Below are positions 1-64,000 of a DNA stretch of 64,000 nt, piece by piece. Position numbers and translations under genes: made by a program. The notes beneath the pieces were generated by a model. That model saw nothing but the letters and a program-made list of their open reading frames with translations. It made no database searches and had not been told where the DNA came from. The stretch covers positions 868,001 to 932,000 of the forward strand of contig JACRNY010000001.1 in the NCBI GenBank assembly GCA_016214695.1. The letters are read 5' to 3'. Positions within the stretch are counted from its first letter, which is position 1; each line of letters opens with the position of its first letter. Source of the stretch: Nitrosomonadales bacterium (GTDB taxonomy: Bacteria > Pseudomonadota > Gammaproteobacteria > Burkholderiales > Gallionellaceae).

Positions 1-682
1 CGGCGGCCAGCCGGTCGACCAGTGCCAGCACCTTCTCCGCCGCCGCGATGAAAGGACTGGTTTCGGTGAGCTGCGAACCGATGTGGCAATCCATGCCGGT
101 GATGCGCAGATGCGGCATGGCCGCCGCCCTGCGGTACAGCTCGAACGCCTCGGTATAGGCTACGCCGAACTTGTTCTGCTTGAGACCGGTAGATATATAA
201 GGATGGGTCCTGGCATCCACATCCGGGTTCACGCGCAGGCTGATCGGAGCCACCTTGCCCATGCTGCCCGCCACTTCGTTGAGCCGGTCCAGCTCTGACG
301 GAGATTCGACATTGAAGCAAAGGATCTCCGCCTCCAGCGCCTGACGCATCTCGCTCTCGCTTTTGCCGACACCGGAGAACACCACTTTGCCTGCCGCGCC
401 GCCAGCTGCCAGCACGCGCTGCAGCTCGCCGCCGGAAACGATGTCGAATCCCGCCCCCATGCGGGCAAAAAGATTAAGGATGGCGAGATTGGAGTTGGCT
501 TTCACCGCATAGCAGATGAGATGTTCGCGACTCTTGAACGCTTCCGCGAACTGGCGATAGCCGTCGGTCAGCGCGGCACGCGAATAAACATAACAGGGGG
601 TGCCGAAGCGTTGCGCGATCTCTTCCAGCGCGACATTCTCGGCATGCAGGCGATCTTGCTGATGATTGAAATATCCGTTCAT
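1..682 (-). CDS. lysA: Diaminopimelate decarboxylase, N-terminal part (runs off the window)
   Basis: PLP enzyme of the alanine racemase-like fold III class that decarboxylates meso-diaminopimelate to L-lysine in the cytosol. The ATG at 682 opens a frame that stays open to base 1, so the C-terminal half lies outside the window. Seen: the CYAVKAN segment with the PLP lysine, the GAGFDIVSGGEL and GVGKSE motifs, the SLRVNPDV strand and a HIGSQL segment, all typical of LysA. The start codon overlaps the stop of the upstream lipoprotein gene (ATGA), so translation is probably coupled. The lptM-lysA pair divergent from cyaY is a common proteobacterial arrangement. Confidence 0.96.
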   Translation of the reverse strand, partial: MNGYFNHQQDRLHAENVALEEIAQRFGTPCYVYSRAALTDGYRQFAEAFKSREHLICYAVKANSNLAILNLFARMGAGFDIVSGGELQRVLAAGGAAGKVVFSGVGKSESEMRQALEAEILCFNVESPSELDRLNEVAGSMGKVAPISLRVNPDVDARTHPYISTGLKQNKFGVAYTEAFELYRRAAAMPHLRITGMDCHIGSQLTETSPFIAAAEKVLALVDRLAA

Positions 683-822
683 GGCTGTTTCTTCTGTTGG
701 GGTTGATCGGGGGCCGCATGCGCGTCGCCCGGCGGTGGCGGCGGCAGGAACAACGAACCTTTGCGCCCGCATCCTTGCATGGCGACCAGCAACAGCAACA
801 TAATGCCGAGTACACGCATCAT
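679..822 (-). CDS. lptM: Small lipoprotein LptM (YifL family), 47 aa
   Basis: Short lipoprotein gene. The peptide starts MMRVLGIMLLLLVAMQGCGR: a hydrophobic signal segment followed by a lipobox with Cys18, then the KGSLFLPP segment that marks the LptM/YifL family and a Pro-rich tail. In Enterobacteria LptM assists LptD disulfide maturation in the outer-membrane LPS translocon; that role is transferred by family. Its TGA overlaps the lysA ATG. Two adjacent ATGs (822 and 819) could serve as start; the first is used here. Confidence 0.9.
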   Translation of the reverse strand: MMRVLGIMLLLLVAMQGCGRKGSLFLPPPPPGDAHAAPDQPQQKKQP

Positions 823-865
823 TTTGTCTTTCTAGCGAATTGAAAATCGGAACGAGCAGGATTAT

Positions 866-2185
866 ATGACGGAAAGCACCAAGCACGAGCCGGGCAGCGC
901 ATTGTTCGCCCGCATCCAGCAGATGGTCGACGAGCGCGGCGTCGATATCCGCCCGCATCTGAGCGGCCATGCACTGCGTCTGGATTTCGCCGATGGGCAG
1001 CGCATCCTGATCAATATCGACCCGCAGACGCACAATGTGTGGGTGGCTGCACGTTCAGGCGGTGTCGAATACATCCATCATGATGGCCTGTGGCAGGCGC
1101 ACGACCATGGCGAGCTCTTCGCCAGACTGCGCGAACTCATCGAGCTGACCATCGCCAGCAATCCGCTCAATGCCCGCGCACCCGTGACCCAGCCGCAGCA
1201 AGCTCCCGAACATCCCGAACCCGCGATCTATTACGAAGCGAAGCAAAGTCACTGGCTGCGCAACGCGCTCATCATCCTGCTCGCCGGCATGATCGGTTTT
1301 TGGGCTGCACAAAGGCTGAATCCCCCGCAGGAGAAGACGGAGGAAGCGAAGCCGCAGCCGGATACCGTCTCGCTCAGCCAACTCGATCCCGGCCAGCAAT
1401 GCGAGGGCGGCTTTCCTGCCAATGGCAGCATCACCGTATTCCCCGAAAGCGGTTTGCGCACCGACGAAGTGAGCGACCCCGAGATCACCCTCCGGAACGA
1501 CCATGCCCATCCTGTGCTGCTGATCCTTTCTCCCCCCAACACCGTCATCCCCTCCATGTCGGTGCTGATCCACGCCAGGCAAAGCATCAGCCTGCACCTG
1601 CCGGCCGGGCAGTACGGCATGATGTTCGGTGTCGGCAGTGCGTGGTGCAATGCGCGGCGCGGTTTTTCCGACGGACAATTCCTGAAGTTCGACAAGTCGC
1701 TGAGCGTGGAAACGGACAAACCGATGCAGCTGACCCTGCAATCTTCCGGCCCCGGCATGGAGGATTTCCAGTTGTTCGTCAGAACCGCCGCTCCCGAAGT
1801 GGCACTGCCGCCACCGACCTTCGCCGGCGACGGCAGCATGGAGGTGCAGCGCCAGGCCAACGGGCACTTCTACCTGCCCGGCACGATAGAGAACGTCCCG
1901 GTCACCTTCATGGTGGATACCGGCGCCTCGGTCACCTCCATCTCCAGCGACATCGCGCAGCAGGCGGGCATCCGCAATTGCAAGGAGGTGCAATTCCAGA
2001 CCGCGAACGGCACGGCGACCGGCTGCATCGCCCTCGTCCCGCGCATGACGCTGGGCAATTTCACACTGCAGAACATCACTGTCGCAGTGATGCCGAACAT
2101 GGAGACCAACCTGCTCGGCGCGAACGTGCTGCGCAATTTTCAAGTTAGCCAGAGCGACAGCACCATGCTGATCGGCCGGCGTTAA
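866..2185 (+). CDS. Frataxin-like domain / membrane helix / retropepsin-like aspartic protease fusion, 439 aa
   Basis: Three parts are visible. Residues about 1-97 align by eye with the CyaY encoded immediately downstream (shared FADG, W/L-AA-R/K-SGG, DG-W and GELFA-L-EL blocks), so this is a frataxin-fold domain, but its first helix is much less acidic than in CyaY. Residues about 130-150 form one membrane helix with Arg/Lys before it, suggesting cytoplasmic N-terminus and periplasmic C-terminus. Residues about 335-430 carry FMVDTGASVTSIS and LLGANVLRNF, the hallmarks of single-Asp clan AA (retropepsin-like) proteases that act as dimers. Residues 160-330 are a periplasmic region I do not recognise. 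Iron sensing or iron-linked proteolysis would be speculation. Confidence 0.85.
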   Translation: MTESTKHEPGSALFARIQQMVDERGVDIRPHLSGHALRLDFADGQRILINIDPQTHNVWVAARSGGVEYIHHDGLWQAHDHGELFARLRELIELTIASNPLNARAPVTQPQQAPEHPEPAIYYEAKQSHWLRNALIILLAGMIGFWAAQRLNPPQEKTEEAKPQPDTVSLSQLDPGQQCEGGFPANGSITVFPESGLRTDEVSDPEITLRNDHAHPVLLILSPPNTVIPSMSVLIHARQSISLHLPAGQYGMMFGVGSAWCNARRGFSDGQFLKFDKSLSVETDKPMQLTLQSSGPGMEDFQLFVRTAAPEVALPPPTFAGDGSMEVQRQANGHFYLPGTIENVPVTFMVDTGASVTSISSDIAQQAGIRNCKEVQFQTANGTATGCIALVPRMTLGNFTLQNITVAVMPNMETNLLGANVLRNFQVSQSDSTMLIGRR

Positions 2186-2198
2186 GACGGGAACGGAT

Positions 2199-2510
2199 AT
2201 GGACGAAAGCGGATTCAAGGAACTGGCTGACGAGGTGTTCGAGCGCATCGAGGCGGCGATCGATGCCAGCGATGCCGATATCGAATATGACAGCAACGGC
2301 ACGGTACTGGAGATGGAGTTCGCCGACGGCAGCAAGCTCATCGTCAACCGCCATGTGCCGAACAGGGAGATCTGGCTGGCCGCCAAATCCGGCGGATTCC
2401 ATTACGCGATGGTGGACGGACGCTGGTTCAGCCTGCGCGACGGCAGCGAACTGTTCGCCAAGCTGGGTGAACTGGTGCAGATCGGTGCGGGAACGAAACT
2501 GGACTTCTAG
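2199..2510 (+). CDS. cyaY: Iron-binding frataxin homologue CyaY, 103 aa
   Basis: Bacterial frataxin, which binds iron and tunes IscS-dependent Fe-S cluster assembly in the cytosol. The 103-aa length is normal. The first helix is acidic (ELADEVFERIEAAIDASDAD), as expected for the iron-binding ridge, followed by the beta-sheet signature EMEFADGS...NR...EIWLAAKSGGFHY and a terminal helix. It lies 13 bp after the frataxin-protease fusion gene, so the two are probably co-transcribed and may derive from a local duplication of cyaY. Confidence 0.95.
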   Translation: MDESGFKELADEVFERIEAAIDASDADIEYDSNGTVLEMEFADGSKLIVNRHVPNREIWLAAKSGGFHYAMVDGRWFSLRDGSELFAKLGELVQIGAGTKLDF

Positions 2511-2629
2511 AGGGAAGGGGCCAAGCGGAAGGGATCTTTCATCTGGGAGGAGACTTAGGGAACCGCGTCTTGTCCGCTTGGCAGGACGAACTCTAGAGCT
2601 GTTTCACCTGTTTGGGAATGCGTCATATT

Positions 2630-2725
2630 GTCGCAGGCCTGGCGGCCTGGGGATGCATATCGGGCATATTGTGGCTCCGGCATCACATTCGGCCAAAGCC
2701 GAATATGAGCCTTCTCCGCAAAGCC
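2630..2725. repeat. 96-bp direct repeat, copy 1
   Basis: This 96-bp segment recurs at 2755-2850 with 6 differences by eye. Each copy contains the inverted repeat ATTCGGC-CAAA-GCCGAAT near its right end. It lies in the gap between convergent cyaY and the YgjP-like gene, where I find no gene; 2511-2629 shows nothing further. Confidence 0.9.
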
Positions 2726-2754
2726 CTGTCGCGCTTGCAGCACCACAAGGCTTT

Positions 2755-2850
2755 GTCGCAGGCTTGGCGGCCTGCGGATGCATATCGGGCATATTGTGGT
2801 TCCGGCGTCACATTCGGCCAAAGCCGAATATGAGCCTTCAACGCAAAGCC
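2755..2850. repeat. 96-bp direct repeat, copy 2
   Basis: Second copy of the 2630-2725 repeat, offset by 125 bp, with 29 bp of unrelated sequence between the copies. It ends 1 bp before the stop codon of the convergent YgjP-like peptidase gene. The conserved ATTCGGC/GCCGAAT hairpin could end transcription from either side, though there is no T-tract. Confidence 0.9.
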
Positions 2851-2851
2851 C

Positions 2852-3592
2852 CTATTCCGCTATTCCATAACCATGCAGCTCCGCCCGGCATCGTTTGTAT
2901 TCCGGGCAGGCGCTCTCCACCACTTTCCAGAACGCAGGCGAATGGTTCATCTCGACCAGATGCGCGAGTTCATGCACCACCACATAGTCGATCAGGTGCA
3001 GCGGCATCTTCACCAGTTGCCAGTTCAGCCTCACCACCCCCTGTGCGGTGCAGCTGCCCCACTGGGTGCGCGCCGTCGACAGTTTGATCTCGCGCGGAAC
3101 AACGTTCATCTGCAGCGCAAAGTGTTCCGCGCACTCCCTGAAAACCTGCAGTGCCTCGCTGCGATACCAGTGTGTCACTGCCTTTTCGATGGCTGCCGCT
3201 TCGGCCTCGGCGCCGACCGGCACATGCAGCACCTCGCCGTGCAGTTGCGCTGCCGCACCGCGCCTCTTCGGCGTCAGCAGCAGGGTGAATTCCTCGCCGC
3301 GGAAAGGGATGCGCGCGCCATCCTCCCAGCATATCGACGGCGCCTTCCGCGTTTGCCAGTCGTCCAGCTTGTCGACCACCCAGGCGGCCTTGTCCAGCAG
3401 CACGTTGTGCAGCCATTGCTCGGAAGCGCGCAGCGGTGCATTGACGGTGAGGCCGCGATCGTCGATGCGCAGGCCGATGCTGCGACGGTAGCCGCTGCGT
3501 TTCAAGGTGTAGGTGATGTCCTTGCCGGAAAGGAGGATGTTGCGTTGTTCGACGACAGGGGGAGGTGCTTTGCGACGTAATGCCTTGAACAT
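2852..3592 (-). CDS. YgjP-like zinc metallopeptidase domain protein, 246 aa
   Basis: Member of the DUF45/YgjP family, related to M48 peptidases and WSS1/SprT-like proteases. The C-terminal half shows WGSCTAQGVVRLNWQLVKMP then VVHELAHLVEMNHSPAFW, that is, the HExxH zinc site plus a downstream His as third ligand. The family has no well-established substrate. The start ATG overlaps the plsC stop (TGATG), which fixes the start and indicates an operon with plsC and gmhB. A longer upstream in-frame extension only reads plsC in the wrong frame. Confidence 0.88.
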   Translation of the reverse strand: MFKALRRKAPPPVVEQRNILLSGKDITYTLKRSGYRRSIGLRIDDRGLTVNAPLRASEQWLHNVLLDKAAWVVDKLDDWQTRKAPSICWEDGARIPFRGEEFTLLLTPKRRGAAAQLHGEVLHVPVGAEAEAAAIEKAVTHWYRSEALQVFRECAEHFALQMNVVPREIKLSTARTQWGSCTAQGVVRLNWQLVKMPLHLIDYVVVHELAHLVEMNHSPAFWKVVESACPEYKRCRAELHGYGIAE

Positions 3593-4296
3593 CAGCCGAG
3601 CTTGGTCATCTCGTTCTCGATCCAGTCCTCGACACGGCGGTTGATCTCCTCCGCCTTGAGGCCTTTCGGATCGATGGGTCGGCCGATGCTCATGACTATC
3701 GTGCCGGGGTGTTTGAGGAAGGCGTTGCGGCTCCAGAACTTGCCGGCGTTGTGCGCCACCGGCACCACCGGTGCACCGGTGCTCTCGCCCAGCATGGCAC
3801 CACCGATCTTGTACTTGCCGCGCACGCCGTAGGGCATGCGCGTACCCTCGGGGAAGATCACCACGCAGAAGCCGTTGTCCAGCCGGTCCTTGCCTTGCTC
3901 CAGCAACTGCTTCATCGCCTGCTTGCCTTTGCTGCGATCGATGGCGATGGGGCTGGTCACGGCCAGTCCCCAGCCGAAGAACGGCAGCCACAGCAGCTCG
4001 CGCTTGAGCACCCACACCTGGTCGGGGAACACGGTTTGCAGCGCGAACGTCTCCCAGGCCGACTGGTGCTTGCACATCACGATATGCGGCTGTGCCGGGA
4101 TGTTCTCCGCGCCGCGCACTTCCATCTTGATGCCGCAGATCACACGCAACAGCCATATCGTGCTGTAAGCGAGTCCGGAAGCGATACGGTAGCGCGTGTG
4201 CGGCGGCAGCGGGAAGACGAACACCACCAGCGAGGCGTAGATCGGCGTCCACACCAGCTGCACGATGAAGAAGATGAGGGAGCGGATCAATGTCAT
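3592..4296 (-). CDS. plsC: 1-acyl-sn-glycerol-3-phosphate acyltransferase, 234 aa
   Basis: Inner-membrane enzyme that acylates lysophosphatidic acid to phosphatidic acid in phospholipid synthesis. Seen: an N-terminal hydrophobic segment (IFFIVQLVWTPIYASLVVFVF), the acyltransferase block KHQSAWETF, the IAIDRSKGKQA segment and the substrate-binding IFPEGTRMPYG. The catalytic motif reads H-x4-E rather than the classic H-x4-D; I recall this variant in betaproteobacterial paralogues. It overlaps gmhB by 4 bp (ATGA) and the YgjP-like gene by 1 bp, so all three are probably translated from one mRNA. Confidence 0.92.
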   Translation of the reverse strand: MTLIRSLIFFIVQLVWTPIYASLVVFVFPLPPHTRYRIASGLAYSTIWLLRVICGIKMEVRGAENIPAQPHIVMCKHQSAWETFALQTVFPDQVWVLKRELLWLPFFGWGLAVTSPIAIDRSKGKQAMKQLLEQGKDRLDNGFCVVIFPEGTRMPYGVRGKYKIGGAMLGESTGAPVVPVAHNAGKFWSRNAFLKHPGTIVMSIGRPIDPKGLKAEEINRRVEDWIENEMTKLG

Positions 4297-4826
4297 ACCA
4301 GTGTCGCCACCACCGCCGCCAGATCGGGATAAGTCAGCGTGCCTTCCGGCAGACCGCCCTTGGCCTGCGTCTTGCCGCCCTTGCCGGTGAGCACCAGTAT
4401 CGGCTGCGCCTCCAGCCGCGCGGCCGCCTCAAGGTCGCGCAGGGAATCGCCCACCGCCGGCACTCCCTTCATATTGATGCCGTAACGCGCCGCGATCTCT
4501 TCCATCATGCCGCTCTTCGGTTTGCGGCAGCCGCAATTGGCATCGTTGGTATGAGGACAGAAGAACACCGCATCGATGCGGCCGCCGACCTGCGCGCAGG
4601 CCTTGTGCATCTTGTCGTGGATGGCGTTCAGCGTCTGCATGTCGAACAGACCGCGCGCGAGACCGGACTGGTTGGTCGCCACCACCACACGATAATCGGC
4701 CTGGCACAGTCGTGCGATCGCTTCCAGGCTGCCGGGGATGGGCTTCCACTCTTCCGGGCTCTTGATGAACTGGTCGGAATCGAAATTGATGACGCCGTCG
4801 CGGTCGAGAACGATGAGTTTGCTCAT
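4293..4826 (-). CDS. gmhB: D-glycero-beta-D-manno-heptose 1,7-bisphosphate 7-phosphatase, 177 aa
   Basis: HAD-superfamily phosphatase that removes the 7-phosphate during synthesis of ADP-heptose for the LPS inner core. The catalytic DRDGVIN motif is at the N-terminus, with ATNQSGLARG as motif II. The zinc-loop cysteines are in CPHTNDANCGCRKPKSGM, and VGDSLRDLEAA is the acidic motif. Length is usual for the family. It precedes plsC with an ATGA overlap. Confidence 0.94.
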   Translation of the reverse strand: MSKLIVLDRDGVINFDSDQFIKSPEEWKPIPGSLEAIARLCQADYRVVVATNQSGLARGLFDMQTLNAIHDKMHKACAQVGGRIDAVFFCPHTNDANCGCRKPKSGMMEEIAARYGINMKGVPAVGDSLRDLEAAARLEAQPILVLTGKGGKTQAKGGLPEGTLTYPDLAAVVATLV

Positions 4827-4846
4827 GGAAACTTCCAGTAATTCAG

Positions 4847-4951
4847 TTTTTCGGGATGCAGCGCAAGGCGCACGGAGCGCAGCGACTGAGACATACCGAT
4901 TTGGTAGGCGAAGAAGCGAGCACCGCGCAACGCAGCGATGCGCCCGAAAAA
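4847..4951. repeat. Palindromic dispersed element, copy A (105 bp)
   Basis: It begins TTTTTCGGG and ends CCCGAAAAA, with an imperfect long inverted repeat (ATGCAGCGCAAG... against ...CGCAGCGATGC) and a central mini-hairpin TACC-GATTT-GGTA. A second copy with the same plan lies at 10443-10550. It fills the gmhB-glyS gap. No ORF is credible inside it; it could be a miniature mobile element or a structured RNA. Confidence 0.85.
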
Positions 4952-4971
4952 TGGATTAATGGAGGTTTCCG

Positions 4972-7125
4972 TCATGCCGCGAGTTTGGAGATGTCCGCAA
5001 CCTGGTTCATCAGGTTGCCGAGCTGTTTGAGCAACAGCGCGCGGTTGATGCGCAGTTTCTGATCCTCCGCCATCACCATCACCTGATCGAAGAAGTCGTC
5101 AATGAACGGCTTGAGCGTGACCAGTGCCTTGAGGTTCTGGCCATATTCGCCGCGGCTGAAATAGCCCTGCGCGAACGGCGTGATGTCCATCATCGCCTGA
5201 TGCAGGTTGCGCTCGGCGTCGTCCGTCATCAGTGCGGGATCGAACACGGCGTTGGCGATCAGCGCGCCCAGCTCTTCCTGGTTCTTGCGCATGATGTTCT
5301 GCACACGCTTGTTGGCGGCGGCAAGATCCTTCGAGGCTGCCATGGCAGCGAAGGTGCGCACACCCTGCAGGCGCGGCAGTGCTTCGTGCAGGCGGCCGTT
5401 CAGCACGGCCAGTACCGCTTCGATCTGCGTCACCTCGAAACTGCGCTCGCGCAGGTAGCCGCGCAGACGGTCCATCATGAAACCTTCCACGTCGGCCGCC
5501 ACCGTCGCACTCAACATCCCGGCGGGGAAGTTGTCCGCCGTCGCCTTGAGCAGCGCCGACAACGACAGATCGTACGGCGTCTCGATCAGGATGCGCAGGA
5601 TGCCCAGCGCCTGGCGGCGCAGACCGAACGGATCCTTGTCGCCGGTAGGTACCTGGCCGATCCCGTAGATGCCGACGATGGTCTCCAGCTTGTCCGCCAG
5701 CGCCACACAGCAGGCGACCGCGCCCATCGGCAGCGAGTCTCCGGCGAAACGCGGGTGGTAATGGGTCTCGATGGCATTCGCCACCTCCAGGTCCTCGCCG
5801 TCGTGGAAGGCGTAATAACGGCCGATGATGCCCTGCAACTCGGGGAACTCGCCGACCATGTCGGTGAGCAGGTCGGCCTTGCACAGGCGCGCAGTCAGTT
5901 CGACTTTGGCCTTGTCCGCTTCCAGCAGGCGCGCGATGGTGCCGGCCAGCGTGGTGATGCGTTCGACGCGCTGCAACTGCGTACCCAGTTTGTTGTGGTA
6001 GACCACGTTGCCGAGTTTGGCGACGCGCGACTCCAGCTTCTGCTTGCGGTCCTGGTTGAAGAAGAAACGCGCATCGGACAGGCGCGGACGCACCACGCGC
6101 TGGTTGCCCTCGATGATGTGGTGCGGATCGCTCACCTGCATGTTGGAGACGATGAGGAACTTGTTCAGCAACTTGCCGGTGGAAGCATCCAGCAGCGGGA
6201 AATATTTCTGGTTCTGCTGCATGGTGAGGATCAGGCATTCCTGCGGCACTTCGAGGAATTCCGCCTCGAACTCGCCGACGTACACCTCGGGCCACTCGAC
6301 CAGGCCGGTCACCTCGTCCAGCAGGGTGGAGAGCACGCTGCGCTCCTCGTTGGACATGGACAGCAGTTTCTCCAGGTCGAAATTGGCATGCCCCACCCAG
6401 ATCGCCTCGTTCTCTTCGGCCAGCTGGTCAAGACGCGCCACGATGCTCTCGCGCCGTTGCGCAAAGCTGGCGACCACGCGTCCGTCGCGCGCCAGTGTTG
6501 CCTCGTAATCATCCGCTTGTGTGATGGTGACAGGCTCGCTGCACATGAAGCGATGCCCGCTGGTGATATTGCCGCTGGTCAGCCCCAACACTTCCGCGCT
6601 CACCACGCGTTTGCCGTGCAGGATGGTCAGACCATGCACCGGGCGCACGAACTGGTGCTCGGAATCGCCCCAGCGCATCAGCTTGGGCACCGGCAATTTC
6701 TTCAACGCCAGCATGATCATCTCGGGCAGGTGCTCTTCCAGCGACTTGCCCTTCTGCTCGACGCGCGCGATGAAATATTCCGCCTTGCCGTCGCCCAGGC
6801 GCTGCAATTGCGCGAGTGCGACGTTGGCCGAGCGCATGAAACCTTCCAGCGCCTTGGTCGGCTTGCCTTCGGCATCCAGTCCGGCACTCACCGCCGGTCC
6901 TTTGCGCTCGATGACGCGGTTGGCCTGTTGCGACTCGACCTCGGTGATACTCATCGCCAGGCGGCGCGGTGTGCAATACGGCGTGCACACGCTGGATTCG
7001 CCCAGCAATGCCTGCTCTTTCAGACTGGCGAACACCTCGTTGGCGAAGGTCGTGGAAAGCTTCTCCAGCACCTTGGGCGGCAATTCTTCGGTCAGCAGTT
7101 CGATCAGCAATGTCTGTTTCATCAT
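4972..7125 (-). CDS. glyS: Glycyl-tRNA synthetase beta subunit, 717 aa
   Basis: Beta subunit of the bacterial alpha2-beta2 glycyl-tRNA synthetase; it provides tRNA recognition. The protein begins [20 protein letters not shown], the characteristic GlyS start, and contains [17 protein letters not shown] and [11 protein letters not shown], also typical. The length is normal. Two adjacent ATGs at 7125 and 7122 straddle the glyQ stop; GGAGG-type Shine-Dalgarno bases just before them fit either. It is in the same operon as glyQ. The long antisense ORF over it is a codon-bias shadow. Confidence 0.97.
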
Positions 7126-8084
7126 TTCTTCCCTCCGACCTTGGCCATCGGGAATCCCAACGCTTCGCGTGAATCGTAATAGGCCTGCGCCACCTGGCGC
7201 GCCAGCGCGCGCACCCGGCCGATGTAGGCCGCGCGCTCGGTCACCGAGATCGCGCCGCGCGCATCCAGCAGGTTGAAGGTGTGCGAGCACTTCATCACCA
7301 TCTCGAAACCGGGCAACGCCAGGCCCGCTTCCATCAGGCGCTTGGCTTCGCCTTCATATTCGTTGAAATGGCGAAACAGCATCTCGACGTTGGAATGCTC
7401 GAAGTTGTATTTCGACTGCTCGACCTCGTTCTGGTGGTACACATCGCGGTAGGTCACCACCGTATCGCCGTTCTTCGCCCACACCAGATCGAACACGTTC
7501 TCCACGCCCTGCAGATACATGGCCAGACGCTCAAGACCGTAAGTGATCTCTCCCAGCACCGGCTTGCAGGCGAGCGAACCGACCTCCTGGAAATAGGTGA
7601 ACTGCGTGACTTCCATGCCGTCCAGCCATACCTCCCAGCCCAACCCCCAAGCTCCCAGCGTCGGCGATTCCCAATCGTCCTCGACGAAGCGGATATCGTG
7701 CTCGTTGGTGTCTATGCCCAGCGCGCGCAGGCTGTCGAGATAGAGTTCCTGGATATTGTCGGGGGAAGGCTTCAGCACCACCTGGAATTGGTAGTAGTGC
7801 TGCAGGCGGTTGGGGTTCTCGCCGTAGCGCCCGTCCTTGGGACGGCGCGAAGGTTGCACATAGGCCGCGCGCCAGGGCTCCGGCCCGATCGCGCGCAAAA
7901 AGGTCGCGGTGTGGAAGGTGCCCGCGCCGACCTCGATATCGTAGGGCTGCAACAGCGCGCAGCCCTGCTTGTCCCAGAATTGCTGCAGCGTCAGGATGAC
8001 TTGCTGAAAACTTGGCTTGGGGCCAAGTTTCGGTGAAGACTCATGCCCGCTTGCGGGCGTTATGTCGGAACCAAAAGTGCGCAT
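7122..8084 (-). CDS. glyQ: Glycyl-tRNA synthetase alpha subunit, 320 aa
   Basis: Catalytic class II subunit that activates glycine and charges tRNA-Gly together with GlyS. Recognised by [49 protein letters not shown] (class II motif 2 region) and [12 protein letters not shown]. Typical length is about 300 aa; here there is an N-terminal extension of about 25 residues ([17 protein letters not shown]) before the conserved core, so a later start is possible, though no in-frame Met is obvious. The stop overlaps the glyS start. Confidence 0.97.
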
Positions 8085-8134
8085 GAATTACCGCCGATGT
8101 TTGCGAAAGGCCGCATTTTACGGGTTTAGGCTGC

Positions 8135-8380
8135 TTACGTCACCCCGCATAACACAAGCTTTTCGGCACGGGACAAGGCTTTTATCTCCATCTCCCGTTT
8201 CAGCGCGGCGGACTTGTCGGCACAGGGTTCGGAATATCTCAGTTTTACCGGTGTGCGGCCGCGCGTGTACTTGGCGCCTTCACCTGCGTTATGCGCGGCG
8301 AGGCGCTTGCCGAGGTCGTTGGTGATACCGCAGTAGAGGGTGTTGTCAGCGCATTGGAGGAGGTAGCAGACCCAGCTCAT
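8135..8380 (-). CDS. GIY-YIG nuclease domain protein (UPF0213 type), 81 aa
   Basis: Small single-domain protein of the GIY-YIG fold. Seen: VCYLLQCADNTLYCGITND (the YL...YCG variant of the signature), then KRLAAHNAG, the KYTRGRTPVKL segment and the catalytic-type Glu in REMEIKALSRAEK. Family members of this size are probable structure-selective DNA nucleases, but the cellular role is unclear. The ATG at 8380 overlaps the lnt stop (ATGA), which decides the start over a longer in-frame extension reading into lnt. Confidence 0.88.
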   Translation of the reverse strand: MSWVCYLLQCADNTLYCGITNDLGKRLAAHNAGEGAKYTRGRTPVKLRYSEPCADKSAALKREMEIKALSRAEKLVLCGVT

Positions 8381-9864
8381 CGCCCGCGCATTCTCCACGC
8401 CACGGCCAGCATCCCCGCGACCAGCAGCAACATGGCCGCATTGCCCCACCTGACATAGGGCGTAGCCCCCGCATATCCCCGCACTTCCGCCGTCAGCACC
8501 CCCGCCTCATGCTGCGGCAGCATGGCCTGCACACGCCCATCCGCGCCGATGACCGAGGTGACGCCGGTATTGGTGGCGCGCAGCATCATGCGGCCGGTCT
8601 CCAGTGCGCGCATCTGCGACAGCTGGTTGTGCTGCATGGCGGCGTGCGATTCGCCGTACCAGGCGTCGTTGGTGACGTTCACCAGCAATGTGGCTGCGGG
8701 CAGGGCGTGGATGATCTCTTCGCCGAAGGCATCCTCATAGCAGATGTTCACCGCGACCATCTGCCCGGCTACGGCCAGCGGCGGTTGATCGGCGCCGCCA
8801 CTGGTCTGGTCGCCCATGGGGATCTGCAGCACTTCGTTGATGATCCAGCCGAACACTGAACGCAGGGGGATGAATTCGCCGAAGGGGACGAGGTGGTTCT
8901 TGCGGTAGTGCTGGCTTTCCGCACTGCCGAGGGAGTAGACGCTGTTGTAGTAATTGCCGTCTTCCTTCTCGAACGCGCCGAGCAGAATGTCGCCGCCGTT
9001 CTTGCGCGCATGGTCACCCAGGATGGTCTGGTAGTTTTCCGGCACGTTCTCGCGCAGCAGCGGCAATGCGGTTTCGGGCATGATGATCAGTCGAGCGTCG
9101 CTGCTTTGCGCCAGCCTTTGATAGTCCTCCAGGATGCCCAGCAGCCTTTCATCATCGAATTTTTCATTCTGCGCGATGTTGCCCTGCAGCAGGCTGACCT
9201 TGAGCGGTTCGCCCTGCGCATGCGTCCATTCGACGGGTCGCAGCAATGCTCCGGCAATCCAGACCAGCAGCAGCGCCGACAAGGCGATCTTGCCCGGCCT
9301 GCTCCAGCGCGCGTTCCACAAGACCAGCAGCAATGCCGCGCTTACCGCGACGATGAGCGATACACCGAACACGCCGACCAGCGGCGCATATCCGGCCAGC
9401 GGACTGTCCGGCACCTGCGAGTAACCCACAGCCAGCCACGGAAAGCCGGTGAACAGCAGTCCGCGCAACCATTCGGCGAGCGTCCAGATGGCGGGCATGA
9501 GCAACATGACGTGCGCGGTCGGGCTTGTCCTGAACCTTGCCTGCGCGTAACCGGCCAATGCCGGGAGTGTGGCGTTCACCGCGGCGAACAGCGCTGTCGC
9601 CAAGGCGGCCAGGATGGGATGCATATAACCGTATACATGCAGTGCGACATAGATCCAGCCGATACCGGCGCAGAACAGGCCCATGCCGAAGCTCAACCCG
9701 AGCCAGGCCGCCTGCGCCGGACGCCCGGCGCGGCTCCATAGCCAGAACAGCACGGCAAGCGCGAATACCGGCAAGGGGAAGAAACCGAAGGGAGCGAAGC
9801 CCATGACGGCCGCGACACCGGCAAGGAAAGCGGTCACATACGGTAAGGCGATGAGTTTTTTCAT
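8377..9864 (-). CDS. lnt: Apolipoprotein N-acyltransferase, 495 aa
   Basis: Inner-membrane enzyme that N-acylates the lipid-modified Cys of lipoproteins, the last maturation step. The N-terminal third has several membrane helices. The nitrilase-like periplasmic domain shows the catalytic triad as Glu264 (PETALPLL), Lys322 (RKNHLVPFGEFIPLR) and Cys375 (ICYEDAF). A final membrane helix lies near the C-terminus. Length is normal. It is the first gene of the lnt/GIY-YIG pair, transcribed away from the cNMP-binding protein gene. It would act on lipoproteins such as LptM. Confidence 0.96.
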   Translation of the reverse strand: MKKLIALPYVTAFLAGVAAVMGFAPFGFFPLPVFALAVLFWLWSRAGRPAQAAWLGLSFGMGLFCAGIGWIYVALHVYGYMHPILAALATALFAAVNATLPALAGYAQARFRTSPTAHVMLLMPAIWTLAEWLRGLLFTGFPWLAVGYSQVPDSPLAGYAPLVGVFGVSLIVAVSAALLLVLWNARWSRPGKIALSALLLVWIAGALLRPVEWTHAQGEPLKVSLLQGNIAQNEKFDDERLLGILEDYQRLAQSSDARLIIMPETALPLLRENVPENYQTILGDHARKNGGDILLGAFEKEDGNYYNSVYSLGSAESQHYRKNHLVPFGEFIPLRSVFGWIINEVLQIPMGDQTSGGADQPPLAVAGQMVAVNICYEDAFGEEIIHALPAATLLVNVTNDAWYGESHAAMQHNQLSQMRALETGRMMLRATNTGVTSVIGADGRVQAMLPQHEAGVLTAEVRGYAGATPYVRWGNAAMLLLVAGMLAVAWRMRGR

Positions 9865-9942
9865 GGATAGGGGCGATAAAGTTGATTCGCCAGATTATAC
9901 GGTGTAAGTTCCGCCGCACGTCACCTTAGCCAGACCCGCATC

Positions 9943-10416
9943 ATGTCCAGCCATTCCGCCCTGCTCGAAGAGATCAGCTCCATGCTGATCGATTGCGACC
10001 TGTTCAACCACTTGCCGCCGGCCGAACTGCGCGCGGCCGCACACTATTTCGGCGTCAGCAAGGTCGCCGGCGGCGAAGTCGTCTTCAATGAGGGCGACAT
10101 CGGCACCTTCATGTGCATCGTGCATTCCGGCAGCATCGCGGTGATCAAGGCCAACCAGAACGAAGAACAGGTGGAGATGGTCACACTGGGGCGCGGCCGC
10201 GCCCTCGGCGAGATGGCGGTCCTGGACGGCGAGCGGCGCTCCGCCACCTGCCAGGCCGCGGAAGACAGCATCCTGCTGACGCTGTCGAAGGAAGCGCTGG
10301 ACAAGATGCTGGAGGAACATCCGCGCATCGGCGCAAGAGTCATCCGTGCCATCGCAGTCAGCCTGTCGCGCCGTCTGCGCATGGCGGTGGGACAGCTGGT
10401 CGACCACATCGTTTAA
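9943..10416 (+). CDS. Cyclic nucleotide-binding domain protein without a DNA-binding domain, 157 aa
   Basis: Residues about 18-135 form one cNMP-binding beta-roll of the CRP/FNR type (VVFNEGDIGTFMCIVHSGSIAVIK, then GRALGEMAVLDGERRSATCQA, which matches the phosphate-binding cassette GE-x-A-L-x(1-3)-R-[SA]). A C-terminal helix follows, but there is no helix-turn-helix, so it should not bind DNA directly. The conserved Glu and Arg of the cassette suggest it can bind a nucleotide. No partner effector gene is adjacent; marC lies downstream on the same strand. Confidence 0.85.
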   Translation: MSSHSALLEEISSMLIDCDLFNHLPPAELRAAAHYFGVSKVAGGEVVFNEGDIGTFMCIVHSGSIAVIKANQNEEQVEMVTLGRGRALGEMAVLDGERRSATCQAAEDSILLTLSKEALDKMLEEHPRIGARVIRAIAVSLSRRLRMAVGQLVDHIV

Positions 10417-10442
10417 AGTTGCCGCTGTATGCCTCTAGAAAT

Positions 10443-10550
10443 CGTTTTGCGGGATGCAGCGCAAGGAGCCGCGCAGCGAATGACGAGACATACCACATTG
10501 GTAGGCGAGGAATGAGTGAGCACGTGACGCAGCGATGCGCCCGCAAAACG
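10443..10550. repeat. Palindromic dispersed element, copy B (108 bp)
   Basis: Same plan as 4847-4951: ends CGTTTTGCGGG and CCCGCAAAACG (11-bp perfect inverted repeat), shared ATGCAGCGCAAG and GCAGCGATGCGCCCG blocks, and central TACC-ACATT-GGTA. The end sequences differ from copy A, but both arms have changed together so pairing is preserved. It lies between the cNMP-binding protein gene and marC. Confidence 0.85.
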
Positions 10551-10568
10551 AATTTATAGAGACATACA

Positions 10569-11195
10569 ATGCTCGAATTTACCGAATACACCAAGATCTT
10601 CATCAGCCTGTTCGCGATCATCGATCCGGTCGGGATCATCCCCATCATAATCGCGTTCACTGCGGGCATGACGGCACAGAAACGCGAGCGCGTCGGGCGC
10701 GTGGCCTCGTTTTCGGTACTGGTGATCCTGCTTGCCGCGCTGTTGCTGGGCGAGGCGATACTGGAATTCTTCGGCATCAGCATCCATTCCTTCCGCACAG
10801 CGGGAGGCATCCTGTTGCTGCTGATGTCCATCAACATGCTCATCGGCGACAAGGCCAGCATCAGCCCAAGTGAAAGCACCGACGGCGACGCCACCACCTC
10901 CGTCGCCATCGTGCCGCTCTCCACGCCACTGCTGGCCGGCCCCGGCGCGATCAGCACAGTGATCCTCGACGCGCACAAGGCCAGCGTGCCCGGACATTAC
11001 ATGGCAATGGCACTCATCCTTTTCCTGTTGAGCCTGACCGTCTGGCTCACCTTCCTCATCGCACCGTGGGTATCGCAACGTCTGGGCAGGATAGGCAGCA
11101 ACATCGTCACCCGCCTGATGGGCCTGCTGCTCGCTGCCATCGCAGTCGAATTCATCGCCGGGGGGCTGCGCGGTCTGTTCCCGGCACTGGGATAA
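10569..11195 (+). CDS. MarC family integral membrane protein, 208 aa
   Basis: Polytopic inner-membrane protein of the MarC/UPF0056 family, whose biochemical function is unknown despite the historical multiple-antibiotic-resistance name. Seen: about six hydrophobic helices, the early FAIIDPVGIIPI segment, an RTAGGILLLLMSINML helix and IVPLSTPLLAGPGAIS, all typical of the family. Start at ATG 10569 follows the palindromic element directly, so the promoter or leader overlaps that repeat. Confidence 0.9.
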   Translation: MLEFTEYTKIFISLFAIIDPVGIIPIIIAFTAGMTAQKRERVGRVASFSVLVILLAALLLGEAILEFFGISIHSFRTAGGILLLLMSINMLIGDKASISPSESTDGDATTSVAIVPLSTPLLAGPGAISTVILDAHKASVPGHYMAMALILFLLSLTVWLTFLIAPWVSQRLGRIGSNIVTRLMGLLLAAIAVEFIAGGLRGLFPALG

Positions 11196-11201
11196 ACCAA
11201 G

Positions 11202-11305
11202 TCCCTTCCCCCTCTCAGGGGGAAGGATAGGATGGGGGTTAAATCGGCGTGTATCGCACAGACAGTTTCTAACCCCTCCCTACCCTCCCCCTGCAAGGGG
11301 GAGGA
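11202..11305. repeat. Paired hairpin-plus-G-tail elements in inverted orientation (intergenic)
   Basis: Left unit 11202-11241: hairpin CCTTCCCCC-TCTCA-GGGGGAAGG followed by a G-rich tail ATAGGATGGGGGTTA. Right unit 11269-11305 is its inverse, with hairpin CCCTCCCCC-TGCAA-GGGGGAGG. A 27-bp spacer separates them. The whole matches in plan the pair inside mutY (41598-41697) and the 37-bp ends of the DUF559 insertion in hrpA. It lies between marC and the pseudouridine synthase gene. Confidence 0.88.
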
Positions 11306-11327
11306 ATAACTAAGGGCATATAGCTTT

Positions 11328-12059
11328 ATGGAAAAGATACGACTCTCGAAATTGATGTCCGAACAGGGCCTCTGCTCGCGCCGCGAAGCGGACGATTACA
11401 TCGCCAAAGGCTGGGTCAAGGTGGACGGCGAGACCGTCAGCGAACTCGGCACGAAAATTCTGCCCACGCAGAAGATCACTCTGGAGAAAGCCGCCCAGGC
11501 CAAACAGGAAGGACGCGTCACCATCCTGCTGCACAAGCCGGTGGGCTACGTCTCGGGGCAGGCCGAACAGGGCTACAAACCGGCCATCCTGCTGATTGGC
11601 GCGGACACGCGCTGGGAAGAGGACAAATCGCCGCAAAAATTCTTCCGCAGCCAGATGCTCAACCTCGCCCCCGCCGGACGCCTCGACATCGACTCCACCG
11701 GTTTGCTGGTGCTGACCCAGGACGGCCGTATCGCCAAACAGCTCATCGGCGAAGACTCTCCGGTCGAGAAGGAATACCTGGTGCGCGTGCAGGGCAAGAT
11801 CGACACCAACGGACTGGCCATGCTCAACCACGGCCTGTCGCTGGACGGCAAGAAACTCAAACCCGCCAAAGTGAGCTGGCAGAACGAAGACCAGCTGCGC
11901 TTCATCCTGGTCGAGGGCAAGAAACGCCAGATCCGCCGCATGTGCGAGATGGTGGGATTGCGCGTCACTGCATTGAAGCGCGTGCGCATCGGCAAGGTGA
12001 GACTGGGGGATCTGCCGCAGGGGCAATGGCGCTATCTGCGCGAGGACGAGAAGTTCTAG
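11328..12059 (+). CDS. RsuA-family pseudouridine synthase, RluF-like, 243 aa
   Basis: rRNA pseudouridine synthase. The N-terminal S4 RNA-binding domain covers residues about 3-60 (IRLSKLMSEQGLCSRREADDYI). The catalytic domain has the RsuA/RluBEF signature LAPAGRLDIDSTGLLVLTQDG, containing the catalytic Asp, and later EGKKRQIRRMCE. The target is probably 23S rRNA; assignment to RluF rather than RluB/RluE rests on overall impression (no long basic C-terminal tail). The upstream gap is taken up by the paired hairpin repeats. Confidence 0.88.
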   Translation: MEKIRLSKLMSEQGLCSRREADDYIAKGWVKVDGETVSELGTKILPTQKITLEKAAQAKQEGRVTILLHKPVGYVSGQAEQGYKPAILLIGADTRWEEDKSPQKFFRSQMLNLAPAGRLDIDSTGLLVLTQDGRIAKQLIGEDSPVEKEYLVRVQGKIDTNGLAMLNHGLSLDGKKLKPAKVSWQNEDQLRFILVEGKKRQIRRMCEMVGLRVTALKRVRIGKVRLGDLPQGQWRYLREDEKF

Positions 12060-12068
12060 CGATCCGGC

Positions 12069-12920
12069 TCAGTCGGGTTCGGCCGCTTCGACCAAAGTGC
12101 GTTCCACCAGCAGCGCGTGCAGCCTGCGGCTGTCCGCCCGCTGCACGGTGAAGCGCCATTCGCCGATCTGGAAGCTCTCGCCGCGCTTGGGCAACTGCCC
12201 GGCGGCCTTGAGCACCAGGCCACCGACAGTATCGCAGTCCTCGTCGCTGAATTCCGTCCCGAGCGCCCCGTTGAGATCGGCGATCTCGGTATCGGCCTTC
12301 ACGCGCCAGTGCGCGTCATCCTGGCGGATGATGTTGTCCTCATCCTCGTCGAAATCGTATTCGTCGGCGATGTCACCGACGATCTGTTCCAGCACATCCT
12401 CGATGGTGACCATGCCGGAGACGCCGCCGTATTCGTCCACCACCAGTGCGATGTGGTTGCGGTTGCCGCGGAAATCGCGCAGCAGCACATTGAGACGTTT
12501 CGATTCCGGCACGAACACGGCCGGACGCAGCATGTCGCGCACGTTGAATTCTTCGCCCGCGTAGTAGCGCAACAGATCCTTCGCCAGCAGGATGCCGATG
12601 ATGTTGTCCTTGTCGCCGTCGACGACGGGAAAGCGCGAGTGCGCGGTCTCGATGACGTAGGGGATGAACTGTTCCGGCGGCTGGCTGATGTCGATGACAT
12701 CCATCTGCGCGCGCGGGATCATGATCTCGCGCACCTGCTGCTCGGAAACCTGGATGACGCCCTCCATCATGGAGAGCGCGTCGGCATCCAGCAGGTTGCG
12801 TTCGTAGGCGCTGTACAGCAACGCGATGAGTTGCTCGCGGTCTTCCGGCTCACGCAGCAACATCGTGGAGAGCCTTTCAAGCAGGGTGGGCTTGTTGCTA
12901 CTACTGTCGGTACCGTCCAT
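12069..12920 (-). CDS. corC: CBS-domain protein CorC/YbeX, 283 aa
   Basis: Cytosolic protein of the HlyC/CorC family with two CBS domains (around VIQVSEQQVREIMIPRAQMDVI and ALVVDEYGGVSGMVTIEDVLEQIVGDI) and a C-terminal transporter-associated (CorC_HlyC) domain. It is linked to magnesium/cobalt efflux or, as YbeX, to ribosome maintenance; the second fits its place after ybeY and phoH. The ATG at 12920 lies just past the ybeY stop; a TTG at 12941 would add seven residues but overlaps ybeY. Confidence 0.92.
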   Translation of the reverse strand: MDGTDSSSNKPTLLERLSTMLLREPEDREQLIALLYSAYERNLLDADALSMMEGVIQVSEQQVREIMIPRAQMDVIDISQPPEQFIPYVIETAHSRFPVVDGDKDNIIGILLAKDLLRYYAGEEFNVRDMLRPAVFVPESKRLNVLLRDFRGNRNHIALVVDEYGGVSGMVTIEDVLEQIVGDIADEYDFDEDEDNIIRQDDAHWRVKADTEIADLNGALGTEFSDEDCDTVGGLVLKAAGQLPKRGESFQIGEWRFTVQRADSRRLHALLVERTLVEAAEPD

Positions 12921-12927
12921 TACTGCT

Positions 12928-13377
12928 TCATTCTGTAACAAGATAAGGGGCAGGATACCGCAATTTGAGCATCAGCGCAGTCTCGCGCGCTTCCATCTTC
13001 TCCGCATCGCGTTTCTTTTCGTGGTCGTAACCCTGCAGGTGCAGCGCCGCGTGGATGGTGAGGTGCGCGTAATGCGCGAGCAGGTCCTTGCCCTGCTCCT
13101 TCGCCTCGCGCGCCACCACCGGCGCACAGATCACGACATCGCCATACAGCGGATCGGTGTCGTCATAGACGAAGGTCAGCACGTTGGTGGCGTAATCCTT
13201 GCCGCGATAACTCTGATTCAGCGCGCGCCCCTCGATCTCGTCGACGATGCGCAGTGCGATCTGCACGTCCTGTTCCAGCGCGACTTTGACCCAGCGGCGG
13301 AACTGCTGGCGCGTCGGCAGTTTTTTTGCATTGCTGGCGTATTGCACAGACAACGATAGTTTATGGGAGTCTGTCAT
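12928..13377 (-). CDS. ybeY: Endoribonuclease YbeY, 149 aa
   Basis: Zinc-dependent single-strand endoribonuclease involved in 16S rRNA 3'-end maturation and ribosome quality control. The H-x3-H-x5-H zinc motif is clear in HLTIHAALHLQGYDH, preceded by the conserved LNQSYRGKDYATNVLTF. Length is normal. It overlaps the phoH stop by 4 bp and is followed by corC, the standard miaB-phoH-ybeY-corC order. Confidence 0.96.
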   Translation of the reverse strand: MTDSHKLSLSVQYASNAKKLPTRQQFRRWVKVALEQDVQIALRIVDEIEGRALNQSYRGKDYATNVLTFVYDDTDPLYGDVVICAPVVAREAKEQGKDLLAHYAHLTIHAALHLQGYDHEKKRDAEKMEARETALMLKLRYPAPYLVTE

Positions 13378-14324
13378 GGTTTTTGCTGTTCGTATCTTTC
13401 ATAGGCACCGACGATCTTCTGCACCAGCGGATGGCGCACCACGTCTTCGGCGAGGAACTGCTGGAAGGCGATGCCGCGCACGTCCTTGAGCACGATGCGC
13501 GCGTCGTTGAGGCCACTCTTCTGCCCGCGCGCCAGGTCGATCTGCGTCACATCGCCGGTGATGACGGCCTTGCTGCCGAAACCGATGCGCGTGAGGAACA
13601 TCTTCATCTGCTCGGGCGTGGTGTTCTGCGCCTCGTCGAGGATGATGAAGGAGTGGTTGAGCGTGCGCCCGCGCATGTAGGCCAGCGGCGCAACCTCGAT
13701 CATGCCGCGCTCGAACGCCTTGGCCACCTTGTCCAGCCCCATCAGGTCGTACAGCGCGTCATACAGGGGGCGCAGATAGGGATCGACCTTCTGCGCCAGA
13801 TCGCCGGGCAGGAAGCCCAGGCGCTCGCCCGCTTCCACCGCCGGGCGCACCAGCACCAGACGTTTCACCGTCTCGCGCTGCAGGGCATCCACCGCCGAGG
13901 CGACCGCAAGATACGTCTTGCCCGTTCCGGCCGGTCCGACGCCGAAAGTGATGTCATGCTCCTGGATGGCTTGCAGGTATTCGTTCTGGCGTACGGTGCG
14001 CCCGCGCACCTCTGATTTGCGCGTCATCAGCAGCGGCACCGATTCGCTGTTCGCCTCCGGCATATCCTGTTTCATGACTTCGATCAGGCCGAGTTGCAAA
14101 CGCTCCAGCGAGATGTCGTGCCTGGCTTCAAGGTAGAAGCGCTCGAGCACGGCGCGAGCGAGTGCCGCCTGCGCACCGGAGATGGTGAAACGCTCGCCGC
14201 GGCGCGCGATGTTCACCTCCAGAGCCGTCTCGATCTGGCGCAGATTCTCGTCGAACGCGCCGCACAGGTTGGCCAGGCGCGCATTGTCGACCGGCTCAAA
14301 AGACAGATTCACCGAATCATTCAT
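13374..14324 (-). CDS. ybeZ: PhoH-like ATPase, 316 aa
   Basis: PhoH/YbeZ family P-loop ATPase that partners YbeY in ribosome maturation. Walker A is [13 protein letters not shown], Walker B is [12 protein letters not shown], and [19 protein letters not shown] is the conserved PhoH signature. An N-terminal domain of about 100 residues precedes the ATPase. It overlaps miaB by 8 bp and ybeY by 4 bp, so it is part of one operon. Confidence 0.95.
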
Positions 14325-15642
14325 GCTGTATCACCAGTTCGCCGCGCAAGGTGTGCAGGGTACCGGACAGGATGCGCACGTCCACATAACGCCCCAGCAT
14401 GCCGGGCGAGCCGGGGAAATTCACCACACGGTTGTTTTCGGTGCGCCCGGCCAGTTCGTTCGCATCCTTGCGCGAGATATTCTCCACCAGCACGCGCTGC
14501 ACGCTGCCCGCCATCGCCGCGCTGACCTGCTGTCCCAGTTCGGCGATGCGCGTCTGCAGCCGGTGCAGGCGCGCAAGCTTGGTCTCATACGGCGTATCGT
14601 CGGCCATCTCGGCAGCCGGCGTTCCTGGACGCGCGCTGAAGATGAAACTGAAACTGGCATCAAAGCCGACATCCTCCACGAGCTTCATGGTCGCCTCGAA
14701 ATCCGCGTCGGTCTCGCCGGGAAAGCCCACGATGAAGTCCGACGTGATGGATATGTCCGGGCGCGCGGTGCGCAACTTGCGCACGATGGATTTGTATTCC
14801 AGCGCGGTATAACCGCGCTTCATCGCCGCCAGAATGCGGTCGGAACCGGATTGCACCGGCAGATGCAGATGCCCCGCCAGCTTGGACGTGGTCGCATACA
14901 GGTCGATCAGGCGCTGCGACATCTCGCGCGGATGCGAGGTCATATAGCGCAAACGCTGCACGCCCGGCAATGCGGCGACAGCCTGCAGCAGGAATGCGAA
15001 ATCGACCGTGTCGCCGTCATCCGTCTCGCCCTGATAAGCGTTCACGTTCTGCCCCAGCAACGTGATCTCCCCCACTCCCTGCGCGGTCAGATTCTCCACC
15101 TCGCGCATCACGTCGGCGAACGGTCGCGACACTTCGTCACCGCGCGTGAACGGCACCACGCAGTAGGTGCAGTATTTGCTGCATCCCTCCATGATCGAGA
15201 CGAACGCCGCGCCGTGCGATGTGCGGGCAGCGGGAAGATGATCGAATTTCTCGATCTCGGGAAAACTGATGTCGACCTGCGGCCTGCCACTCTCGCGCCG
15301 CGCCGCGATGAGTTGCGGCAAACGGTGCAGCGTCTGCGGACCGAACACCACATCCACATACGGAGCGCGCTTGATGATGACATCGCCTTCCTGGCTGGCG
15401 ACACAGCCCCCCACGCCGATCAGCAGGTTAGGATTATTCTGTTTCAGCGCGCGCGCGCGCCCCAGATCGGAGAACACCTTGTCCTCAGCCTTCTCGCGGA
15501 TGGAGCAGGTGTTGAACAGAATGATGTCGGCCTCATCCGGCTTGTCTGTCTGTACCACGCCCTCGGCACGCAGCACATCGACCATCTTGTCCGAGTCATA
15601 CTCGTTCATCTGGCAACCATAGGTCTTTATGTAGAGTTTCAT
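14317..15642 (-). CDS. miaB: tRNA-2-methylthio-N6-dimethylallyladenosine synthase, 441 aa
   Basis: Radical-SAM methylthiotransferase that converts i6A37 to ms2i6A37 in tRNAs reading UNN codons. Seen: N-terminal MTTase domain starting [20 protein letters not shown], cysteine ligands for the auxiliary cluster ([22 protein letters not shown]), the radical-SAM CxxxCxxC in [16 protein letters not shown] and a C-terminal TRAM domain. The start at [10 protein letters not shown] gives the family length; an upstream in-frame ATG at 15696 would add 18 atypical residues. Confidence 0.96.
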
Positions 15643-15751
15643 CTGCACGTTTGCTACCTGCCCAACCTCAAATTTCACACAAATTTGACAATTCACCCTT
15701 ACTTTTCTAAGCCTTAGAAAAGTTGTGGGAATGCCCTATAAAAAAACTCAT

Positions 15752-15803
15752 ATAATTCGAAAAGCCTTAGTCAACTAATGTCATCAAGAACCTTAGTGAC
15801 TAA
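15752..15803 (+). promoter_or_regulatory. Possible promoter and two inverted repeats upstream of microprotein 1
   Basis: TATAAT (15752-15757) is a good -10 candidate, although no clear -35 at normal spacing is seen. Two similar inverted repeats follow: TTAGT-CA-ACTAA (15767-15778) and TTAGT-G-ACTAA (15793-15803), centred about 25 bp apart. They look like paired operator sites. A later CATTATAGAT (15807-15816) could be an alternative -10. Confidence 0.4.
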
Positions 15804-15852
15804 CGCCATTATAGATGTCATCTAAAACTAGGCTCGTTAGGGAGAGAAAATA

Positions 15853-15951
15853 ATGTCGATCATCGCTGATATTTCGTCCATCGGAACCGCAATCTTCTCC
15901 GTTGGCTTCGCTGTGTGGATCACTATCCAGCTGTTCAAGAAAGCTGACTGA
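15853..15951 (+). CDS. Single-pass membrane microprotein 1, 32 aa
   Basis: A strong Shine-Dalgarno (GGGAGAG) lies 8 bases before the ATG. The peptide begins MSIIADISSIGTAIFSVGFA and ends FKKAD: one central hydrophobic helix with a basic C-terminal end. It is paralogous to the 32-aa gene at 16148-16246: same length, MS-[IF]-[IV]-AD start, shared G-[ST]-A, W and LF positions. Function unknown; length and topology recall small subunits or regulators of membrane complexes. The matched pair with good ribosome sites argues strongly for real genes. Confidence 0.75.
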   Translation: MSIIADISSIGTAIFSVGFAVWITIQLFKKAD

Positions 15952-15961
15952 TCCGCGGCTC

Positions 15962-15990
15962 GCGAGAAGCTCTCTTCGATAGCTTCTCGC
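15962..15990 (+). terminator. Stem-loop after microprotein 1
   Basis: GCGAGAAGCT (15962-15971) pairs perfectly with AGCTTCTCGC (15981-15990) across a 9-nt loop, 10 bp after the stop codon. No T-tract follows, so it may stabilise the mRNA end or attenuate rather than fully terminate. Confidence 0.5.
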
Positions 15991-16061
15991 TCCCGTCTCA
16001 AGCAGACCTCTCATTTGCCTTCGTGGTTTCCACGCGGGCTGGTGGCGTTGACACAAATTAC

Positions 16062-16089
16062 TTGCCATAAAACCAGATTGTGCTAGGAT
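16062..16089 (+). promoter_or_regulatory. Possible sigma-70 promoter for microprotein 2
   Basis: TTGCCA (16062-16067), a 16-bp spacer and TAGGAT (16084-16089) fit a moderate sigma-70 promoter, giving a leader of about 50 nt. An upstream TTGACA at 16048 lacks a -10 at normal spacing. Confidence 0.35.
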
Positions 16090-16147
16090 TTATCCAGCTA
16101 GTCGTTGTTGTTATTGTGTTCAACCACTCTATTGAGAGGAGATAAAA

Positions 16148-16246
16148 ATGTCTTTCGTCGCTGATCTCGCAGCAGTCGGTTCCGCCGTGTTGGCTGTCGT
16201 CTTTTCGTTGTGGATGCTGAAACAGCTGTTCTCGGACAATCAGTAA
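16148..16246 (+). CDS. Single-pass membrane microprotein 2, 32 aa
   Basis: A GAGAGGAGAT Shine-Dalgarno region stands just before the ATG. The peptide starts MSFVADLAAVGSAVLAVVFS and ends LFSDNQ. It is the same length as microprotein 1 and similar position by position in the N-terminal half, so the two genes look like a tandem duplication. One hydrophobic helix is predicted. A strong terminator follows 11 bp after the stop. I do not recognise the family. Confidence 0.75.
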   Translation: MSFVADLAAVGSAVLAVVFSLWMLKQLFSDNQ

Positions 16247-16257
16247 TCCCGGCAGGA

Positions 16258-16301
16258 CCAAATAAAAAAACTCCAGCATCCGCTGGAGTTTTTTTATTTG
16301 G
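16258..16301. terminator. Bidirectional intrinsic terminator
   Basis: Stem CTCCAGC-ATCC-GCTGGAG flanked by A7 and T7 tracts; the pairing extends outwards through CCAAATAAAAAAA / TTTTTTTATTTGG for about 20 bp in all. It can end transcription of microprotein 2 from the left and of tRNA-Met from the right; its edge overlaps the CCA end of the tRNA by three bases. Confidence 0.92.
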
Positions 16302-16375
16302 TGGTGATAGGTGGACTTGAACCACCGACCCCAGCATTATGAGTGCTGTGCTCTAACCAACTGAGCTATATCACC
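16299..16375 (-). tRNA. tRNA-Met (CAT), elongator type
   Basis: A 77-nt cloverleaf with encoded CCA. The acceptor stem is GGTGATA/TATCACC and the anticodon stem CAGCA/TGCTG encloses loop CTCATAA with anticodon CAT. The T-arm contains GGTTCAAGTCC. The body closely resembles E. coli elongator tRNA-Met rather than initiator tRNA (A-T rather than mismatched first pair features are absent). A tRNA-Ile2 with lysidine-modified CAT cannot be fully excluded by eye. Confidence 0.93.
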
Positions 16376-16454
16376 GAAACCCGGTTTCCCGACAGTCTTC
16401 AGACCGCCCGAGATTCAAAGAAGGGCGGCATTTTGCTGATTTCACCCCTCCCTG

Positions 16455-17270
16455 TCAATTGCCGCATGCCGATACTTTGAATTCGCTGTCGGGAAACTGC
16501 TTTTGCAGCACGTTCAGTTTGTCGGTCGTCCCCGAATCCAGCTCTTTCATCACGAAGATGGTGTATTTCAGCTTGCTCCTGCGCTCACCGACCTTGGCCG
16601 AGCGCACATTCCTGCTCCGCAACTCTGCCAGGAATTTCTTCGCCGCCTCTTCGCTCTTGAACACGCCAAGGGAGATGGCATTCAGCCACTTTCCTTTTTC
16701 CTGTATCAGGAAGTAATCATTCACGCCGCGTTCCTTCAATTGCGCAATCTTCTTTTCCACATCGGCGCGTCTTTTCAGCGGCGGTATATAGACCCAGTAG
16801 CCATGATCCTGCTCGACCGTGCGCTGTGACAGGTCATCGCCCAACTTCAGCGTAGCCAACGCTTCCTGTGCCCGCACCAGGTCGTTGCCGGCGAACTCGC
16901 CCCATTCGGCACAGCCGGTTTGTTCGGCACGTTCGGGCTTGGCGCTGACTGGCGCGGACGCTGCCACAGGACTGCTATGCGGCAAAGGCGCTGCCGGCAT
17001 GCGCGGCGCCGGCTCAGAAACTGCGGCAGGCGTCGCCACCGCCGCGGGAGCCGGTGTCGGGGACAAGGGCAAAGGGACCCCCGGCAGCAGGCTGGAGGTC
17101 GGCGCAGCTGCAGAGGCAGCAAGGAATTCCAGCAATTTGACCTTGTCCGGATTCAACGCCGTTTGTACCGATGCCGCTTCGGCATCGACGGTCAGCGCAA
17201 CGCCCCAGCGCATCCAGCCGAACAATGCCAAGTTGGCCAATAGCAATAGCCCTACGATCCACTTCATCAT
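16455..17270 (-). CDS. SPOR-domain membrane protein, 271 aa
   Basis: Begins with one membrane helix (MMKWIVGLLLLANLALFGWM), then a long Pro/Ala-rich linker (residues about 60-120) and a C-terminal SPOR-like domain (residues about 140-240: YWVYIPPLKRRADVEKKIAQL, YFLIQEKGKWLNAISLGVF). SPOR domains bind denuded glycan strands of septal peptidoglycan. The cysteine in AEQTGCAEWG is conserved in a subgroup of betaproteobacterial homologues as I recall. It overlaps coaX by 4 bp, so it is the last gene of the patatin-birA-coaX run. Confidence 0.85.
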   Translation of the reverse strand: MMKWIVGLLLLANLALFGWMRWGVALTVDAEAASVQTALNPDKVKLLEFLAASAAAPTSSLLPGVPLPLSPTPAPAAVATPAAVSEPAPRMPAAPLPHSSPVAASAPVSAKPERAEQTGCAEWGEFAGNDLVRAQEALATLKLGDDLSQRTVEQDHGYWVYIPPLKRRADVEKKIAQLKERGVNDYFLIQEKGKWLNAISLGVFKSEEAAKKFLAELRSRNVRSAKVGERRSKLKYTIFVMKELDSGTTDKLNVLQKQFPDSEFKVSACGN

Positions 17271-17998
17271 GCCTCTGATTCTCCGATGACTTGCAAACCC
17301 TTCAACACCAGGTTGTCGACCCGCTCCAAAGGCAAGTCCAGATGCGGCTGTACGATCTCAGCCGCTCCGCCACCCAGCAGGCAACGCACATCGCCATAAC
17401 GGGAATGCAGCAAGCCGAACTGATGCCTGATCGCTCCCAGTGTGGCCTGCATCATCCCGCTGTGGATGGCATCCGCAGTGTTGCGCGGAAAATCCTGCAA
17501 GCTCCCCTGCTCGGCGAGCAGTTGCGCGGTGTTGGTCGCCAGACTGTGCTGCATCAGGCTGACGCCGGGCAGGATCAGTCCGCCGAGGAATTCCCCCTGT
17601 GCAGACAAGGCATCCACCGTTGTCGCCGTGCCGCAGTTCACCACCAGACAAGCGCCGCGCACCCGCTGCCACGCCGCGATCAGTGCCGCCCAGCGGTCGC
17701 TGCCCAGACTCTCCGCCCGCTCATAACCGTTGCGCACACCACAGCACTCTGCATCTGCCGTCACGAATTCGGGCTGACATTTCCATGCTGCGCAGATCGC
17801 ACCAAGGCGCTGCGCCATCGCCTCGCCCGCCACATTGGAGACCAGGATCCGGTGCGGCGGCGGCAGCGCTGCAAAGGCATGCTGCAGAACGACCCACTCG
17901 GTGTTGCCGGCCACACCCTGATGCGTCCATGCACCGGCTTGCGCCAGCGCCCACTTGCAGCGGCTGTTCCCCACATCCAGTAGCAGCACCCTATGCAC
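17267..17998 (-). CDS. coaX: Type III pantothenate kinase, 243 aa
   Basis: ASKHA-fold kinase for the first step of coenzyme A synthesis. The phosphate-binding motif LLDVGNSRCKWAL is at the N-terminus, GSDRWAALIAAW carries the conserved GxDR, and VVNCGTATTVDAL is the phosphate 2 motif, followed by GGLILPGVSLM. It overlaps birA by 8 bp. BirA-CoaX adjacency, with a biotin regulator next to the CoA enzyme, is common in beta- and gammaproteobacteria. Confidence 0.95.
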   Translation of the reverse strand: MHRVLLLDVGNSRCKWALAQAGAWTHQGVAGNTEWVVLQHAFAALPPPHRILVSNVAGEAMAQRLGAICAAWKCQPEFVTADAECCGVRNGYERAESLGSDRWAALIAAWQRVRGACLVVNCGTATTVDALSAQGEFLGGLILPGVSLMQHSLATNTAQLLAEQGSLQDFPRNTADAIHSGMMQATLGAIRHQFGLLHSRYGDVRCLLGGGAAEIVQPHLDLPLERVDNLVLKGLQVIGESEA

Positions 17999-19064
17999 TC
18001 CTCAAGCTGACTTCACCGGCGTTGAACAACCGTTCACCCTGCCCGGTCATCAGCCGCAGAACACCCTCGTCCGTCACTCCCAATACCGTGCCATTCACAT
18101 GCGATCCATCCGGCATCAACATCATCACCGCGCGCCCCTGGTAGACATGATGGCGCTCCCACTCGTCCCGCAACGGCGCGAAGCCTCCCTGCCCGAATCC
18201 GCGCAGCACTTCCGCCAGATGTTTCAATGATACCGCAAGCACCTGGTTGCGTTCCGCCTGCGGCAGGTCCAGCGAGATCAGGTCGCTCACCGGCTGTTCG
18301 ATACGCTCGCGCAGCGCCTCCGGCACGGCCAGATTGAGGCCGATGCCGATCACCACTGCGCTGGGGCCCAACATGTCGCCCTGCGCCTCGATCAATATCC
18401 CGGCGAGCTTGCCTTCGTTCAGCAGCACGTCGTTCGGCCACTTGAGCCCGGCACCCGCGACACCCAGTTCGCGCAAGGCGCGCATCATGGCGACCCCGAC
18501 CGCCAGGCTCAAGCCGGACAAAGCGGCAAGACCGCCGTCGAAACGCCACAGCAGTGAGAAGGTGAGCGTGTCGCCCAGACCGGAATGCCAGATCCTGCCC
18601 AAACGCCCGCGTCCGGCGGTCTGCCACTCCACCGCCAGCACTGTTCCGCTGGCTGCACCTTGCGCGCAGCGCTGCAGCAGCAGGGCATTGCTGGAGGATG
18701 CATGATCCATGACCTCGACTTGCAGGCCGTCTGCGGCCGCCCCCAGTCCGCTGCGGATCAACCCCGCATCCAGCCACTGCAAAGGCCGCGCGAGGCGATA
18801 GCCGCGACCGCGCACGCTATAGAGGGTCAAGCCATAGCGGTCGATGTCGTGCAGCGCGTTGCACACGGTCGCGCGCGTCACACCGAACTCGCGCGCCAGC
18901 GTCTCCCCGGAGTGGAACTCGCTGTCGGCCAGACGGCGCAACAGGGCGAAGGTCAGCGGTTTGATTTGAGAATTGCTTTTCCCGTTCGCCTCCTCTCCCG
19001 CGCGCGGGAGAGGATTGAGGAGAGGGAGGCGGGCATGCCCGCCGGGTGCATCTTTCCCGCTCAT
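17991..19064 (-). CDS. birA: Biotin-[acetyl-CoA-carboxylase] ligase / repressor BirA, 357 aa
   Basis: Biotinylates the BCCP subunit of acetyl-CoA carboxylase and probably represses biotin genes. Seen: an N-terminal winged helix (FALLRRLADSEFHSGETLAR, FGVTRATVCNALHDI), the biotin/ATP site in EWQTAGRGRLGRIW, and GAGLKWPNDVLLNEGKLAGIL, followed by a small SH3-like C-terminal domain. The ATG at 19064 overlaps the patatin stop (ATGA). That start adds about 36 residues before the winged helix, encoded largely by a palindromic repeat; no later convincing start is visible. Confidence 0.92.
   Translation of the reverse strand: MSGKDAPGGHARLPLLNPLPRAGEEANGKSNSQIKPLTFALLRRLADSEFHSGETLAREFGVTRATVCNALHDIDRYGLTLYSVRGRGYRLARPLQWLDAGLIRSGLGAAADGLQVEVMDHASSSNALLLQRCAQGAASGTVLAVEWQTAGRGRLGRIWHSGLGDTLTFSLLWRFDGGLAALSGLSLAVGVAMMRALRELGVAGAGLKWPNDVLLNEGKLAGILIEAQGDMLGPSAVVIGIGLNLAVPEALRERIEQPVSDLISLDLPQAERNQVLAVSLKHLAEVLRGFGQGGFAPLRDEWERHHVYQGRAVMMLMPDGSHVNGTVLGVTDEGVLRLMTGQGERLFNAGEVSLRSA
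18980..19040. repeat. Hairpin-plus-G-tail element inside the 5' end of birA
   Basis: A perfect 22-bp palindrome CCTCTCCCGCGCGCGGGAGAGG is followed by the G-rich tail ATTGAGGAGAGGGAGG and then by a second palindrome GGCGGGCATGCCCGCC. Read on the minus strand in the birA frame it encodes the LPLLNPLPRAGEE stretch of the N-terminal extension. Plan matches the hairpin-tail units at 11202, 24564, 25352, 25749 and 41598. Confidence 0.8.
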
Positions 19065-20236
19065 TGCGGCATGTCGCAAGAGGCAGCCGCCGGATCGCAA
19101 CCGAGGAACGCCACGATCTCGTCGCGGCGCTTCAGTGCATCCTGATAACCGAGGTCGATCAACGCACGGCAATAATGCTTGTCGAACAGCAGATAGCTCG
19201 CCAGGTTGGCGCCGCTGCCTCGCATCACGCCGACCGTACGCAGCAGCAGACGGATGGTCCAGGGCAGTTGTTCGATATAGCGCTCGGCGATCTTTTCCAG
19301 CGGCTGGCTTGGGGTGATGACCAGAAAATCAATGTGACGGATGTCGGCGCGCGCACGCAACTCTTCCGGGATCAGTTTGACGGTCTCGTTGATGCGCTGC
19401 AGGCGCTCGATGTCGACCTCCAGCCCGTCGAGAAAGATGCTGTCCAGCGCATGGCCGGCGATCTGCGCCAGCGTCGGGTAGGTATCCATCTTGTTGCGCC
19501 GACCCTCGTCATCGTCGGTATGCCACGCCCCCATCAGCATGACCTTGTCCGCACCCAGATGCAGTGCGGAACTGATCGGTGCGATCTGGCGCACCGAGCC
19601 GTCGCCGAAATACTCGCGGTGGATATGCACTGCCGGAAAGATGAACGGGATCGCAGCAGAAGCCATCAGGTGCGCGGTGCCGATCCTGCTCTCCATCCCC
19701 AGGCGACGGGTGCGCTTCCACGGGGCTATTCCCTCCCTGCCCTGATAGAAGGTGACCGAATGGCCGGAACCGTAACCCGAGGCGGTGATGCTCAACGCAT
19801 GCAGCATGCCGGAATCGATGTTCTCCTGCACCTTCTCGTACGGCAGCGTCTCCTCCAGGAACAGCTCCAGCGGAGTATTGTCCAGCAGCGACACGCGGTT
19901 CATGCGGTTGATGCCGAGCATGCTCAGGATCAAGCCGATCAGCCAGCGCCCGCTGTTGCGCGCCACACCGAGCACATCGGAACGGTAGATGTCGCTGACC
20001 TGTGCGTTGTGCCAGATGCCGAGCAGATACTTCACCCCCTTGCGGAAGTTGCGCGCGTTGACTGCGAGTGTCACCGCATTCAACGCACCCGCCGAGGAAC
20101 CGCAGATGACCTGGAACGGAGAATGCGCGCGGCGCGGCATGAACTCGGCCATGGCCTTGAGGACACCGACCTGATAGGCGGCACGGGCGCCGCCACCGGT
20201 GAGGATGAGTCCGATCTTTTGCGGGTTCTGGCTCAT
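19061..20236 (-). CDS. Patatin-like phospholipase, 391 aa
   Basis: Serine lipid acyl hydrolase with a Ser-Asp dyad. The oxyanion loop is LTGGGARAAYQVGVL, the nucleophile elbow is ICGSSAGALNA (GxSxG) and the catalytic Asp is in YFGDGSVRQIAP. The C-terminal half is typical of longer bacterial patatin-like proteins that may attach to membranes. It is the first gene of the patatin-birA-coaX-SPOR run and is preceded by a small unknown gene. Confidence 0.92.
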   Translation of the reverse strand: MSQNPQKIGLILTGGGARAAYQVGVLKAMAEFMPRRAHSPFQVICGSSAGALNAVTLAVNARNFRKGVKYLLGIWHNAQVSDIYRSDVLGVARNSGRWLIGLILSMLGINRMNRVSLLDNTPLELFLEETLPYEKVQENIDSGMLHALSITASGYGSGHSVTFYQGREGIAPWKRTRRLGMESRIGTAHLMASAAIPFIFPAVHIHREYFGDGSVRQIAPISSALHLGADKVMLMGAWHTDDDEGRRNKMDTYPTLAQIAGHALDSIFLDGLEVDIERLQRINETVKLIPEELRARADIRHIDFLVITPSQPLEKIAERYIEQLPWTIRLLLRTVGVMRGSGANLASYLLFDKHYCRALIDLGYQDALKRRDEIVAFLGCDPAAASCDMPQ

Positions 20237-20250
20237 TGCTGCCCTACCAT

Positions 20251-20490
20251 CTAGGCTTCATCCGGCTCCGCATGAACCGACTCCAGTGCATCCTTCAGTG
20301 TCTCTTCCGGTAACGCATTCAGCATCTCGGACAGTACCTCGGCGGCTTCCACCGCGTTCGGCTGCAACTTGCTGGCATCCGCGTTCGCCACCAGCACGGC
20401 AGCGGCGCCGACGACCTTCAGCAGCCGCACGCGCTCGGCCATCAGCATCTCGATCTCTTCGCTCAGCATCTGAGCTTCCTGCTTGTTCAT
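20251..20490 (-). CDS. Small conserved-looking protein of unknown function, 79 aa
   Basis: ATG 20490 has a strong GGGAGG ribosome site 5 bp upstream, which decides it over an ATG at 20520. The protein MNKQEAQMLSEEIEMLMAER... is mostly helical: a charged first helix, an Ala/Val-rich middle segment (VVGAAAVLVANAD) and an acidic end (DALESVHAEPDEA). No domain recognised. It sits 14 bp upstream of the patatin gene. Confidence 0.65.
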   Translation of the reverse strand: MNKQEAQMLSEEIEMLMAERVRLLKVVGAAAVLVANADASKLQPNAVEAAEVLSEMLNALPEETLKDALESVHAEPDEA

Positions 20491-20556
20491 ATGGCCTCCC
20501 ATTGGATGATTGTGCCGCACTGCGATGCGCCGGAATATCGTTTCCAGTCAGAACGA

Positions 20557-22077
20557 TTATAGCCCAGCCCCCAAGCCGGGCTGGCGGCTTCCATCCAGCC
20601 GCAAGGTAGCGAGCGTGCGTTTGCGCACTTGGTGCAGCAGCCTGACGTTCTCGTCCAGCGACTCGCCGTAGGACGGGATCATCTCCTTCATCTTGAGCTT
20701 CCATTCCGCGCTGTGCATGCGCGACTTGAAGCAGCGTTCGATCACCTCGATCATCGCCTGTACCGAGGTCGATGCACCGGGAGAGGCGCCGAGCAGCGAC
20801 GCCAGCGTGCCGTCCTTCGAGGTGACGATCTCGGTGCCGAACTCCAGCTTGCCGCCCTTCTTGTCGCAGCCCTTGATGATCTGCACGCGCTGGCCGGCGG
20901 AAGCCAGCTTCCAGTCCTCCGGTTTGGCGTCGGCATAGAACTCGCGCAGCGATGCGACCCGCTCCTTGTGCGACTTGAACGCTTCCGAGACGAGATAGCG
21001 CATCAGATCCAGATTGTCGCGCGCCACCGCGAGCATGGGCCCAAGGTTACCGGTCTTCAGCGAACCGACCAGATCGAACATCGACCCTTCCTTGAGGAAC
21101 CTGGTGGTCACGCCGGCGAACGGACCGAACAGCAGCGCCGACTCGCCGTCGATGATGCGCGCATCCAGATGCGGCACCGACATCGGCGGCGCGCCCACCG
21201 CCGCCTTGCCGTACACCTTGGTGGTGTGCTGTTTCAGAAGTTTGGGGTCGCGGCAGATCAGCCACTGGCCGCCGACCGGGAAGCCGCCGTAGCCTTTGGC
21301 CTCGGGGATGCCGGATTTCTGCAGCAGCGGCAGCGCACCGCCGCCGGCGCCGAGGAAAACAAAGCCGGCATTGATGGTGCGCACCGTGCCCTCGTGATTG
21401 TCCTTCACCCGCACATGCCAGCGAGCGTCGTCGTGCTGCTTCATGCTGGTGATGGTATGGCTGAGTTTCAATTCGAAGTTGGGCAACTTCTGCAGCGCCT
21501 TCACCAGCTTGCGGGTGAGGAAGCCGAAGTCCACGTCGGTGCCGTGCTTCACCTGGGTGGCCGCCACCTTCTGTTTCGGATCGCGGTGGCGCATCACCAG
21601 CGGCATCCATTCCTGCAGCACGGCATGATCGTCGCTGAACTCCATCTCCTCGAACAGGTGGTGCTTGTGCAGCGCCTGATAGCGCTTGCGCAGGAACGCG
21701 ACGTTCTCCTCGCCCCACACGAAGCTCTGGTGATAGACGGGGTTGATGAACTTCTCCGGCGTGGGCAGCAGGCCCTGCTCGACCAGATAGGACCAGAACT
21801 GCAGAGAGACCTCGTACGCCGCATTGATCTCCAGCGCGCGGTCGATCTTGACGCTGCCGTCGGCCTGCTGCGGCGTGTAGTTGAGTTCGCAATAACCGGC
21901 ATGCCCGGTACCCGCATTGTTCAGGCCGTGCGAACTCTCATGTGCGACATGCGCCAGGCGTTCGACCATCAGTATCTTCAGCGACGGGTCGAGCTGCGCC
22001 AGCAATTTCCCCAGCGTCGCGCTCATCACCCCCGCCCCCACCAGCAGCACATCCACTCTCTTCTGCGTCACGATCAT
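20557..22077 (-). CDS. mqo: Malate:quinone oxidoreductase, 506 aa
   Basis: FAD-dependent peripheral membrane enzyme that oxidises malate to oxaloacetate with quinone as acceptor in the TCA cycle. N-terminal FAD motif DVLLVGAGVMSATLG, then MVERLAHVAHESSHGLNNAGTGHAG and ELNYTPQQADGSVKI, all typical. The C-terminal region has LLGASPGASTSVQAMIEVI. Length fits the family. The intergenic gap to hrpA is 27 bp with both genes on the same strand. Confidence 0.96.
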   Translation of the reverse strand: MIVTQKRVDVLLVGAGVMSATLGKLLAQLDPSLKILMVERLAHVAHESSHGLNNAGTGHAGYCELNYTPQQADGSVKIDRALEINAAYEVSLQFWSYLVEQGLLPTPEKFINPVYHQSFVWGEENVAFLRKRYQALHKHHLFEEMEFSDDHAVLQEWMPLVMRHRDPKQKVAATQVKHGTDVDFGFLTRKLVKALQKLPNFELKLSHTITSMKQHDDARWHVRVKDNHEGTVRTINAGFVFLGAGGGALPLLQKSGIPEAKGYGGFPVGGQWLICRDPKLLKQHTTKVYGKAAVGAPPMSVPHLDARIIDGESALLFGPFAGVTTRFLKEGSMFDLVGSLKTGNLGPMLAVARDNLDLMRYLVSEAFKSHKERVASLREFYADAKPEDWKLASAGQRVQIIKGCDKKGGKLEFGTEIVTSKDGTLASLLGASPGASTSVQAMIEVIERCFKSRMHSAEWKLKMKEMIPSYGESLDENVRLLHQVRKRTLATLRLDGSRQPGLGAGL

Positions 22078-22104
22078 GCACCCCGATTCAATATGGCCCC
22101 GATT

Positions 22105-25100
22105 CTAACCGAGTCCGGACAGTATCTTCTCCAGTCGTTTCACCGACACGATCACCGGCGTCTTCAGCTCCTGCGCGAACAGCGACACGCGCAGTTCCTG
22201 CAGCATCCAGACGAAATCCTCCAATCGCGCATCCGGCTCGCCCTGCTGTGCCGAGAGACGGCGCTGCCATTGCTGCAGCAGCGGGGCGAGTTGCGCCATG
22301 TTCTGCGCGTCGCGCGCCGGGTTGCCGCGCAGCTTCTCCAGGCGCACGTTGACCGCCTTCAGGTAGCGCGGCATATGCTGCATGCGCTCGAACGGCGTGC
22401 GCGCCACCCACTCCTTGCCCAGCAGGGATTCGCACTGGCCGCGGATGTCCTGCACGGCCTGTCCGTGCGCCTTGAAACCGGGCAGCGATTTCTGCAACGC
22501 GTGGTACTCCGCCAGCACCGCCCCCACCAGCCGCGCGATCTCCTGCGCCACCAGGTTCAGGCGCGCCTTGGCATCCTTGCAACGGGCGGCGAACTCCTTC
22601 TCGCTTTCCGGCCAGGAATCGTTGAGACAGCAACGGTCGAAAGTCACGGCGAGGATCTGCCGCTGCAGATCCTGCTGGCTGCCGAACGGCAAAAACTGCA
22701 TCGCCATCGCCTGCAGACCGGGCAGGTTCTTCTCCAGATACTTCACCTGCTCCTTCAGCGCGAGCTGGAACAGGCGGCGCAAGCCGAGACGATGCGCAGC
22801 CTTCGCGGCATCCTGGGTGTCGAAGCTCTGCAGGCTGACAGCATCGCCCTCGTCCACCAGCGCGTTGAACACGGTGATGGTCTGCCCGGCACGTTGTTCC
22901 GTGCTGGTCGCCCTGAAGTCGCCGAATTTCCATTCGGTATAGCGCTCCCCGCTCGTCTTCTGTTGCGGTGCCGCACTCTTCGCAACCGGGGCCGCTGTTA
23001 ACGGCGCCTGTTTCGGCGCCCACTCGCCGCGCAATTGCGCGAAGTTGCGCGCCATGCCGAGCTGGCGCCCGTGCTCATCCACCACGCGGAAGTTCATCAG
23101 CAGGTGCGCGGGCAACTGCTCCAGGCGGAAGGCATCCAGCGGCACCTCGATCTGCTTCTGCTCGCGGATGTAGCGTGCCAGCGCCTGCAGCAGCGGCACA
23201 TCTGAAGCTTTGACTGCCGCACAGAATTCGGCCGCGAACTCCGGCACCGGCACGCAGTGGCGGCGCAGCTTCTGCGGCAGCGATTTCACCAGCTGGGCTA
23301 TCTTCTCCGCCAGGATGCCGGGCACCAGCCATTCGCAGCGCGCCGCCGACACCTGGTTGAGCAGCGCCTGCGGCACGGTCAGCGTCACGCCGTCGTCGCT
23401 CTTGCCCGGCGCGAAGTTGTACGCCAGCGCGTAGCTGACATTGTTCATCTGCAGCTGCGGCGGGAAATGTTCGGTGGTGATGCCGGCCGCCTCGTGCCGC
23501 ATGAGGTCGTCCTTCTTCAGGTACAGCAATTTCGGCTGCTCGCGCTCGGCTTCCTTGCGCCAGTGCTCGAACGCCGCACCGTTATGCATGCCTGCGGGGA
23601 TGCGCTGGTCATAGAAGGCGAAGATCAGTTCGTCGTCCACCAGCACGTCGGGACGGCGCGCCTTGTGTTCCAGCGCCTCGATGTCGGCGATGAGTTTCTG
23701 GTTGTGGGCGAAGAACGGCGCCTGGGTGTTGAACTCGCCGTTCACCAGCGCCTCGCGGATGAACACCGCGCGCGCCTCTTCCGGATTCATCGGCCCGTAA
23801 TGCACGCGCTTCTTCGGGTTGATGAGCAGGCCGTGCAGGGTGCTGCGTTCCCACGCCGCCACCTGCCCCGCCTTCTTCTCCCAGTGCGCGTCAAAATAGC
23901 TGCGCTTGATCAGGTGCGCGCCGACCTCCTCCAGCCATTCCGGTTCGATGCGCGCCACGCAACGCGCGAACAGCTTGGTCGTCTCCACGATCTCGGCCGC
24001 GACCACCCATTTTGTACCCTTCTTCGCCAGCACCGAATTCGATGCGATGAAGAATTTGATCTCGCGCGGCCCGAGATAGTGCGGCTCGCTCGTGGAGCGG
24101 CAGCCGATGTTGCCGAGCAGACCGGTCAACAACGCCTTGTGGATCTGTTCGTAAGTGGCGGGCTGCTCGTTGAAGCGCATGCCCATCTCCGACACCTGCG
24201 CATGCAGCTGCTGGTGCAGCTCGTGCCACTCGCGCAGGCGCAGCGGCGACAGGAACTTCTCGCGGCATTCGTTCGCCCACAATTTATTGGTCTTCTTGTG
24301 TTTGATCGCTTCCTGGAACCAGGCCCACAGCTTGATGTAGGCAAGGAAATCCGAGCGCTCGTCGTTGAAGCGCTGGTGCGCCGCATCCGCCGCCTCGCGC
24401 CGTTCCGCAGGGCGGTCACGCGGGTCCTGCAACGCCAATGCACTGGCGATGATGAGGATCTCGTCGAGACAGTGATACTGCCGTCCCGCCAGCAGCAGGC
24501 GCGCCACCTTGGGGTCGAGCGGCAGCTTGGCCAGCTCGTGGCCGAGCGGGGTTAGGCGGTACGCATTCCCCCCTTCCAACTTCCCCCCGGAGGGAGGAAG
24601 AGCCATCGCCTCCTGCTTCGCAGGAGAAATTTCATTCCTTTCGATGGCATTCAATTCCTGCAGCAACTGGTAACCGTCGGCGATGGCACGCGAACCCGGC
24701 GGCTCGATGAAGGGGAATTCTTCCACCTCGCCCAGGCCCAGCGCGCTCATGCGCAGGATCACCGTCGCCAGCGACACGCGGAAGATCTCGGCATCGGTGA
24801 ATTCCGGCCGCTGCAGGAAGTCCGCTTCCTCGTACAGGCGGATGCACACGCCGCTCATCACGCGGCCGCAACGCCCGGCGCGCTGGTTGGCGGCGGCGCG
24901 CGCGATGTCCTCGATACGCAGCTGCTCCACCTTCTGCCGCACGCTGTAACGGTTGATGCGCGCCAGGCCCGAGTCGATCACATAACCGATGTTGGGTACG
25001 GTGAGCGAGGTCTCCGCCACGTTGGTCGCCAGCACTACGCGGCGCATGCCGGAAGCGGGCTTGAACACGCGGTCCTGCTCGGCCACCGACAGGCGCGAGA

Positions 25101-26376
25101 ACAGCGGCAGGATTTCAATTCCTTTGTGCTGGTGCTTGCGCAACGCCTCGGCAGTGTCGCGGATCTCGCGCTCGCCGGGCAGGAACACCAGCACGTCGCC
25201 CTTGAGGCCGCCGATGGAGAGCTCATCCAGCGCCGAACAGATCGCCTGCGGCACATCCTGCGTATCGCCTTCTTCATTCTGTTGGGGCGGACGGTAGCGT
25301 ATCTCGACCGGGTAGGTGCGGCCGGAGACCTGGATGATGGGGGCTGGCTTAAGCCCCTCGCCCTCTGGGAGAGGGGTTGGGGTGAGGGAATGCACACTTA
25401 ACCAATCAAAGATACTTTGAAGCATTCCCTCAGTGTTCGTCAGTGCTTCGTTGTTCCAGAAGCGCAGCACAGTGACTCCCTGTTCTTTCAGCCACGCACT
25501 CCGTTTTTCATCATGCTTGAGTTGCGAACCCTCTGCATGCTGACCTCCATCCAGCTCGATAGCCAACTTCGCTTCATGACAGTAGAAATCGAGGACGTAT
25601 GAACCCAGCGGATGCTGACGGCGGAACTTGAAATCCAGCAGTTGTCGGTCTCTTAGAAGCCCCCAAAGCAACTGTTCTGCATCTGTTGAGTTCTTGCGTA
25701 ACTCGCGTGCATGGTCAAGTAGTGTTTCTGGGATTGCCGGGTAATTCACCCTCACCCCAACCCCTCTCCCAGAGGGCGAGGGGCTAGATGGCGCTCCGGC
25801 AAAATGCCGGGCAAACCGCTCCGCATCCAGCGTCGCCGAGGTGATGATGAGTTTCAGGTCGGGACGGCGCGGCAGCAACTGGCGCAGGTAACCCAGCAGA
25901 AAATCGATGTTGAGCGAGCGCTCGTGCGCCTCGTCGATGATGATGGTGTCGTAGTTCTTCAGCAGCGGATCGTGGTGGATCTCGGCCAGCAGGATGCCGT
26001 CGGTCATCAGCTTGATGCAGGTGTCGGGCGACACCTTGTCGTTGAAGCGCACCTTGTAGCCGACCAGCCCGCCGAGTTCTGATTTCAGCTCCTGCGCGAT
26101 GCGCGCCGCTACCGAACGTGCCGCCACGCGGCGCGGCTGGGTGTGGCCGATGACGCCGAGCACGCCGCGCCCCAGACTCAGGCAGATCTTGGGCAATTGC
26201 GTGGTTTTGCCCGAGCCGGTCTCGCCGCAGACGATGACCACCTGGTTCTTTTCGATGGCCTGTGCCAGCTCCTCGCGCCTTGCCACCACGGGCAGGTCGG
26301 CGGGGTATTCGATGGCGGAGAGTTGCTGGACGCGCGCCAGGCGGCGCTGGGCGATGGGAGATAAAGCGGGATTCAT
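22105..26376 (-). CDS. hrpA: ATP-dependent RNA helicase HrpA with an in-frame DUF559 domain insertion, 1423 aa
   Basis: DEAH-box helicase implicated in rescue of stalled translating ribosomes. Walker A GETGSGKT (residues 51-58), IIIDEAHERS (146-153) and SAT motif (180-182) lie in RecA1. RecA2 has FLPGEREIRDT, TNVAETSLTVPNI and NQRAGRCGR, followed by the HA2/OB region and the long HrpA C-terminal domain. Compared with ordinary HrpA (about 1300 aa) there are two additions: residues 197-344, a DUF559 domain between RecA1 and RecA2, and about 24 residues (NEISPAKQEAMALPPSGGK...) near residue 590-610, encoded by hairpins. Both keep the frame open. The start is MNPALSPIAQ at 26376; an upstream ATG is less likely. 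Confidence 0.93.
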   Translation of the reverse strand: MNPALSPIAQRRLARVQQLSAIEYPADLPVVARREELAQAIEKNQVVIVCGETGSGKTTQLPKICLSLGRGVLGVIGHTQPRRVAARSVAARIAQELKSELGGLVGYKVRFNDKVSPDTCIKLMTDGILLAEIHHDPLLKNYDTIIIDEAHERSLNIDFLLGYLRQLLPRRPDLKLIITSATLDAERFARHFAGAPSSPSPSGRGVGVRVNYPAIPETLLDHARELRKNSTDAEQLLWGLLRDRQLLDFKFRRQHPLGSYVLDFYCHEAKLAIELDGGQHAEGSQLKHDEKRSAWLKEQGVTVLRFWNNEALTNTEGMLQSIFDWLSVHSLTPTPLPEGEGLKPAPIIQVSGRTYPVEIRYRPPQQNEEGDTQDVPQAICSALDELSIGGLKGDVLVFLPGEREIRDTAEALRKHQHKGIEILPLFSRLSVAEQDRVFKPASGMRRVVLATNVAETSLTVPNIGYVIDSGLARINRYSVRQKVEQLRIEDIARAAANQRAGRCGRVMSGVCIRLYEEADFLQRPEFTDAEIFRVSLATVILRMSALGLGEVEEFPFIEPPGSRAIADGYQLLQELNAIERNEISPAKQEAMALPPSGGKLEGGNAYRLTPLGHELAKLPLDPKVARLLLAGRQYHCLDEILIIASALALQDPRDRPAERREAADAAHQRFNDERSDFLAYIKLWAWFQEAIKHKKTNKLWANECREKFLSPLRLREWHELHQQLHAQVSEMGMRFNEQPATYEQIHKALLTGLLGNIGCRSTSEPHYLGPREIKFFIASNSVLAKKGTKWVVAAEIVETTKLFARCVARIEPEWLEEVGAHLIKRSYFDAHWEKKAGQVAAWERSTLHGLLINPKKRVHYGPMNPEEARAVFIREALVNGEFNTQAPFFAHNQKLIADIEALEHKARRPDVLVDDELIFAFYDQRIPAGMHNGAAFEHWRKEAEREQPKLLYLKKDDLMRHEAAGITTEHFPPQLQMNNVSYALAYNFAPGKSDDGVTLTVPQALLNQVSAARCEWLVPGILAEKIAQLVKSLPQKLRRHCVPVPEFAAEFCAAVKASDVPLLQALARYIREQKQIEVPLDAFRLEQLPAHLLMNFRVVDEHGRQLGMARNFAQLRGEWAPKQAPLTAAPVAKSAAPQQKTSGERYTEWKFGDFRATSTEQRAGQTITVFNALVDEGDAVSLQSFDTQDAAKAAHRLGLRRLFQLALKEQVKYLEKNLPGLQAMAMQFLPFGSQQDLQRQILAVTFDRCCLNDSWPESEKEFAARCKDAKARLNLVAQEIARLVGAVLAEYHALQKSLPGFKAHGQAVQDIRGQCESLLGKEWVARTPFERMQHMPRYLKAVNVRLEKLRGNPARDAQNMAQLAPLLQQWQRRLSAQQGEPDARLEDFVWMLQELRVSLFAQELKTPVIVSVKRLEKILSGLG
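24564..24648. repeat. Hairpin-plus-G-tail element and second hairpin inside hrpA
   Basis: On the minus strand: hairpin CTTCCTCCC-TCC-GGGGGGAAG with tail TTGGAAGGGGGGAATG (24564-24600). Beside it is CTCCTGC-TTC-GCAGGAG (24610-24626), bounded by GCCATCG/CGATGGC (24603-24609 and 24642-24648). Translated in frame it adds a non-helicase peptide to HrpA. Confidence 0.75.
25352..25785 (-). mobile_element. DUF559 endonuclease-like module bounded by perfect 37-bp inverted repeats, inserted in frame in hrpA
   Basis: Inverted repeats 25352-25388 and 25749-25785 are identical over 37 bp. Each is a hairpin (CCCCTC...GAGAGGGG) followed by an inward G-rich tail TTGGGGTGAGGG. Between them the minus strand encodes a complete DUF559 (Vsr/restriction-endonuclease-like fold) domain: LLDHARELRKNSTDAEQLLW, FKFRRQHPLGSYVLDFYC, LAIELDGGQH, VLRFWNNEAL. 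The whole 434 bp reads through in the hrpA frame as residues 198-342, with the repeats encoding SPSPSGRGVGVR and LTPTPLPEGEG. DUF559 is usually a stand-alone protein of about 115-130 aa. Confidence 0.88.
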
Positions 26377-26465
26377 GGCGCGCGATTTTACCCGCTGCCG
26401 ATCATGCCCGCACAACAAAGCACAGCTTCAGTCGCCGCCGCGGCGATATGCCGGTTGCCTGCAGC

Positions 26466-28142
26466 TCATTTCGCCTCGGTCATAAGGAAGGTCACCCGGC
26501 CATTCCTGTTCTCGCGCAATTCCAGACAGTAGCCGGACTGCGCCGCCCAGCGCGCGACCTGGTACAAGCCCACTCCCAGACCGTCTTCCGAGGTGACGAT
26601 AGTGTTGAGCAGCTGGTTGGCGATGGAGTCCGGAACGGCGCTACCGCTATCGCTGATACTCAGACTGAACGGCACGGCACGCAATTCCACTGCGATGCCG
26701 ATGCCGGGCTCGCGCAAGCGCTTGTTGCTGGCGTTGTCGATCAGGTTATCGGCGACACAATCCAGCAGCGGCGCCGGGATCAGGCTGTCATTCAAGCCGT
26801 TCGGGGTGGACCAGCTGATCTCCCGGTGCTGGTGGCGCTGCAGCAGCGCCGCCCACCATTTCGACAGCGGCAGTTCCGCGACCTCTTCCTGCGCTTGCGG
26901 TGTCTTCAGCTTGGCCAGGATCAGTTCGATGCGCTGGGTGAGCACCGGTAACTGGCGCTGCAGTATGGGCTGCGCCTTTTCCGGCTGGTGTTGTGCCACG
27001 GAAGTCAGTGCGAACAGCGATTGCAGCATGTTCTTGAGGTCATGGGTGAGGCGGGCGCCGGTCTCATAGATCACTTGCAGTCGGGTGATCTCGCGCAGAT
27101 GCTGCTCGCGCCGCTTGGCCTGGTAGAAGTGCCCCAGCAGCTGGGTGAGCAGACGGACGTGCAGCAGCACGGTGGGCGATGCGGCCTGGCGGCTGAACAG
27201 CGTGAGGTTCAGGTCCTGATCGAACATCTCGATACGGTGGGGGCTGGCGACACCCAGGGTGCCATGCCCGCGGTCCGACACCCACGACAAGCCGGTGATC
27301 CACGGCATCTCGGCCAGATATTCGGTGGCGCGGGCCAGGAAGTCCTCGGGGTTCTGCTCCTGTTGCGCGGCGGCAGCGAGCTGTTCGAGCCAGATCTCCA
27401 ATGGCGTGCCGATGCTCAGCAGGTAGCGCGAGAACAAGGCCTGGAAGCCGGCGAAGCCCCCGCGCGGGTTCCACAACCAGCCCAGCGTCAGCAGCATGGC
27501 CGCGATGATGAACATGGTACGCATCAGCGCATCGAGATAGGCGACCTTGCCCAGCGTCATGAAAGCCAGGCTGCCCAGCACCAGCAGGGTGAGCAGGGTG
27601 AACAGCAGCAGGATGTAGATGAAATCGACCGCCTGCTCCGACTCCACCTGTTCGCGTTCGACCGGAAGGAAGGCCATGACCAGCAGCAGCAGCGGCAATC
27701 CGGCATTCAACATATTGGCCATCACCTCGTCCAGGCCGGGCAAGGCAAACAACTTGGGCGTGATATACAGGACAAGGATAGCCAGCAAGTAAGCCATCAC
27801 CAACAGATAGTACATGCGTTGCCAGCGCGCCTGGAAAGCGAACACCCGCCCGCCCACCAGCGCGAACAGCACGCTGACCCAGAACGCCAGCACCCACCAA
27901 TTGAGGGAGAACAAGGCGACCAGGCTCATCGCGACGATGACCGCCGCCCCGCCGGAACGCAGTTTGCTCTCGCCGCGCCACAGCGGTTGCCACAACAGGA
28001 ACATGCCCAGATGCATCAGCAGCAGCGGGCGCATCCATAGACTATCCGCTCCCAGCCAGATCGCCAGATGCAGCACGACCAGCATGGCAAAGGATAGCCA
28101 GCGGCTTGAGCGCATCAATCGCCCGAAGGATTCTGTCAGCAT
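26466..28142 (-). CDS. Membrane sensor histidine kinase, orphan, 558 aa
   Basis: The N-terminal half has about seven to eight membrane helices (residues 15-240). A GAF-like cytosolic region follows (about 250-350), then the dimerisation/phosphoacceptor segment ETGARLTHDLKNMLQSL with the conserved His, and a HATPase domain with N-box DNLIDNASNKR, G1 DSGSAVPD and G2 DGLGVGLYQVA. The layout resembles PrsK-type kinases. No response regulator is adjacent. It is divergent from the sigma-54-type pilin gene, and a sigma-54 activator system would need such a kinase, but a functional link is only inference. Confidence 0.87.
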   Translation of the reverse strand: MLTESFGRLMRSSRWLSFAMLVVLHLAIWLGADSLWMRPLLLMHLGMFLLWQPLWRGESKLRSGGAAVIVAMSLVALFSLNWWVLAFWVSVLFALVGGRVFAFQARWQRMYYLLVMAYLLAILVLYITPKLFALPGLDEVMANMLNAGLPLLLLVMAFLPVEREQVESEQAVDFIYILLLFTLLTLLVLGSLAFMTLGKVAYLDALMRTMFIIAAMLLTLGWLWNPRGGFAGFQALFSRYLLSIGTPLEIWLEQLAAAAQQEQNPEDFLARATEYLAEMPWITGLSWVSDRGHGTLGVASPHRIEMFDQDLNLTLFSRQAASPTVLLHVRLLTQLLGHFYQAKRREQHLREITRLQVIYETGARLTHDLKNMLQSLFALTSVAQHQPEKAQPILQRQLPVLTQRIELILAKLKTPQAQEEVAELPLSKWWAALLQRHQHREISWSTPNGLNDSLIPAPLLDCVADNLIDNASNKRLREPGIGIAVELRAVPFSLSISDSGSAVPDSIANQLLNTIVTSEDGLGVGLYQVARWAAQSGYCLELRENRNGRVTFLMTEAK

Positions 28143-28356
28143 TTCGTCATTCCTGTCCGTACTTCGTCATTTTTTCGTCACGCGCCTGCAGTCTAACCCA
28201 ATTCATCCATCGATTCTTGGCGAACTTCTATTCGCAACTCCTTCAATATCCAAAGATACCCCAAACCGATAGCACCAGCGCTGTAGCGCCATTTCGGCCG
28301 TTCAAGCCCTTGCCGGGAAGCGATCCGCCCCATAAATGCTGCCATTCCCTCAAAGC

Positions 28357-28373
28357 CTGGCATGAGTATTGCT
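28357..28373 (+). promoter_or_regulatory. Sigma-54 (-24/-12) promoter for the pilin gene
   Basis: CTGGCATG-AGTA-TTGCT matches the TGGCAC(G)-N4-TTGC(T) consensus with one change, and has exactly 10 bp between GG (28359-28360) and GC (28371-28372). The start would be near 28384, giving a leader of about 47 nt before the ATG at 28431. rpoN itself is at 34786-36216. The rest of 28143-28430 shows nothing else clear. Confidence 0.75.
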
Positions 28374-28430
28374 GAAATTGGGCCGCAGGGCTTATCAAGC
28401 AAACACCGAACCAAAGTGGAGAGTATAAAA

Positions 28431-29135
28431 ATGAAACGCAACCAATCCGGTTTTACACTGATTGAAATCGCCATCGTACTGGTGATCATCGGCCTGCTGC
28501 TCGGCGGCGTGCTGAAAGGTCAGGAACTGATCAATAGCGCACGAGTGAAGAATCTGGCCACCGATTTCAAGAACATCCCCGTTTTCATCTACGGCTATCA
28601 GGACAAATTCCGCGCCTTGCCCGGCGATGATGGCGCAGCCGCCAGCCATGTGGCCAACGCCACAGCTGCCACCACAAACGGCACCGTCAGTAATGGCGTG
28701 ATTGAAGGCAAGTGGGATGGTACAGACGGCGATGGCAGCGAAGCTAAACTCTTCTGGCAGCATGTCCGCCTGGCAGGTCTGGCTCCCGGCTCCACCACCG
28801 TCAGCGCCGCCGATTACATGCCGACCAATGCAACAGGTGGCACCATCGGCATCCAGAGCGGCACCAACTGTCTTGCAGCCGGTGGCTCTTGTACCGCCAA
28901 CCTCATCACACCGATCAAAGATGCAGGCGGCGTTGCTATCCGTGGCTCCTATGTGATCTGCTCCAGCGCCATCCTCGGCAAGTTCGTCAAGCAACTCGAC
29001 TTGCAGATGGATGACGGCAACACCGCTTCCGGCAGCATGATGGCGATGCCGGTCGGCTCCGCTGCTGCGACATCCGCCACAGCCACAGCAAGCATCGACG
29101 ATGCAGCCAGCTACACAGTCTGCATGGGCGTTTAA
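28431..29135 (+). CDS. Type IV pilin / pseudopilin-like protein, 234 aa
   Basis: Starts MKRNQSGFTLIEIAIVLVII: a prepilin leader ending in Gly, processed before Phe1 with Glu5, then the hydrophobic helix LIGLLLGGVLKGQ. The rest is a small globular domain rich in Ala, Thr and Gly, with four Cys (TNCLAAGGSCTA, YVICSSA, YTVCMGV) that could form disulfides. GGAG ribosome site before the ATG; an earlier in-frame start at 28362 would fall inside the sigma-54 promoter. Probably a surface fibre subunit or minor pilin. Confidence 0.9.
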   Translation: MKRNQSGFTLIEIAIVLVIIGLLLGGVLKGQELINSARVKNLATDFKNIPVFIYGYQDKFRALPGDDGAAASHVANATAATTNGTVSNGVIEGKWDGTDGDGSEAKLFWQHVRLAGLAPGSTTVSAADYMPTNATGGTIGIQSGTNCLAAGGSCTANLITPIKDAGGVAIRGSYVICSSAILGKFVKQLDLQMDDGNTASGSMMAMPVGSAAATSATATASIDDAASYTVCMGV

Positions 29136-29155
29136 TCGAACTCCGGCGTGACACT

Positions 29156-29182
29156 AAAAAGCCCGCTTCGGCGGGCTTTTTT
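29156..29182 (+). terminator. Intrinsic terminator after the pilin gene
   Basis: GCCCGC-TTCG-GCGGGC with A5 before and T6 after, 20 bp past the stop codon. It can also act on the reverse strand for the convergent antiporter gene, whose stop is 129 bp to the right. Confidence 0.92.
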
Positions 29183-29310
29183 CATTTCTGCATCTCACGC
29201 ATACGGATCAGGCAACAGGGACGATCGAGGTATTGCCGTGGAAAGGGTTCGCAAGAAGTACTTCACGGGCATGCACGGAGTCTGCCTCCCCGCCGCCGCA
29301 CCTTTTCGGA

Positions 29311-31287
29311 TCAACCCTTGCGCAGGCGTTTCTCTGCCGCTTCCAGCGTGACGGGCTGCCCCAGCATCACCAGCACGTCGCCGGCGCGCAGCACCATGTC
29401 TCCGGCCGGATGGCTGCCTTCCACGTTGTGGCGGCGCACGGCGTTGACCTCGACGTTGAGCTCGTCCAGCTTCATCTCTTTCAGGCATTTGCCGACCGCG
29501 ATGTCGCCGTCGTGCAGCAATACGTTCTGGAAACGCGGCTGCAGGCTCTCGGTGTCTTCTCCGGCCTCTTCCGCCGGCTGCGTATCGCGCAGGTAGCCGC
29601 TGAACATGCTGTAACGTTTGGCGCGCGATTCCTGCACATGGCGGATGACGCGGCTGAGCGGCACGCCGGAAAGCAGCAGGGCCTGCGATGCCAGCATGAC
29701 GCTGCCCTCGGTGACCTCGGCCACCACCTCGGCGGCGCCGGCCTGCTTGAGCGCGGCGATGTGGGTATCGTCGGCGGTACGCACCACCACCGGCAGGTCG
29801 GGGCGCGCGGCCTGCACGTGGTGCAGTATCCGCAGCGCGGAATGCTTGTCGTCGTAGGTGATGGCCAGCGCCTTGGCGCGCAGCAGGCCGGCTGCGAGCA
29901 GCACCTCGCGTTTGCCCGCGTCGCCGTAGACCACGCGCTCCCCGGCATCCGACGCTTCGCGCACGCGGCGCGAGTCGAGATCGAGCGCGATGAAGCTGAC
30001 TCCTTCTTCACCCAGGAACTTCGCCAGCGCCTGGCCGCTGCGCCCGTAACCGCAGATGATGACGTGCTGGTTGCTGGCCATGCTGCTCACGGCGATCTGG
30101 TGCATCTGCATGGCGCGGTTCATCCATTCTTCCGGCGACAGGCGGCGCACGATGAACTCGGCATGCTGGATCAGGAACGGCGCGACGAGCATGGAGATGA
30201 GCATGGCCGCCAGCACGTTCTGCATCACGTCATGCGGCAGCAACTGGACGTTGCCGGCCAGCGTCAGCAGCACGAAGCCGAACTCGCCGGCCTGCGCCAA
30301 CCCCAGGCCGGTGCGCAGGGCCGTACCCCATTCACCCGAGAACGAGCGCACCAGCAGGGCCACCACAGCCGCCTTGAACGGGATCAGGATCAGCAGCAAC
30401 AGCAGTATCCAGCCCCAGCCGGCGATCACGGCTTCCAGGTCGAGCATCATGCCGACGGTGACGAAGAACAGACCGAGCAGCACGTCGCGGAACGGCTTGA
30501 TGTCCTCTTCCACCTGATAGCGGTATTCGGTCTCGGAGATCAGCATGCCGGCGACGAAGGCGCCCAGCGCCAGCGACAGGCCGCTCAACTCGGTGAGCCA
30601 GGCCATGCCGAGGGTGAACAGCAGCACGTTGAGCATGAACAGTTCGGAGGATTTCTGTCCGGCCACCAGATGGAACCACGGCCGCAGCAAACGCTGCCCG
30701 AAGGTCAGCAGCGCAGCCAGCAGGAGCGCGGCCTTGAGCATGGCGATGGTGATCGTGCTGCTGAGCCCGGCGCCGCTCTCGGCCAATGCCGGGATGACGA
30801 TGATCAGCGGCACCACGGCCAGATCCTGGAACAGCAGCACGCCCATGACCTTCTGGCCGTGCGGCGCGTTCAGCTCGGCGCGTTCGACCAGCATCTTGCT
30901 GACGATGGCGGTGGAAGACATCGCCAGGATGCCGCCCAGCGCCAGGCCCGCGCGCCAGTCCAGCTCGAAGAACAGCGACGACAGCATCACCAGCAGCATG
31001 GTGGCGGCCACCTGCGCCGTGCCGAGGCCGAACACCAGGCGCTGCATGGCGCGCAAACGGGCCAGACTGAATTCGAGACCGATGCTAAACATCAGGAACA
31101 CCACGCCGAACTCGGCGAGATGGCGCGTCTCAGGCGCATCGGGGATCCAGCCCAGCGCATGCGGGCCGATCATGATGCCGACCAGCAGGTAACCGAGCAT
31201 CACGGGCAATTTCAGGATGCGGAACAAGACCACCACGCCGACGGCGACGGCGAGCAAAATGAGTATCAAATGGAGCGAACTGTTCAT
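29311..31287 (-). CDS. Kef-type monovalent cation:proton antiporter, 658 aa
   Basis: CPA2 family antiporter. The N-terminal 380 residues carry about 12 membrane helices (HLILILLAVAVGVVVLFRIL, GLEFSLARLRAMQRLVFGLG, LFQDLAVVPLII). A TrkA-N/RCK domain follows (HVIICGYGRSGQALAKFL, LDLDSRRV, VYGDAGKREVL), then a TrkA-C domain at the end (NVEVNAVRRH). Potassium efflux under electrophile or pH control is the usual role of KefB/C types; substrate here is not proven. Start MNSSLHLILI at 31287; an upstream ATG at 31368 would overlap kdsD. Divergent from kdsD. Confidence 0.92.
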   Translation of the reverse strand: MNSSLHLILILLAVAVGVVVLFRILKLPVMLGYLLVGIMIGPHALGWIPDAPETRHLAEFGVVFLMFSIGLEFSLARLRAMQRLVFGLGTAQVAATMLLVMLSSLFFELDWRAGLALGGILAMSSTAIVSKMLVERAELNAPHGQKVMGVLLFQDLAVVPLIIVIPALAESGAGLSSTITIAMLKAALLLAALLTFGQRLLRPWFHLVAGQKSSELFMLNVLLFTLGMAWLTELSGLSLALGAFVAGMLISETEYRYQVEEDIKPFRDVLLGLFFVTVGMMLDLEAVIAGWGWILLLLLILIPFKAAVVALLVRSFSGEWGTALRTGLGLAQAGEFGFVLLTLAGNVQLLPHDVMQNVLAAMLISMLVAPFLIQHAEFIVRRLSPEEWMNRAMQMHQIAVSSMASNQHVIICGYGRSGQALAKFLGEEGVSFIALDLDSRRVREASDAGERVVYGDAGKREVLLAAGLLRAKALAITYDDKHSALRILHHVQAARPDLPVVVRTADDTHIAALKQAGAAEVVAEVTEGSVMLASQALLLSGVPLSRVIRHVQESRAKRYSMFSGYLRDTQPAEEAGEDTESLQPRFQNVLLHDGDIAVGKCLKEMKLDELNVEVNAVRRHNVEGSHPAGDMVLRAGDVLVMLGQPVTLEAAEKRLRKG

Positions 31288-31335
31288 GGGGCGATGATGC
31301 CATATTTTCAAAAGGGCGCGGCGCCCAAAAGGCGC

Positions 31336-31344
31336 TGATATAAT
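31336..31344 (+). promoter_or_regulatory. Extended -10 promoter for kdsD, possibly giving a leaderless mRNA
   Basis: TGATATAAT is a perfect TGn-TATAAT extended -10 (31336-31344). The kdsD ATG begins at 31352, 7 bp after it, where transcription should start. No Shine-Dalgarno lies between. Confidence 0.55.
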
Positions 31345-31351
31345 CCGCCGC

Positions 31352-32338
31352 ATGAATAAACCGATCACAGCCGCACCGCATGCACTCGACCTCGCGCGTC
31401 AGGTGCTCAACATCGAAGCCGACGCCGTCAAAGCGCTCGTGCAACGCATCGACGACCACTTCCTGCAGGCACTGAACCTCATCCTCGCCTGCAAGGGCCG
31501 GGTCATCGTCAGCGGCATGGGCAAGTCCGGCCACATCGCGCGCAAGATCGCCGCGACCATGTCCAGTACCGGCACGCCCGCCTACTTCGTGCATCCGGGA
31601 GAGGCCAGCCATGGCGACCTCGGCATGGTCACCGCGCAGGACGTGTTCATCGGCATCTCCTATTCGGGTGAGAGCGAAGAACTGCTCACCATCGTGCCCG
31701 TGATCAAGCGCCAGGGCGCGCACCTGATCACGCTGACCGGCAATCCGCAGTCCAGCCTGGCGCAGGCCGCCGACGTGCATCTCAACGGCGCAGTGGCGGA
31801 AGAGGCCTGCCCGATGGGGCTGGCACCGACCGCGAGCACCACTGCGGCGCTTGCGCTCGGCGATGCCCTGGCCGTGGCGCTGCTCGACGCCAAGGGCTTT
31901 GGCGAAGAGGACTTCGCGCGTTCCCATCCCGGCGGCAGCCTGGGTCGCCGCCTGCTCACCCACGTGCGCGATGTCATGCATGCCAACGCCAGCATCCCCT
32001 CCGTGCGCGAGAGTGCGACGCTGGCCGATGCGGTGCTGGAGATCTCGCGCAAGGGCCTGGGCATGACCGCCATCGTGGACGACAACAAGCGCCTGCTCGG
32101 CATCTACACCGACGGCGACCTGCGCCGCACGCTGGAGAAAAAACTCGATTTCAGCACCACGCCGGTCTCGGCAGTGATGTCGAAGACCCCGCGCCATATC
32201 GGCCCGGACGCGCTGGCGGTCGAGGCCGTGCAACTGATGGAGCAATACAACATCAGCCAGCTGGTGGTCGTAGAGGCCGACAAGAAACTGGTCGGCGCAC
32301 TGAATATGCATGACCTGCTGAAAGCGAAGGTGATCTGA
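31352..32338 (+). CDS. kdsD: D-arabinose 5-phosphate isomerase, 328 aa
   Basis: Converts ribulose 5-phosphate to arabinose 5-phosphate, the first step to Kdo for lipid A core. N-terminal SIS domain with GMGKSGHIARKIAATMSSTG and SYSGESEEL, then the conserved HPGGSLGRRLL and two CBS domains (LGMTAIVDDNKRLLGIYTDGDLRR, ISQLVVVEADKKLVGALNMHDLL). It heads the kdsD-kdsC-lptC-lptA-lptB run; its stop overlaps the kdsC start. Confidence 0.96.
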   Translation: MNKPITAAPHALDLARQVLNIEADAVKALVQRIDDHFLQALNLILACKGRVIVSGMGKSGHIARKIAATMSSTGTPAYFVHPGEASHGDLGMVTAQDVFIGISYSGESEELLTIVPVIKRQGAHLITLTGNPQSSLAQAADVHLNGAVAEEACPMGLAPTASTTAALALGDALAVALLDAKGFGEEDFARSHPGGSLGRRLLTHVRDVMHANASIPSVRESATLADAVLEISRKGLGMTAIVDDNKRLLGIYTDGDLRRTLEKKLDFSTTPVSAVMSKTPRHIGPDALAVEAVQLMEQYNISQLVVVEADKKLVGALNMHDLLKAKVI

Positions 32339-32859
32339 TGAGTCTCGCCGAACGCATCAAACCCCTGCGCCTGATCACATTCGATGTGGACGGTGTGCTC
32401 ACCGATGGCGGTTTGTACCTTTCCGATTCCGGCGAGGAGTTCAAGCGCTTCAACTCGCTCGACGGCCACGGCCTCAAGATGCTGCGGAACAGCGGCATCG
32501 AACTCGCCATCATCACCGGGCGCACTTCGAAGTGCGTGGAGTTGCGCGCGAAGAACCTCGGCATCACCCGCGTCTACCAGGGTGTGGAGGACAAGCTCGC
32601 GGCGATGCAGGCGCTGCTGGCGGATATGCAGCTCGCGCCGGAAGCCGCCGCCTTCATGGGCGACGACGTGATCGATCTGCCGGTGATGCGCCGCGTCGGA
32701 CTGGCGCTGAGCGTGCCGGATGCGCCGCAGATCGTGCGCGACCACGCGCACTATGTCAGCCAGCGCGATGCCGGACATGGCGCCGTGCGCGAAGTCTGCG
32801 AACTGATCATGGGCGCGCAAGGGACCCTTGAGGCGCAACTTGCGCCTTACCTGAGATAA
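32338..32859 (+). CDS. kdsC: 3-deoxy-D-manno-octulosonate 8-phosphate phosphatase, 173 aa
   Basis: HAD-family (C0 tetrameric) phosphatase that releases Kdo from Kdo-8-phosphate. Motif I FDVDGVLTDGGLYL, motif II IITGRTS, Lys in EDKLAAMQ and motif IV MGDDVIDLPVM are all present. Normal length. Start overlaps kdsD (TGATG) and its stop overlaps the lptC start, so translation of the Kdo and Lpt genes is coupled. Confidence 0.96.
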   Translation: MSLAERIKPLRLITFDVDGVLTDGGLYLSDSGEEFKRFNSLDGHGLKMLRNSGIELAIITGRTSKCVELRAKNLGITRVYQGVEDKLAAMQALLADMQLAPEAAAFMGDDVIDLPVMRRVGLALSVPDAPQIVRDHAHYVSQRDAGHGAVREVCELIMGAQGTLEAQLAPYLR

Positions 32860-33446
32860 TGCACAGACCGCGTCTCGCCGAGAAAGCCCGCGCATGGCTG
32901 CCCGTCCTGCCGCTGCTGTTGCTGCTTGCGGCGACGTACTGGCTCGACCTGCAGGTGCAGCCGCAGCCGAAGACCGGGGGGCAACAGCGTCACGACGTCG
33001 ACTATGTCATCGACAATTTCTCCGCGATCACCCTGAGTGAGGAAGGCCGGCCGCGCTTCACCCTTTCCGCCGAGAAGCTGTGGCACTACCCGGACGACGA
33101 CACCACGCACCTGCAGATGCCGCTGTTGACCAATCTGTATCCAGACCGCCCGCCCACCCGCACCTCGGCGCAGTCCGGCATGGTCTCGAGCAAAGGCGAC
33201 GAGGTGTTCCTGTTTGACCAGGTGCGCATCCTGCGCCCCGCATTCGGCGATGCGAGCGAGCAGCTTTTCTCGACCAATTACCTGCATGTGATCCCGGACA
33301 GCGACTGGGCCGATACCGACCAGCCGGTCGTGGTGACCGACCAATACAACATCCTCCGTGCCGTCGGCATGGAGCTCGACAACAAGGCACGTACAGTCAA
33401 GCTGCTGTCACGCGTCAGGGCGACCCATGAGCCGATACCCGATTAG
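32859..33446 (+). CDS. lptC: LPS export protein LptC, 195 aa
   Basis: Bitopic inner-membrane protein that passes LPS from LptBFG to LptA. One N-terminal helix (WLPVLPLLLLLAATYWL) and a periplasmic beta-jellyroll: YVIDNFSAITLSEEGRPRFTLSAEKLWHYPDDDTTHL is typical LptC. Normal length. It overlaps lptA by 20 bp in a different frame. Confidence 0.92.
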   Translation: MHRPRLAEKARAWLPVLPLLLLLAATYWLDLQVQPQPKTGGQQRHDVDYVIDNFSAITLSEEGRPRFTLSAEKLWHYPDDDTTHLQMPLLTNLYPDRPPTRTSAQSGMVSSKGDEVFLFDQVRILRPAFGDASEQLFSTNYLHVIPDSDWADTDQPVVVTDQYNILRAVGMELDNKARTVKLLSRVRATHEPIPD

Positions 33447-34017
33447 CGCCGTTCTGCCCGGCCTGCTGTTCATATTGTCGAGCCCGCCGCTGCACGCCGA
33501 GAATGCCGATCGCGACAAGCCGCTCCATCTCGAATCCGACAGCGTTTCCATCGATGATGTGAAACAGGTCAGCGTCTTCGAGGGCGTCGTGGAACTTGTG
33601 CAGGGCACACTCACGATACATGCGGACAAGATCGTCGTGAAACAGAACAAACTGGGGTACAAACACTGCACCGCCACCGGCAAGACGGCCAGCTTCCGCC
33701 AGAAACTCGAAGGCGCGGACGAGTATGTGGAAGGTTACGGCGAACGCATCGAGTATGACACCCGTGCCGAGACCGTGGATTTCTTCGTGCAGGCGCGCGT
33801 CAAGCGCGGGCAGGACGACGTCAGGGGCGACCGCATCACCTACAATACGCGCACCGAGGTCATCCGTGTCAGCGGGAATCCGCGGAACATCACCAGTCCG
33901 ACCAAAGGCCGGGTACGCGCGGTGATCCAGCCCAAGAGCAACGAGACCGACACCACCCCAAAAGATGCGCCTCTCGTCATACAATCGAGCCCGACCCTGA
34001 CCAGCCCCAAGCGTTGA
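33427..34017 (+). CDS. lptA: LPS transport periplasmic protein LptA, 196 aa
   Basis: Periplasmic bridge protein of LPS transport. Cleavable signal (ISAVLPGLLFILSSPPLHA) followed by the OstA jellyroll (DSVSIDDVKQVSVFEGVVELVQGTLTI, ADKIVVKQN, VRGDRITYNTRTEVIRVSG). The C-terminal tail is polar. Start ATG 33427 lies inside lptC; a longer in-frame start at 33358 would remove the clean signal peptide. Confidence 0.93.
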   Translation: MSRYPISAVLPGLLFILSSPPLHAENADRDKPLHLESDSVSIDDVKQVSVFEGVVELVQGTLTIHADKIVVKQNKLGYKHCTATGKTASFRQKLEGADEYVEGYGERIEYDTRAETVDFFVQARVKRGQDDVRGDRITYNTRTEVIRVSGNPRNITSPTKGRVRAVIQPKSNETDTTPKDAPLVIQSSPTLTSPKR

Positions 34018-34029
34018 ACCAATACCATC

Positions 34030-34752
<723 letters not shown>

Positions 34753-34785
34753 GAACGCGCCGCCCTCCCACACCAAAACCCGGCA

Positions 34786-36216
34786 ATGAAACACTCTCTC
34801 CAACTCAGGCAATCCCAGCAACTGACGCTGACCCCGCAGTTGCAGCAAGCTATCAAGCTGCTGCAACTGTCGACGCTCGAGATCAATCAGGAGACCGCAC
34901 GCCTGCTGGACGAGAACCCTTTCCTCGAGCGCGAGGACGAGAACACCAACCAGACCTACAGCGGCAACAGCAGCACCGACACCCCGGCTCCGGCCAGCAG
35001 CAGCGAAAACAACGCGCCGGCAGAATCCGAAACGCGCAACGACAGCAGCGACTGGCAGGAGCCGACTTTCGCCTCCTCCGCCTCCGGCAACCCGGACGAT
35101 GAGGACGACGGTTATGCCGAAGTCGCCGCCGAGAAGCCCAGCATGCGCGAGCACCTGCTGTGGGAATTGAACATGAGCCAGATGGACGCGCGCGACAAGA
35201 AGCTGGTCGGCCTGCTCATCGATGCACTGGACGAGAACGCCTATCTGTCGCAGCCGCTGGAGGAGATCTTCGAACTGCTGCCGCCGGAACTGGATGTCTC
35301 GCTGGACGACCTGGAGACCGCGCTGGTGCAGTTGCAGCACCTGGACGCGCCCGGCATCGGCGCGCGCAACCTGAGCGAATGCCTGGCCCTGCAGCTGCGC
35401 GAGATGCCGGAAGACATCCCCGGCCGCGAGCTGGCGCTGGCCATCGTGACCAGCCACCTCGACCTGCTCGCCGCGCGCGACTTCAACAAGCTGAAGAAAG
35501 CCCTGCGCTGCGACGATGCCGCCCTGCGCTGCGCACAGGATCTGATCGTGCACCTGCAGCCGAAACCGGGAACGGCGTTCGAGCATCGCGCCGCCGACTA
35601 TGTGGTGCCGGATGTGCTGGTGGAACGCCACGGCGGCATCTGGCGCGCGCGCCTGAACCCGGAAGCGATGCCGCGCCTGCGCATCAACCAGGTCTATGCC
35701 AACATCCTGCAGCAGCGCGGCGAAAAGAACGCGCAGGAGATGTCCACCCAGCTGCAGGAAGCGCGCTGGTTCATCAAGAATCTGCAGCAGCGCTTCGAGA
35801 CCATCCTGCGCGTGTCGCAGGCCATCGTCGAACGCCAGCGCCAGTTCTTCGAGCACGGCGACATCGCCATGCGCCCGCTGGTGCTGCGCGAGATCGCCGA
35901 CCAGCTCGAACTGCACGAATCCACCATCTCGCGCGTGACCACGCAGAAGTTCATGCTCACCCCGCGCGGCATCTACGAATTCAAGTATTTCTTCGGCAGC
36001 GGTCTCGCCACCGAAGCGGGCGGCGCCTGTTCTTCCACCGCCATCCGCGCACTCATCAAGCAACTGGTCAGCGAGGAGGATGCCAAGCATCCGCTCACCG
36101 ACAGTCGCATGTCCGAAATCCTGGCACAGCAGGGCATATTGGTCGCCCGCCGTACCGTGGCAAAATACCGCGAGGGAATGAACATCCTTCCGGTGAATCT
36201 TCGTAAATCACTCTAA
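34786..36216 (+). CDS. rpoN: RNA polymerase sigma-54 factor, 476 aa
   Basis: Sigma factor for -24/-12 promoters. Region I starts MKHSLQLRQSQQLTLTPQLQQAIKLLQLS (Gln-rich activator-contact helix); an acidic low-complexity region II spans about 45-110; region III carries the core-binding and DNA-binding domains, ending with the RpoN box ARRTVAKYRE and a short tail. A likely target promoter exists in this window before the pilin gene (28357-28373). Confidence 0.97.
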   Translation: MKHSLQLRQSQQLTLTPQLQQAIKLLQLSTLEINQETARLLDENPFLEREDENTNQTYSGNSSTDTPAPASSSENNAPAESETRNDSSDWQEPTFASSASGNPDDEDDGYAEVAAEKPSMREHLLWELNMSQMDARDKKLVGLLIDALDENAYLSQPLEEIFELLPPELDVSLDDLETALVQLQHLDAPGIGARNLSECLALQLREMPEDIPGRELALAIVTSHLDLLAARDFNKLKKALRCDDAALRCAQDLIVHLQPKPGTAFEHRAADYVVPDVLVERHGGIWRARLNPEAMPRLRINQVYANILQQRGEKNAQEMSTQLQEARWFIKNLQQRFETILRVSQAIVERQRQFFEHGDIAMRPLVLREIADQLELHESTISRVTTQKFMLTPRGIYEFKYFFGSGLATEAGGACSSTAIRALIKQLVSEEDAKHPLTDSRMSEILAQQGILVARRTVAKYREGMNILPVNLRKSL

Positions 36217-36233
36217 CCATTAAGGAGCAGGCC

Positions 36234-36557
36234 ATGAACCTCAACCTCACAGGACGTCACCTCGAAATCACCCCGGCCATCCGCGAACACGTACTCGGCA
36301 AACTGGACAAGGTCAAACGTCATTTCGACAACGTGATCGACATCAACGTCATCCTGTCTGTGGACAAACTGGTGCAGAAGGCCGAAGCTACCGTGCATGT
36401 CTCCGGCAAGAACATCCATGCCGAGACCACCGACAGCAACCTGTATGTCGCCATCGACGCATTGGTCGACTCGCTGGACCGCCAGGTGCTGAAGCACAAG
36501 GAAAAAGGCACTGCCCGCCGCCATGACGAGACCGGCAAACACAGCGCAGCAGAGTAA
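36234..36557 (+). CDS. hpf: Ribosome hibernation promoting factor (short type), 107 aa
   Basis: Short HPF/YhbH that binds the 30S decoding site and promotes 100S dimers in stationary phase. Sequence MNLNLTGRHLEITPAIREHVLGKLDKVKRHFD is typical, with the VSGKNIHAETTDSNLYVAIDALVDSLDRQ helix. A slightly longer basic/acidic tail is present. AAGGAG ribosome site 11 bp before ATG. Position right after rpoN is the usual one. Confidence 0.95.
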   Translation: MNLNLTGRHLEITPAIREHVLGKLDKVKRHFDNVIDINVILSVDKLVQKAEATVHVSGKNIHAETTDSNLYVAIDALVDSLDRQVLKHKEKGTARRHDETGKHSAAE

Positions 36558-36565
36558 ACGAGTTC

Positions 36566-36592
36566 CGAGGCAGCCGAATGGTTGCCTCGTTT
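36566..36592 (+). terminator. Stem-loop between hpf and ptsN
   Basis: CGAGGCAGCC-GAAT-GGTTGCCTCG is a 10-bp stem (one G-T pair) followed by TTT, 8 bp after the hpf stop. It looks like a weak terminator or attenuator inside the operon. Confidence 0.6.
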
Positions 36593-36608
36593 CACTTGGT
36601 GAACCGAC

Positions 36609-37064
36609 ATGAGCCTGATAAGCAAGATATTGACCCCGGAATGCGTGCTGCTGGATAACGAATCCGCCAGCAAGAAGCGTGTGTTCGAACGCGTCGGGTT
36701 GTTGTTCGAGAACACGCAGCAGATCGCGCGCAGCCAGGTGTTCGACAGCCTGTTCGCGCGCGAGAAGCTCGGTTCCACCGGACTGGGCCAGGGCGTTGCC
36801 ATCCCGCACGGCCGCGTGAAAGGCCTGCGCGATGCGGCCGCGGCCTTCGTCAAGATGCAGAACCCTATCCCATTCGATGCGCCGGACGGTCAGCCGGTGA
36901 ACTTCATCTTCGTGCTGCTGGTGCCCGAGCGCGCGACCGACATGCACCTGCAACTGCTGGGCGAACTGGCGCAGATGTTCAGCGACAAAACGTTCCGCGA
37001 CAAATTGCAGGCGACCGACGATCCCGCCGTCATCCACAGGATGTTCACCGAGTGGCAGGGGTGA
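36609..37064 (+). CDS. ptsN: PTS IIA-like nitrogen regulatory protein PtsN, 151 aa
   Basis: EIIA-Ntr of the nitrogen phosphotransferase system, a regulator of potassium and nitrogen physiology, not sugar uptake. The phosphorylated His lies in GVAIPHGRVKGL; DGQPVNFIFVLLVPE and LGELAQMFSDKTFR are typical. With rpoN, hpf, hprK and rapZ it forms the common betaproteobacterial rpoN cluster. No ptsH or EI is in this window. Confidence 0.95.
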   Translation: MSLISKILTPECVLLDNESASKKRVFERVGLLFENTQQIARSQVFDSLFAREKLGSTGLGQGVAIPHGRVKGLRDAAAAFVKMQNPIPFDAPDGQPVNFIFVLLVPERATDMHLQLLGELAQMFSDKTFRDKLQATDDPAVIHRMFTEWQG

Positions 37065-37182
37065 ACTACTGAGCTGCGGACGGATGCTCTTTCACTGCGA
37101 GCGACAGACATATGATGTGCATTGATAAATGGTGTCGGAGAAGCGCATTCTTTGGTTTGGTACTTTCGTTAAGTACAATAGG

Positions 37183-37279
37183 CTCTCTCCAAGACGCCAA
37201 GATCGCCAAGGGAGAGGCGACTAAATATCCTCAGATTTGAATGCTTGCAGTCTTTGCGTTCTTGGCGTCTTGGCGAGAG
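37183..37279. repeat. Inverted repeat built of CCAAGACG-type units
   Basis: Left arm 37183-37211 and right arm 37244-37279 contain the perfect pair CCAAGACGCCAAGA (37189-37202) / TCTTGGCGTCTTGG (37260-37273). Each arm is itself a run of near-repeats of an about 9-bp unit. It occupies the 275-bp ptsN-hprK gap (37065-37339), in which no gene is seen. Confidence 0.85.
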
Positions 37280-37339
37280 TGTATCTCCTCTCAACCCCCA
37301 GGAACTCTGAGACGAACCTGATTTTATGAGGTATACGAG

Positions 37340-38275
37340 ATGGCCCAGGTCAACATCCAGCAGTTATTCGAAGACAAGCAGGAACGCCTGAGCCTGACCT
37401 GGGTGGGCGGCGCCAAGGGCGCCGACCGCGTGCTGGAGAGCGAGGTGGTCAACGCCTCCAACCGTGGCCTCATCGGCCACATGAACCTGATCCACCCCAA
37501 CTGGGTGCAGGTGCTCAGCAGCATCGAACTCGATCACCTGCATGCGCTCTCCCCCGCCGAACTTGCCGCCGCACTGGCCCAGCTGGAACAGGGCCAGCCG
37601 CTGTGCCTGATCGTGGCGGGCGAGACCGAGATCCCCAAAGGCCTGCTCGACTTCGCCAACCGCACCCACACCCCGCTGTTCCGCTCGCCGCTGGGCAGCG
37701 TGCAGCTGATGTGGATGATCCGCCACTATATCGTCAAGGCGCTGGCCGATTCCACCACCCGCCACGGCGTGTTCCTCGACGTATTGGGTGTCGGCGTGAT
37801 GGTCACCGGCGATAGCGGCGTGGGCAAGAGCGAACTGGCACTGGAACTCATCACGCGCGGCAGCGGCCTGGTGGCCGACGACATCACCGAGCTGTACCGC
37901 ATCTCGCCGGAAACGCTGGAGGGACGCTGCCCCGACCTGCTGCGCGATTTCCTCGAAGTGCGCGGCCTGGGTATGCTCAACATCCGCACCATGTTCGGCG
38001 AGACCGCGGTGCGCCGCAAAAAGAGCCTCAAGCTCATCGTGCACCTGTATCGCCCGCCGTTCGACGACCTGTCCAAGCTGGAGCGCCTGCCCGCTTCCGG
38101 CTCCGAAGAGATCCTCGGCGTCAGGATCAGCAAGGTGGAGATCCCGGTGATGGCCGGCCGCAACCTCGCGGTGCTGGTGGAAGCCGCCGCGCGCAACTTC
38201 GTGCTGCAGCAGCGCGGCATCGACAGCATGCAGGAATTCATCGCGCGCCACGACCAGCACTTGCAGGAGCAATAG
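37340..38275 (+). CDS. hprK: HPr kinase/phosphorylase, 311 aa
   Basis: Bifunctional enzyme that phosphorylates HPr on Ser and removes the phosphate. N-terminal domain about 1-130; P-loop [14 protein letters not shown] about residue 155; the K3-type signature [16 protein letters not shown]; then [19 protein letters not shown]. Length is standard. rapZ follows with a 2-bp gap. Confidence 0.96.
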
Positions 38276-38277
38276 GC

Positions 38278-39117
38278 GTGCAGCTCTTTTTGATCAGCGG
38301 TCTCTCCGGCTCCGGCAAGAGCGTGGCGCTCAATGTGCTGGAAGACAGCGGTTATTACTGTGTGGACAACCTGCCCGCCGAGATGCTGCACGTGCTGGCC
38401 AACAATCTCGCCCTGGCCGGCGTGAACAGGATCGCGGTCAGCGTCGACGTGCGCAGCGGCAACAACGTCGTGCTGCTGCCGCAGTACATCGACAAGCTCA
38501 GACAGCAGGACATCGACGTGCACGTGCTGTTCCTCGACGCCAAGAACGAGACGCTGGTGAAGCGTTTCTCCGAGACGCGCCGCCTGCATCCGCTGAGCGA
38601 CGGCGTGAGGACCCTGCCGGAATGCGTCGCGCGCGAGCGCGAACTGCTGACCGAGATCGCCAGCATCGGCCACCACATCGACACCAGCGACCTCAATGCC
38701 AACGCGCTGCGCGCCTGGATCAAGCAGTTCATCGCGCTGGACCGTGCCCGCCTGACCCTGCTGTTCGAATCGTTCGGTTTCAAGAACGGCCTGCCGCTGG
38801 ATGCCGACCTGGTGTTCGACGTACGCTGCCTGCCCAACCCGCATTACGATCCCGTGCTGCGCCCGCTCACCGGGCGCGACCGGCCGGTGATCGCTTTCCT
38901 CGAAGGCACGCCGCAAGTGCAGAAGATGTACGACGACATCAAGGGCTTCATCGAGAACTGGCTGCCCAGCTACATCGCCGACAACCGCAGCTACCTCACC
39001 GTCGCCATCGGCTGCACCGGCGGCCAGCACCGCTCGGTATATTTAGCCGAACGCCTCGCACAACATTTCAAACCGCAGCAGCAGGTGCTGTTGCGCCACC
39101 GAGAACTCACAAACTGA
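38278..39117 (+). CDS. rapZ: RNase adapter protein RapZ, 279 aa
   Basis: Nucleotide-binding adapter which in E. coli targets sRNA GlmZ to RNase E and so tunes glucosamine-6-phosphate synthesis. Walker [19 protein letters not shown], then [19 protein letters not shown] and the C-terminal [19 protein letters not shown]. The start is GTG (38278), next to the hprK stop; no ATG is available before the P-loop. Length is normal. Confidence 0.96.
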
Positions 39118-39128
39118 AAACCTTATTA

Positions 39129-39208
39129 GCCACAGAGACCACAGAGTTCACAGAGAGGTCTGGCTGCTTCCCGCTGGTTTTCTCTGTGGTCTCTGTGTAC
39201 TCTGTGGC
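39129..39208. repeat. Inverted repeat built of CCACAGAGA-type units
   Basis: Left arm 39129-39157 and right arm 39182-39208 are made of CACAGAG units and pair around a 24-bp centre: GCCACAGAG at the left end matches CTCTGTGGC at the right. It lies between rapZ and the NusG-domain-II gene. Confidence 0.85.
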
Positions 39209-39232
39209 AAATGGGTCTTGGTTTTGAATCTC

Positions 39233-39607
39233 ATGCCATTTCTTTCACACGTCAAGCCCGGCGACTACCTCACCCTGCTGGGCGGGATCGCGTTCACGGT
39301 CTGGATATCGTTCACCGTCTGGTCAGGCGGCGTCGCCGACACCGCGCTCATCCGCAGCGGCGGCAAGGTATTCAAGGAAGTGCCGCTGTCGCGCGACCAG
39401 CAGATCGAAGTGCCCGGCCCGCTCGGCACCAGCATCATCACCATCGAGAAACGCCGTGCGCGCATCAGTAGCGACCCAAGTCCCCGGCAATACTGCGTGC
39501 GCCAGGGCTGGATACAGCAGGCGGGCGAGATCGCCATCTGCCTGCCGAATGAAGTCAGTGTGGAATTGACTGGCGGGGCAAAGAAATATGACAGCCTTAA
39601 CTACTAA
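39233..39607 (+). CDS. NusG domain II-containing membrane-anchored protein, 124 aa
   Basis: Starts MPFLSHVKPGDYLTLLGGIA with one N-terminal membrane helix. The remainder is a NusG-domain-II-like fold found in Gx-transporter neighbourhoods: ALIRSGGKVFKEVPL, GTSIITIEKRRARI, CVRQGWIQQAGEIAICLPNEVSVEL. Two Cys are present. A TTG at 39218 is an alternative start. Paired with the downstream Gx transporter, as often seen near ApbE/thiamine-linked genes; function unproven. Confidence 0.8.
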   Translation: MPFLSHVKPGDYLTLLGGIAFTVWISFTVWSGGVADTALIRSGGKVFKEVPLSRDQQIEVPGPLGTSIITIEKRRARISSDPSPRQYCVRQGWIQQAGEIAICLPNEVSVELTGGAKKYDSLNY

Positions 39608-39612
39608 CAATA

Positions 39613-39691
39613 GTTCTGAGTTCAGAGTGCTGAGTGCTGAGAAAACCTGCGCTCTGCATTTACTCGGCACTCGGCACTCAGCACTCTGCAC
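39613..39691. repeat. Inverted repeat built of AGTGCTG-type units
   Basis: Left arm around CAGAGTGCTGAGTGCTGAG (39623-39641) pairs with the right arm 39662-39691, which carries CTCGGCACTCGGCACTCAGCACTCTG. Each arm is a short tandem repeat with a 7-bp period. It sits between the NusG-II gene and the Gx transporter gene. Confidence 0.85.
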
Positions 39692-39700
39692 TGTTTAGCG

Positions 39701-40234
39701 ATGACCACCATAAGGCTAGAGACATCCGCCGAGGACCACCACATCGCCAAGATGGCGGCGGTGGCGCTCGGCCTTACCGTGCTGGAGAACGCCATCCCCA
39801 CGCCGCTGCCCGGCGTCAAACCTGGGCTGGCCAACATCGTCACGCTGATCGTGCTGGCGCACTACGGCTGGCGTGCAGCGGCCTGGGTCTCCTTGCTGCG
39901 CGTGGTCGCGGGCAGTCTGCTGTTCGGCAACTTCCTCGCACCGGGATTCTTTTTGAGCCTGAGCGGCGCTTTGTGCAGCCTTGCCGTGCTCGCGCTGAGC
40001 ATGCACTTACCTCACCGTTTCTTCGGCGCGGTGACGCACAGCATCCTCGCCGCCTTCGCACACATCGCCGGGCAGATGGCCGTGGTCTACCTGTGGCTGA
40101 TTCCCCATGCCGGCATCGCCTACCTCATCCCCATCTTCGCCACCGCCGCGCTGGTGTTCGGCACGGTGAACGGCTTGATCGCGGCAAGATTCATGGATAA
40201 TGGCGACAACCCCGACCCGGAACCGCAATCATGA
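39701..40234 (+). CDS. Gx transporter family membrane protein, 177 aa
   Basis: Small polytopic membrane protein of the family often mislabelled heptaprenyl diphosphate synthase component I; it resembles ECF S-components. Seen: AALGLTVLENAIPTPLPGVKPGLANIVTLIVL, the family signature, then about four more helices (LRVVAGSLLFGNFLAPGFFL, AHIAGQMAVVYLWL). The substrate is not known; quinone or flavin precursors have been suggested. ATG overlaps nothing upstream; the stop overlaps ubiX (ATGA). Confidence 0.85.
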   Translation: MTTIRLETSAEDHHIAKMAAVALGLTVLENAIPTPLPGVKPGLANIVTLIVLAHYGWRAAAWVSLLRVVAGSLLFGNFLAPGFFLSLSGALCSLAVLALSMHLPHRFFGAVTHSILAAFAHIAGQMAVVYLWLIPHAGIAYLIPIFATAALVFGTVNGLIAARFMDNGDNPDPEPQS

Positions 40235-40830
40235 AGACGATAACGTTAGCGCTTACTGGCGCCTCCGGCCTGCCCTACGGCATGCGCCTGCTCGAATGCC
40301 TGCTGCAAAGCGGACATCGTGTGCATCTGGTGTATTCGCAAGCCGCACAGATCGTCGCCAAACAGGAACTCGACTTCACCCTGCCTTCGCGTCCGCAGGA
40401 TGCCGAGCAAATGCTCGCGGACCGCATCGGCACCTTCAGCGGCGAACTGAAAGTCTTCGCCATCCAGGACTGGTACGCCCCCATGGCCTCCGGCTCCAAC
40501 CCCGGCGACGCGATGGTGGTGTGCCCCTGCACCATGGGTACCTTGGGCAAGATTGCGGGTGGTATCAGCGATGACCTGATCTGCCGCGCGGCGGATGTGA
40601 TGCTGAAGGAGAAACGGACTTTGATATTGGTCCCGAGAGAGATGCCGTTCTCGGCGATCCATCTGGAGAACATGCTGAAGCTGTCGCATGCGGGGGCGGT
40701 AATCATGCCGCCGAATCCGGGGTTCTATCATCATCCGCAGAGTGTGCAGGATATGGTGGATTTTGTGGTTGCTCGGATTTTGGATCATCTGGGGATCGAG
40801 CAGGGGTTGATGAAGAAGTGGGGAGAGTAA
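40231..40830 (+). CDS. ubiX: Flavin prenyltransferase UbiX, 199 aa
   Basis: Makes prenylated FMN, the cofactor of the UbiD decarboxylase in ubiquinone synthesis. Starts MKTITLALTGASGLPYGMRL with the GASG FMN motif, then PCTMGTLGKIAGGISDDL and VPREMPFSAIHLENML, and the C-terminal NPGFYHHPQSVQDMVDFV, all diagnostic. Normal length. Coupled to the Gx transporter gene by a 4-bp overlap. Confidence 0.96.
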   Translation: MKTITLALTGASGLPYGMRLLECLLQSGHRVHLVYSQAAQIVAKQELDFTLPSRPQDAEQMLADRIGTFSGELKVFAIQDWYAPMASGSNPGDAMVVCPCTMGTLGKIAGGISDDLICRAADVMLKEKRTLILVPREMPFSAIHLENMLKLSHAGAVIMPPNPGFYHHPQSVQDMVDFVVARILDHLGIEQGLMKKWGE

Positions 40831-40837
40831 CTCCATA

Positions 40838-41062
40838 CCGTTCGCCCTGAGCCTGTCGAAGGGTCGCCGCGAAGCGGCGTGCTGAATGTGCGGATGGCTT
40901 CAATCAAAAGCAAACCGTCGGGGGTCGCCTTTTCTTTGGTTACTTTCTTTTTGGCGAAGCAAAAGAAAGTAACTTGCTGTCGGGCAACCCCCGACGGTGT
41001 TGGTTTTGAAATCAGCAAACCAGCGGGCTTCGCCCATCCTTCGACAAGCTCAGGACGAACGG
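40838..41062. repeat. Nested palindromic elements between ubiX and mutY
   Basis: Outer arms 40838-40862 and 41038-41062 pair (CCGTTCG...GTCGAAGG with CCTTCGAC...CGAACGG, a few mismatches). Inner arms CCGTCGGGGGT (40915-40925) and ACCCCCGACGG (40987-40997) enclose a further inverted repeat around GGTTACTTTCTTTT / AAAAGAAAGTAAC. Both types resemble palindromes I have often seen between genes in proteobacteria. No credible gene in 40831-41084. Confidence 0.8.
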
Positions 41063-41084
41063 TTTGGCGGTTCGCCACGAACGA

Positions 41085-42203
41085 TCAGAGTTGCTCCAGA
41101 ACCTTCCTCACCGGCGTCGGTATCGCCGCCCCCAACGCCTCCCCCACCTCCAACCAAACACTCCCCGGCTCCCCAGCCCGCAAGGGCTTATGCGCAAGCT
41201 CAACCTTCAACGGCGTGATATGCAATTTGAAATGCGTAAACACATGCGTAAACGATTTCAACTTCTCCCCGCCCCTCGCCTCCATGCCACTGCGCAAGAA
41301 CCAATCTCTCGCCGCAACTTCATCCTCGAACTGCGGCGGGCACCACAGCCCGCCCCAGATGCCACTGCCGGGTCGCTTCTCCAGCAGGATGTCGCTGCCG
41401 TGCATGAGCAACAGGAACACGGCATGCCGTTCCGGCACGGCCTTTTTCGGTCGCGGGGTGGGCAGTTGGGCGGTGCGGTCAGTCTGCACCGCGACGCAAT
41501 CTGCCTGCACGGGGCAGGCAGCGCATCTGGGACGGCTGCGAACGCAGACGGTGGCGCCCATGTCCATCAGGGCCTGGGTGTAGGTGGCGATGGAGTCGTC
41601 CCTTCCCCCTTGCAGGGGGAAGGTTAGGATGGGGGTAGAGTCGCAGGAGCTCAGCAATTTTACCCCCACCCCAGCCCTCCCCCTGCAAGGGGGAGGGAGT
41701 AGTGATTCGGCCTGTTGCCACAGCTGTTCCTCGATCTTCTTCTCGCCCGCCCAGCCTTCAATGCCGCAGTAACGCGCCAGTACGCGCTTGACGTTGCCGT
41801 CGAGTATCGCGCGGTGTTCGTGCCAGGCCAGCGCGCAGATGGCGGCGGCGGTGGAGCGGCCTATGCCGGGGAGTTCGACGATGTCTTCGAACCTGCGCGG
41901 GAATTCGCCGCCGAATCTTTCGGCGACGATGCGCGCCGCCTTGTGCAGGTTGCGCCCTCTGGCGTAGTAGCCGAGGCCGCTCCAGTGCGCGAGCACTTCA
42001 TCTTCAGTTGCGGCGGCAAGTGCGGCGATGTTCGGGAACGCGGCGACGAAGCGCTGATAGTAGGGAATGACCGTGGCGACCTGCGTCTGCTGCAGCATGA
42101 TCTCGGACAACCACACGCGGTAGGCGTCCTGCCCCTGCCAGGGCAGGTCGTGGCGTCCGTGGCTGCGTTGCCAGGCGATGAGACGGAATGCGAACGATGA
42201 CAT
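41085..42203 (-). CDS. mutY: A/G-specific adenine glycosylase MutY with an in-frame repeat-encoded insert, 372 aa
   Basis: Base-excision repair enzyme that removes A opposite 8-oxoG. Catalytic Glu in WLSEIMLQQTQV, helix-hairpin-helix LPGIGRSTAAAICALAW, catalytic Asp in AILDGNVKRVLAR, [4Fe-4S] ligands C220, C227, C230 and C236 and a C-terminal NUDIX-like domain. Between QQAESLL and IATYTQALMDMGATVC, where homologues have about 5-10 residues, there are about 35 extra (PPPCRGRAGVGVKLL...STPILTFPLQGGRDDS), encoded by a pair of inverted hairpin elements. The insert lies in a surface loop before the iron-sulfur domain, so the enzyme may well remain active. Confidence 0.94.
   Translation of the reverse strand: MSSFAFRLIAWQRSHGRHDLPWQGQDAYRVWLSEIMLQQTQVATVIPYYQRFVAAFPNIAALAAATEDEVLAHWSGLGYYARGRNLHKAARIVAERFGGEFPRRFEDIVELPGIGRSTAAAICALAWHEHRAILDGNVKRVLARYCGIEGWAGEKKIEEQLWQQAESLLPPPCRGRAGVGVKLLSSCDSTPILTFPLQGGRDDSIATYTQALMDMGATVCVRSRPRCAACPVQADCVAVQTDRTAQLPTPRPKKAVPERHAVFLLLMHGSDILLEKRPGSGIWGGLWCPPQFEDEVAARDWFLRSGMEARGGEKLKSFTHVFTHFKLHITPLKVELAHKPLRAGEPGSVWLEVGEALGAAIPTPVRKVLEQL
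41598..41697. repeat. Paired hairpin-plus-G-tail elements inside mutY
   Basis: Left unit: hairpin CCTTCCCCC-TTGCA-GGGGGAAGG with tail TTAGGATGGGGGTA (to 41637). Right unit 41661-41697 is the inverse, with hairpin CCCTCCCCC-TGCAA-GGGGGAGGG. Spacer 23 bp. The plan and much of the sequence equal the intergenic pair at 11202-11305. Confidence 0.9.
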
Positions 42204-42236
42204 GCGGGAGCGCGGCTCAGGGACGAGGTGAGGCGC

Positions 42237-44486
42237 TCACTTGAACAGGCCTTTCAGGCTCTTCTTCAGTTCTTCCCTGGCCTTGGCCTTGACGTCCTCC
42301 TTCAATTGCTCTTTCTTCTCGTCCAGTTTCTGCTTCGCCACATCTTTCAGCAGAGCGGCATAATCGATCCTGAATTTGAGGTCGTCGAACGGACCGCTGA
42401 CGTTGACCGGCAAGGTGCCGGTCTTGCCCTGTTCGGTCTTGGCGAAGATGGCTTTGGCGTTGTAGTCGATGCTGTCGCGGCCGACATCGATGTCGCCGTT
42501 GCCGCTGATGCGCAGCACGGTGGACTTCACCGCAAGGTCGTCGTTGTGCGCGACACCGTTTCTGATCTTGAAGCTGGCCTTGAATTCGCTGAACGTAGTC
42601 TTCTCGTTCTTGTCCACGCCCAGTGTCTGGGTGGTTGTCTCTCTGCTCAGGCTCTGCACGCCCTGCACCAGCTTGGCGAGGTTGATGCCCTTGATCGCGC
42701 CGTTCGCCAGATCCACCGCGGCCTTGCCATTCAGCGCCTTCTTCAATGCAGTGACCGTGTTGCCTTTGGTGACCAGGTCGAGCAGGACGTTGCCGCGACC
42801 TTCGACCAGTTCCAGCTCGGCCGCATCCTTGAGCAGCGGGGCGATATCGACGCCGGACAGCTTCGCATTGGCGGTGAAGTTGTTGCTTGCGGCGTTCACG
42901 CTCACCTTGCCATCCAGGCTGCCCTGATACAGCCTGGCAGAGAGCGGGGCGACATTGACGATGCCGTTCTTCGCCTTCACATCCACGCGCAGCTGCGCGA
43001 CCTTGATGTTGGCCGCCTTGAGCGAGCCGATGCGCAGGCTGCCTTCCAGGTTCAGTGCTTCCAGCGCGGACAGGTCGAACGGTTGCTCGGGCTCCTTCTT
43101 CTTGCCCTCGCCTTTGGTTTTGGCCTCTGCGGTCTTCTTCGGCAGGTAAGGATCGACATCGAACTGGTCGATCTCGAGGTCGTAGCGGATCATCGGCACG
43201 CCGAAGTTCTTCACCGCGAACTTGGCTTTGATCTGGCTTTGCAGCAGGCCGCCTTCCAGATTGCCTTCGATGTTTTGCCTGCCCAGATCGGCACGGATGC
43301 CGCCTTTCAGTTCGCTGTCTATGCTTTTGCCCGGCAGCTTGTCGCCGCTGGCATTGAGTGCCAGCCTGAGATCGGACAGGTTGAATTGCTGCGCCTCGAT
43401 GCTGCCGGTGACAGGCGAGGAGAATTTGAGTTTGAAGGCCTGCTCCGGTTGTTTCAGGTCGACGTTCAGCTGCAACGAGCTGACCTTGAAAGTGCGCGCG
43501 TTGCCCTCGACATCGGGCAACAGCAGCGAGGCGACGACATTGCCCATGGCGCCATCCAGCTTGGCGTTCAGCGCGACGCGCTCGCCGCTGAACTTGTCGG
43601 CGGTCAGGCTCAGGTCCGGCGCGTCCAGTCTGGCTTCGAAGCGGTCCTTGCCCTTCACGCCGCTTGCGCTGAGCGAGAACAACTTCAGCGCGAACTGCTG
43701 CGCTTCCGGCAGGGCACTCGCGTCACCCCCTGCCTTGATAGCCAGGCCGGTGATGTCGAGCGCGGTGCCATTGGCCTGCAGGTCGAGACCCTGCACCCGG
43801 TACAAGGCCTTCTCCAGATCGAAGGTCAGCGTGGCCCTGGCCTGCGCGGTGATATCGAGTCTGGGTTTGTTGGACTGGATGTGCATGGCAAGATCGATGT
43901 TCGTCGGCACGCTGTTGGCGATGCGGCCGGATCTGAGGCTCAGGTCGCTCACACTGTAACGCGCCCCCGTCGTCTCGTCGCTGTAGCTCAGCGAGGTCTT
44001 GTCCAGTTGCACTGCGGCGATGTCGAACGCCATCGGCATACCGGCCGGGGCGGCGGGCGTGGATGTCGGAGCAGCCGGGGGCTCCTCCTTGCTCATCAGG
44101 TCGTCGAGGTTGGTCTTGCCGGTCCTGTATTTGATGAGCCTTGCCTTGACGCCGCTGACGGCGATCTCGTCGACCACGATGCGTTTGCTGAACAGCGGCA
44201 GCAGCTTCAGCGAGACGCTGGCACTCTCGACCGCGGCGAATTCCTGCTCGCTCTGGAATTCCGATAGCGAGACTCCGCCGAGACTGACGCCGATGCTGGG
44301 GAAGAAGTGCAGCTTGATGTCACCATCGAGCTTGAGGGTGCGTTGCTTGCTGTCTTTCACCGCCTGGATGATCTGCGGCTTGTAGCTGTTGGGGTCGAAG
44401 GTAAGTGCGAGGAATGCGATCGCTGCTGCAACCAGACCCACCAGGCCACCGACCGCCCACAAACCATACTTGAGATATTTGTTCAT
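42237..44486 (-). CDS. AsmA family protein, 749 aa
   Basis: Large AsmA-like protein with one N-terminal membrane helix (LWAVGGLVGLVAAAIAFLAL) followed by the AsmA beginning LTFDPNSYKPQIIQAVKDSKQRTLKLDGDIKL, a long beta-rich middle and the C-terminal AsmA domain (IAPLLKDAAELELVEGRGNVLLDLVTKGNTVTAL, GNGDIDVGRDSIDYNAKA). The end is a Lys-rich helix. AsmA-like proteins belong to the repeating beta-groove superfamily proposed to move phospholipids between membranes. It lies 33 bp downstream of mutY on the same strand direction order reversed (mutY is transcribed after it). Confidence 0.9.
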   Translation of the reverse strand: MNKYLKYGLWAVGGLVGLVAAAIAFLALTFDPNSYKPQIIQAVKDSKQRTLKLDGDIKLHFFPSIGVSLGGVSLSEFQSEQEFAAVESASVSLKLLPLFSKRIVVDEIAVSGVKARLIKYRTGKTNLDDLMSKEEPPAAPTSTPAAPAGMPMAFDIAAVQLDKTSLSYSDETTGARYSVSDLSLRSGRIANSVPTNIDLAMHIQSNKPRLDITAQARATLTFDLEKALYRVQGLDLQANGTALDITGLAIKAGGDASALPEAQQFALKLFSLSASGVKGKDRFEARLDAPDLSLTADKFSGERVALNAKLDGAMGNVVASLLLPDVEGNARTFKVSSLQLNVDLKQPEQAFKLKFSSPVTGSIEAQQFNLSDLRLALNASGDKLPGKSIDSELKGGIRADLGRQNIEGNLEGGLLQSQIKAKFAVKNFGVPMIRYDLEIDQFDVDPYLPKKTAEAKTKGEGKKKEPEQPFDLSALEALNLEGSLRIGSLKAANIKVAQLRVDVKAKNGIVNVAPLSARLYQGSLDGKVSVNAASNNFTANAKLSGVDIAPLLKDAAELELVEGRGNVLLDLVTKGNTVTALKKALNGKAAVDLANGAIKGINLAKLVQGVQSLSRETTTQTLGVDKNEKTTFSEFKASFKIRNGVAHNDDLAVKSTVLRISGNGDIDVGRDSIDYNAKAIFAKTEQGKTGTLPVNVSGPFDDLKFRIDYAALLKDVAKQKLDEKKEQLKEDVKAKAREELKKSLKGLFK

Positions 44487-44560
44487 ATCTTCACCTGACT
44501 ATAAACATGGCGGGATTATAAGCGAGAGGCAACCGTCGCTGCAGAAGGCACGGAACCGGA

Positions 44561-45340
44561 TCAGAACGAGACTAGCAGCTTGACCCCTTTGGCATCCATG
44601 TGGGATTTGGGTTGGTGGATGAGCCAGGCGGCGCCGGTGGTGTCAGTGACCGTGACATCGTCGGAGCGGCCGAAACGCCAACTGTCATAGTAGAAGCGCA
44701 CATCGAACATGCTGTTGATGCGATATCCCAGTTCTGCATAGCCGCTGGCTTCGCCCTTGGGCGAGAGTCCGGGGTTGCTGGTGTAGCCCATGGTGTCCAG
44801 GTGGGCGTCTTCCCTGGTCGAGACCGGATATTTCACGCCTAATTCGCCGTGGAACCCCGCTCCGTTTCCTGATCTGGCAAGCCGCAGACCTGCGCGCATG
44901 AACAGGATAGAGTAATCCTCGATCTGCTCGCCGCTTGTGATGCGGATGCTGCGTCGCCAGGTATCCAGACCGAGACTGCCGAGGTAGTCCAGTTTGTAGC
45001 TGCCGAGATCGTCGCGGTAGAGCGCTTGCGCCTCGCTCGACGCACCGCTGTAATCGGTCTTGGTGGAAACCGGCGCGCCGTTGCTCAACAGGAAGGTATC
45101 GTAATCGACCGTGCCGCCGTACAGCTTGGCACGCCAGGAGAACAGGGCGCCGCTTTCGCCGTCCTGGTTCCAGTTGACGAACACGGCAGAACGCATGCCG
45201 GTCTCTTTGGGGGTACCGCTGAAACCGACCGGATATTCTATCCACTGATAATCTTCCAGACCGCCGCCGACGTCCCATGTCGCCATCGCGGATAGCGGCA
45301 AGGTCAGGATGGATGCTGCAAGCAGGATTCGTCCAATCAT
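44561..45340 (-). CDS. Probable outer-membrane beta-barrel protein, 259 aa
   Basis: Cleavable signal MIGRILLAASILTLPLSAMA, then alternating amphipathic strands with many aromatic residues (YQWIEYPVGFSG, ALFSWRAKLYGGTVDYDTFL, GYRINSMFDVRFYYDSWRF) and a terminal Phe in KLLVSF, the usual BAM signal. No named family recognised. Eight to twelve strands fit the length. The next gene upstream is the nitronate monooxygenase-like enzyme, 43 bp away on the same strand. Confidence 0.72.
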   Translation of the reverse strand: MIGRILLAASILTLPLSAMATWDVGGGLEDYQWIEYPVGFSGTPKETGMRSAVFVNWNQDGESGALFSWRAKLYGGTVDYDTFLLSNGAPVSTKTDYSGASSEAQALYRDDLGSYKLDYLGSLGLDTWRRSIRITSGEQIEDYSILFMRAGLRLARSGNGAGFHGELGVKYPVSTREDAHLDTMGYTSNPGLSPKGEASGYAELGYRINSMFDVRFYYDSWRFGRSDDVTVTDTTGAAWLIHQPKSHMDAKGVKLLVSF

Positions 45341-45383
45341 CGTCTACCCTTTTTCCGCATGCGCGGTTGAAGTGGAACAGGCG

Positions 45384-46631
45384 TCAGTCAGGCAACGCGA
45401 TCTTGTTATCGCTGCTGAACTGGTAGTCCTTGAAGATGTGCTCGGCGCTGAGGATGCGGTACTTGCCGTCCGCTTCCTTGCGCGTGGTGTCCTTGAGGCG
45501 GTAAGTGAGATGGCCGCAGGTCCAGCACTTGAAGTTGCGCATGTGCGTGCACAGGCAGGTCTTGTCGAACACCTGGATCTTCTTCTCTCCCGGATGCAGC
45601 GCCACTTCGCGGTTATAGGCATCGATGTAGTCGCAGTGGCCGTTGGCGTCGAGCAGGTAACCGTAGGATTCGCAGCCGGGGCGGATGCCGGAGCCGATGG
45701 ACGGGCTGTTCTTCAGCATGCGCATCGGGTAGCCGGTAGGAGAGGTGCCGTTCACCTCGATGTCGTTCTCGCTGGCCTTGAAATATTCCTGCTGCACTTC
45801 GGCGGGCAGGCCGCACTCGTCCGCCACGGTGAAGCGTGTCGCCACTTGCACGGCAGCGGCACCCTCTTCCAGGTAACTGGTCGCATCGCTGCCGGTGAAG
45901 ATGCCGCCGGCCGGGATCACCGGGATGTCGAGCTTCTCGTCGCGCAGGTACTGGTGGATCTCGTTGGTGATGGTGCGCAGGTCGTATTTCATCCAGTCGT
46001 CCATGCCGAAGCCGAGGTGGCCGCCGGCCAGCGGGCCTTCCACCACGACATAGTCGGGCAGACGGTTGGTGCGCGCGTTCTTGCGCAGGAACAGTTGCAG
46101 GGCACGCAGCGAGGAGACGATGATGCCGAGTTTCACATCACGGAAACGCGGATGGTCCTCGATCAGACCGAACGAGCCGAGATGCAGCCCGGCCGCCAGC
46201 GTGATGCCGTCGATGCCTGCCGACATGGCTTCCCACAGGCGCACCTTGAGCGTCTCTTTCGGCGCGTTCATGGTGAGCTTTTCCATGCAGTTGATGAAGA
46301 TCGCGCCAGTGCCGCGCTTGCGCTCCATGGTCTTGCTCACGTGCAGGCGGGTGGATTCGGCGATGTGGCCGAGATCGAACTTGACCTCCGACTTGTTGGA
46401 GTTGTCGATGTTGTATTTGTATTGCTGCAGCTTGGTCTTGACGAAATCGGTGTCGTAGCGGCGGTCCGTAACGGTCGGCAGCATGGCATCCGAAATGTGA
46501 CCGACGCCACCCAGGCGGGCTGCCTCCAAAGCGAGATCCGCCGTGGAGATGTCCACACCCATGCCCCCGATCATGATCGGGACCAGTTCTTGTTTGCCGA
46601 ATTTCAGGCGGAAATCATCTACACGTTTCAT
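45384..46631 (-). CDS. NAD(P)H-dependent flavin oxidoreductase / nitronate monooxygenase-like, 415 aa
   Basis: TIM-barrel FMN enzyme of the 2-nitropropane dioxygenase family: PIMIGGMGVDISTADLALEAARLGGVGHI at the N-terminus, VVEGPLAGGHLGF with the conserved His, and PVIPAGGIFTGSDATSYLEEGAAAVQVATRF, the phosphate site. After residue about 320 there is an unusual Cys-rich tail (RPGCESYG, NGHCDYID, KTCLCTHMRNFKCWTCGHLTY) not found in classical nitronate monooxygenases, which could bind metal or an Fe-S cluster. True substrate unknown. Confidence 0.82.
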   Translation of the reverse strand: MKRVDDFRLKFGKQELVPIMIGGMGVDISTADLALEAARLGGVGHISDAMLPTVTDRRYDTDFVKTKLQQYKYNIDNSNKSEVKFDLGHIAESTRLHVSKTMERKRGTGAIFINCMEKLTMNAPKETLKVRLWEAMSAGIDGITLAAGLHLGSFGLIEDHPRFRDVKLGIIVSSLRALQLFLRKNARTNRLPDYVVVEGPLAGGHLGFGMDDWMKYDLRTITNEIHQYLRDEKLDIPVIPAGGIFTGSDATSYLEEGAAAVQVATRFTVADECGLPAEVQQEYFKASENDIEVNGTSPTGYPMRMLKNSPSIGSGIRPGCESYGYLLDANGHCDYIDAYNREVALHPGEKKIQVFDKTCLCTHMRNFKCWTCGHLTYRLKDTTRKEADGKYRILSAEHIFKDYQFSSDNKIALPD

Positions 46632-46732
46632 TGTTTCTCTCGCTCCTGACGAGGGGGCATTTTACCCCAAAGTGCCGGCCAACCTTCGCATTACTGCCCG
46701 CGAGGCCTGTTCGCTGACTTATTTAATATCGA

Positions 46733-48136
46733 CTATATGACTTTGGAATACCGCGCGTGCTCCTGTTTCGCGCGCAGGTACTTGTCAAAGACCATGCAGA
46801 TGTTGCGTATGAGCATGCGCCCCTTGGGGGTGACGCTGATCCATTGCGGCGAGAGCACGAGCAGTCCTTCCTTCTCGTACTCGGCCAGCTCCTTCAGCTC
46901 GGTGGCGAAATACTGGTCGAATTCGATCAGGTAGGAGATGTTGAACGACTCCTTCGAGATCTCGAAATGGCACATCAGGGCCTGGATGATGGCGCGGCGC
47001 ACCAGATCGTCGGCGTTCAGCTCCATGCCGCGCATGATGGGCAGTGTGTCGTTGTCCAGCGCATCGTAGTACGGTTCCAGTTCGCGGAAGTTCTGGCTGT
47101 AGGTCGGGCCGACCTTGCCGATGGAGCTGACACCTACCGCGATGAGGTCGCAATCCGAGTGCGTGGAATAGCCCTGGAAGTTGCGGTGCAGGCGTCCCTG
47201 GCGCTGTGCCACGGCCAGCTCGTCGTCCGGTTTGGCGAAGTGGTCCATGCCGATGTAGACATAGCCGGCATCGGTCAGGGTGTTCACCGCCAGCTTGAGG
47301 ATGTCGAGCTTGGTCTGCGGTGCCGGCAAATCTTCCTCGTGGATGCGGCGCTGCGGCATGAACAGCTTGGGCATGTGCGCATAGTTGTAGATGGACAGGC
47401 GGTCCGGGTTGACCGCGATGACCTTGTCCAGCGTGGTCTTGAAGCCCTCGATGGTCTGCTTGGGCAGGCCGTAGATGAGATCGATGCTGACCGACTTGAA
47501 GCCGTTGGCGCGCGCGGCCTTGATGACCTGCAGCGTTTCTTCCTCGCTCTGGATGCGGTTGACTGCTTTTTGCACGGCCGCGTCGAAATCCTGCACGCCG
47601 ATGCTGATGCGATTGAAGCCCATCTCGCCCAGCAGCGCGACGGTGGCATCGCTGACCTTGCGCGGATCGATCTCGATAGAGTATTCGCCGTCTGCCACCA
47701 GCTCGAAGTTCTTGCGGATGGCGCCCATCACGGTGCGCAGTTCGTCATCGCTGAGAAAGGTGGGTGTGCCGCCGCCGAAATGCAACTGCTCCACGCGGCG
47801 CGAGTTGCCCAGCAGCGCGGCCTGCATCTCGATCTCCTTGGTCAGGTATTTGACGTACAGGTCGGCCTTGCTGAAATCCTTGGTGACGACCTTGTTGCAG
47901 GCGCAGTAGAAGCACAGCGTGTTGCAGAACGGGATGTGGACGTACAGCGACAGGGGCTTGCTGACACCGCCGATCTCACGCTTCTTCACCCATTGCGCAT
48001 AGGTTTCGGCATTGAAGGCTTCGACGAAGCGGTCAGCCGTCGGATAGGAGGTGTAACGCGGGCCGTTCTTGTCCAGACGGCGGATCAGGTCCAGATCGAC
48101 TTCCAGCTGGGAGCTAATTTCTTTATTCACTGACAT
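46733..48136 (-). CDS. hemN: Oxygen-independent coproporphyrinogen III oxidase, 467 aa
   Basis: Radical-SAM decarboxylase for haem synthesis without oxygen. The iron-sulfur motif is HIPFCNTLCFYCACNKV (CxxxCxxC plus the HemN extra Cys), with GGGTPTFLSDDEL and VGVSSIGKVGPTYSQN further on. Start MSVNKEISSQ gives the usual length. It is divergent from fnr, with a FNR box 57-70 bp upstream of the start, so induction at low oxygen is likely. Confidence 0.96.
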   Translation of the reverse strand: MSVNKEISSQLEVDLDLIRRLDKNGPRYTSYPTADRFVEAFNAETYAQWVKKREIGGVSKPLSLYVHIPFCNTLCFYCACNKVVTKDFSKADLYVKYLTKEIEMQAALLGNSRRVEQLHFGGGTPTFLSDDELRTVMGAIRKNFELVADGEYSIEIDPRKVSDATVALLGEMGFNRISIGVQDFDAAVQKAVNRIQSEEETLQVIKAARANGFKSVSIDLIYGLPKQTIEGFKTTLDKVIAVNPDRLSIYNYAHMPKLFMPQRRIHEEDLPAPQTKLDILKLAVNTLTDAGYVYIGMDHFAKPDDELAVAQRQGRLHRNFQGYSTHSDCDLIAVGVSSIGKVGPTYSQNFRELEPYYDALDNDTLPIMRGMELNADDLVRRAIIQALMCHFEISKESFNISYLIEFDQYFATELKELAEYEKEGLLVLSPQWISVTPKGRMLIRNICMVFDKYLRAKQEHARYSKVI

Positions 48137-48192
48137 GGGAAAGCTTCAAGTAGTTCGGTTTTCGGAATGTGCCAGCATACCGCAAAATGCGT

Positions 48193-48206
48193 TTGATATA
48201 GGTCAA
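48193..48206. promoter_or_regulatory. FNR/CRP-type box between hemN and fnr
   Basis: TTGATATAGGTCAA matches TTGAT-N4-ATCAA at 9 of 10 defined positions. It lies in the 122-bp divergent gap, 57 bp upstream of hemN and 53 bp upstream of fnr, so it could activate hemN and autoregulate fnr. Confidence 0.7.
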
Positions 48207-48258
48207 AAACCATGTCATATTCCCGCCCCCGAAAACGCAATACCCCCATAGATTCTAA

Positions 48259-48981
48259 GTGCAAAACGCGATCAACAACCCCTCCCTGCGCATCGCCTGC
48301 TCCAGCTGCAACCTGCGCGAACTGTGCCTCCCGGTCGATCTGGGCGGCCAGGAGATGGAGCGCCTTGACGCCCTGACCAGCCGCAAGCGCACTTTCCAGC
48401 GCGGCGACTACCTTTATCGCTGCGGCGAGGGTTTCCGCGCGCTGTATGCCATCCGCACCGGTTTCTTCAAGACCCAGGTCCTGCACGAGGCCGGCCGCGA
48501 GCAGGTGACCGGCTTCCAGATGCCGGGGGAGATCATCGGCATGGACGCGATCAGCTCCGATGCGCATACCTGCGATGCCATCGCGCTGGAGGACAGCGAG
48601 ATCTGCGAGATCCCCTTCGACCGCCTGGAAGCGCTGAGCCGCGAGTTTCCGGGCCTGCAGCGCCATCTGCACAAGATCATGAGCCGCGAGATCGTGCGCG
48701 ACCACGGCATCATGATGCTGCTCGGCTCGATGCGCGCCGAGGAGCGCCTGGCGGCTTTCCTGCTCAACCTGTCGCAGCGCTTCAGCGCGCGCGGTTATTC
48801 GCCGACCGCGTTCAACCTGCGCATGACCCGCCAGGAGATCGGCAGCTATCTGGGATTGAAGCTGGAGACGGTCAGCCGCACCTTCTCCCATTTCCAGGAG
48901 CATGGCCTGCTCAACGTGAAAGTGCGCGAAGTGGAGATCATGGACATGCTGCGCCTGCGCAGCTTCGTCGGCGGCACCTGA
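48259..48981 (+). CDS. fnr: FNR-type oxygen-sensing transcription regulator, 240 aa
   Basis: CRP/FNR family regulator with a predicted O2-labile [4Fe-4S] cluster. N-terminal CSSCNLRELCL gives three Cys; the fourth ligand is the Cys in HTCDAIALE. cNMP-like domain, dimer helix and HTH (MTRQEIGSYLGLKLETVSRTFSHFQ, with the E-xx-SR recognition pattern of FNR) follow. Start is GTG 48259; no in-frame ATG precedes the Cys cluster. It probably controls hemN and cco genes for microaerobic life. Confidence 0.94.
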   Translation: MQNAINNPSLRIACSSCNLRELCLPVDLGGQEMERLDALTSRKRTFQRGDYLYRCGEGFRALYAIRTGFFKTQVLHEAGREQVTGFQMPGEIIGMDAISSDAHTCDAIALEDSEICEIPFDRLEALSREFPGLQRHLHKIMSREIVRDHGIMMLLGSMRAEERLAAFLLNLSQRFSARGYSPTAFNLRMTRQEIGSYLGLKLETVSRTFSHFQEHGLLNVKVREVEIMDMLRLRSFVGGT

Positions 48982-49085
48982 GCTCCCGGATGCGTCGTTT
49001 CGCCGCATCCCAACAGCCTGGAGAAACTGGTATCCTATTACGGATAAAAAGCTTCTATAAACCAGACACACCAAGGGAGACCACC

Positions 49086-49607
49086 ATGCATCAGCGATTC
49101 GACATAGCACCCGAAGAGACCGTCCGCGCCAAATGGCCGCATGAGATCTTCCTGATCAATCTGGTGTTCAACCATATCCTGGTGTTCGCATCCACCTTCG
49201 GCGTGTTCAGCACCTTCCCGCTGATGGTGCTGGTCGTTCCGGTCACCTCTTTCGCCATCACCGGCTACATCCTGATCAAGGCGAAGCAGATCGCCAGGGG
49301 CAACGAGACCTGGTTCGTCAAATCGCACTGGGCCATCGCCGACAAGCGCAATAAGCACTTCATGTGGTTGCTGGTCGCCACCTGCGTGATCGTGGGGGGT
49401 GGCGTGCTGCTTTCCAAGATGATGGGCTGGTCGAAGATCGCCACCATCGCGCTGATCGGCGGATTCGGTCTGTTGCCTTTCATGGTCGTTCTGCTGGTGC
49501 TGATCGTACTCGGCAACGACTCGATGTATCAGGCTCGCCACGGCAAATTGCCCAAGCGTTTCGTCGAACAGAATCCGGATTCATCCAACCCGGCAGCATC
49601 CGCTTAA
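49086..49607 (+). CDS. Membrane protein of unknown function beside the cco assembly genes, 173 aa
   Basis: About four hydrophobic helices (IFLINLVFNHILVFASTFGVF, FPLMVLVVPVTSFAITGYIL, FMWLLVATCVIVGGGVLL, IATIALIGGFGLLPFMVVLLVLIVLG) and polar ends. AGGGAG ribosome site before ATG 49086; a longer in-frame start at 48990 would overlap the end of fnr's trailing region and lacks a site. No family recognised. It lies between fnr and the cbb3 assembly genes, so a role in respiration is possible but unproven. Confidence 0.7.
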   Translation: MHQRFDIAPEETVRAKWPHEIFLINLVFNHILVFASTFGVFSTFPLMVLVVPVTSFAITGYILIKAKQIARGNETWFVKSHWAIADKRNKHFMWLLVATCVIVGGGVLLSKMMGWSKIATIALIGGFGLLPFMVVLLVLIVLGNDSMYQARHGKLPKRFVEQNPDSSNPAASA

Positions 49608-49631
49608 ACCAACCACCCACTCTCTCTAACC

Positions 49632-50306
49632 ATGTCAACTGAAAGCAAGATCTATTGGGGTGTCGGCATCATGTCGGTGCTGATCCTCGTCGGCTCCTTC
49701 TTCATGCCTGGCAATCCCAGCCGCAAGGACGATGTGCCATGGCACATCGAGCACCCATCGCCGGATTCAGTGCGCGTATTCGGGTTGACGCTGGGAGAAT
49801 CTTCCGCCAACCAGGCAGAAGAGCGCTTCAAGGAGGAAGGCAAACCCAGCCTGTTCAAAAGCGCTGATGGACGCCTGGTCGCCGAGGTGTTCTTCGAGCA
49901 GGTCGATATGGCCGGCCTGCGTTCCAAAGTCGTGGTGACCGTAGCCGTACCCGAAACGGAGCTGAAGGAAATGTATGAGCGCGGCTTGCGTATGGCCGCG
50001 ACCGGCAGCGGCAAGAAGATCACACTTTCACCGGACGATGTGGCCAAGTTGCGCGCCATGCCGATCAGCAGCCTGACCTATATGCCGGGCGTGCGCGTGG
50101 AGGAGGCGATGTTCCTCAAGCGTTTCGGGGAGCCTGCCATGCGCATACAGGAAAAGAAGAGCGGCGCCATGCACTGGCTGTACCCGCAGAACGGGCTGGA
50201 TATCACGCTTGGCGGCGGCGAGAAGCCGCTGTTGCAGTATGTATCGCCCAGGGATTTCGACAAGCTGCTTGCCCCGCTGAAGGCGGAAAGCGAAAACAAG
50301 GAATAA
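49632..50306 (+). CDS. Membrane-anchored protein of unknown function, 224 aa
   Basis: One N-terminal helix (IYWGVGIMSVLILVGSFFMPG) then a soluble domain with no domain I can name: SVRVFGLTLGESSANQAEERFKEEGKPSLF, VVVTVAVPETELKEMYERGLR, MPGVRVEEAMFLKRFGEPAMRIQEK. The last part resembles the small sensor-like domains of proteins that scale activity by a substrate, but that is weak. It starts 24 bp after the preceding membrane protein gene and converges on ccoS. Confidence 0.68.
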   Translation: MSTESKIYWGVGIMSVLILVGSFFMPGNPSRKDDVPWHIEHPSPDSVRVFGLTLGESSANQAEERFKEEGKPSLFKSADGRLVAEVFFEQVDMAGLRSKVVVTVAVPETELKEMYERGLRMAATGSGKKITLSPDDVAKLRAMPISSLTYMPGVRVEEAMFLKRFGEPAMRIQEKKSGAMHWLYPQNGLDITLGGGEKPLLQYVSPRDFDKLLAPLKAESENKE

Positions 50307-50322
50307 CGCAAAACGCTGGCGT

Positions 50323-50520
50323 CTACTTCTGGTCGGCGCCAGCCTCTTTCTTCTCTTCCGGGTGGCGTACCGCCACTTCATCATCGTCGTCCAGCAGGAT
50401 ACGATTGGCACTGCCTTCCATATCCTCGTACTGCCCCTTCTTCACCGCCCAGACCAGCACGACGACGAACAGTACGCCGAAGAACATCATGCCGGGTATC
50501 AGGCTGTAGATCACTTCCAT
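50323..50520 (-). CDS. ccoS: cbb3-type oxidase assembly protein CcoS, 65 aa
   Basis: Short membrane protein needed for cofactor insertion into the cbb3 oxidase. One helix (VIYSLIPGMMFFGVLFVVVLVWAV) then KKGQYEDMEGSANRILLDDDD, the diagnostic CcoS signature. Follows ccoI, 8 bp downstream on the minus strand. Confidence 0.93.
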   Translation of the reverse strand: MEVIYSLIPGMMFFGVLFVVVLVWAVKKGQYEDMEGSANRILLDDDDEVAVRHPEEKKEAGADQK

Positions 50521-50528
50521 CGCTCACC

Positions 50529-52985
50529 TCATCGATTCTTGAACATGGTGCGGATGCGCGCCGCGTTGCCGATCACGATCAGAGAACTGATCGGCATGCT
50601 GATCGCCGCCACCAGCGGGCTCACTTTGGCCATCATCGCCAGCGGCACCATGATGGCGTTATACACGAAAGACAGGCCGATATTCTGCTTGATGGTACGC
50701 AGGGTGCGGCGCGACAGTTGCACTGCCTGGCGCACCTTGTCCAGCTCGTTGTGCATCAGCACGATGTCGGCGCTCTCCACAGAGACATCGGTGCCGGAAC
50801 CCAGCGCGATGCCGACGTCGGCACGGATCAGCGCAGGCGCATCGTTGACGCCGTCACCGACCATCGCCACGACCGCGCCGCCCTGCTGCAGGCGCTGGAT
50901 CACCTGATCCTTGTCCTGCGGCAGGACTTCGGCGATGACTTCCATGCCGCCCAACTGGCGCGCGATCGCCTCGGCCACCGGCCTGCGGTCGCCACTCAGC
51001 AAGGTCATGGTGATGCCGGATGCGCGCAATTCCTCCACCAGTTGCCGCGCATCGCTGCGCAACTGGTCGGCCAATGCGATGATGGCGACATGCTTGCCGT
51101 TCTGCGCCATATACACGCAGCTCATTGCCTGCAGCTCCAGTTGATGGACTCTGGCTTGCAACGCAGCATCCAGCTCGATACCTTGCCGTGTCAGCCATTC
51201 GGCGCTGCCTAGCAGCACCCTTTGCCCGCCGCTGTCCGCTTCCACACCCAATCCTGCCACTGCTTGGAATCCGCTCACGAAAAGATCGCGGAAGGGCAAC
51301 TGCTGCTCTTCCGCATAGGCAACAATGGCGTGCGCCACACTATGCTCGCTGTAACGTTCGATCGCAGCCGCATGCCGCACGACATCCTGCGCATCGACTC
51401 CGGCGGCGACATGCACCTGCGCCACGCTCATCTTGCCTTCGGTCAGGGTGCCGGTCTTGTCAAAGACGAAGTGTGTCACCTTGGAGAGCGTCTCCAGCAC
51501 CAGGCCGTTCTTCACCAGGATGCCGTGCTTCGCTCCCAAACCCGACGCGACCGCGATGGACATCGGAGTCGCCATGCCCAAAGCGCAGGGGCAGGTGATG
51601 ATGAGCACCGAGGTCGCCGCCATCAAGGCGATCTCGAAATCATGGCTGTTCCAGATGAAGAAGGTGATCGTGGCGCACAGCAGCGTGACCAGTACGAACC
51701 ACGGCACGATGGTGTCGGCCAGACGCTGGATGGGCGCCTTGGATGACTGAGCCTCTTCGACCAGACGGATGATCTTGGACAGAGTGGTGTCCTGCAGCTG
51801 CGCGCGCACCTCGACCATCAGAACGCCGCTGGTGTTCAGCGTCCCAGCCGAAACCATGGCGCCGACACTCTTGCTTACGGGGATGGATTCACCGCTCAGC
51901 ATGGATTCGTCGACGGCGCTATGTCCTTCCAGCACCACACCATCCACCGGCACGGTATAGCCCGGCTTGACCATGACCAGATCGCCCAATTTCACCCCGC
52001 GGATCGGCGTCATCTGTTCGTGTCCGTCGTGCATCACCAGCGCCACGCGCGGTTGCAGTTCCATCAGGCGTTTGGTGGCCGATACCGCCTGATGGCGGAA
52101 CATGCCTTCCAGGTAGCGCCCGATAAGGATCACGAAGGTCAGGTTGGTGACGGTATCGAAATACACCTCGCCATGCTGGTTGTTGGTAAGTGTCACATAC
52201 AGGGAATAGGCATAAGTGACGCTCAGGCCCAAGGCGATCGGCAGATCCATGGTGAGATGGCCCGCACGCAGGCCACCCAGCGCGCCGCGGAAGAAGGGAT
52301 AACCCGAATACAGCAGCGTCGGTGTCGCCAGCAGCAACCCCATCCAGTGGAAGAAACCGCGGAACTCGTCCTGGTTCGCGCCGCTGTAGAGCGCGATGGC
52401 GATCCACATCATATTCATCATGGCGAAGCCGGCGAAGAACAGGCGGAACAGCATGGCGCGGTTGGTCTTCTTGATCGCACCTTCCGCGCTTTCCGGATCG
52501 TAAGGCACGGCCGAGTAGCCGATGCGCGCGAGCGCCCGGATCAGGTCGGACAGTTTGTTCTTGCTGTTATCCCAGCGCAGGTGCAGACGTTTGCCGGCCA
52601 GATTGACCTCGGCGGATAACACCCCGGGAGCACGCTGCAGACCGCGCTCGATCAGCCACACGCAAGCGGCACAGTGTATGCCCTCGACCAGCAGATGAAT
52701 GTCGCGCACGTCTCCCGAGCAGGTGGTGAACTCCTGCTGCACTTCGTCGAAGTCGTATATCTCGATGTCTTTGGGCGGCTCGGGCGGCGGCCCCAACAGC
52801 ACTCCCTCTGGGGTACGCTGGTAGTAGCCCTGCAATCCCGCTTCATAGATGGCACTACTGACCGACTGGCAACCGAAACAACAGAAGTCGCGCTCCGCCT
52901 CGTCGAGGCGGGCGTGGAAATCGGCTTCAGGCGGGATGGGCAGACCGCAGTGGAAACAGCCGCCTGCGGCATTGTGCTGCGTCAT
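50529..52985 (-). CDS. ccoI: Copper-translocating P-type ATPase CcoI, 818 aa
   Basis: P1B ATPase that supplies copper for the CcoN binuclear centre. N-terminal Cys-rich module (CFHCGLPIPPEADFH, CCFGCQSVSSAIY), one HMA domain with HCAACVWLIERGL, eight membrane helices, CPCALG ion motif, phosphorylation site DKTGTLTEG and hinge VGDGVNDAPAL. The N-terminal extra domain is typical of CcoI/FixI. Part of ccoGHIS block. Confidence 0.96.
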   Translation of the reverse strand: MTQHNAAGGCFHCGLPIPPEADFHARLDEAERDFCCFGCQSVSSAIYEAGLQGYYQRTPEGVLLGPPPEPPKDIEIYDFDEVQQEFTTCSGDVRDIHLLVEGIHCAACVWLIERGLQRAPGVLSAEVNLAGKRLHLRWDNSKNKLSDLIRALARIGYSAVPYDPESAEGAIKKTNRAMLFRLFFAGFAMMNMMWIAIALYSGANQDEFRGFFHWMGLLLATPTLLYSGYPFFRGALGGLRAGHLTMDLPIALGLSVTYAYSLYVTLTNNQHGEVYFDTVTNLTFVILIGRYLEGMFRHQAVSATKRLMELQPRVALVMHDGHEQMTPIRGVKLGDLVMVKPGYTVPVDGVVLEGHSAVDESMLSGESIPVSKSVGAMVSAGTLNTSGVLMVEVRAQLQDTTLSKIIRLVEEAQSSKAPIQRLADTIVPWFVLVTLLCATITFFIWNSHDFEIALMAATSVLIITCPCALGMATPMSIAVASGLGAKHGILVKNGLVLETLSKVTHFVFDKTGTLTEGKMSVAQVHVAAGVDAQDVVRHAAAIERYSEHSVAHAIVAYAEEQQLPFRDLFVSGFQAVAGLGVEADSGGQRVLLGSAEWLTRQGIELDAALQARVHQLELQAMSCVYMAQNGKHVAIIALADQLRSDARQLVEELRASGITMTLLSGDRRPVAEAIARQLGGMEVIAEVLPQDKDQVIQRLQQGGAVVAMVGDGVNDAPALIRADVGIALGSGTDVSVESADIVLMHNELDKVRQAVQLSRRTLRTIKQNIGLSFVYNAIMVPLAMMAKVSPLVAAISMPISSLIVIGNAARIRTMFKNR

Positions 52986-53001
52986 GTGTACTGCCCGTCA
53001 G

Positions 53002-53514
53002 TTACGAAGCTGCAGCAACCATGAACTTCTCGGTATCGACTCCGAAACGCTCATCACCGCGCTGGACGCGGATGTGCAACTCCCAATATCCCTTCAGCGG
53101 GAAATTGATATAGCCCTGATAGCGCCCGGCAGCCACCTCTCTGAAGGCAGTGGTGAAATCCTTGCTCGAATCGGAAGCGCGATAGGCTTCCACCTCGAGC
53201 GCCCCGCTCACCGGTTTGCCGTCACGGTCGGTGACGCTGATCTCATAAGCCGTAGCCGATCCGACCACGATGGCTTTCGGCTTCTTGATCTCCGTTTGCC
53301 AGGAGAGTGCTTGCCGTGTTCTGAGCTCGCTCAACAACAATTCGTTGGACTTGCGGTCTTTAGTCTTGTAGTCGCGTTCGACCAGTTCGGAACGACCTTC
53401 TTTCATGGTGAACCAGACGAAGGTGATATTGACCGCCAGAACCAGCGCGATGAACACCAGGAAACCCAACACCCAAGGGTTGCGCAAACCAGACTTGTTA
53501 CTTTGCGAGATCAT
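53002..53514 (-). CDS. ccoH: FixH family protein (CcoH), 170 aa
   Basis: Membrane-anchored periplasmic protein of the cbb3 assembly block. One N-terminal helix (NPWVLGFLVFIALVLAVNITFVWF) followed by a beta-sandwich: SVTDRDGKPVSGALEVEAYR, FREVAAGRYQGYINFPLKGYWELHIRV. FixH-like proteins stabilise the CcoN-CcoI/oxidase assembly. Lies 14 bp after ccoG and 16 bp before ccoI. Confidence 0.93.
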   Translation of the reverse strand: MISQSNKSGLRNPWVLGFLVFIALVLAVNITFVWFTMKEGRSELVERDYKTKDRKSNELLLSELRTRQALSWQTEIKKPKAIVVGSATAYEISVTDRDGKPVSGALEVEAYRASDSSKDFTTAFREVAAGRYQGYINFPLKGYWELHIRVQRGDERFGVDTEKFMVAAAS

Positions 53515-53528
53515 ATTCGTCGCTCCTG

Positions 53529-54959
53529 TTAATGTTTTGGACCGTTGAAGTTGCTCGTGTACTCGGCGAACACGTTCGGATCCTCAACGCCTTCCACCCT
53601 GAAATGGATGGGCGTCACTTCCTGCTTGACGCTCTTGCCCGGCGCCTTGACGAAGACGGTGAACGAAGTGCCGCGGCCATGGTGCGTCAAGCGCGGAGTC
53701 TCCGCTCCGATAAGGACCTGCCCTTCCACCCCGCCCGTGGCGGTGACATTGACATAGATATCCTTGTCGGTCTTGTTGAGCACCTTGAAGGTGTACTTGT
53801 TCTGAATCGAACCGTCACTCATGCTGACGAACAGAGGCTGGCGCTCCGGCAAGACCTTCAGGGACATCGAGCCCAGATGGGTCAGGCCGTAGATGATTCC
53901 TGACATCGCAATGAGAATGATGCTGATGTAAACGAGTGTACGCGGATGCTGATACATCTTCTTGGCCGGTTTGCCGGACATCTCATCCAGCGACGCATAG
54001 CGAATCAAACCGCGCGGCTTGCCGATTTTGTCCATGATGGCATCGCACGCATCCAGACACAGGCCGCAGGTGATGCACCCCAGTTGTTGACCGTGGCGGA
54101 TGTCCACTCCGGTAGGGCAGACCTGCACGCACTGGAAACAGTCTATGCAATCACCTTGCGGCGCGCCAGAATCACCGCCCTTGCGCAACTTTCCGCGCGG
54201 CTCGCCGCGCTTTGCATCGTAGGTCGGCAGGATAGTCTGTGCATCGCCCATCACACCCTGGATACGGGCATAGGGACATAGCCAGATACAGGCCTGTTCG
54301 CGCAAGAAGCCGGCAAGAAGATAAGTACCGACGCCAAACAGGGCAAGCACGATCCAACCTACCTTGGGCAGATCGAGATGGATCAGATTGTTCCAGTACT
54401 CGAAGGCATCGACGAACCAGATGGAAAAGCTGATACCCGTGAACAAGGCAAGCAAGATCCAAAGTGTATGCTTGAGTGTCTTCTTCTTGATCTTGTCCAG
54501 ACTCAGCGGCGCATCATCCAATTTGCGGCGGGCAAGAGGATTGCCCTCGATCTTGTCCTCCAGCCAAGTGAACCAGTCGGTCCATGCGGTCTGGAAGCAG
54601 AAATATCCGCACCAGACGCGCGAAGCCACCGAAGTCACGGCGAACAGCGTCATCGCTGCGATCAGCAACACCAGCGACAGCATCCAGATATCCTGCGGCA
54701 ATACCATGATGTTGAAAAAATGAAACTGGCGGTTCTGGATATCAAACAGGATGGCCTGTTTGTCGTTCCAGCGCAGGTAAGGAAGCAGGAAGAATGGCAG
54801 CCAGAGGGCCAGTTGCGTATATGTCTTTACAGTACGGAAGAAACCGGGCATGCGCTTGGCGTGGATGGTCTTTTCGCCACGGTTCACCTGCCATGACTCA
54901 AACTCATGATAGATGGTCGTAACCGTCCCCATCTCCTTGTTTTCGTTTGCATCACTCAC
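53529..54959 (-). CDS. ccoG: Cytochrome c oxidase accessory protein CcoG, 476 aa
   Basis: Membrane [4Fe-4S] protein that reduces Cu(II) for the cbb3 oxidase. Five or so helices, CIDCFQCVQVCP and CITCGLCLDACD ferredoxin motifs and a C-terminal immunoglobulin-like IG/FixG domain (NKTDKDIYVNVTATGG). GTG at 54959 follows a perfect AAGGAG at 6-bp spacing, which decides it over an ATG at 55016 that would lack a site. First gene of ccoGHIS; a terminator separates it from the oxidase genes. Confidence 0.95.
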   Translation of the reverse strand: MSDANENKEMGTVTTIYHEFESWQVNRGEKTIHAKRMPGFFRTVKTYTQLALWLPFFLLPYLRWNDKQAILFDIQNRQFHFFNIMVLPQDIWMLSLVLLIAAMTLFAVTSVASRVWCGYFCFQTAWTDWFTWLEDKIEGNPLARRKLDDAPLSLDKIKKKTLKHTLWILLALFTGISFSIWFVDAFEYWNNLIHLDLPKVGWIVLALFGVGTYLLAGFLREQACIWLCPYARIQGVMGDAQTILPTYDAKRGEPRGKLRKGGDSGAPQGDCIDCFQCVQVCPTGVDIRHGQQLGCITCGLCLDACDAIMDKIGKPRGLIRYASLDEMSGKPAKKMYQHPRTLVYISIILIAMSGIIYGLTHLGSMSLKVLPERQPLFVSMSDGSIQNKYTFKVLNKTDKDIYVNVTATGGVEGQVLIGAETPRLTHHGRGTSFTVFVKAPGKSVKQEVTPIHFRVEGVEDPNVFAEYTSNFNGPKH

Positions 54960-55078
54960 ACTCTTCTCCTTAGGATTTTTTTCGTCAATGCCATTGGATG
55001 TCCAGATGGCGACCAAGATACTTCCGCATCATCTCGATAACCCTGCGAGCGGATGCACAAATACCCTGCCCCAGATGA

Positions 55079-55111
55079 AAAAGGGAGGAGAGTATAACTC
55101 TCCTCCCTTTT
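55079..55111. terminator. Intrinsic terminator between the oxidase structural and assembly genes
   Basis: Perfect 15-bp stem AAAAGGGAGGAGAGT-ATA-ACTCTCCTCCCTTTT, with further A/T bases outside it. It acts on the minus strand after the 39-aa peptide gene. Confidence 0.88.
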
Positions 55112-55126
55112 ACACTGACCAGATTC

Positions 55127-55246
55127 TTATTTCTTGTCCTGATTCTTGGTCGCGTTGCGGTAAGCCATATAGAACAGCCAAGCTACTGTGGCAACGGAAC
55201 CTACCAGAGCGATGATCACACTCCAGAAAACCATATCTTGATTCAT
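55127..55246 (-). CDS. Single-pass membrane peptide in the cco cluster, 39 aa
   Basis: ATG 55246 follows AAGGAG at 9-bp spacing. The peptide starts MNQDMVFWSVIIALVGSVAT and ends in a basic tail (RNATKNQDKK). One hydrophobic helix with C-terminal charges. It lies between ccoP and the intrinsic terminator, so it is co-transcribed with ccoNOQP. Size and position recall CcoM, the fourth subunit seen in Pseudomonas stutzeri cbb3 structures, but I cannot establish homology. Confidence 0.78.
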   Translation of the reverse strand: MNQDMVFWSVIIALVGSVATVAWLFYMAYRNATKNQDKK

Positions 55247-55318
55247 CTCATTTACTCCTTATGTAAAGGTCCGCACAGGGCGCGCCGTGCGGACTGAGAC
55301 TAGCCTTGTTGCTGGAGT

Positions 55319-56179
55319 TTAGTTCTTACCGCCGCCGAACTTGTACACGTACACAGCCAGTTTCTTCATCTCGGCATCGCTCAGCTTGCCGGCTGCCTGG
55401 AACGACGGCATGACCGCAATACGCGACCCCGGACCGACGTTCACGCCGTTCGCGATGGTGTACTTGATGCCTTCGACAGAACCGTCAAAACGCCAGACGC
55501 TGTCGGTCAGGTTGGCAGAACCCATGGCCTGCATACCCTTGCCATCCGCGCCGTGGCAGGCTGTGCAGCCCTTCTCGGTGAACAGCGGAGTGGAGGTCGG
55601 CTTGCCGGCTGCAACTGCATTGGCCAGTGTGTCGATCTCTGCAGCGGACAGAACATCCTTGTGCGGAGTCATCACAGCCTGACGGCCACCCGTGATTGAA
55701 GCATGGATATCTTCGATCTTGCCGCCATACAACCAGTCGTCATCGTTCAGGATAGGCGCGAACAGGCCTTGCTTGTCCACGGTACCCACACCGTTCGTGC
55801 CGTGGCAGGCCGCACAGTTGTCACCGAACAGCACCTTGCCGGAACGTGTAACGTACTCGGTCAACTCGCCGTCAGCCAAGATCGCAGCTGGCGTCATGTC
55901 CTTCAGCTTGGCTTCATACTTGCCGCGCACTTCGTCCACAACACTCTTGTCGGCTTCCATCTCGGTGATCGCTGTCCAGCCACCGATCCCCTTGAAATAG
56001 CCTTGCGCGTTGGAAACCGGAATGGACGGGTAGTACAGGAAGTACACCACACACCAGATCGCACTGGCTGTCAGTCCCAGCATCCACCACTTGGGAGGTT
56101 GATTGGTAAAGTCCCCCAAGTCGTCATCCCAGACGTGCCCTGTCGTAGGCACGCCACCTGCATCGTGTTTATCACTCAT
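55319..56179 (-). CDS. ccoP: cbb3 oxidase subunit III, dihaem cytochrome CcoP, 286 aa
   Basis: Membrane-anchored c-type cytochrome that feeds electrons to CcoO. N-terminal helix (WWMLGLTASAIWCVVYFLYY) and two class I cytochrome c domains with CAACHGTNG and CTACHGADG; the Met ligands are plausible in VMTPHKDVL and IAVMPSFQAAGKL. It overlaps ccoQ by 4 bp. Confidence 0.96.
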   Translation of the reverse strand: MSDKHDAGGVPTTGHVWDDDLGDFTNQPPKWWMLGLTASAIWCVVYFLYYPSIPVSNAQGYFKGIGGWTAITEMEADKSVVDEVRGKYEAKLKDMTPAAILADGELTEYVTRSGKVLFGDNCAACHGTNGVGTVDKQGLFAPILNDDDWLYGGKIEDIHASITGGRQAVMTPHKDVLSAAEIDTLANAVAAGKPTSTPLFTEKGCTACHGADGKGMQAMGSANLTDSVWRFDGSVEGIKYTIANGVNVGPGSRIAVMPSFQAAGKLSDAEMKKLAVYVYKFGGGKN

Positions 56180-56385
56180 CTTTTTTCTCCCACATTTATA
56201 TGGTCTTCGTCATCCAGCGCCATACTGCGCTGGGACTCGAACGCGGACTTGTTAGCCGGACGGAATACCATGAAATAGACCGCCACCATGCCGATCGCAG
56301 AGACCAGGACGAAAAACACGCCCAGCCAATCGTTCGTGGTCATGGCCGCTACATCCATGCCAAGGTACCCCATCAGCTTAGTCAC
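56176..56385 (-). CDS. ccoQ: cbb3 oxidase small subunit CcoQ, 69 aa
   Basis: Short single-helix protein (DWLGVFFVLVSAIGMVAVYFMVF) with a C-terminal polar tail, FixQ family. It stabilises the core complex at higher oxygen in characterised systems. It overlaps ccoO by 8 bp and ccoP by 4 bp, the usual NOQP order. Confidence 0.9.
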   Translation of the reverse strand: MTKLMGYLGMDVAAMTTNDWLGVFFVLVSAIGMVAVYFMVFRPANKSAFESQRSMALDDEDHINVGEKR

Positions 56386-57175
56386 GGTAGTTCACACCCT
56401 CTTCGAACTTGATGTGGTTACCCATGCTCTGCAGGTAAGCAATCAAGGCCTCCATGTCGGTCTTGCCTTCCAACTGCGCCGCAGCGCCGTCGATATAGGC
56501 ATCCGTATAGATGGTCTTCGGAATCGGGTTGAACGGCATGATGGTCAGGACCTTCATCGTTTGCACGGTCTCTTCCACATTCACCGACTTTTGCGACAGC
56601 CAGAAGTAGTTCGGCATGACGGACTCAGGCACCACTTCACGCGGATAGCTCAGGTGACGCAGATGCCATTCATCCGAGTATTTTCCGCCGACGCGAGCCA
56701 AGTCAGGGCCGGTACGCTTGGAACCCCACTGATAGGTGTGGTCGTACATGGACTCTTCAGCGATCGAGTAGTGGCCATAACGGTCCTTCTCGTCACGGAA
56801 CGGGCGGATCATCTGCGAGTGGCACAGGAAGCAGCCTTCGCGGATGTAGACGTTACGTCCAGCCAGCTCCAGAGGCTTGTATGGACGCACGCCGTCGCCG
56901 GGCTGCCATTCATCAAGCGTCTTGTGGGCGGAGGTCGCCGGATTCCAGACGATCTTGTCCATGGAGATGACGTTACCGTCCTTGTCCTTGTGGGCCGTAC
57001 CGTTGAACGTGCCGTCACCACCAGACATCGCGGTGTTGGGCAGATAGAACAGCGGAACGATTTCCACGATGCCGCCGATCGCCACAGCGATCGCGGTCAT
57101 CACAAACATCAGAACAGTACTGCGCTCGATCTTGTCCTGAAATTTGGTCGAATAGATTTTGTCGTGATCAGACAT
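56378..57175 (-). CDS. ccoO: cbb3 oxidase subunit II, monohaem cytochrome CcoO, 265 aa
   Basis: Membrane-anchored mono-haem cytochrome c with N-terminal helix (STVLMFVMTAIAVAIGGIVEI) and haem site CFLCHSQMIRPFRDEKDRYGHYS, the diagnostic CcoO block. The His and Met ligands follow. Starts 10 bp downstream of ccoN. Confidence 0.96.
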   Translation of the reverse strand: MSDHDKIYSTKFQDKIERSTVLMFVMTAIAVAIGGIVEIVPLFYLPNTAMSGGDGTFNGTAHKDKDGNVISMDKIVWNPATSAHKTLDEWQPGDGVRPYKPLELAGRNVYIREGCFLCHSQMIRPFRDEKDRYGHYSIAEESMYDHTYQWGSKRTGPDLARVGGKYSDEWHLRHLSYPREVVPESVMPNYFWLSQKSVNVEETVQTMKVLTIMPFNPIPKTIYTDAYIDGAAAQLEGKTDMEALIAYLQSMGNHIKFEEGVNYRD

Positions 57176-57185
57176 GTCTCACTCC

Positions 57186-58619
57186 TTAAGCTTTAGCGGG
57201 AACGGCGCCGGAAGAACGCAGAGCGCTCGCCTGACGCACGGTCATCACGATGTTGAACAGGGCGATCCAGGTACCGAGGTTGAAGATCATGCCGCCAATC
57301 GCACGCATCGCGTAGTACGGATGCATCGCGGAGACAGACTCAACGAAGGTATAGGTCAGCGTGCCGTACTCGTCGTAATCACGCCACATCAGGCCTTGCA
57401 TGATGCCGGAGACCCACATCGCCACGACATACACCACGGTACCGATAGTCGCCAGCCAGAAGTGGACGTTCACCAGACCTTCGGAGTACATCTTTTCCAC
57501 GCCCCACAGCTTCTTCACCATGTGGTACATCGCGCCGTAGGCAACCATCGCCATCCAGCCCAAAGCACCAGAGTGCACGTGACCAACAGTCCAGTCAGTG
57601 TAGTGCGACAGAGCGTTAACGGACTTGATGGACATCACCGGACCTTCGAAGGTGGACATCGCGTAGAACGCCAGCGCCACAACCAGGAAACGCAGGATGT
57701 AGTCGGTACGCAGCTTGTCCCATGCACCGGACAGAGTCATCATGCCGTTCATCGCACCGCCCCAGGACGGGATGATCATCGCCAGAGAGACGGCAGCACC
57801 GAGGGAGCCGGTCCAGTCAGGCAATGCTGTGTATTGCAGGTGGTGCGCGCCCAGCCAAACGTAGCCGAATGTCAGCGCCCAGAAGTGCAACACGGAAAGG
57901 CGATAGGAGAACACCGGACGACCGGCTTGCTTAGGCACGAAGTAATACATGATGCCCAGGAAGCCGCCAGTCAGGTAGAAACCAACCGCATTGTGACCCC
58001 ACCACCATTGCACCATGGCATCTTGCACGCCGGTGAACACGGAGAAGGAGTTGGTCAGGCTGACCGGAATGGCCATGCTGTTGACCACATGCAGGTACGT
58101 GATCATCACGATCATGCCCATGGTGAACCAGTTGGAAACGTAGATGTGGGAAGTCTTGCGAATCGCCACGGTCATGATGTGATTCAGACCGAAGGACAGC
58201 CACACCACGGCAATCAGGATGTCGATCGGCCACTCCAACTCGGCATACTCCTTGCCGGAAGTCATGCCCAGCGGCAAAGTGACGACTGCCGAGACGATGA
58301 TCAGGTTCCAGCCCCAGAAAGTGAACCACGCCAGACCATTGCTCCACAGCTTGGTGCTACCGGTGCGCTGCACCATGTAGAAACCGGTTGCCATCAGAGC
58401 ACAGCCGCCGAATGCGAAGATCACCGCGTTGGTATGCAGCGGGCGCAAACGACCGAACGTGATCCATTCCATATCAAAGTTCAAAAACGGCCAAGCCAAT
58501 TCCGATGCGATATACACACCGATCAGCGTACCTACCACTGCATAGATGGCAGCCGCGATGGTGAACCATCGGACGACTTCCATATCGTACTTTACTGGTG
58601 TCGCTTGCGTAGCTTCCAC
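57186..58619 (-). CDS. ccoN: cbb3 oxidase catalytic subunit I, CcoN, 477 aa
   Basis: Haem-copper oxidase catalytic subunit with 12 helices that reduces O2 at high affinity. Haem and CuB ligands are in [38 protein letters not shown] and [16 protein letters not shown], including the HxxxY of cbb3 types. GTG 58619 follows GGAGGAG at 6 bp; this start gives the usual length and avoids the non-homologous extension from an ATG at 58790. Confidence 0.96.
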
Positions 58620-58701
58620 AGTAGTCTCCTCCTCGAGCAAGTTAACAATAAATGCGCCAAACACACTCTGCAGCTGCCGAATGTGTCTAACGCACCTTTC
58701 C

Positions 58702-58723
58702 CTTACAGCTTTCTTACAGCTTT
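58702..58723 (-). promoter_or_regulatory. Tandem 11-bp direct repeat upstream of ccoN
   Basis: CTTACAGCTTT occurs twice head to tail (58702-58712, 58713-58723), 83-104 bp upstream of the ccoN start. On the ccoN strand it reads CTGTAAG-AAAG-CTGTAAG, with the 11-bp spacing typical of OmpR/PhoB-class response-regulator sites. No FNR box is visible. The rest of the 313-bp gap 58620-58933 shows nothing else clear. Confidence 0.4.
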
Positions 58724-58933
58724 CTAAAAACGGCGCAATCATGGCATAGCCCTCGGCGACAAGTAAAGCCAAAGTTGGTTCCGAAACCAAGCATACCCAA
58801 GCGATTGCGTCGGGTTATCGTGCTGCAAGCAGGAGGGAATGCCGGAGAAAAACCACAATACGGGATCCGGTTTGAATCAGTTATCTCACATGCAGCTTTG
58901 AGACTTCAATTTCAAGAAAAGGCGAGAAGGGGA

Positions 58934-58968
58934 TGGAGCGGGTGAACGGGATCGAACCGTCGTATGCA
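58934..58968 (-). tRNA. tRNA-Gly (CCC), 3' half (exon 2)
   Basis: Thirty-five bases with T-arm, acceptor strand CACCCGC, discriminator T and encoded CCA. They join exactly to the 39-nt 5' half at 61582-61620 to make a 74-nt tRNA-Gly with anticodon stem GCAGC/GCTGC, acceptor stem GCGGGTG/CACCCGC and anticodon CCC. The group II intron separates the halves. Confidence 0.9.
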
Positions 58969-59091
58969 GGAGGGTAAGGAGGCGACCTCGCGGTCACCCC
59001 CTCCCCTAAGAACCGAACGTGCAAGTTTCCCTGCATTCGGCTCAAGCAACCCAGAAACATTGCTCAATGAAGAACAATGCCAGCGGGGTCT

Positions 59092-60726
59092 TTACTCGTT
59101 AACGTGATGTTGTTGATGACAATTCGGATGCAGCAACTCCAGATTTGAGAGCACATCCGAGCCTCCTTGAGACCGCTTAACCCGATGGTGCAAATGCCAC
59201 CCCGTATCGCGCGTAATCTTTTGAAGACAGATCGGGCAAAGCCCTTCCTGCCACCACCACAACCAACGTAATTTTCTGCGTCCTTCGAGCGCCATATCCA
59301 TCTTGCGGGCAAGCCGCTTGGTGAAATACTCGTCGAACGCCGGGTCATAAGGATTCGCTTCTGCTTGCACCTTGATATGAGCCCGTTTCCGGAACTCACC
59401 CAGGATGGGCAAAATCTTCTCCCTCTCGGCAAAGCGCCAATCGCGCCCCTTGGAACTCACGAAGTAACGCTGTTTGACCCATCTTTTCCCCTTGTTAGGG
59501 TGACGACGAACCGCCCAGCGCCACAACATTTGCCAGATCAAGTGATCACATTTAGCGAAGGTGCGCGACGCCATTTGGCTTCGATGATAGTTTGCCCAGC
59601 CGCGAATCATCGGCATAAGTTTGTCTATCACCTCTTCCTGCTTGGCTGTTCGCATTGCCCCCATTGTTTCGCGCAACTTGGTCATGAATGCTTTGACGTT
59701 TTTCGTCGAAGGCCGCGTGAGCAGCATCCGATTGAACCGCCTTACATTCCATCCCAGAAAGTCGAACCCTTCCGTCACGTGAGTGATGGTGGTTTTCTTC
59801 TCTGAGAGAACCAATCCTCTTGCGGCCAGAAACTGCACCACCAGAGGTTTGACCCGCTCTTCCAGCAACTCTCGCGAGCTGCCGGTAATCACGAAGTCAT
59901 CCGCGTAACGCACCAAATGGACTTTCGCCTCACGCGCCTGCCGGACTGTGTGAAACAGCCCTTTAAGCTCGCGCTGCAATCCATCGAGTGCCATGTTAGC
60001 CAGCACCGGGGAAATGATGCCACCCTGCGGTGTCCCGGCATTGGTTGGGAACAACTTTCCCGTCTCTATAAACCCCGCTTTCAGCCACCTCCTTAGGATG
60101 CCTCTGTCCATACAGACATTGGCCGCCAGCCAGTCATGACTGATATTGTCGAAACACCCCTTGATGTCACCCTCAAGCACCCACTGCGGCGACGCTTTTC
60201 GTCCAAGCGCATTTCGCACTTGTTCAATGGCATCGGCAGTTGAGCGCTCACGGCGGAAGCCGTATGAGTGCGAATCTCCGGTTGTCTCGGCGACAGGATC
60301 TAATGCGAGTAAGTGCAACGCCTGCATCGCCCGGTCGCGCATGGTTGGAATGCCCAGTGGGCGCTTGTCACCATTTGCTTTGGGGATATAGATACGTCGC
60401 AGCGGTAACGGTCTGTATCTCTTGCTGCCGAGACCTTGGACTGCTTCCCACTTTTCTTCTGGAGTGCTCCAAGTTTTACCATCTACACCCGGAGTTTTCC
60501 GACCACGGTTTTCCGTCACCCGCTTCACGGCCAATGCTTTCGCACTGGTGGATTGGGTTAGGAGCCGTTGCAGAGAGCGGGCTTTACGCCACTCGCCTGC
60601 TTTTACCGCTTTCGCGATTCGCGTCTGTAACCTCGCAACAGATTGGTGTGCGTCGGACCAATGAATCTGGTGCCAACTATGCCAGCCTGCGGAGGCAACA
60701 TCGCCGTTTTGATACCTAGCGTCCAT
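59092..60726 (-). CDS. ltrA: Group II intron reverse transcriptase/maturase with HNH endonuclease, 544 aa
   Basis: Intron-encoded protein for splicing and retrohoming. RT domain blocks: RPLPLRRIYIPKANGDKRPLGIPTMRDRA, EGDIKGCFDNISHDW, GTPQGGIISPVLANM and the active-site VRYADDFVI. Domain X follows (MIRGWANYHRS), then a C-terminal HNH module with CPICLQ, LHHRVKRSQGG and NLELLHPNCHQQHH. It looks complete with no frameshift. ATG 60726 is chosen; the frame runs upstream through the tRNA-Gly gene, which cannot be protein. Confidence 0.95.
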   Translation of the reverse strand: MDARYQNGDVASAGWHSWHQIHWSDAHQSVARLQTRIAKAVKAGEWRKARSLQRLLTQSTSAKALAVKRVTENRGRKTPGVDGKTWSTPEEKWEAVQGLGSKRYRPLPLRRIYIPKANGDKRPLGIPTMRDRAMQALHLLALDPVAETTGDSHSYGFRRERSTADAIEQVRNALGRKASPQWVLEGDIKGCFDNISHDWLAANVCMDRGILRRWLKAGFIETGKLFPTNAGTPQGGIISPVLANMALDGLQRELKGLFHTVRQAREAKVHLVRYADDFVITGSSRELLEERVKPLVVQFLAARGLVLSEKKTTITHVTEGFDFLGWNVRRFNRMLLTRPSTKNVKAFMTKLRETMGAMRTAKQEEVIDKLMPMIRGWANYHRSQMASRTFAKCDHLIWQMLWRWAVRRHPNKGKRWVKQRYFVSSKGRDWRFAEREKILPILGEFRKRAHIKVQAEANPYDPAFDEYFTKRLARKMDMALEGRRKLRWLWWWQEGLCPICLQKITRDTGWHLHHRVKRSQGGSDVLSNLELLHPNCHQQHHVNE

Positions 60727-60741
60727 ATCAACCTCCGATAT

Positions 60742-60815
60742 TGGAGCGGGTGAAGGGGATCGAACCCTCGTCACTTGCTTGGGAAGCAAGAGCTCTACCA
60801 TTGAGCTACACCCGC
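60742..60815 (-). tRNA. tRNA-Gly (CCC), intact, inside the group II intron
   Basis: A complete 74-nt cloverleaf with CCA: acceptor GCGGGTG/CACCCGC, D-arm GCTCAATGGTAGAGC, anticodon stem CTTGC/GCAAG around TTCCCAA (anticodon CCC) and T-arm with GTTCGATCC. It shares the acceptor stem and anticodon with the interrupted tRNA but differs in the D, anticodon and T stems, so it is a divergent copy. A TATTAT-like -10 lies about 45 bp upstream. It ends 15 bp before the maturase start. Confidence 0.93.
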
Positions 60816-61581
60816 GTAATCCCGAAGGGAATAGACGCATCACCCCCTAGGGGATAATACATCTATCCCCGTTGGGTACGATTTACAGACCTGTCTCGCG
60901 ACAGATCACCTAGTGGAAGTCTGCACGCTTTCGCGTTGGGGCGATCATTTCATCCCCTATCTGCACCATTACAGCACAGCATTCGCTTTCTCCACCTTCC
61001 TCTACCCACTATGGTATCGGACGACCTTGCGGTCGCCTTTGTCCGCCAGACTGGCCGGACACCATATTGGGCTTACCACGTTCCGCACAAGTAACAAGAG
61101 TTGGGAAGGTTCCGCCTTTTCGCCGGTGATCGTATGTCAGCGTATTTGCACCAAGCAAACAAATAACCGATCACGTGCCATTTTGGCCAGAGCCCGATAC
61201 TGCAAGTTGCGTTTGGCTCTACAAGCTTGACGACGTTTAACAGCGGTTCACATTACATTAACCATCCAACTCAGCCTAGTGCCTCATCCGGGTGCAACTC
61301 CCGAAATCACACCAAACCCCTCGCGGGGCTTGATATACCCCGTAAGGTGGCTACATTGTCAGAGCGCTTAGCACCCCACCGTTACCAGTGGCGCACTGCT
61401 CCTAGACTACGAGGGGCTGAACCCTCGGTTTTGTCAGTTTCCGATGCAGCTAGAAACAGCAAAACAATTACTTATGCAGCTTACGCCGCGTTCGCAATCT
61501 TCCCGGTGTTCTGGGTCAACTGCTGTTTAAATGCTAGGCAATTAAAGTCCTAGCGGTAATAACGCACGACTCGTGTCGCAC

Positions 61582-61620
61582 GCTTGGGAAGCTGCCGTTC
61601 TACCATTGAACTACACCCGC
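61582..61620 (-). tRNA. tRNA-Gly (CCC), 5' half (exon 1)
   Basis: Thirty-nine bases: acceptor strand GCGGGTG, D-arm TAGTTCAATGGTAGAAC, anticodon-stem strand GCAGC, loop TTCCCAA and the first two bases (GC) of the 3' stem strand. The intron starts immediately after. A TAGAAT -10 box lies about 20 bp upstream on the minus strand (61639-61644). Confidence 0.9.
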
Positions 61621-61623
61621 GTG

Positions 61624-61644
61624 TAGAATGCGGCGCGAATTCTA
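61624..61644. promoter_or_regulatory. Back-to-back -10 boxes for thiS and tRNA-Gly
   Basis: TAGAAT (61624-61629, plus strand) and its inverse ATTCTA (61639-61644, minus strand) form a perfect inverted repeat around 9 bp in the 39-bp gap between divergent tRNA-Gly and thiS. Each fits a -10 element; the -35 regions would overlap the neighbouring gene. Confidence 0.45.
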
Positions 61645-61659
61645 ACACGGGCAACCACT

Positions 61660-61863
61660 GTGATCAGCATCAACATCAACGGCGAACCACGCCAGTTTTC
61701 CGGCACCCTGACCGTCGCCGCACTCATCGACGAGATGGGTTTGACCGGCAAGCGTGTCGCCCTCGAACGCAACGGCGAGATCGTGCCACGCAGTACGTTT
61801 TCCACCCAGCAATTGTCCGATGGAGACAAGCTGGAGATCGTCGTCGCCGTCGGCGGCGGCTGA
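61660..61863 (+). CDS. thiS: Sulfur carrier protein ThiS, 67 aa
   Basis: Ubiquitin-like carrier that ends in Gly-Gly (VVAVGGG), which is adenylated and thiocarboxylated to give sulfur for the thiazole of thiamine. The beta-grasp pattern [28 protein letters not shown] is typical. Start is GTG 61660; the length is right. thiG begins 19 bp after the stop. Confidence 0.94.
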
Positions 61864-61882
61864 CACTCACCAGGTACACAAC

Positions 61883-62677
61883 ATGAACGACAAATTGATC
61901 ATCGCAGGAAAGAGCTACTCGTCGCGTCTGCTCGTCGGCACCGGCAAGTACAAGGATTTCACGGAGACACGTGCGGCGCTGGACGCCAGCGGCGCCGAGA
62001 TTGTCACGGTCGCGATACGCCGCACCAATCTCGGCCAGAACGCCAACGAGCCCAACCTGCTCGACGCCGTACCGCCGTCCAAGTTCACCTACCTGCCTAA
62101 CACAGCGGGCTGCTACACCGCCGACGATGCGGTGCGCACGCTGCGTCTTGCGCGCGAACTGCTTGACGGCCACGGCTTGGTGAAACTGGAAGTGCTGGGC
62201 GATCCACAATCGCTGTATCCCAACGTGATCGAGACTATCGCCGCCGCCAAGACGCTGGTCGCGGAAGGCTTCCAGGTCATGGTGTACACCTCGGACGACC
62301 CCATCGTCGCGAAGCAACTGGAAGACATCGGCTGTGTCGCCATCATGCCACTGGCCTCGCTGATCGGCTCCGGCATGGGCATCCTCAACCCGTGGAACCT
62401 GCAACTGGTGATGGAACGCGTGAAAGTGCCGGTGATCGTGGATGCGGGCGTGGGCACGGCTTCCGATGCGGCCATCGCGATGGAACTGGGTTGCCACGGC
62501 GTGCTCATGAACACCGCTATCGCCGGAGCGAAAGACCCGGTACTCATGGCCTCGGCCATGAAAAAGGGTGTCGAAGCCGGACGCGAAGCATTCCTCGCCG
62601 GGCGCATGCCGAAGAAACTCTACAGCGCCAGCCCGAGTTCGCCGACCGCAGGCATCATCTCCTCGACACGCAGCTGA
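61883..62677 (+). CDS. thiG: Thiazole synthase ThiG, 264 aa
   Basis: TIM-barrel enzyme that forms thiazole phosphate from 1-deoxy-xylulose 5-phosphate, dehydroglycine and ThiS-thiocarboxylate. Seen: [12 protein letters not shown], the Schiff-base lysine in [18 protein letters not shown]-like segment [15 protein letters not shown] and [20 protein letters not shown]. An upstream in-frame ATG at 61754 lies in thiS. Overlaps trmB by 1 bp. Confidence 0.96.
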
Positions 62678-63372
62678 TGAGCGAAACGGAAGACCTCAGC
62701 AAGCGGCATATCCGCAGTTTCGTGCTGCGCGCTGGCCGCGTCTCTGTCGCGCAGCAGCGCGCAATCGACACACTGCAGCCGCGCTACGGCATTCCTTATG
62801 TCGCCCGTCCGCTCGACCTCGCGCAGGCCTTTGGCCGCACTGCGCCGGTCATCCTGGAAATCGGCTTCGGCATGGGCGACAGTACCGCCGTCATCGCGCA
62901 GGCGCATCCCGAGAACGACTATCTCGCGCTGGAAGTGCACACGCCCGGCGTGGGCAATCTGCTCAAACTGATTGATTCGGAAAATCTGCAGAATGTCCGC
63001 ATCATGCAACACGATGCCGTGGAAGTACTGCGCGACATGATCGCGGACGGCACGCTGGACGGCGTACACATCTTTTTCCCCGACCCGTGGCACAAGGCGC
63101 GCCACAACAAACGCCGACTGATTCAGGCCCCGTTCATCGCCAAGCTGGTGCAGAAACTCAAGCCGGGCGGCTACATCCATGTCGCCACCGACTGGCAGGA
63201 TTATGCCGAGCAGGTGCTGCGTGTGCTGCGCGAGGAGCCTTTGCTGGAAAACACCGCCGCGGATTACGCGCCGCGCCCGGACTACCGCCCGCTGACCAAG
63301 TTCGAGCAGCGCGGACTACGCCTCGGGCATGGCGTTTGGGATCTGGTCTTCCGCCGCAAGAAAGATCTGTAG
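62677..63372 (+). CDS. trmB: tRNA (guanine-N7-)-methyltransferase TrmB, 231 aa
   Basis: SAM-dependent methyltransferase for m7G46 in tRNA. SAM site [50 protein letters not shown] (family hallmark) and [14 protein letters not shown] overlaps the thiG stop. The last 57 bp overlap, on the opposite strand, the end of the hemW coding region. Confidence 0.95.
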
Positions 63373-64000
63373 CAGATCGTTGAGGAAGCGCTGGCCCATC
63401 TCGGTCGGCGCGATGCGTTGTCCTTCACGCAGCAGCAGCCCGCGCTTCTCCGCTTCTTCCAGTTCCCGCCGTATCACCAGCAAGGGCAGGCTGGTGCGCT
63501 CCTGGAACAGCGCCTCGTCGAAACCGTCGTTCAGCCGCAATGCGTTCATCATGAATTCGAAGGCAAGATCGTCCTTGCCCAACATGCGCTCGTCTTGCAC
63601 CGGCACACCCTGTGCCACCGCATCCATGTACGCCTGCGGTTGCTTGTAACGGGCCTGCCTGATCACCTTGTCGTGGAGGCTCAACTTGCTGTGCGCGCCC
63701 GCCCCGATGCCGAGGTAATCGCCAAACTGCCAGTAATTGAGGTTGTGACGCGACCGTTTCTTCGGCTGCGAAAAGGCGGAAGTCTCGTAATGCTCGTAGC
63801 CGTGAACGGCCAGCATCTCCTCGATGCGCTGCTGCATCTCGCTGCTCGCGTCGTCGTCGGGCACTTCCGGCGGCTGGTGGGCGAACAGCGTGTTCGGCTC
63901 CAGCGTCAGGTGATAACAGGACAGGTGCTGCGGTTTGAATTGCAGTGCGGTCTGCACATCCTGCAATGCCTCATCCAATGATTGGTTTGGCAGCGCATAC
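63316..64000 (-). CDS. hemW: Radical-SAM haem chaperone HemW, C-terminal part (runs off the window)
   Basis: HemN-like protein that delivers haem rather than oxidising coproporphyrinogen. The visible 3' part carries [21 protein letters not shown], the radical-SAM barrel end, [36 protein letters not shown] and a C-terminal winged-helix-like domain. The cysteine motif and start are beyond base 64000. The C-terminus extends past the usual end and overlaps trmB on the other strand by 57 bp. Confidence 0.93.

Follow-up and report, generated by a model that had tools for sequence, protein, structure and literature searches.

A group II intron in a tRNA-Gly(CCC) gene carries an intact tRNA-Gly(CCC) that may replace the interrupted gene

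Why would a mobile intron that interrupts a tRNA gene carry an intact copy of the same tRNA? The question was raised by a 64,000-nucleotide stretch of a Nitrosomonadales (Gallionellaceae) genome, contig JACRNY010000001.1, positions 868,001 to 932,000 (referred to here as the window). In this stretch, a tRNA-Gly(CCC) gene on the minus strand was cut after TTCCCAAGC (position 61582) by a 2,613-nt group II intron ending at position 58969, and a second tRNA-Gly(CCC) was located within the intron.

The interrupted gene and the tRNA inside its intron

The first-pass annotation of the window described a group II intron that split a tRNA-Gly(CCC) gene, exon halves that joined to a perfect 74-nt tRNA-Gly, a second full tRNA-Gly with the same anticodon, and a complete RT-HNH protein accompanied by domain V. 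Each element of this description was borne out. Specifically, the exact exon and intron coordinates, Rfam, and ARAGORN joining placed the intron within the gene, and ARAGORN called the joined 74-nt sequence tRNA-Gly(CCC). ARAGORN and the Rfam covariance model agreed on the internal tRNA, and the protein and domain V were matched by Pfam, NCBIfam, and Rfam models (Table 1). The intron displayed a ribozyme core, domain V, the GTGCGAC start, and a protein with reverse transcriptase and maturase domains that also scored above the cut-off for group_II_RT_mat (NCBIfam TIGR04416), as is characteristic of mobile group II introns. The cloverleaf, CCC anticodon, and encoded CCA of the window's tRNA-Gly(CCC) were all found by ARAGORN and Rfam.

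The anticodon arm of the internal tRNA differed from that of the host tRNA. A cloverleaf was present in the predicted fold of the internal tRNA and its surroundings, and the ATG of the protein gene was located 15 nt beyond the tRNA. A search for a promoter-like site for the internal tRNA found none on its strand and one on the other strand, as was also the case in shuffled sequences.

Table 1. Features of the interrupted tRNA-Gly(CCC) locus in the window
Feature	Position	Strand	Evidence or remark
ccoN-like gene (presumed name), downstream; flank of the orthologous empty site	57186..58790	-	
Host tRNA-Gly(CCC) 3' half (3' exon); starts TGC, CCA encoded	58934..58968	-	
Group II intron, 2,613 nt; GTGCGAC at 5' end	58969..61581	-	
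Domains V and VI, Intron_gpII (RF00029)	58969..59045	-	Rfam, 68.4 bits, above gathering score
Intron-encoded protein, 544 aa; RT, maturase, HNH	59092..60726	-	Pfam RVT_N, RVT_1, GIIM, HNH
Shine-Dalgarno-like GGAGG, between internal tRNA and protein gene	60732..60736	-	By eye
Intact intron-borne tRNA-Gly(CCC)	60742..60815	-	ARAGORN; Rfam, 71.8 bits, E 1e-13
Candidate EBS1, GCTTG	61222..61226	-	Potential partner of CAAGC in the 5' exon, as judged from sequence
A preceding candidate EBS1	61227		Potential partner of the 3' exon's +1 T
Ribozyme core, group-II-D1D4-7 (RF02012)	61280..61428	-	Rfam, 101.9 bits, above gathering score
Host tRNA-Gly(CCC) 5' half (5' exon); ends TTCCCAAGC	61582..61620	-	
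thiG-like gene (presumed name), upstream; flank of the orthologous empty site	61754..62677	+	

Genomes of the same genus provided the uninterrupted gene for comparison. The joined host tRNA was identical at 74 of 74 positions to intact genes in five same-genus genomes. Four of these genomes were read at the orthologous site, which is flanked by what we take to be thiG and ccoN. In three (L109 to L111), an intact, 100% identical tRNA gene was located between thiG and ccoN; in the fourth (L112), thiG adjoined an intact tRNA gene and no ccoN match was found. These empty sites, together with the recurrence of the same arrangement in dozens of other assemblies, ruled out the assembly fault that the first-pass annotation had listed as a concern. 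One such recurrence, with both the intron and the internal tRNA, was located on a 3.45-Mb record labelled as a Dechloromonas chromosome (L041).

A clade of introns at a single site

Relatives of the intron were collected by scanning genome contigs with the intron protein, and the best 80 of 247 relatives were kept. In a protein tree of 78 rows (3 of 81 were left out as short stretches), the introns located in tRNA genes formed a single branch that held 41 of the 78 rows and had support values of 99/98. The 43 members examined were the window's intron, L023 to L062, L064, and L102; L089, whose contig begins inside the protein gene, was not included. In all 36 loci with joinable exon halves, ARAGORN identified the interrupted gene as tRNA-Gly(CCC), and the insertion followed TTCCCAAGC at the same nucleotide. 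The seven unjoined loci (L033, L046, L048, L050, L051, L053, and L059) contained Ns, contig ends, a nested intron, or inserted elements. The window's intron is a member of a clade that is dedicated to one site, tRNA-Gly(CCC).

An internal tRNA-Gly(CCC) could be read in 42 of the 43 members. Thirty-eight copies were called directly, and those of L048, L051, L053, and L059 were recovered; the L048 copy was missing its encoded CCA end, on the side of an inserted element. In the 43rd member, L033, the internal tRNA was recognizable and was broken only by Ns, and no member without an internal tRNA was found among the 43. The first-pass annotation had named relatives without the tRNA as the finding that would speak against it, and the near-complete presence of the tRNA across the clade ruled out a chance insertion into a single intron.

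Judged by the titles of their records, the carriers were mostly Gallionellaceae, Rhodocyclales, Burkholderiales, and gammaproteobacteria, and the clade was found mainly in beta- and gammaproteobacteria. One carrier, L057, was filed under Planctomycetota; its protein was identical to that of L062 and was encoded on a 4.7-kb contig, and the Planctomycetota assignment may reflect incorrect binning. The exact 17-nt exon-intron junction, a search string that would miss variant junctions, was present in 2 of 399 genomes of the order, including the window's own genome.

The sister branch of the protein tree consisted of introns with a different site. The sequence ATGATGTA stood directly before GTGC in 27 of the 36 sister loci that had a full 5' region (1 of the 37 was too short). 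Twenty-six of these 27 loci read upstream as a groEL-like tail in which the first G of the intron completes the stop codon; in the case of L101, the upstream frame was not groEL-like. ARAGORN called no tRNA in the sister loci (0 of 37), and none was seen upstream of the protein gene in the 12 that were read by eye. The tRNA was presumably acquired by the common ancestor of the tRNA-site clade. The window's intron is located in tRNA-Gly and not at a groEL stop codon, on the branch that is sister to the groEL lineage. Thus placed, both clades occupy mostly housekeeping genes: one chooses a harmless spot, and the other carries a spare tRNA.

Divergence at four-fold sites provided a view of how the element is distributed among Gallionellaceae. 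In all 28 pairs for which it was compared with thiG, the protein gene was the less diverged of the two, and the same held against ccoN in 14 of 15 pairs; the exception was L024-L026 (0.31 for the protein gene versus 0.26 for ccoN). Between the window and L023, the divergence of the protein gene was 0.03 and that of thiG was 0.38. Because the protein gene was less diverged than the flanking genes, the element seems to spread between species and into the same orthologous gene. The precise insertions, the empty orthologous sites, and the mostly lower divergence than in the flanks are indirect signs that the window's intron may splice and retrohome. When matches to the intron protein on plasmids, phages, and viral contigs were inspected, the best among the matches listed were 58.0%, 54.3%, and 56% identical, respectively, with the plasmid figure leaving out 35 plasmid records at 60 to 80% identity.

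Constraint on the internal tRNA and depletion of the insertion target

The internal tRNAs appeared to be under constraint. Among 21 distinct internal sequences, 432 of 441 stem cells were paired, and both-sided changes were found at 8 of the 21 pairs. Every one of the 74 rows, host and internal alike, had the anticodon loop TTCCCAA, and the fold and anticodon of the internal tRNA were kept among introns whose proteins were as little as about 61% identical. The position was also fixed: in 37 of 37 relatives measured, the start codon of the protein gene was 15 to 18 nt after the internal tRNA, with GGAGG or GGGGG between them (for L037, L054, and L058, the start codon was read by eye because the script had halted at another ATG).

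A search with a tRNA-Gly(CCC) pattern gave a single contiguous match in each of the 40 carrier genomes covered, and the letters of this match were those of the intron-borne copy when compared by eye; the search left out the genomes of L033, L057, L062, and L089, and a CCC gene with an unusual T-arm would escape the pattern. For annotation, this means that, in these genomes, an intron holds the sole contiguous tRNA-Gly(CCC) detected with the pattern. The other glycine tRNA matched in six carriers was tRNA-Gly(UCC), and the window's genome was among those that hold it. A tRNA-Gly(UCC) can probably read GGG, so the insertion might be tolerable without help. GGG accounted for 8 of 138 glycine codons in four genes of the window. 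In addition, tRNA-Gly(CCC) is probably dispensable, because only 102 of 232 genomes of the class matched a strict CCC pattern, a figure that is to be read as at least 102 since the pattern also misses the window's own copy. The need for a rescue is weakened if the tRNA is not essential.

To describe the insertion target, we used the 11-mer CTTCCCAAGCT, which spans the exon junction, with ten bases from the end of the 5' exon and one from the start of the 3' exon. Of the 36 interrupted hosts, 33 contained the 11-mer, as did 92 of the 105 contiguous genes from the 102 matching class genomes; some of the 105 genes could themselves be intron-borne, which could only lower the latter count. By comparison, 4 of the 38 internal copies called directly contained it, and the addition of L048, L051, L053, and L059 brought the count to 6 of 42 (the copies that kept it were those of L037, L039, L045, L048, L052, and L053). 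The window's own internal copy was among the 36 of 42 without the target. When distinct full sequences were counted, the target was found in 3 of 21 internal tRNAs versus 92 of 105 contiguous genes (Fisher p 7e-11); with distinct 15-mers, the values were 2 of 13 versus 26 of 36 (p 7e-4, or about 0.001), and these counts are not phylogenetically independent.

Host and internal tRNA of the same locus differed at pair 29-41 in 31 of 36 loci, compared to 0.17 of the comparisons among distinct hosts, and the acceptor and T-stem were more alike between host and cargo than this pair was. Five cargo copies broke the 5' exon part of the target instead (AACC for AAGC). The three hosts without the 11-mer had A at position +1, which suggests that +1 T is not absolute for insertion. 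The candidate EBS1, GCTTG, was exact in 24 of 39 aligned introns, and the preceding A was present in 39 of 39; a pairing of A plus GCTTG with CAAGC and +1 T is suggestive only. A covariation search for EBS3 yielded 17 candidate columns, none of them convincing, and a search for EBS2 yielded no reliable candidate.

The internal tRNA was not a plain copy of the local host tRNA, as only two strings were common to the 23 distinct hosts and 21 distinct internal tRNAs, and these were in different loci: the cargo of L050 and L064 was the host tRNA of L042, and the cargo of L052 was the host tRNA of L045. L048 came nearest to a plain copy, with its 5' exon and internal copy alike. L024 also suggested an exchange. 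In the 5' part of this intron, all of the segments compared, apart from the internal tRNA, matched the window's intron at 85 to 100% identity. Its internal tRNA was identical to those of L044 and L046, whose proteins were 72 to 75% identical to the window's, and the difference from the window's internal tRNA lay in the anticodon arm.

Explanations for the internal tRNA and related systems

We consider it fairly probable that the intron is a site-specific retroelement with a built-in, usually insertion-resistant replacement for the gene that it interrupts. Under this explanation, the homing site would be the anticodon arm of tRNA-Gly(CCC), and domain IV of the intron would carry a working tRNA-Gly(CCC) copy of its own. 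A changed anticodon stem would leave the recognized sequence (CTTCCCAAGC then T) absent or broken in most copies and would keep the fold and the CCC anticodon. Insertion would interrupt the host gene, the intron RNA could splice out and restore the host tRNA, and the internal copy would supply the same tRNA whether or not splicing succeeded. A cargo without the target should itself escape invasion. The site, fold, conservation, and sole-copy status of the cargo, the depletion of the target, and the signs of horizontal spread on which this explanation draws can be read directly from the sequences. From them, we infer that host and intron-borne tRNA are both produced, that insertion is blocked by the altered stem, and that the cargo has been kept because it supplies the tRNA; splicing, expression, and rescue by the window's intron are presumed on the same basis. 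The first-pass annotation had likewise proposed a cargo that compensates when splicing is incomplete. The conserved anticodon, paired stems, and sole-copy status fit that proposal and support it in part, and both compensation and incomplete splicing are presumed. That annotation contained neither the lack of the insertion target in most cargo copies nor the clade with its one site.

A stronger version, which we put forward tentatively as somewhat short of an even chance, is a home-and-rescue retroelement: the recoded copy would be uninvadable and renewed by exchange of the anticodon arm, and the host would depend on its parasite for the only contiguous CCC gene. The six copies that kept the target 11-mer count against an insertion-resistant cargo, and cutting of the internal tRNA by RNase P would split the intron RNA, which we counted against replacement.

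The main rival is a role in the expression of the intron, in which RNase P and tRNase Z would cut the tRNA and thereby release the protein mRNA just before its ribosome-binding site, or the fold would replace the protein-bound domain IVa platform. The location of the start codon 15 to 18 nt after the tRNA and the conserved ribosome-binding motif mean that such a role fits equally well. It is favored a little by the constant, tight spacing between the tRNA and the protein gene just downstream, which held for all 37 relatives measured, and the cloverleaf in the predicted fold and the lack of a tRNA at that place in the sister clade are also in line with it. However, any tRNA would do for this purpose, yet the cargo was tRNA-Gly(CCC), the interrupted gene, in every readable member; the sister clade manages without a tRNA; and the loss of the insertion target is left unexplained. 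We regard this rival as unlikely, and it could act alongside replacement of the host gene.

Alternatively, the tRNA might be a passive passenger that was captured once and kept by descent, its stems drifting and its function marginal. The restriction of the tRNA to a single clade and a single position and the probable dispensability of the CCC tRNA are what a passenger would predict. Retention of the fold and anticodon down to about 61% protein identity, with double changes, argues the other way, as does the finding of no decayed internal tRNA among the 42 read. Several unlike anticodon stems and the differing arm in L024 point to turnover under constraint and not to drift, and a passenger seems improbable. 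The least probable of the explanations considered is that the changed stem avoids homologous recombination between repeats and not insertion. Host and cargo are indeed partial direct repeats, but the difference between them was strongest at pair 29-41, and the acceptor and T-stem, which are equally open to recombination, stayed more alike.

In engineered home-and-rescue drives, the rescue copy is recoded against the target. Such drives insert themselves into a gene by homing and bring a rescue copy with them (PMC7968924). The introns described here are similar in that they interrupt the target gene (in 36 of 36 joined loci) and carry an intact copy of it that may act as a rescue. The engineered drive differs in being synthetic and nuclease-based and in being built in an animal, with an essential target; the window's intron is a bacterial retroelement that occurs in nature, and its target is probably non-essential. 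If the replacement explanation is true, the intron would be a natural example of a selfish element in which the damage to a host gene is coupled to a rescue copy that resists insertion. To our knowledge, this combination is otherwise known as an engineered one. It would also add to splicing alone another means by which group II introns can inhabit a housekeeping gene, next to the stop-codon sister clade, and it raises the testable question of whether such cargo, by making the loss of a mobile intron difficult, allows the intron to persist.

No earlier description of a tRNA inside a bacterial group II intron was found in the literature searched, and Michel et al. 2007 (Biochimie) may mention one. 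The introns at the groEL stop codon, in Azotobacter and relatives, share with the window's clade a sister protein branch, a GTGCGAC-type start, and a single housekeeping-gene site; a group II intron at groEL of A. vinelandii is mentioned in the available part of PMC4465626. They differ in that the stop-codon site avoids harm and no tRNA is present, whereas the window's clade carries a spare copy. Bacterial tRNA introns are described as self-splicing in the excerpt of PMC4390854 available to us, and group I introns in bacterial tRNA-Arg and tRNA-Leu are described in that of PMC4853749. These introns interrupt tRNA genes, as the window's intron does, but they are group I ribozymes, and the excerpts of PMC4390854 and PMC4853749 do not describe an internal tRNA copy.

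Integrative elements of the ICEclc family insert at tRNA-Gly genes, one of which is tRNA-Gly(CCC) (PMC7466150, in the portion available). They resemble the intron in using tRNA-Gly as an insertion site and differ in that they enter by site-specific recombination at the 3' end of the tRNA instead of by reverse splicing; a full spare tRNA is unneeded. Elements with ICE-like junctions occupied the internal tRNA itself in three relatives of the window's intron. Foreign DNA was located inside the internal tRNAs of L048 (~22 kb) and L059 (~89 kb; both sizes by coordinates), with the tRNA 3' end left, and the same element junction was found at one end in the internal tRNA of L051. These junctions resemble ICE integration at tRNA-Gly(CCC) as it is described in the portion of PMC7466150 noted above. 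Proteins encoded next to the tRNA in L048 and L059 matched tyrosine recombinases or integrases, all at scores below the curated cut-offs.

Insertions in relatives of the window intron

Integrative elements were found in the internal tRNA at three loci carrying relatives of the window intron (L048, L059, and L051), and the 3' end of the internal tRNA was retained beside them. The elements would bisect the group II intron at these loci. At a fourth related locus, L046 in Massilia sp. Bi118, a second intron seemingly lay within domain V of the tRNA-Gly-site intron. RT motifs were recognized by eye in this apparent nested intron, and past it the host tRNA retained an intact 3' half.

Features and their locations
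Feature	Locus	Position	Size or arrangement
Integrative element in internal tRNA	L048/L153-L154		~22 kb
Integrative element in internal tRNA	L059/L155-L156		~89 kb
Integrative element in internal tRNA	L051/L164		split over contigs
Putative nested intron	L046	5700-8130	
Region with a partial second tRNA-Gly(CCC)	L114	1483-3902	~2.3 kb from full copy, opposite orientation
Inverted repeat at intron start	window	61581-61563	short, hairpin-like

Hosts and insertion sites

The groEL stop codon was the insertion site in 27 of the 36 sister loci (from L063-L101). These introns form a large group, with hosts including Pseudomonas, Pseudoalteromonas, Shewanella, Citrobacter, Halomonas, and others. Among the tRNA-Gly-site relatives, the intron protein on a contig labelled Planctomycetota (L057) was identical to that of L062; the label is perhaps a binning error. 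The partial tRNA-Gly(CCC) at L114 in G154, a genome of the window's genus, may mark an island end.

Intron 5' end

The inverted repeat (GTGCGAC...GTCGTGC) was identified by eye. It is perhaps related to the 5' insertion that PMC4465626 mentions for this intron's lineage.
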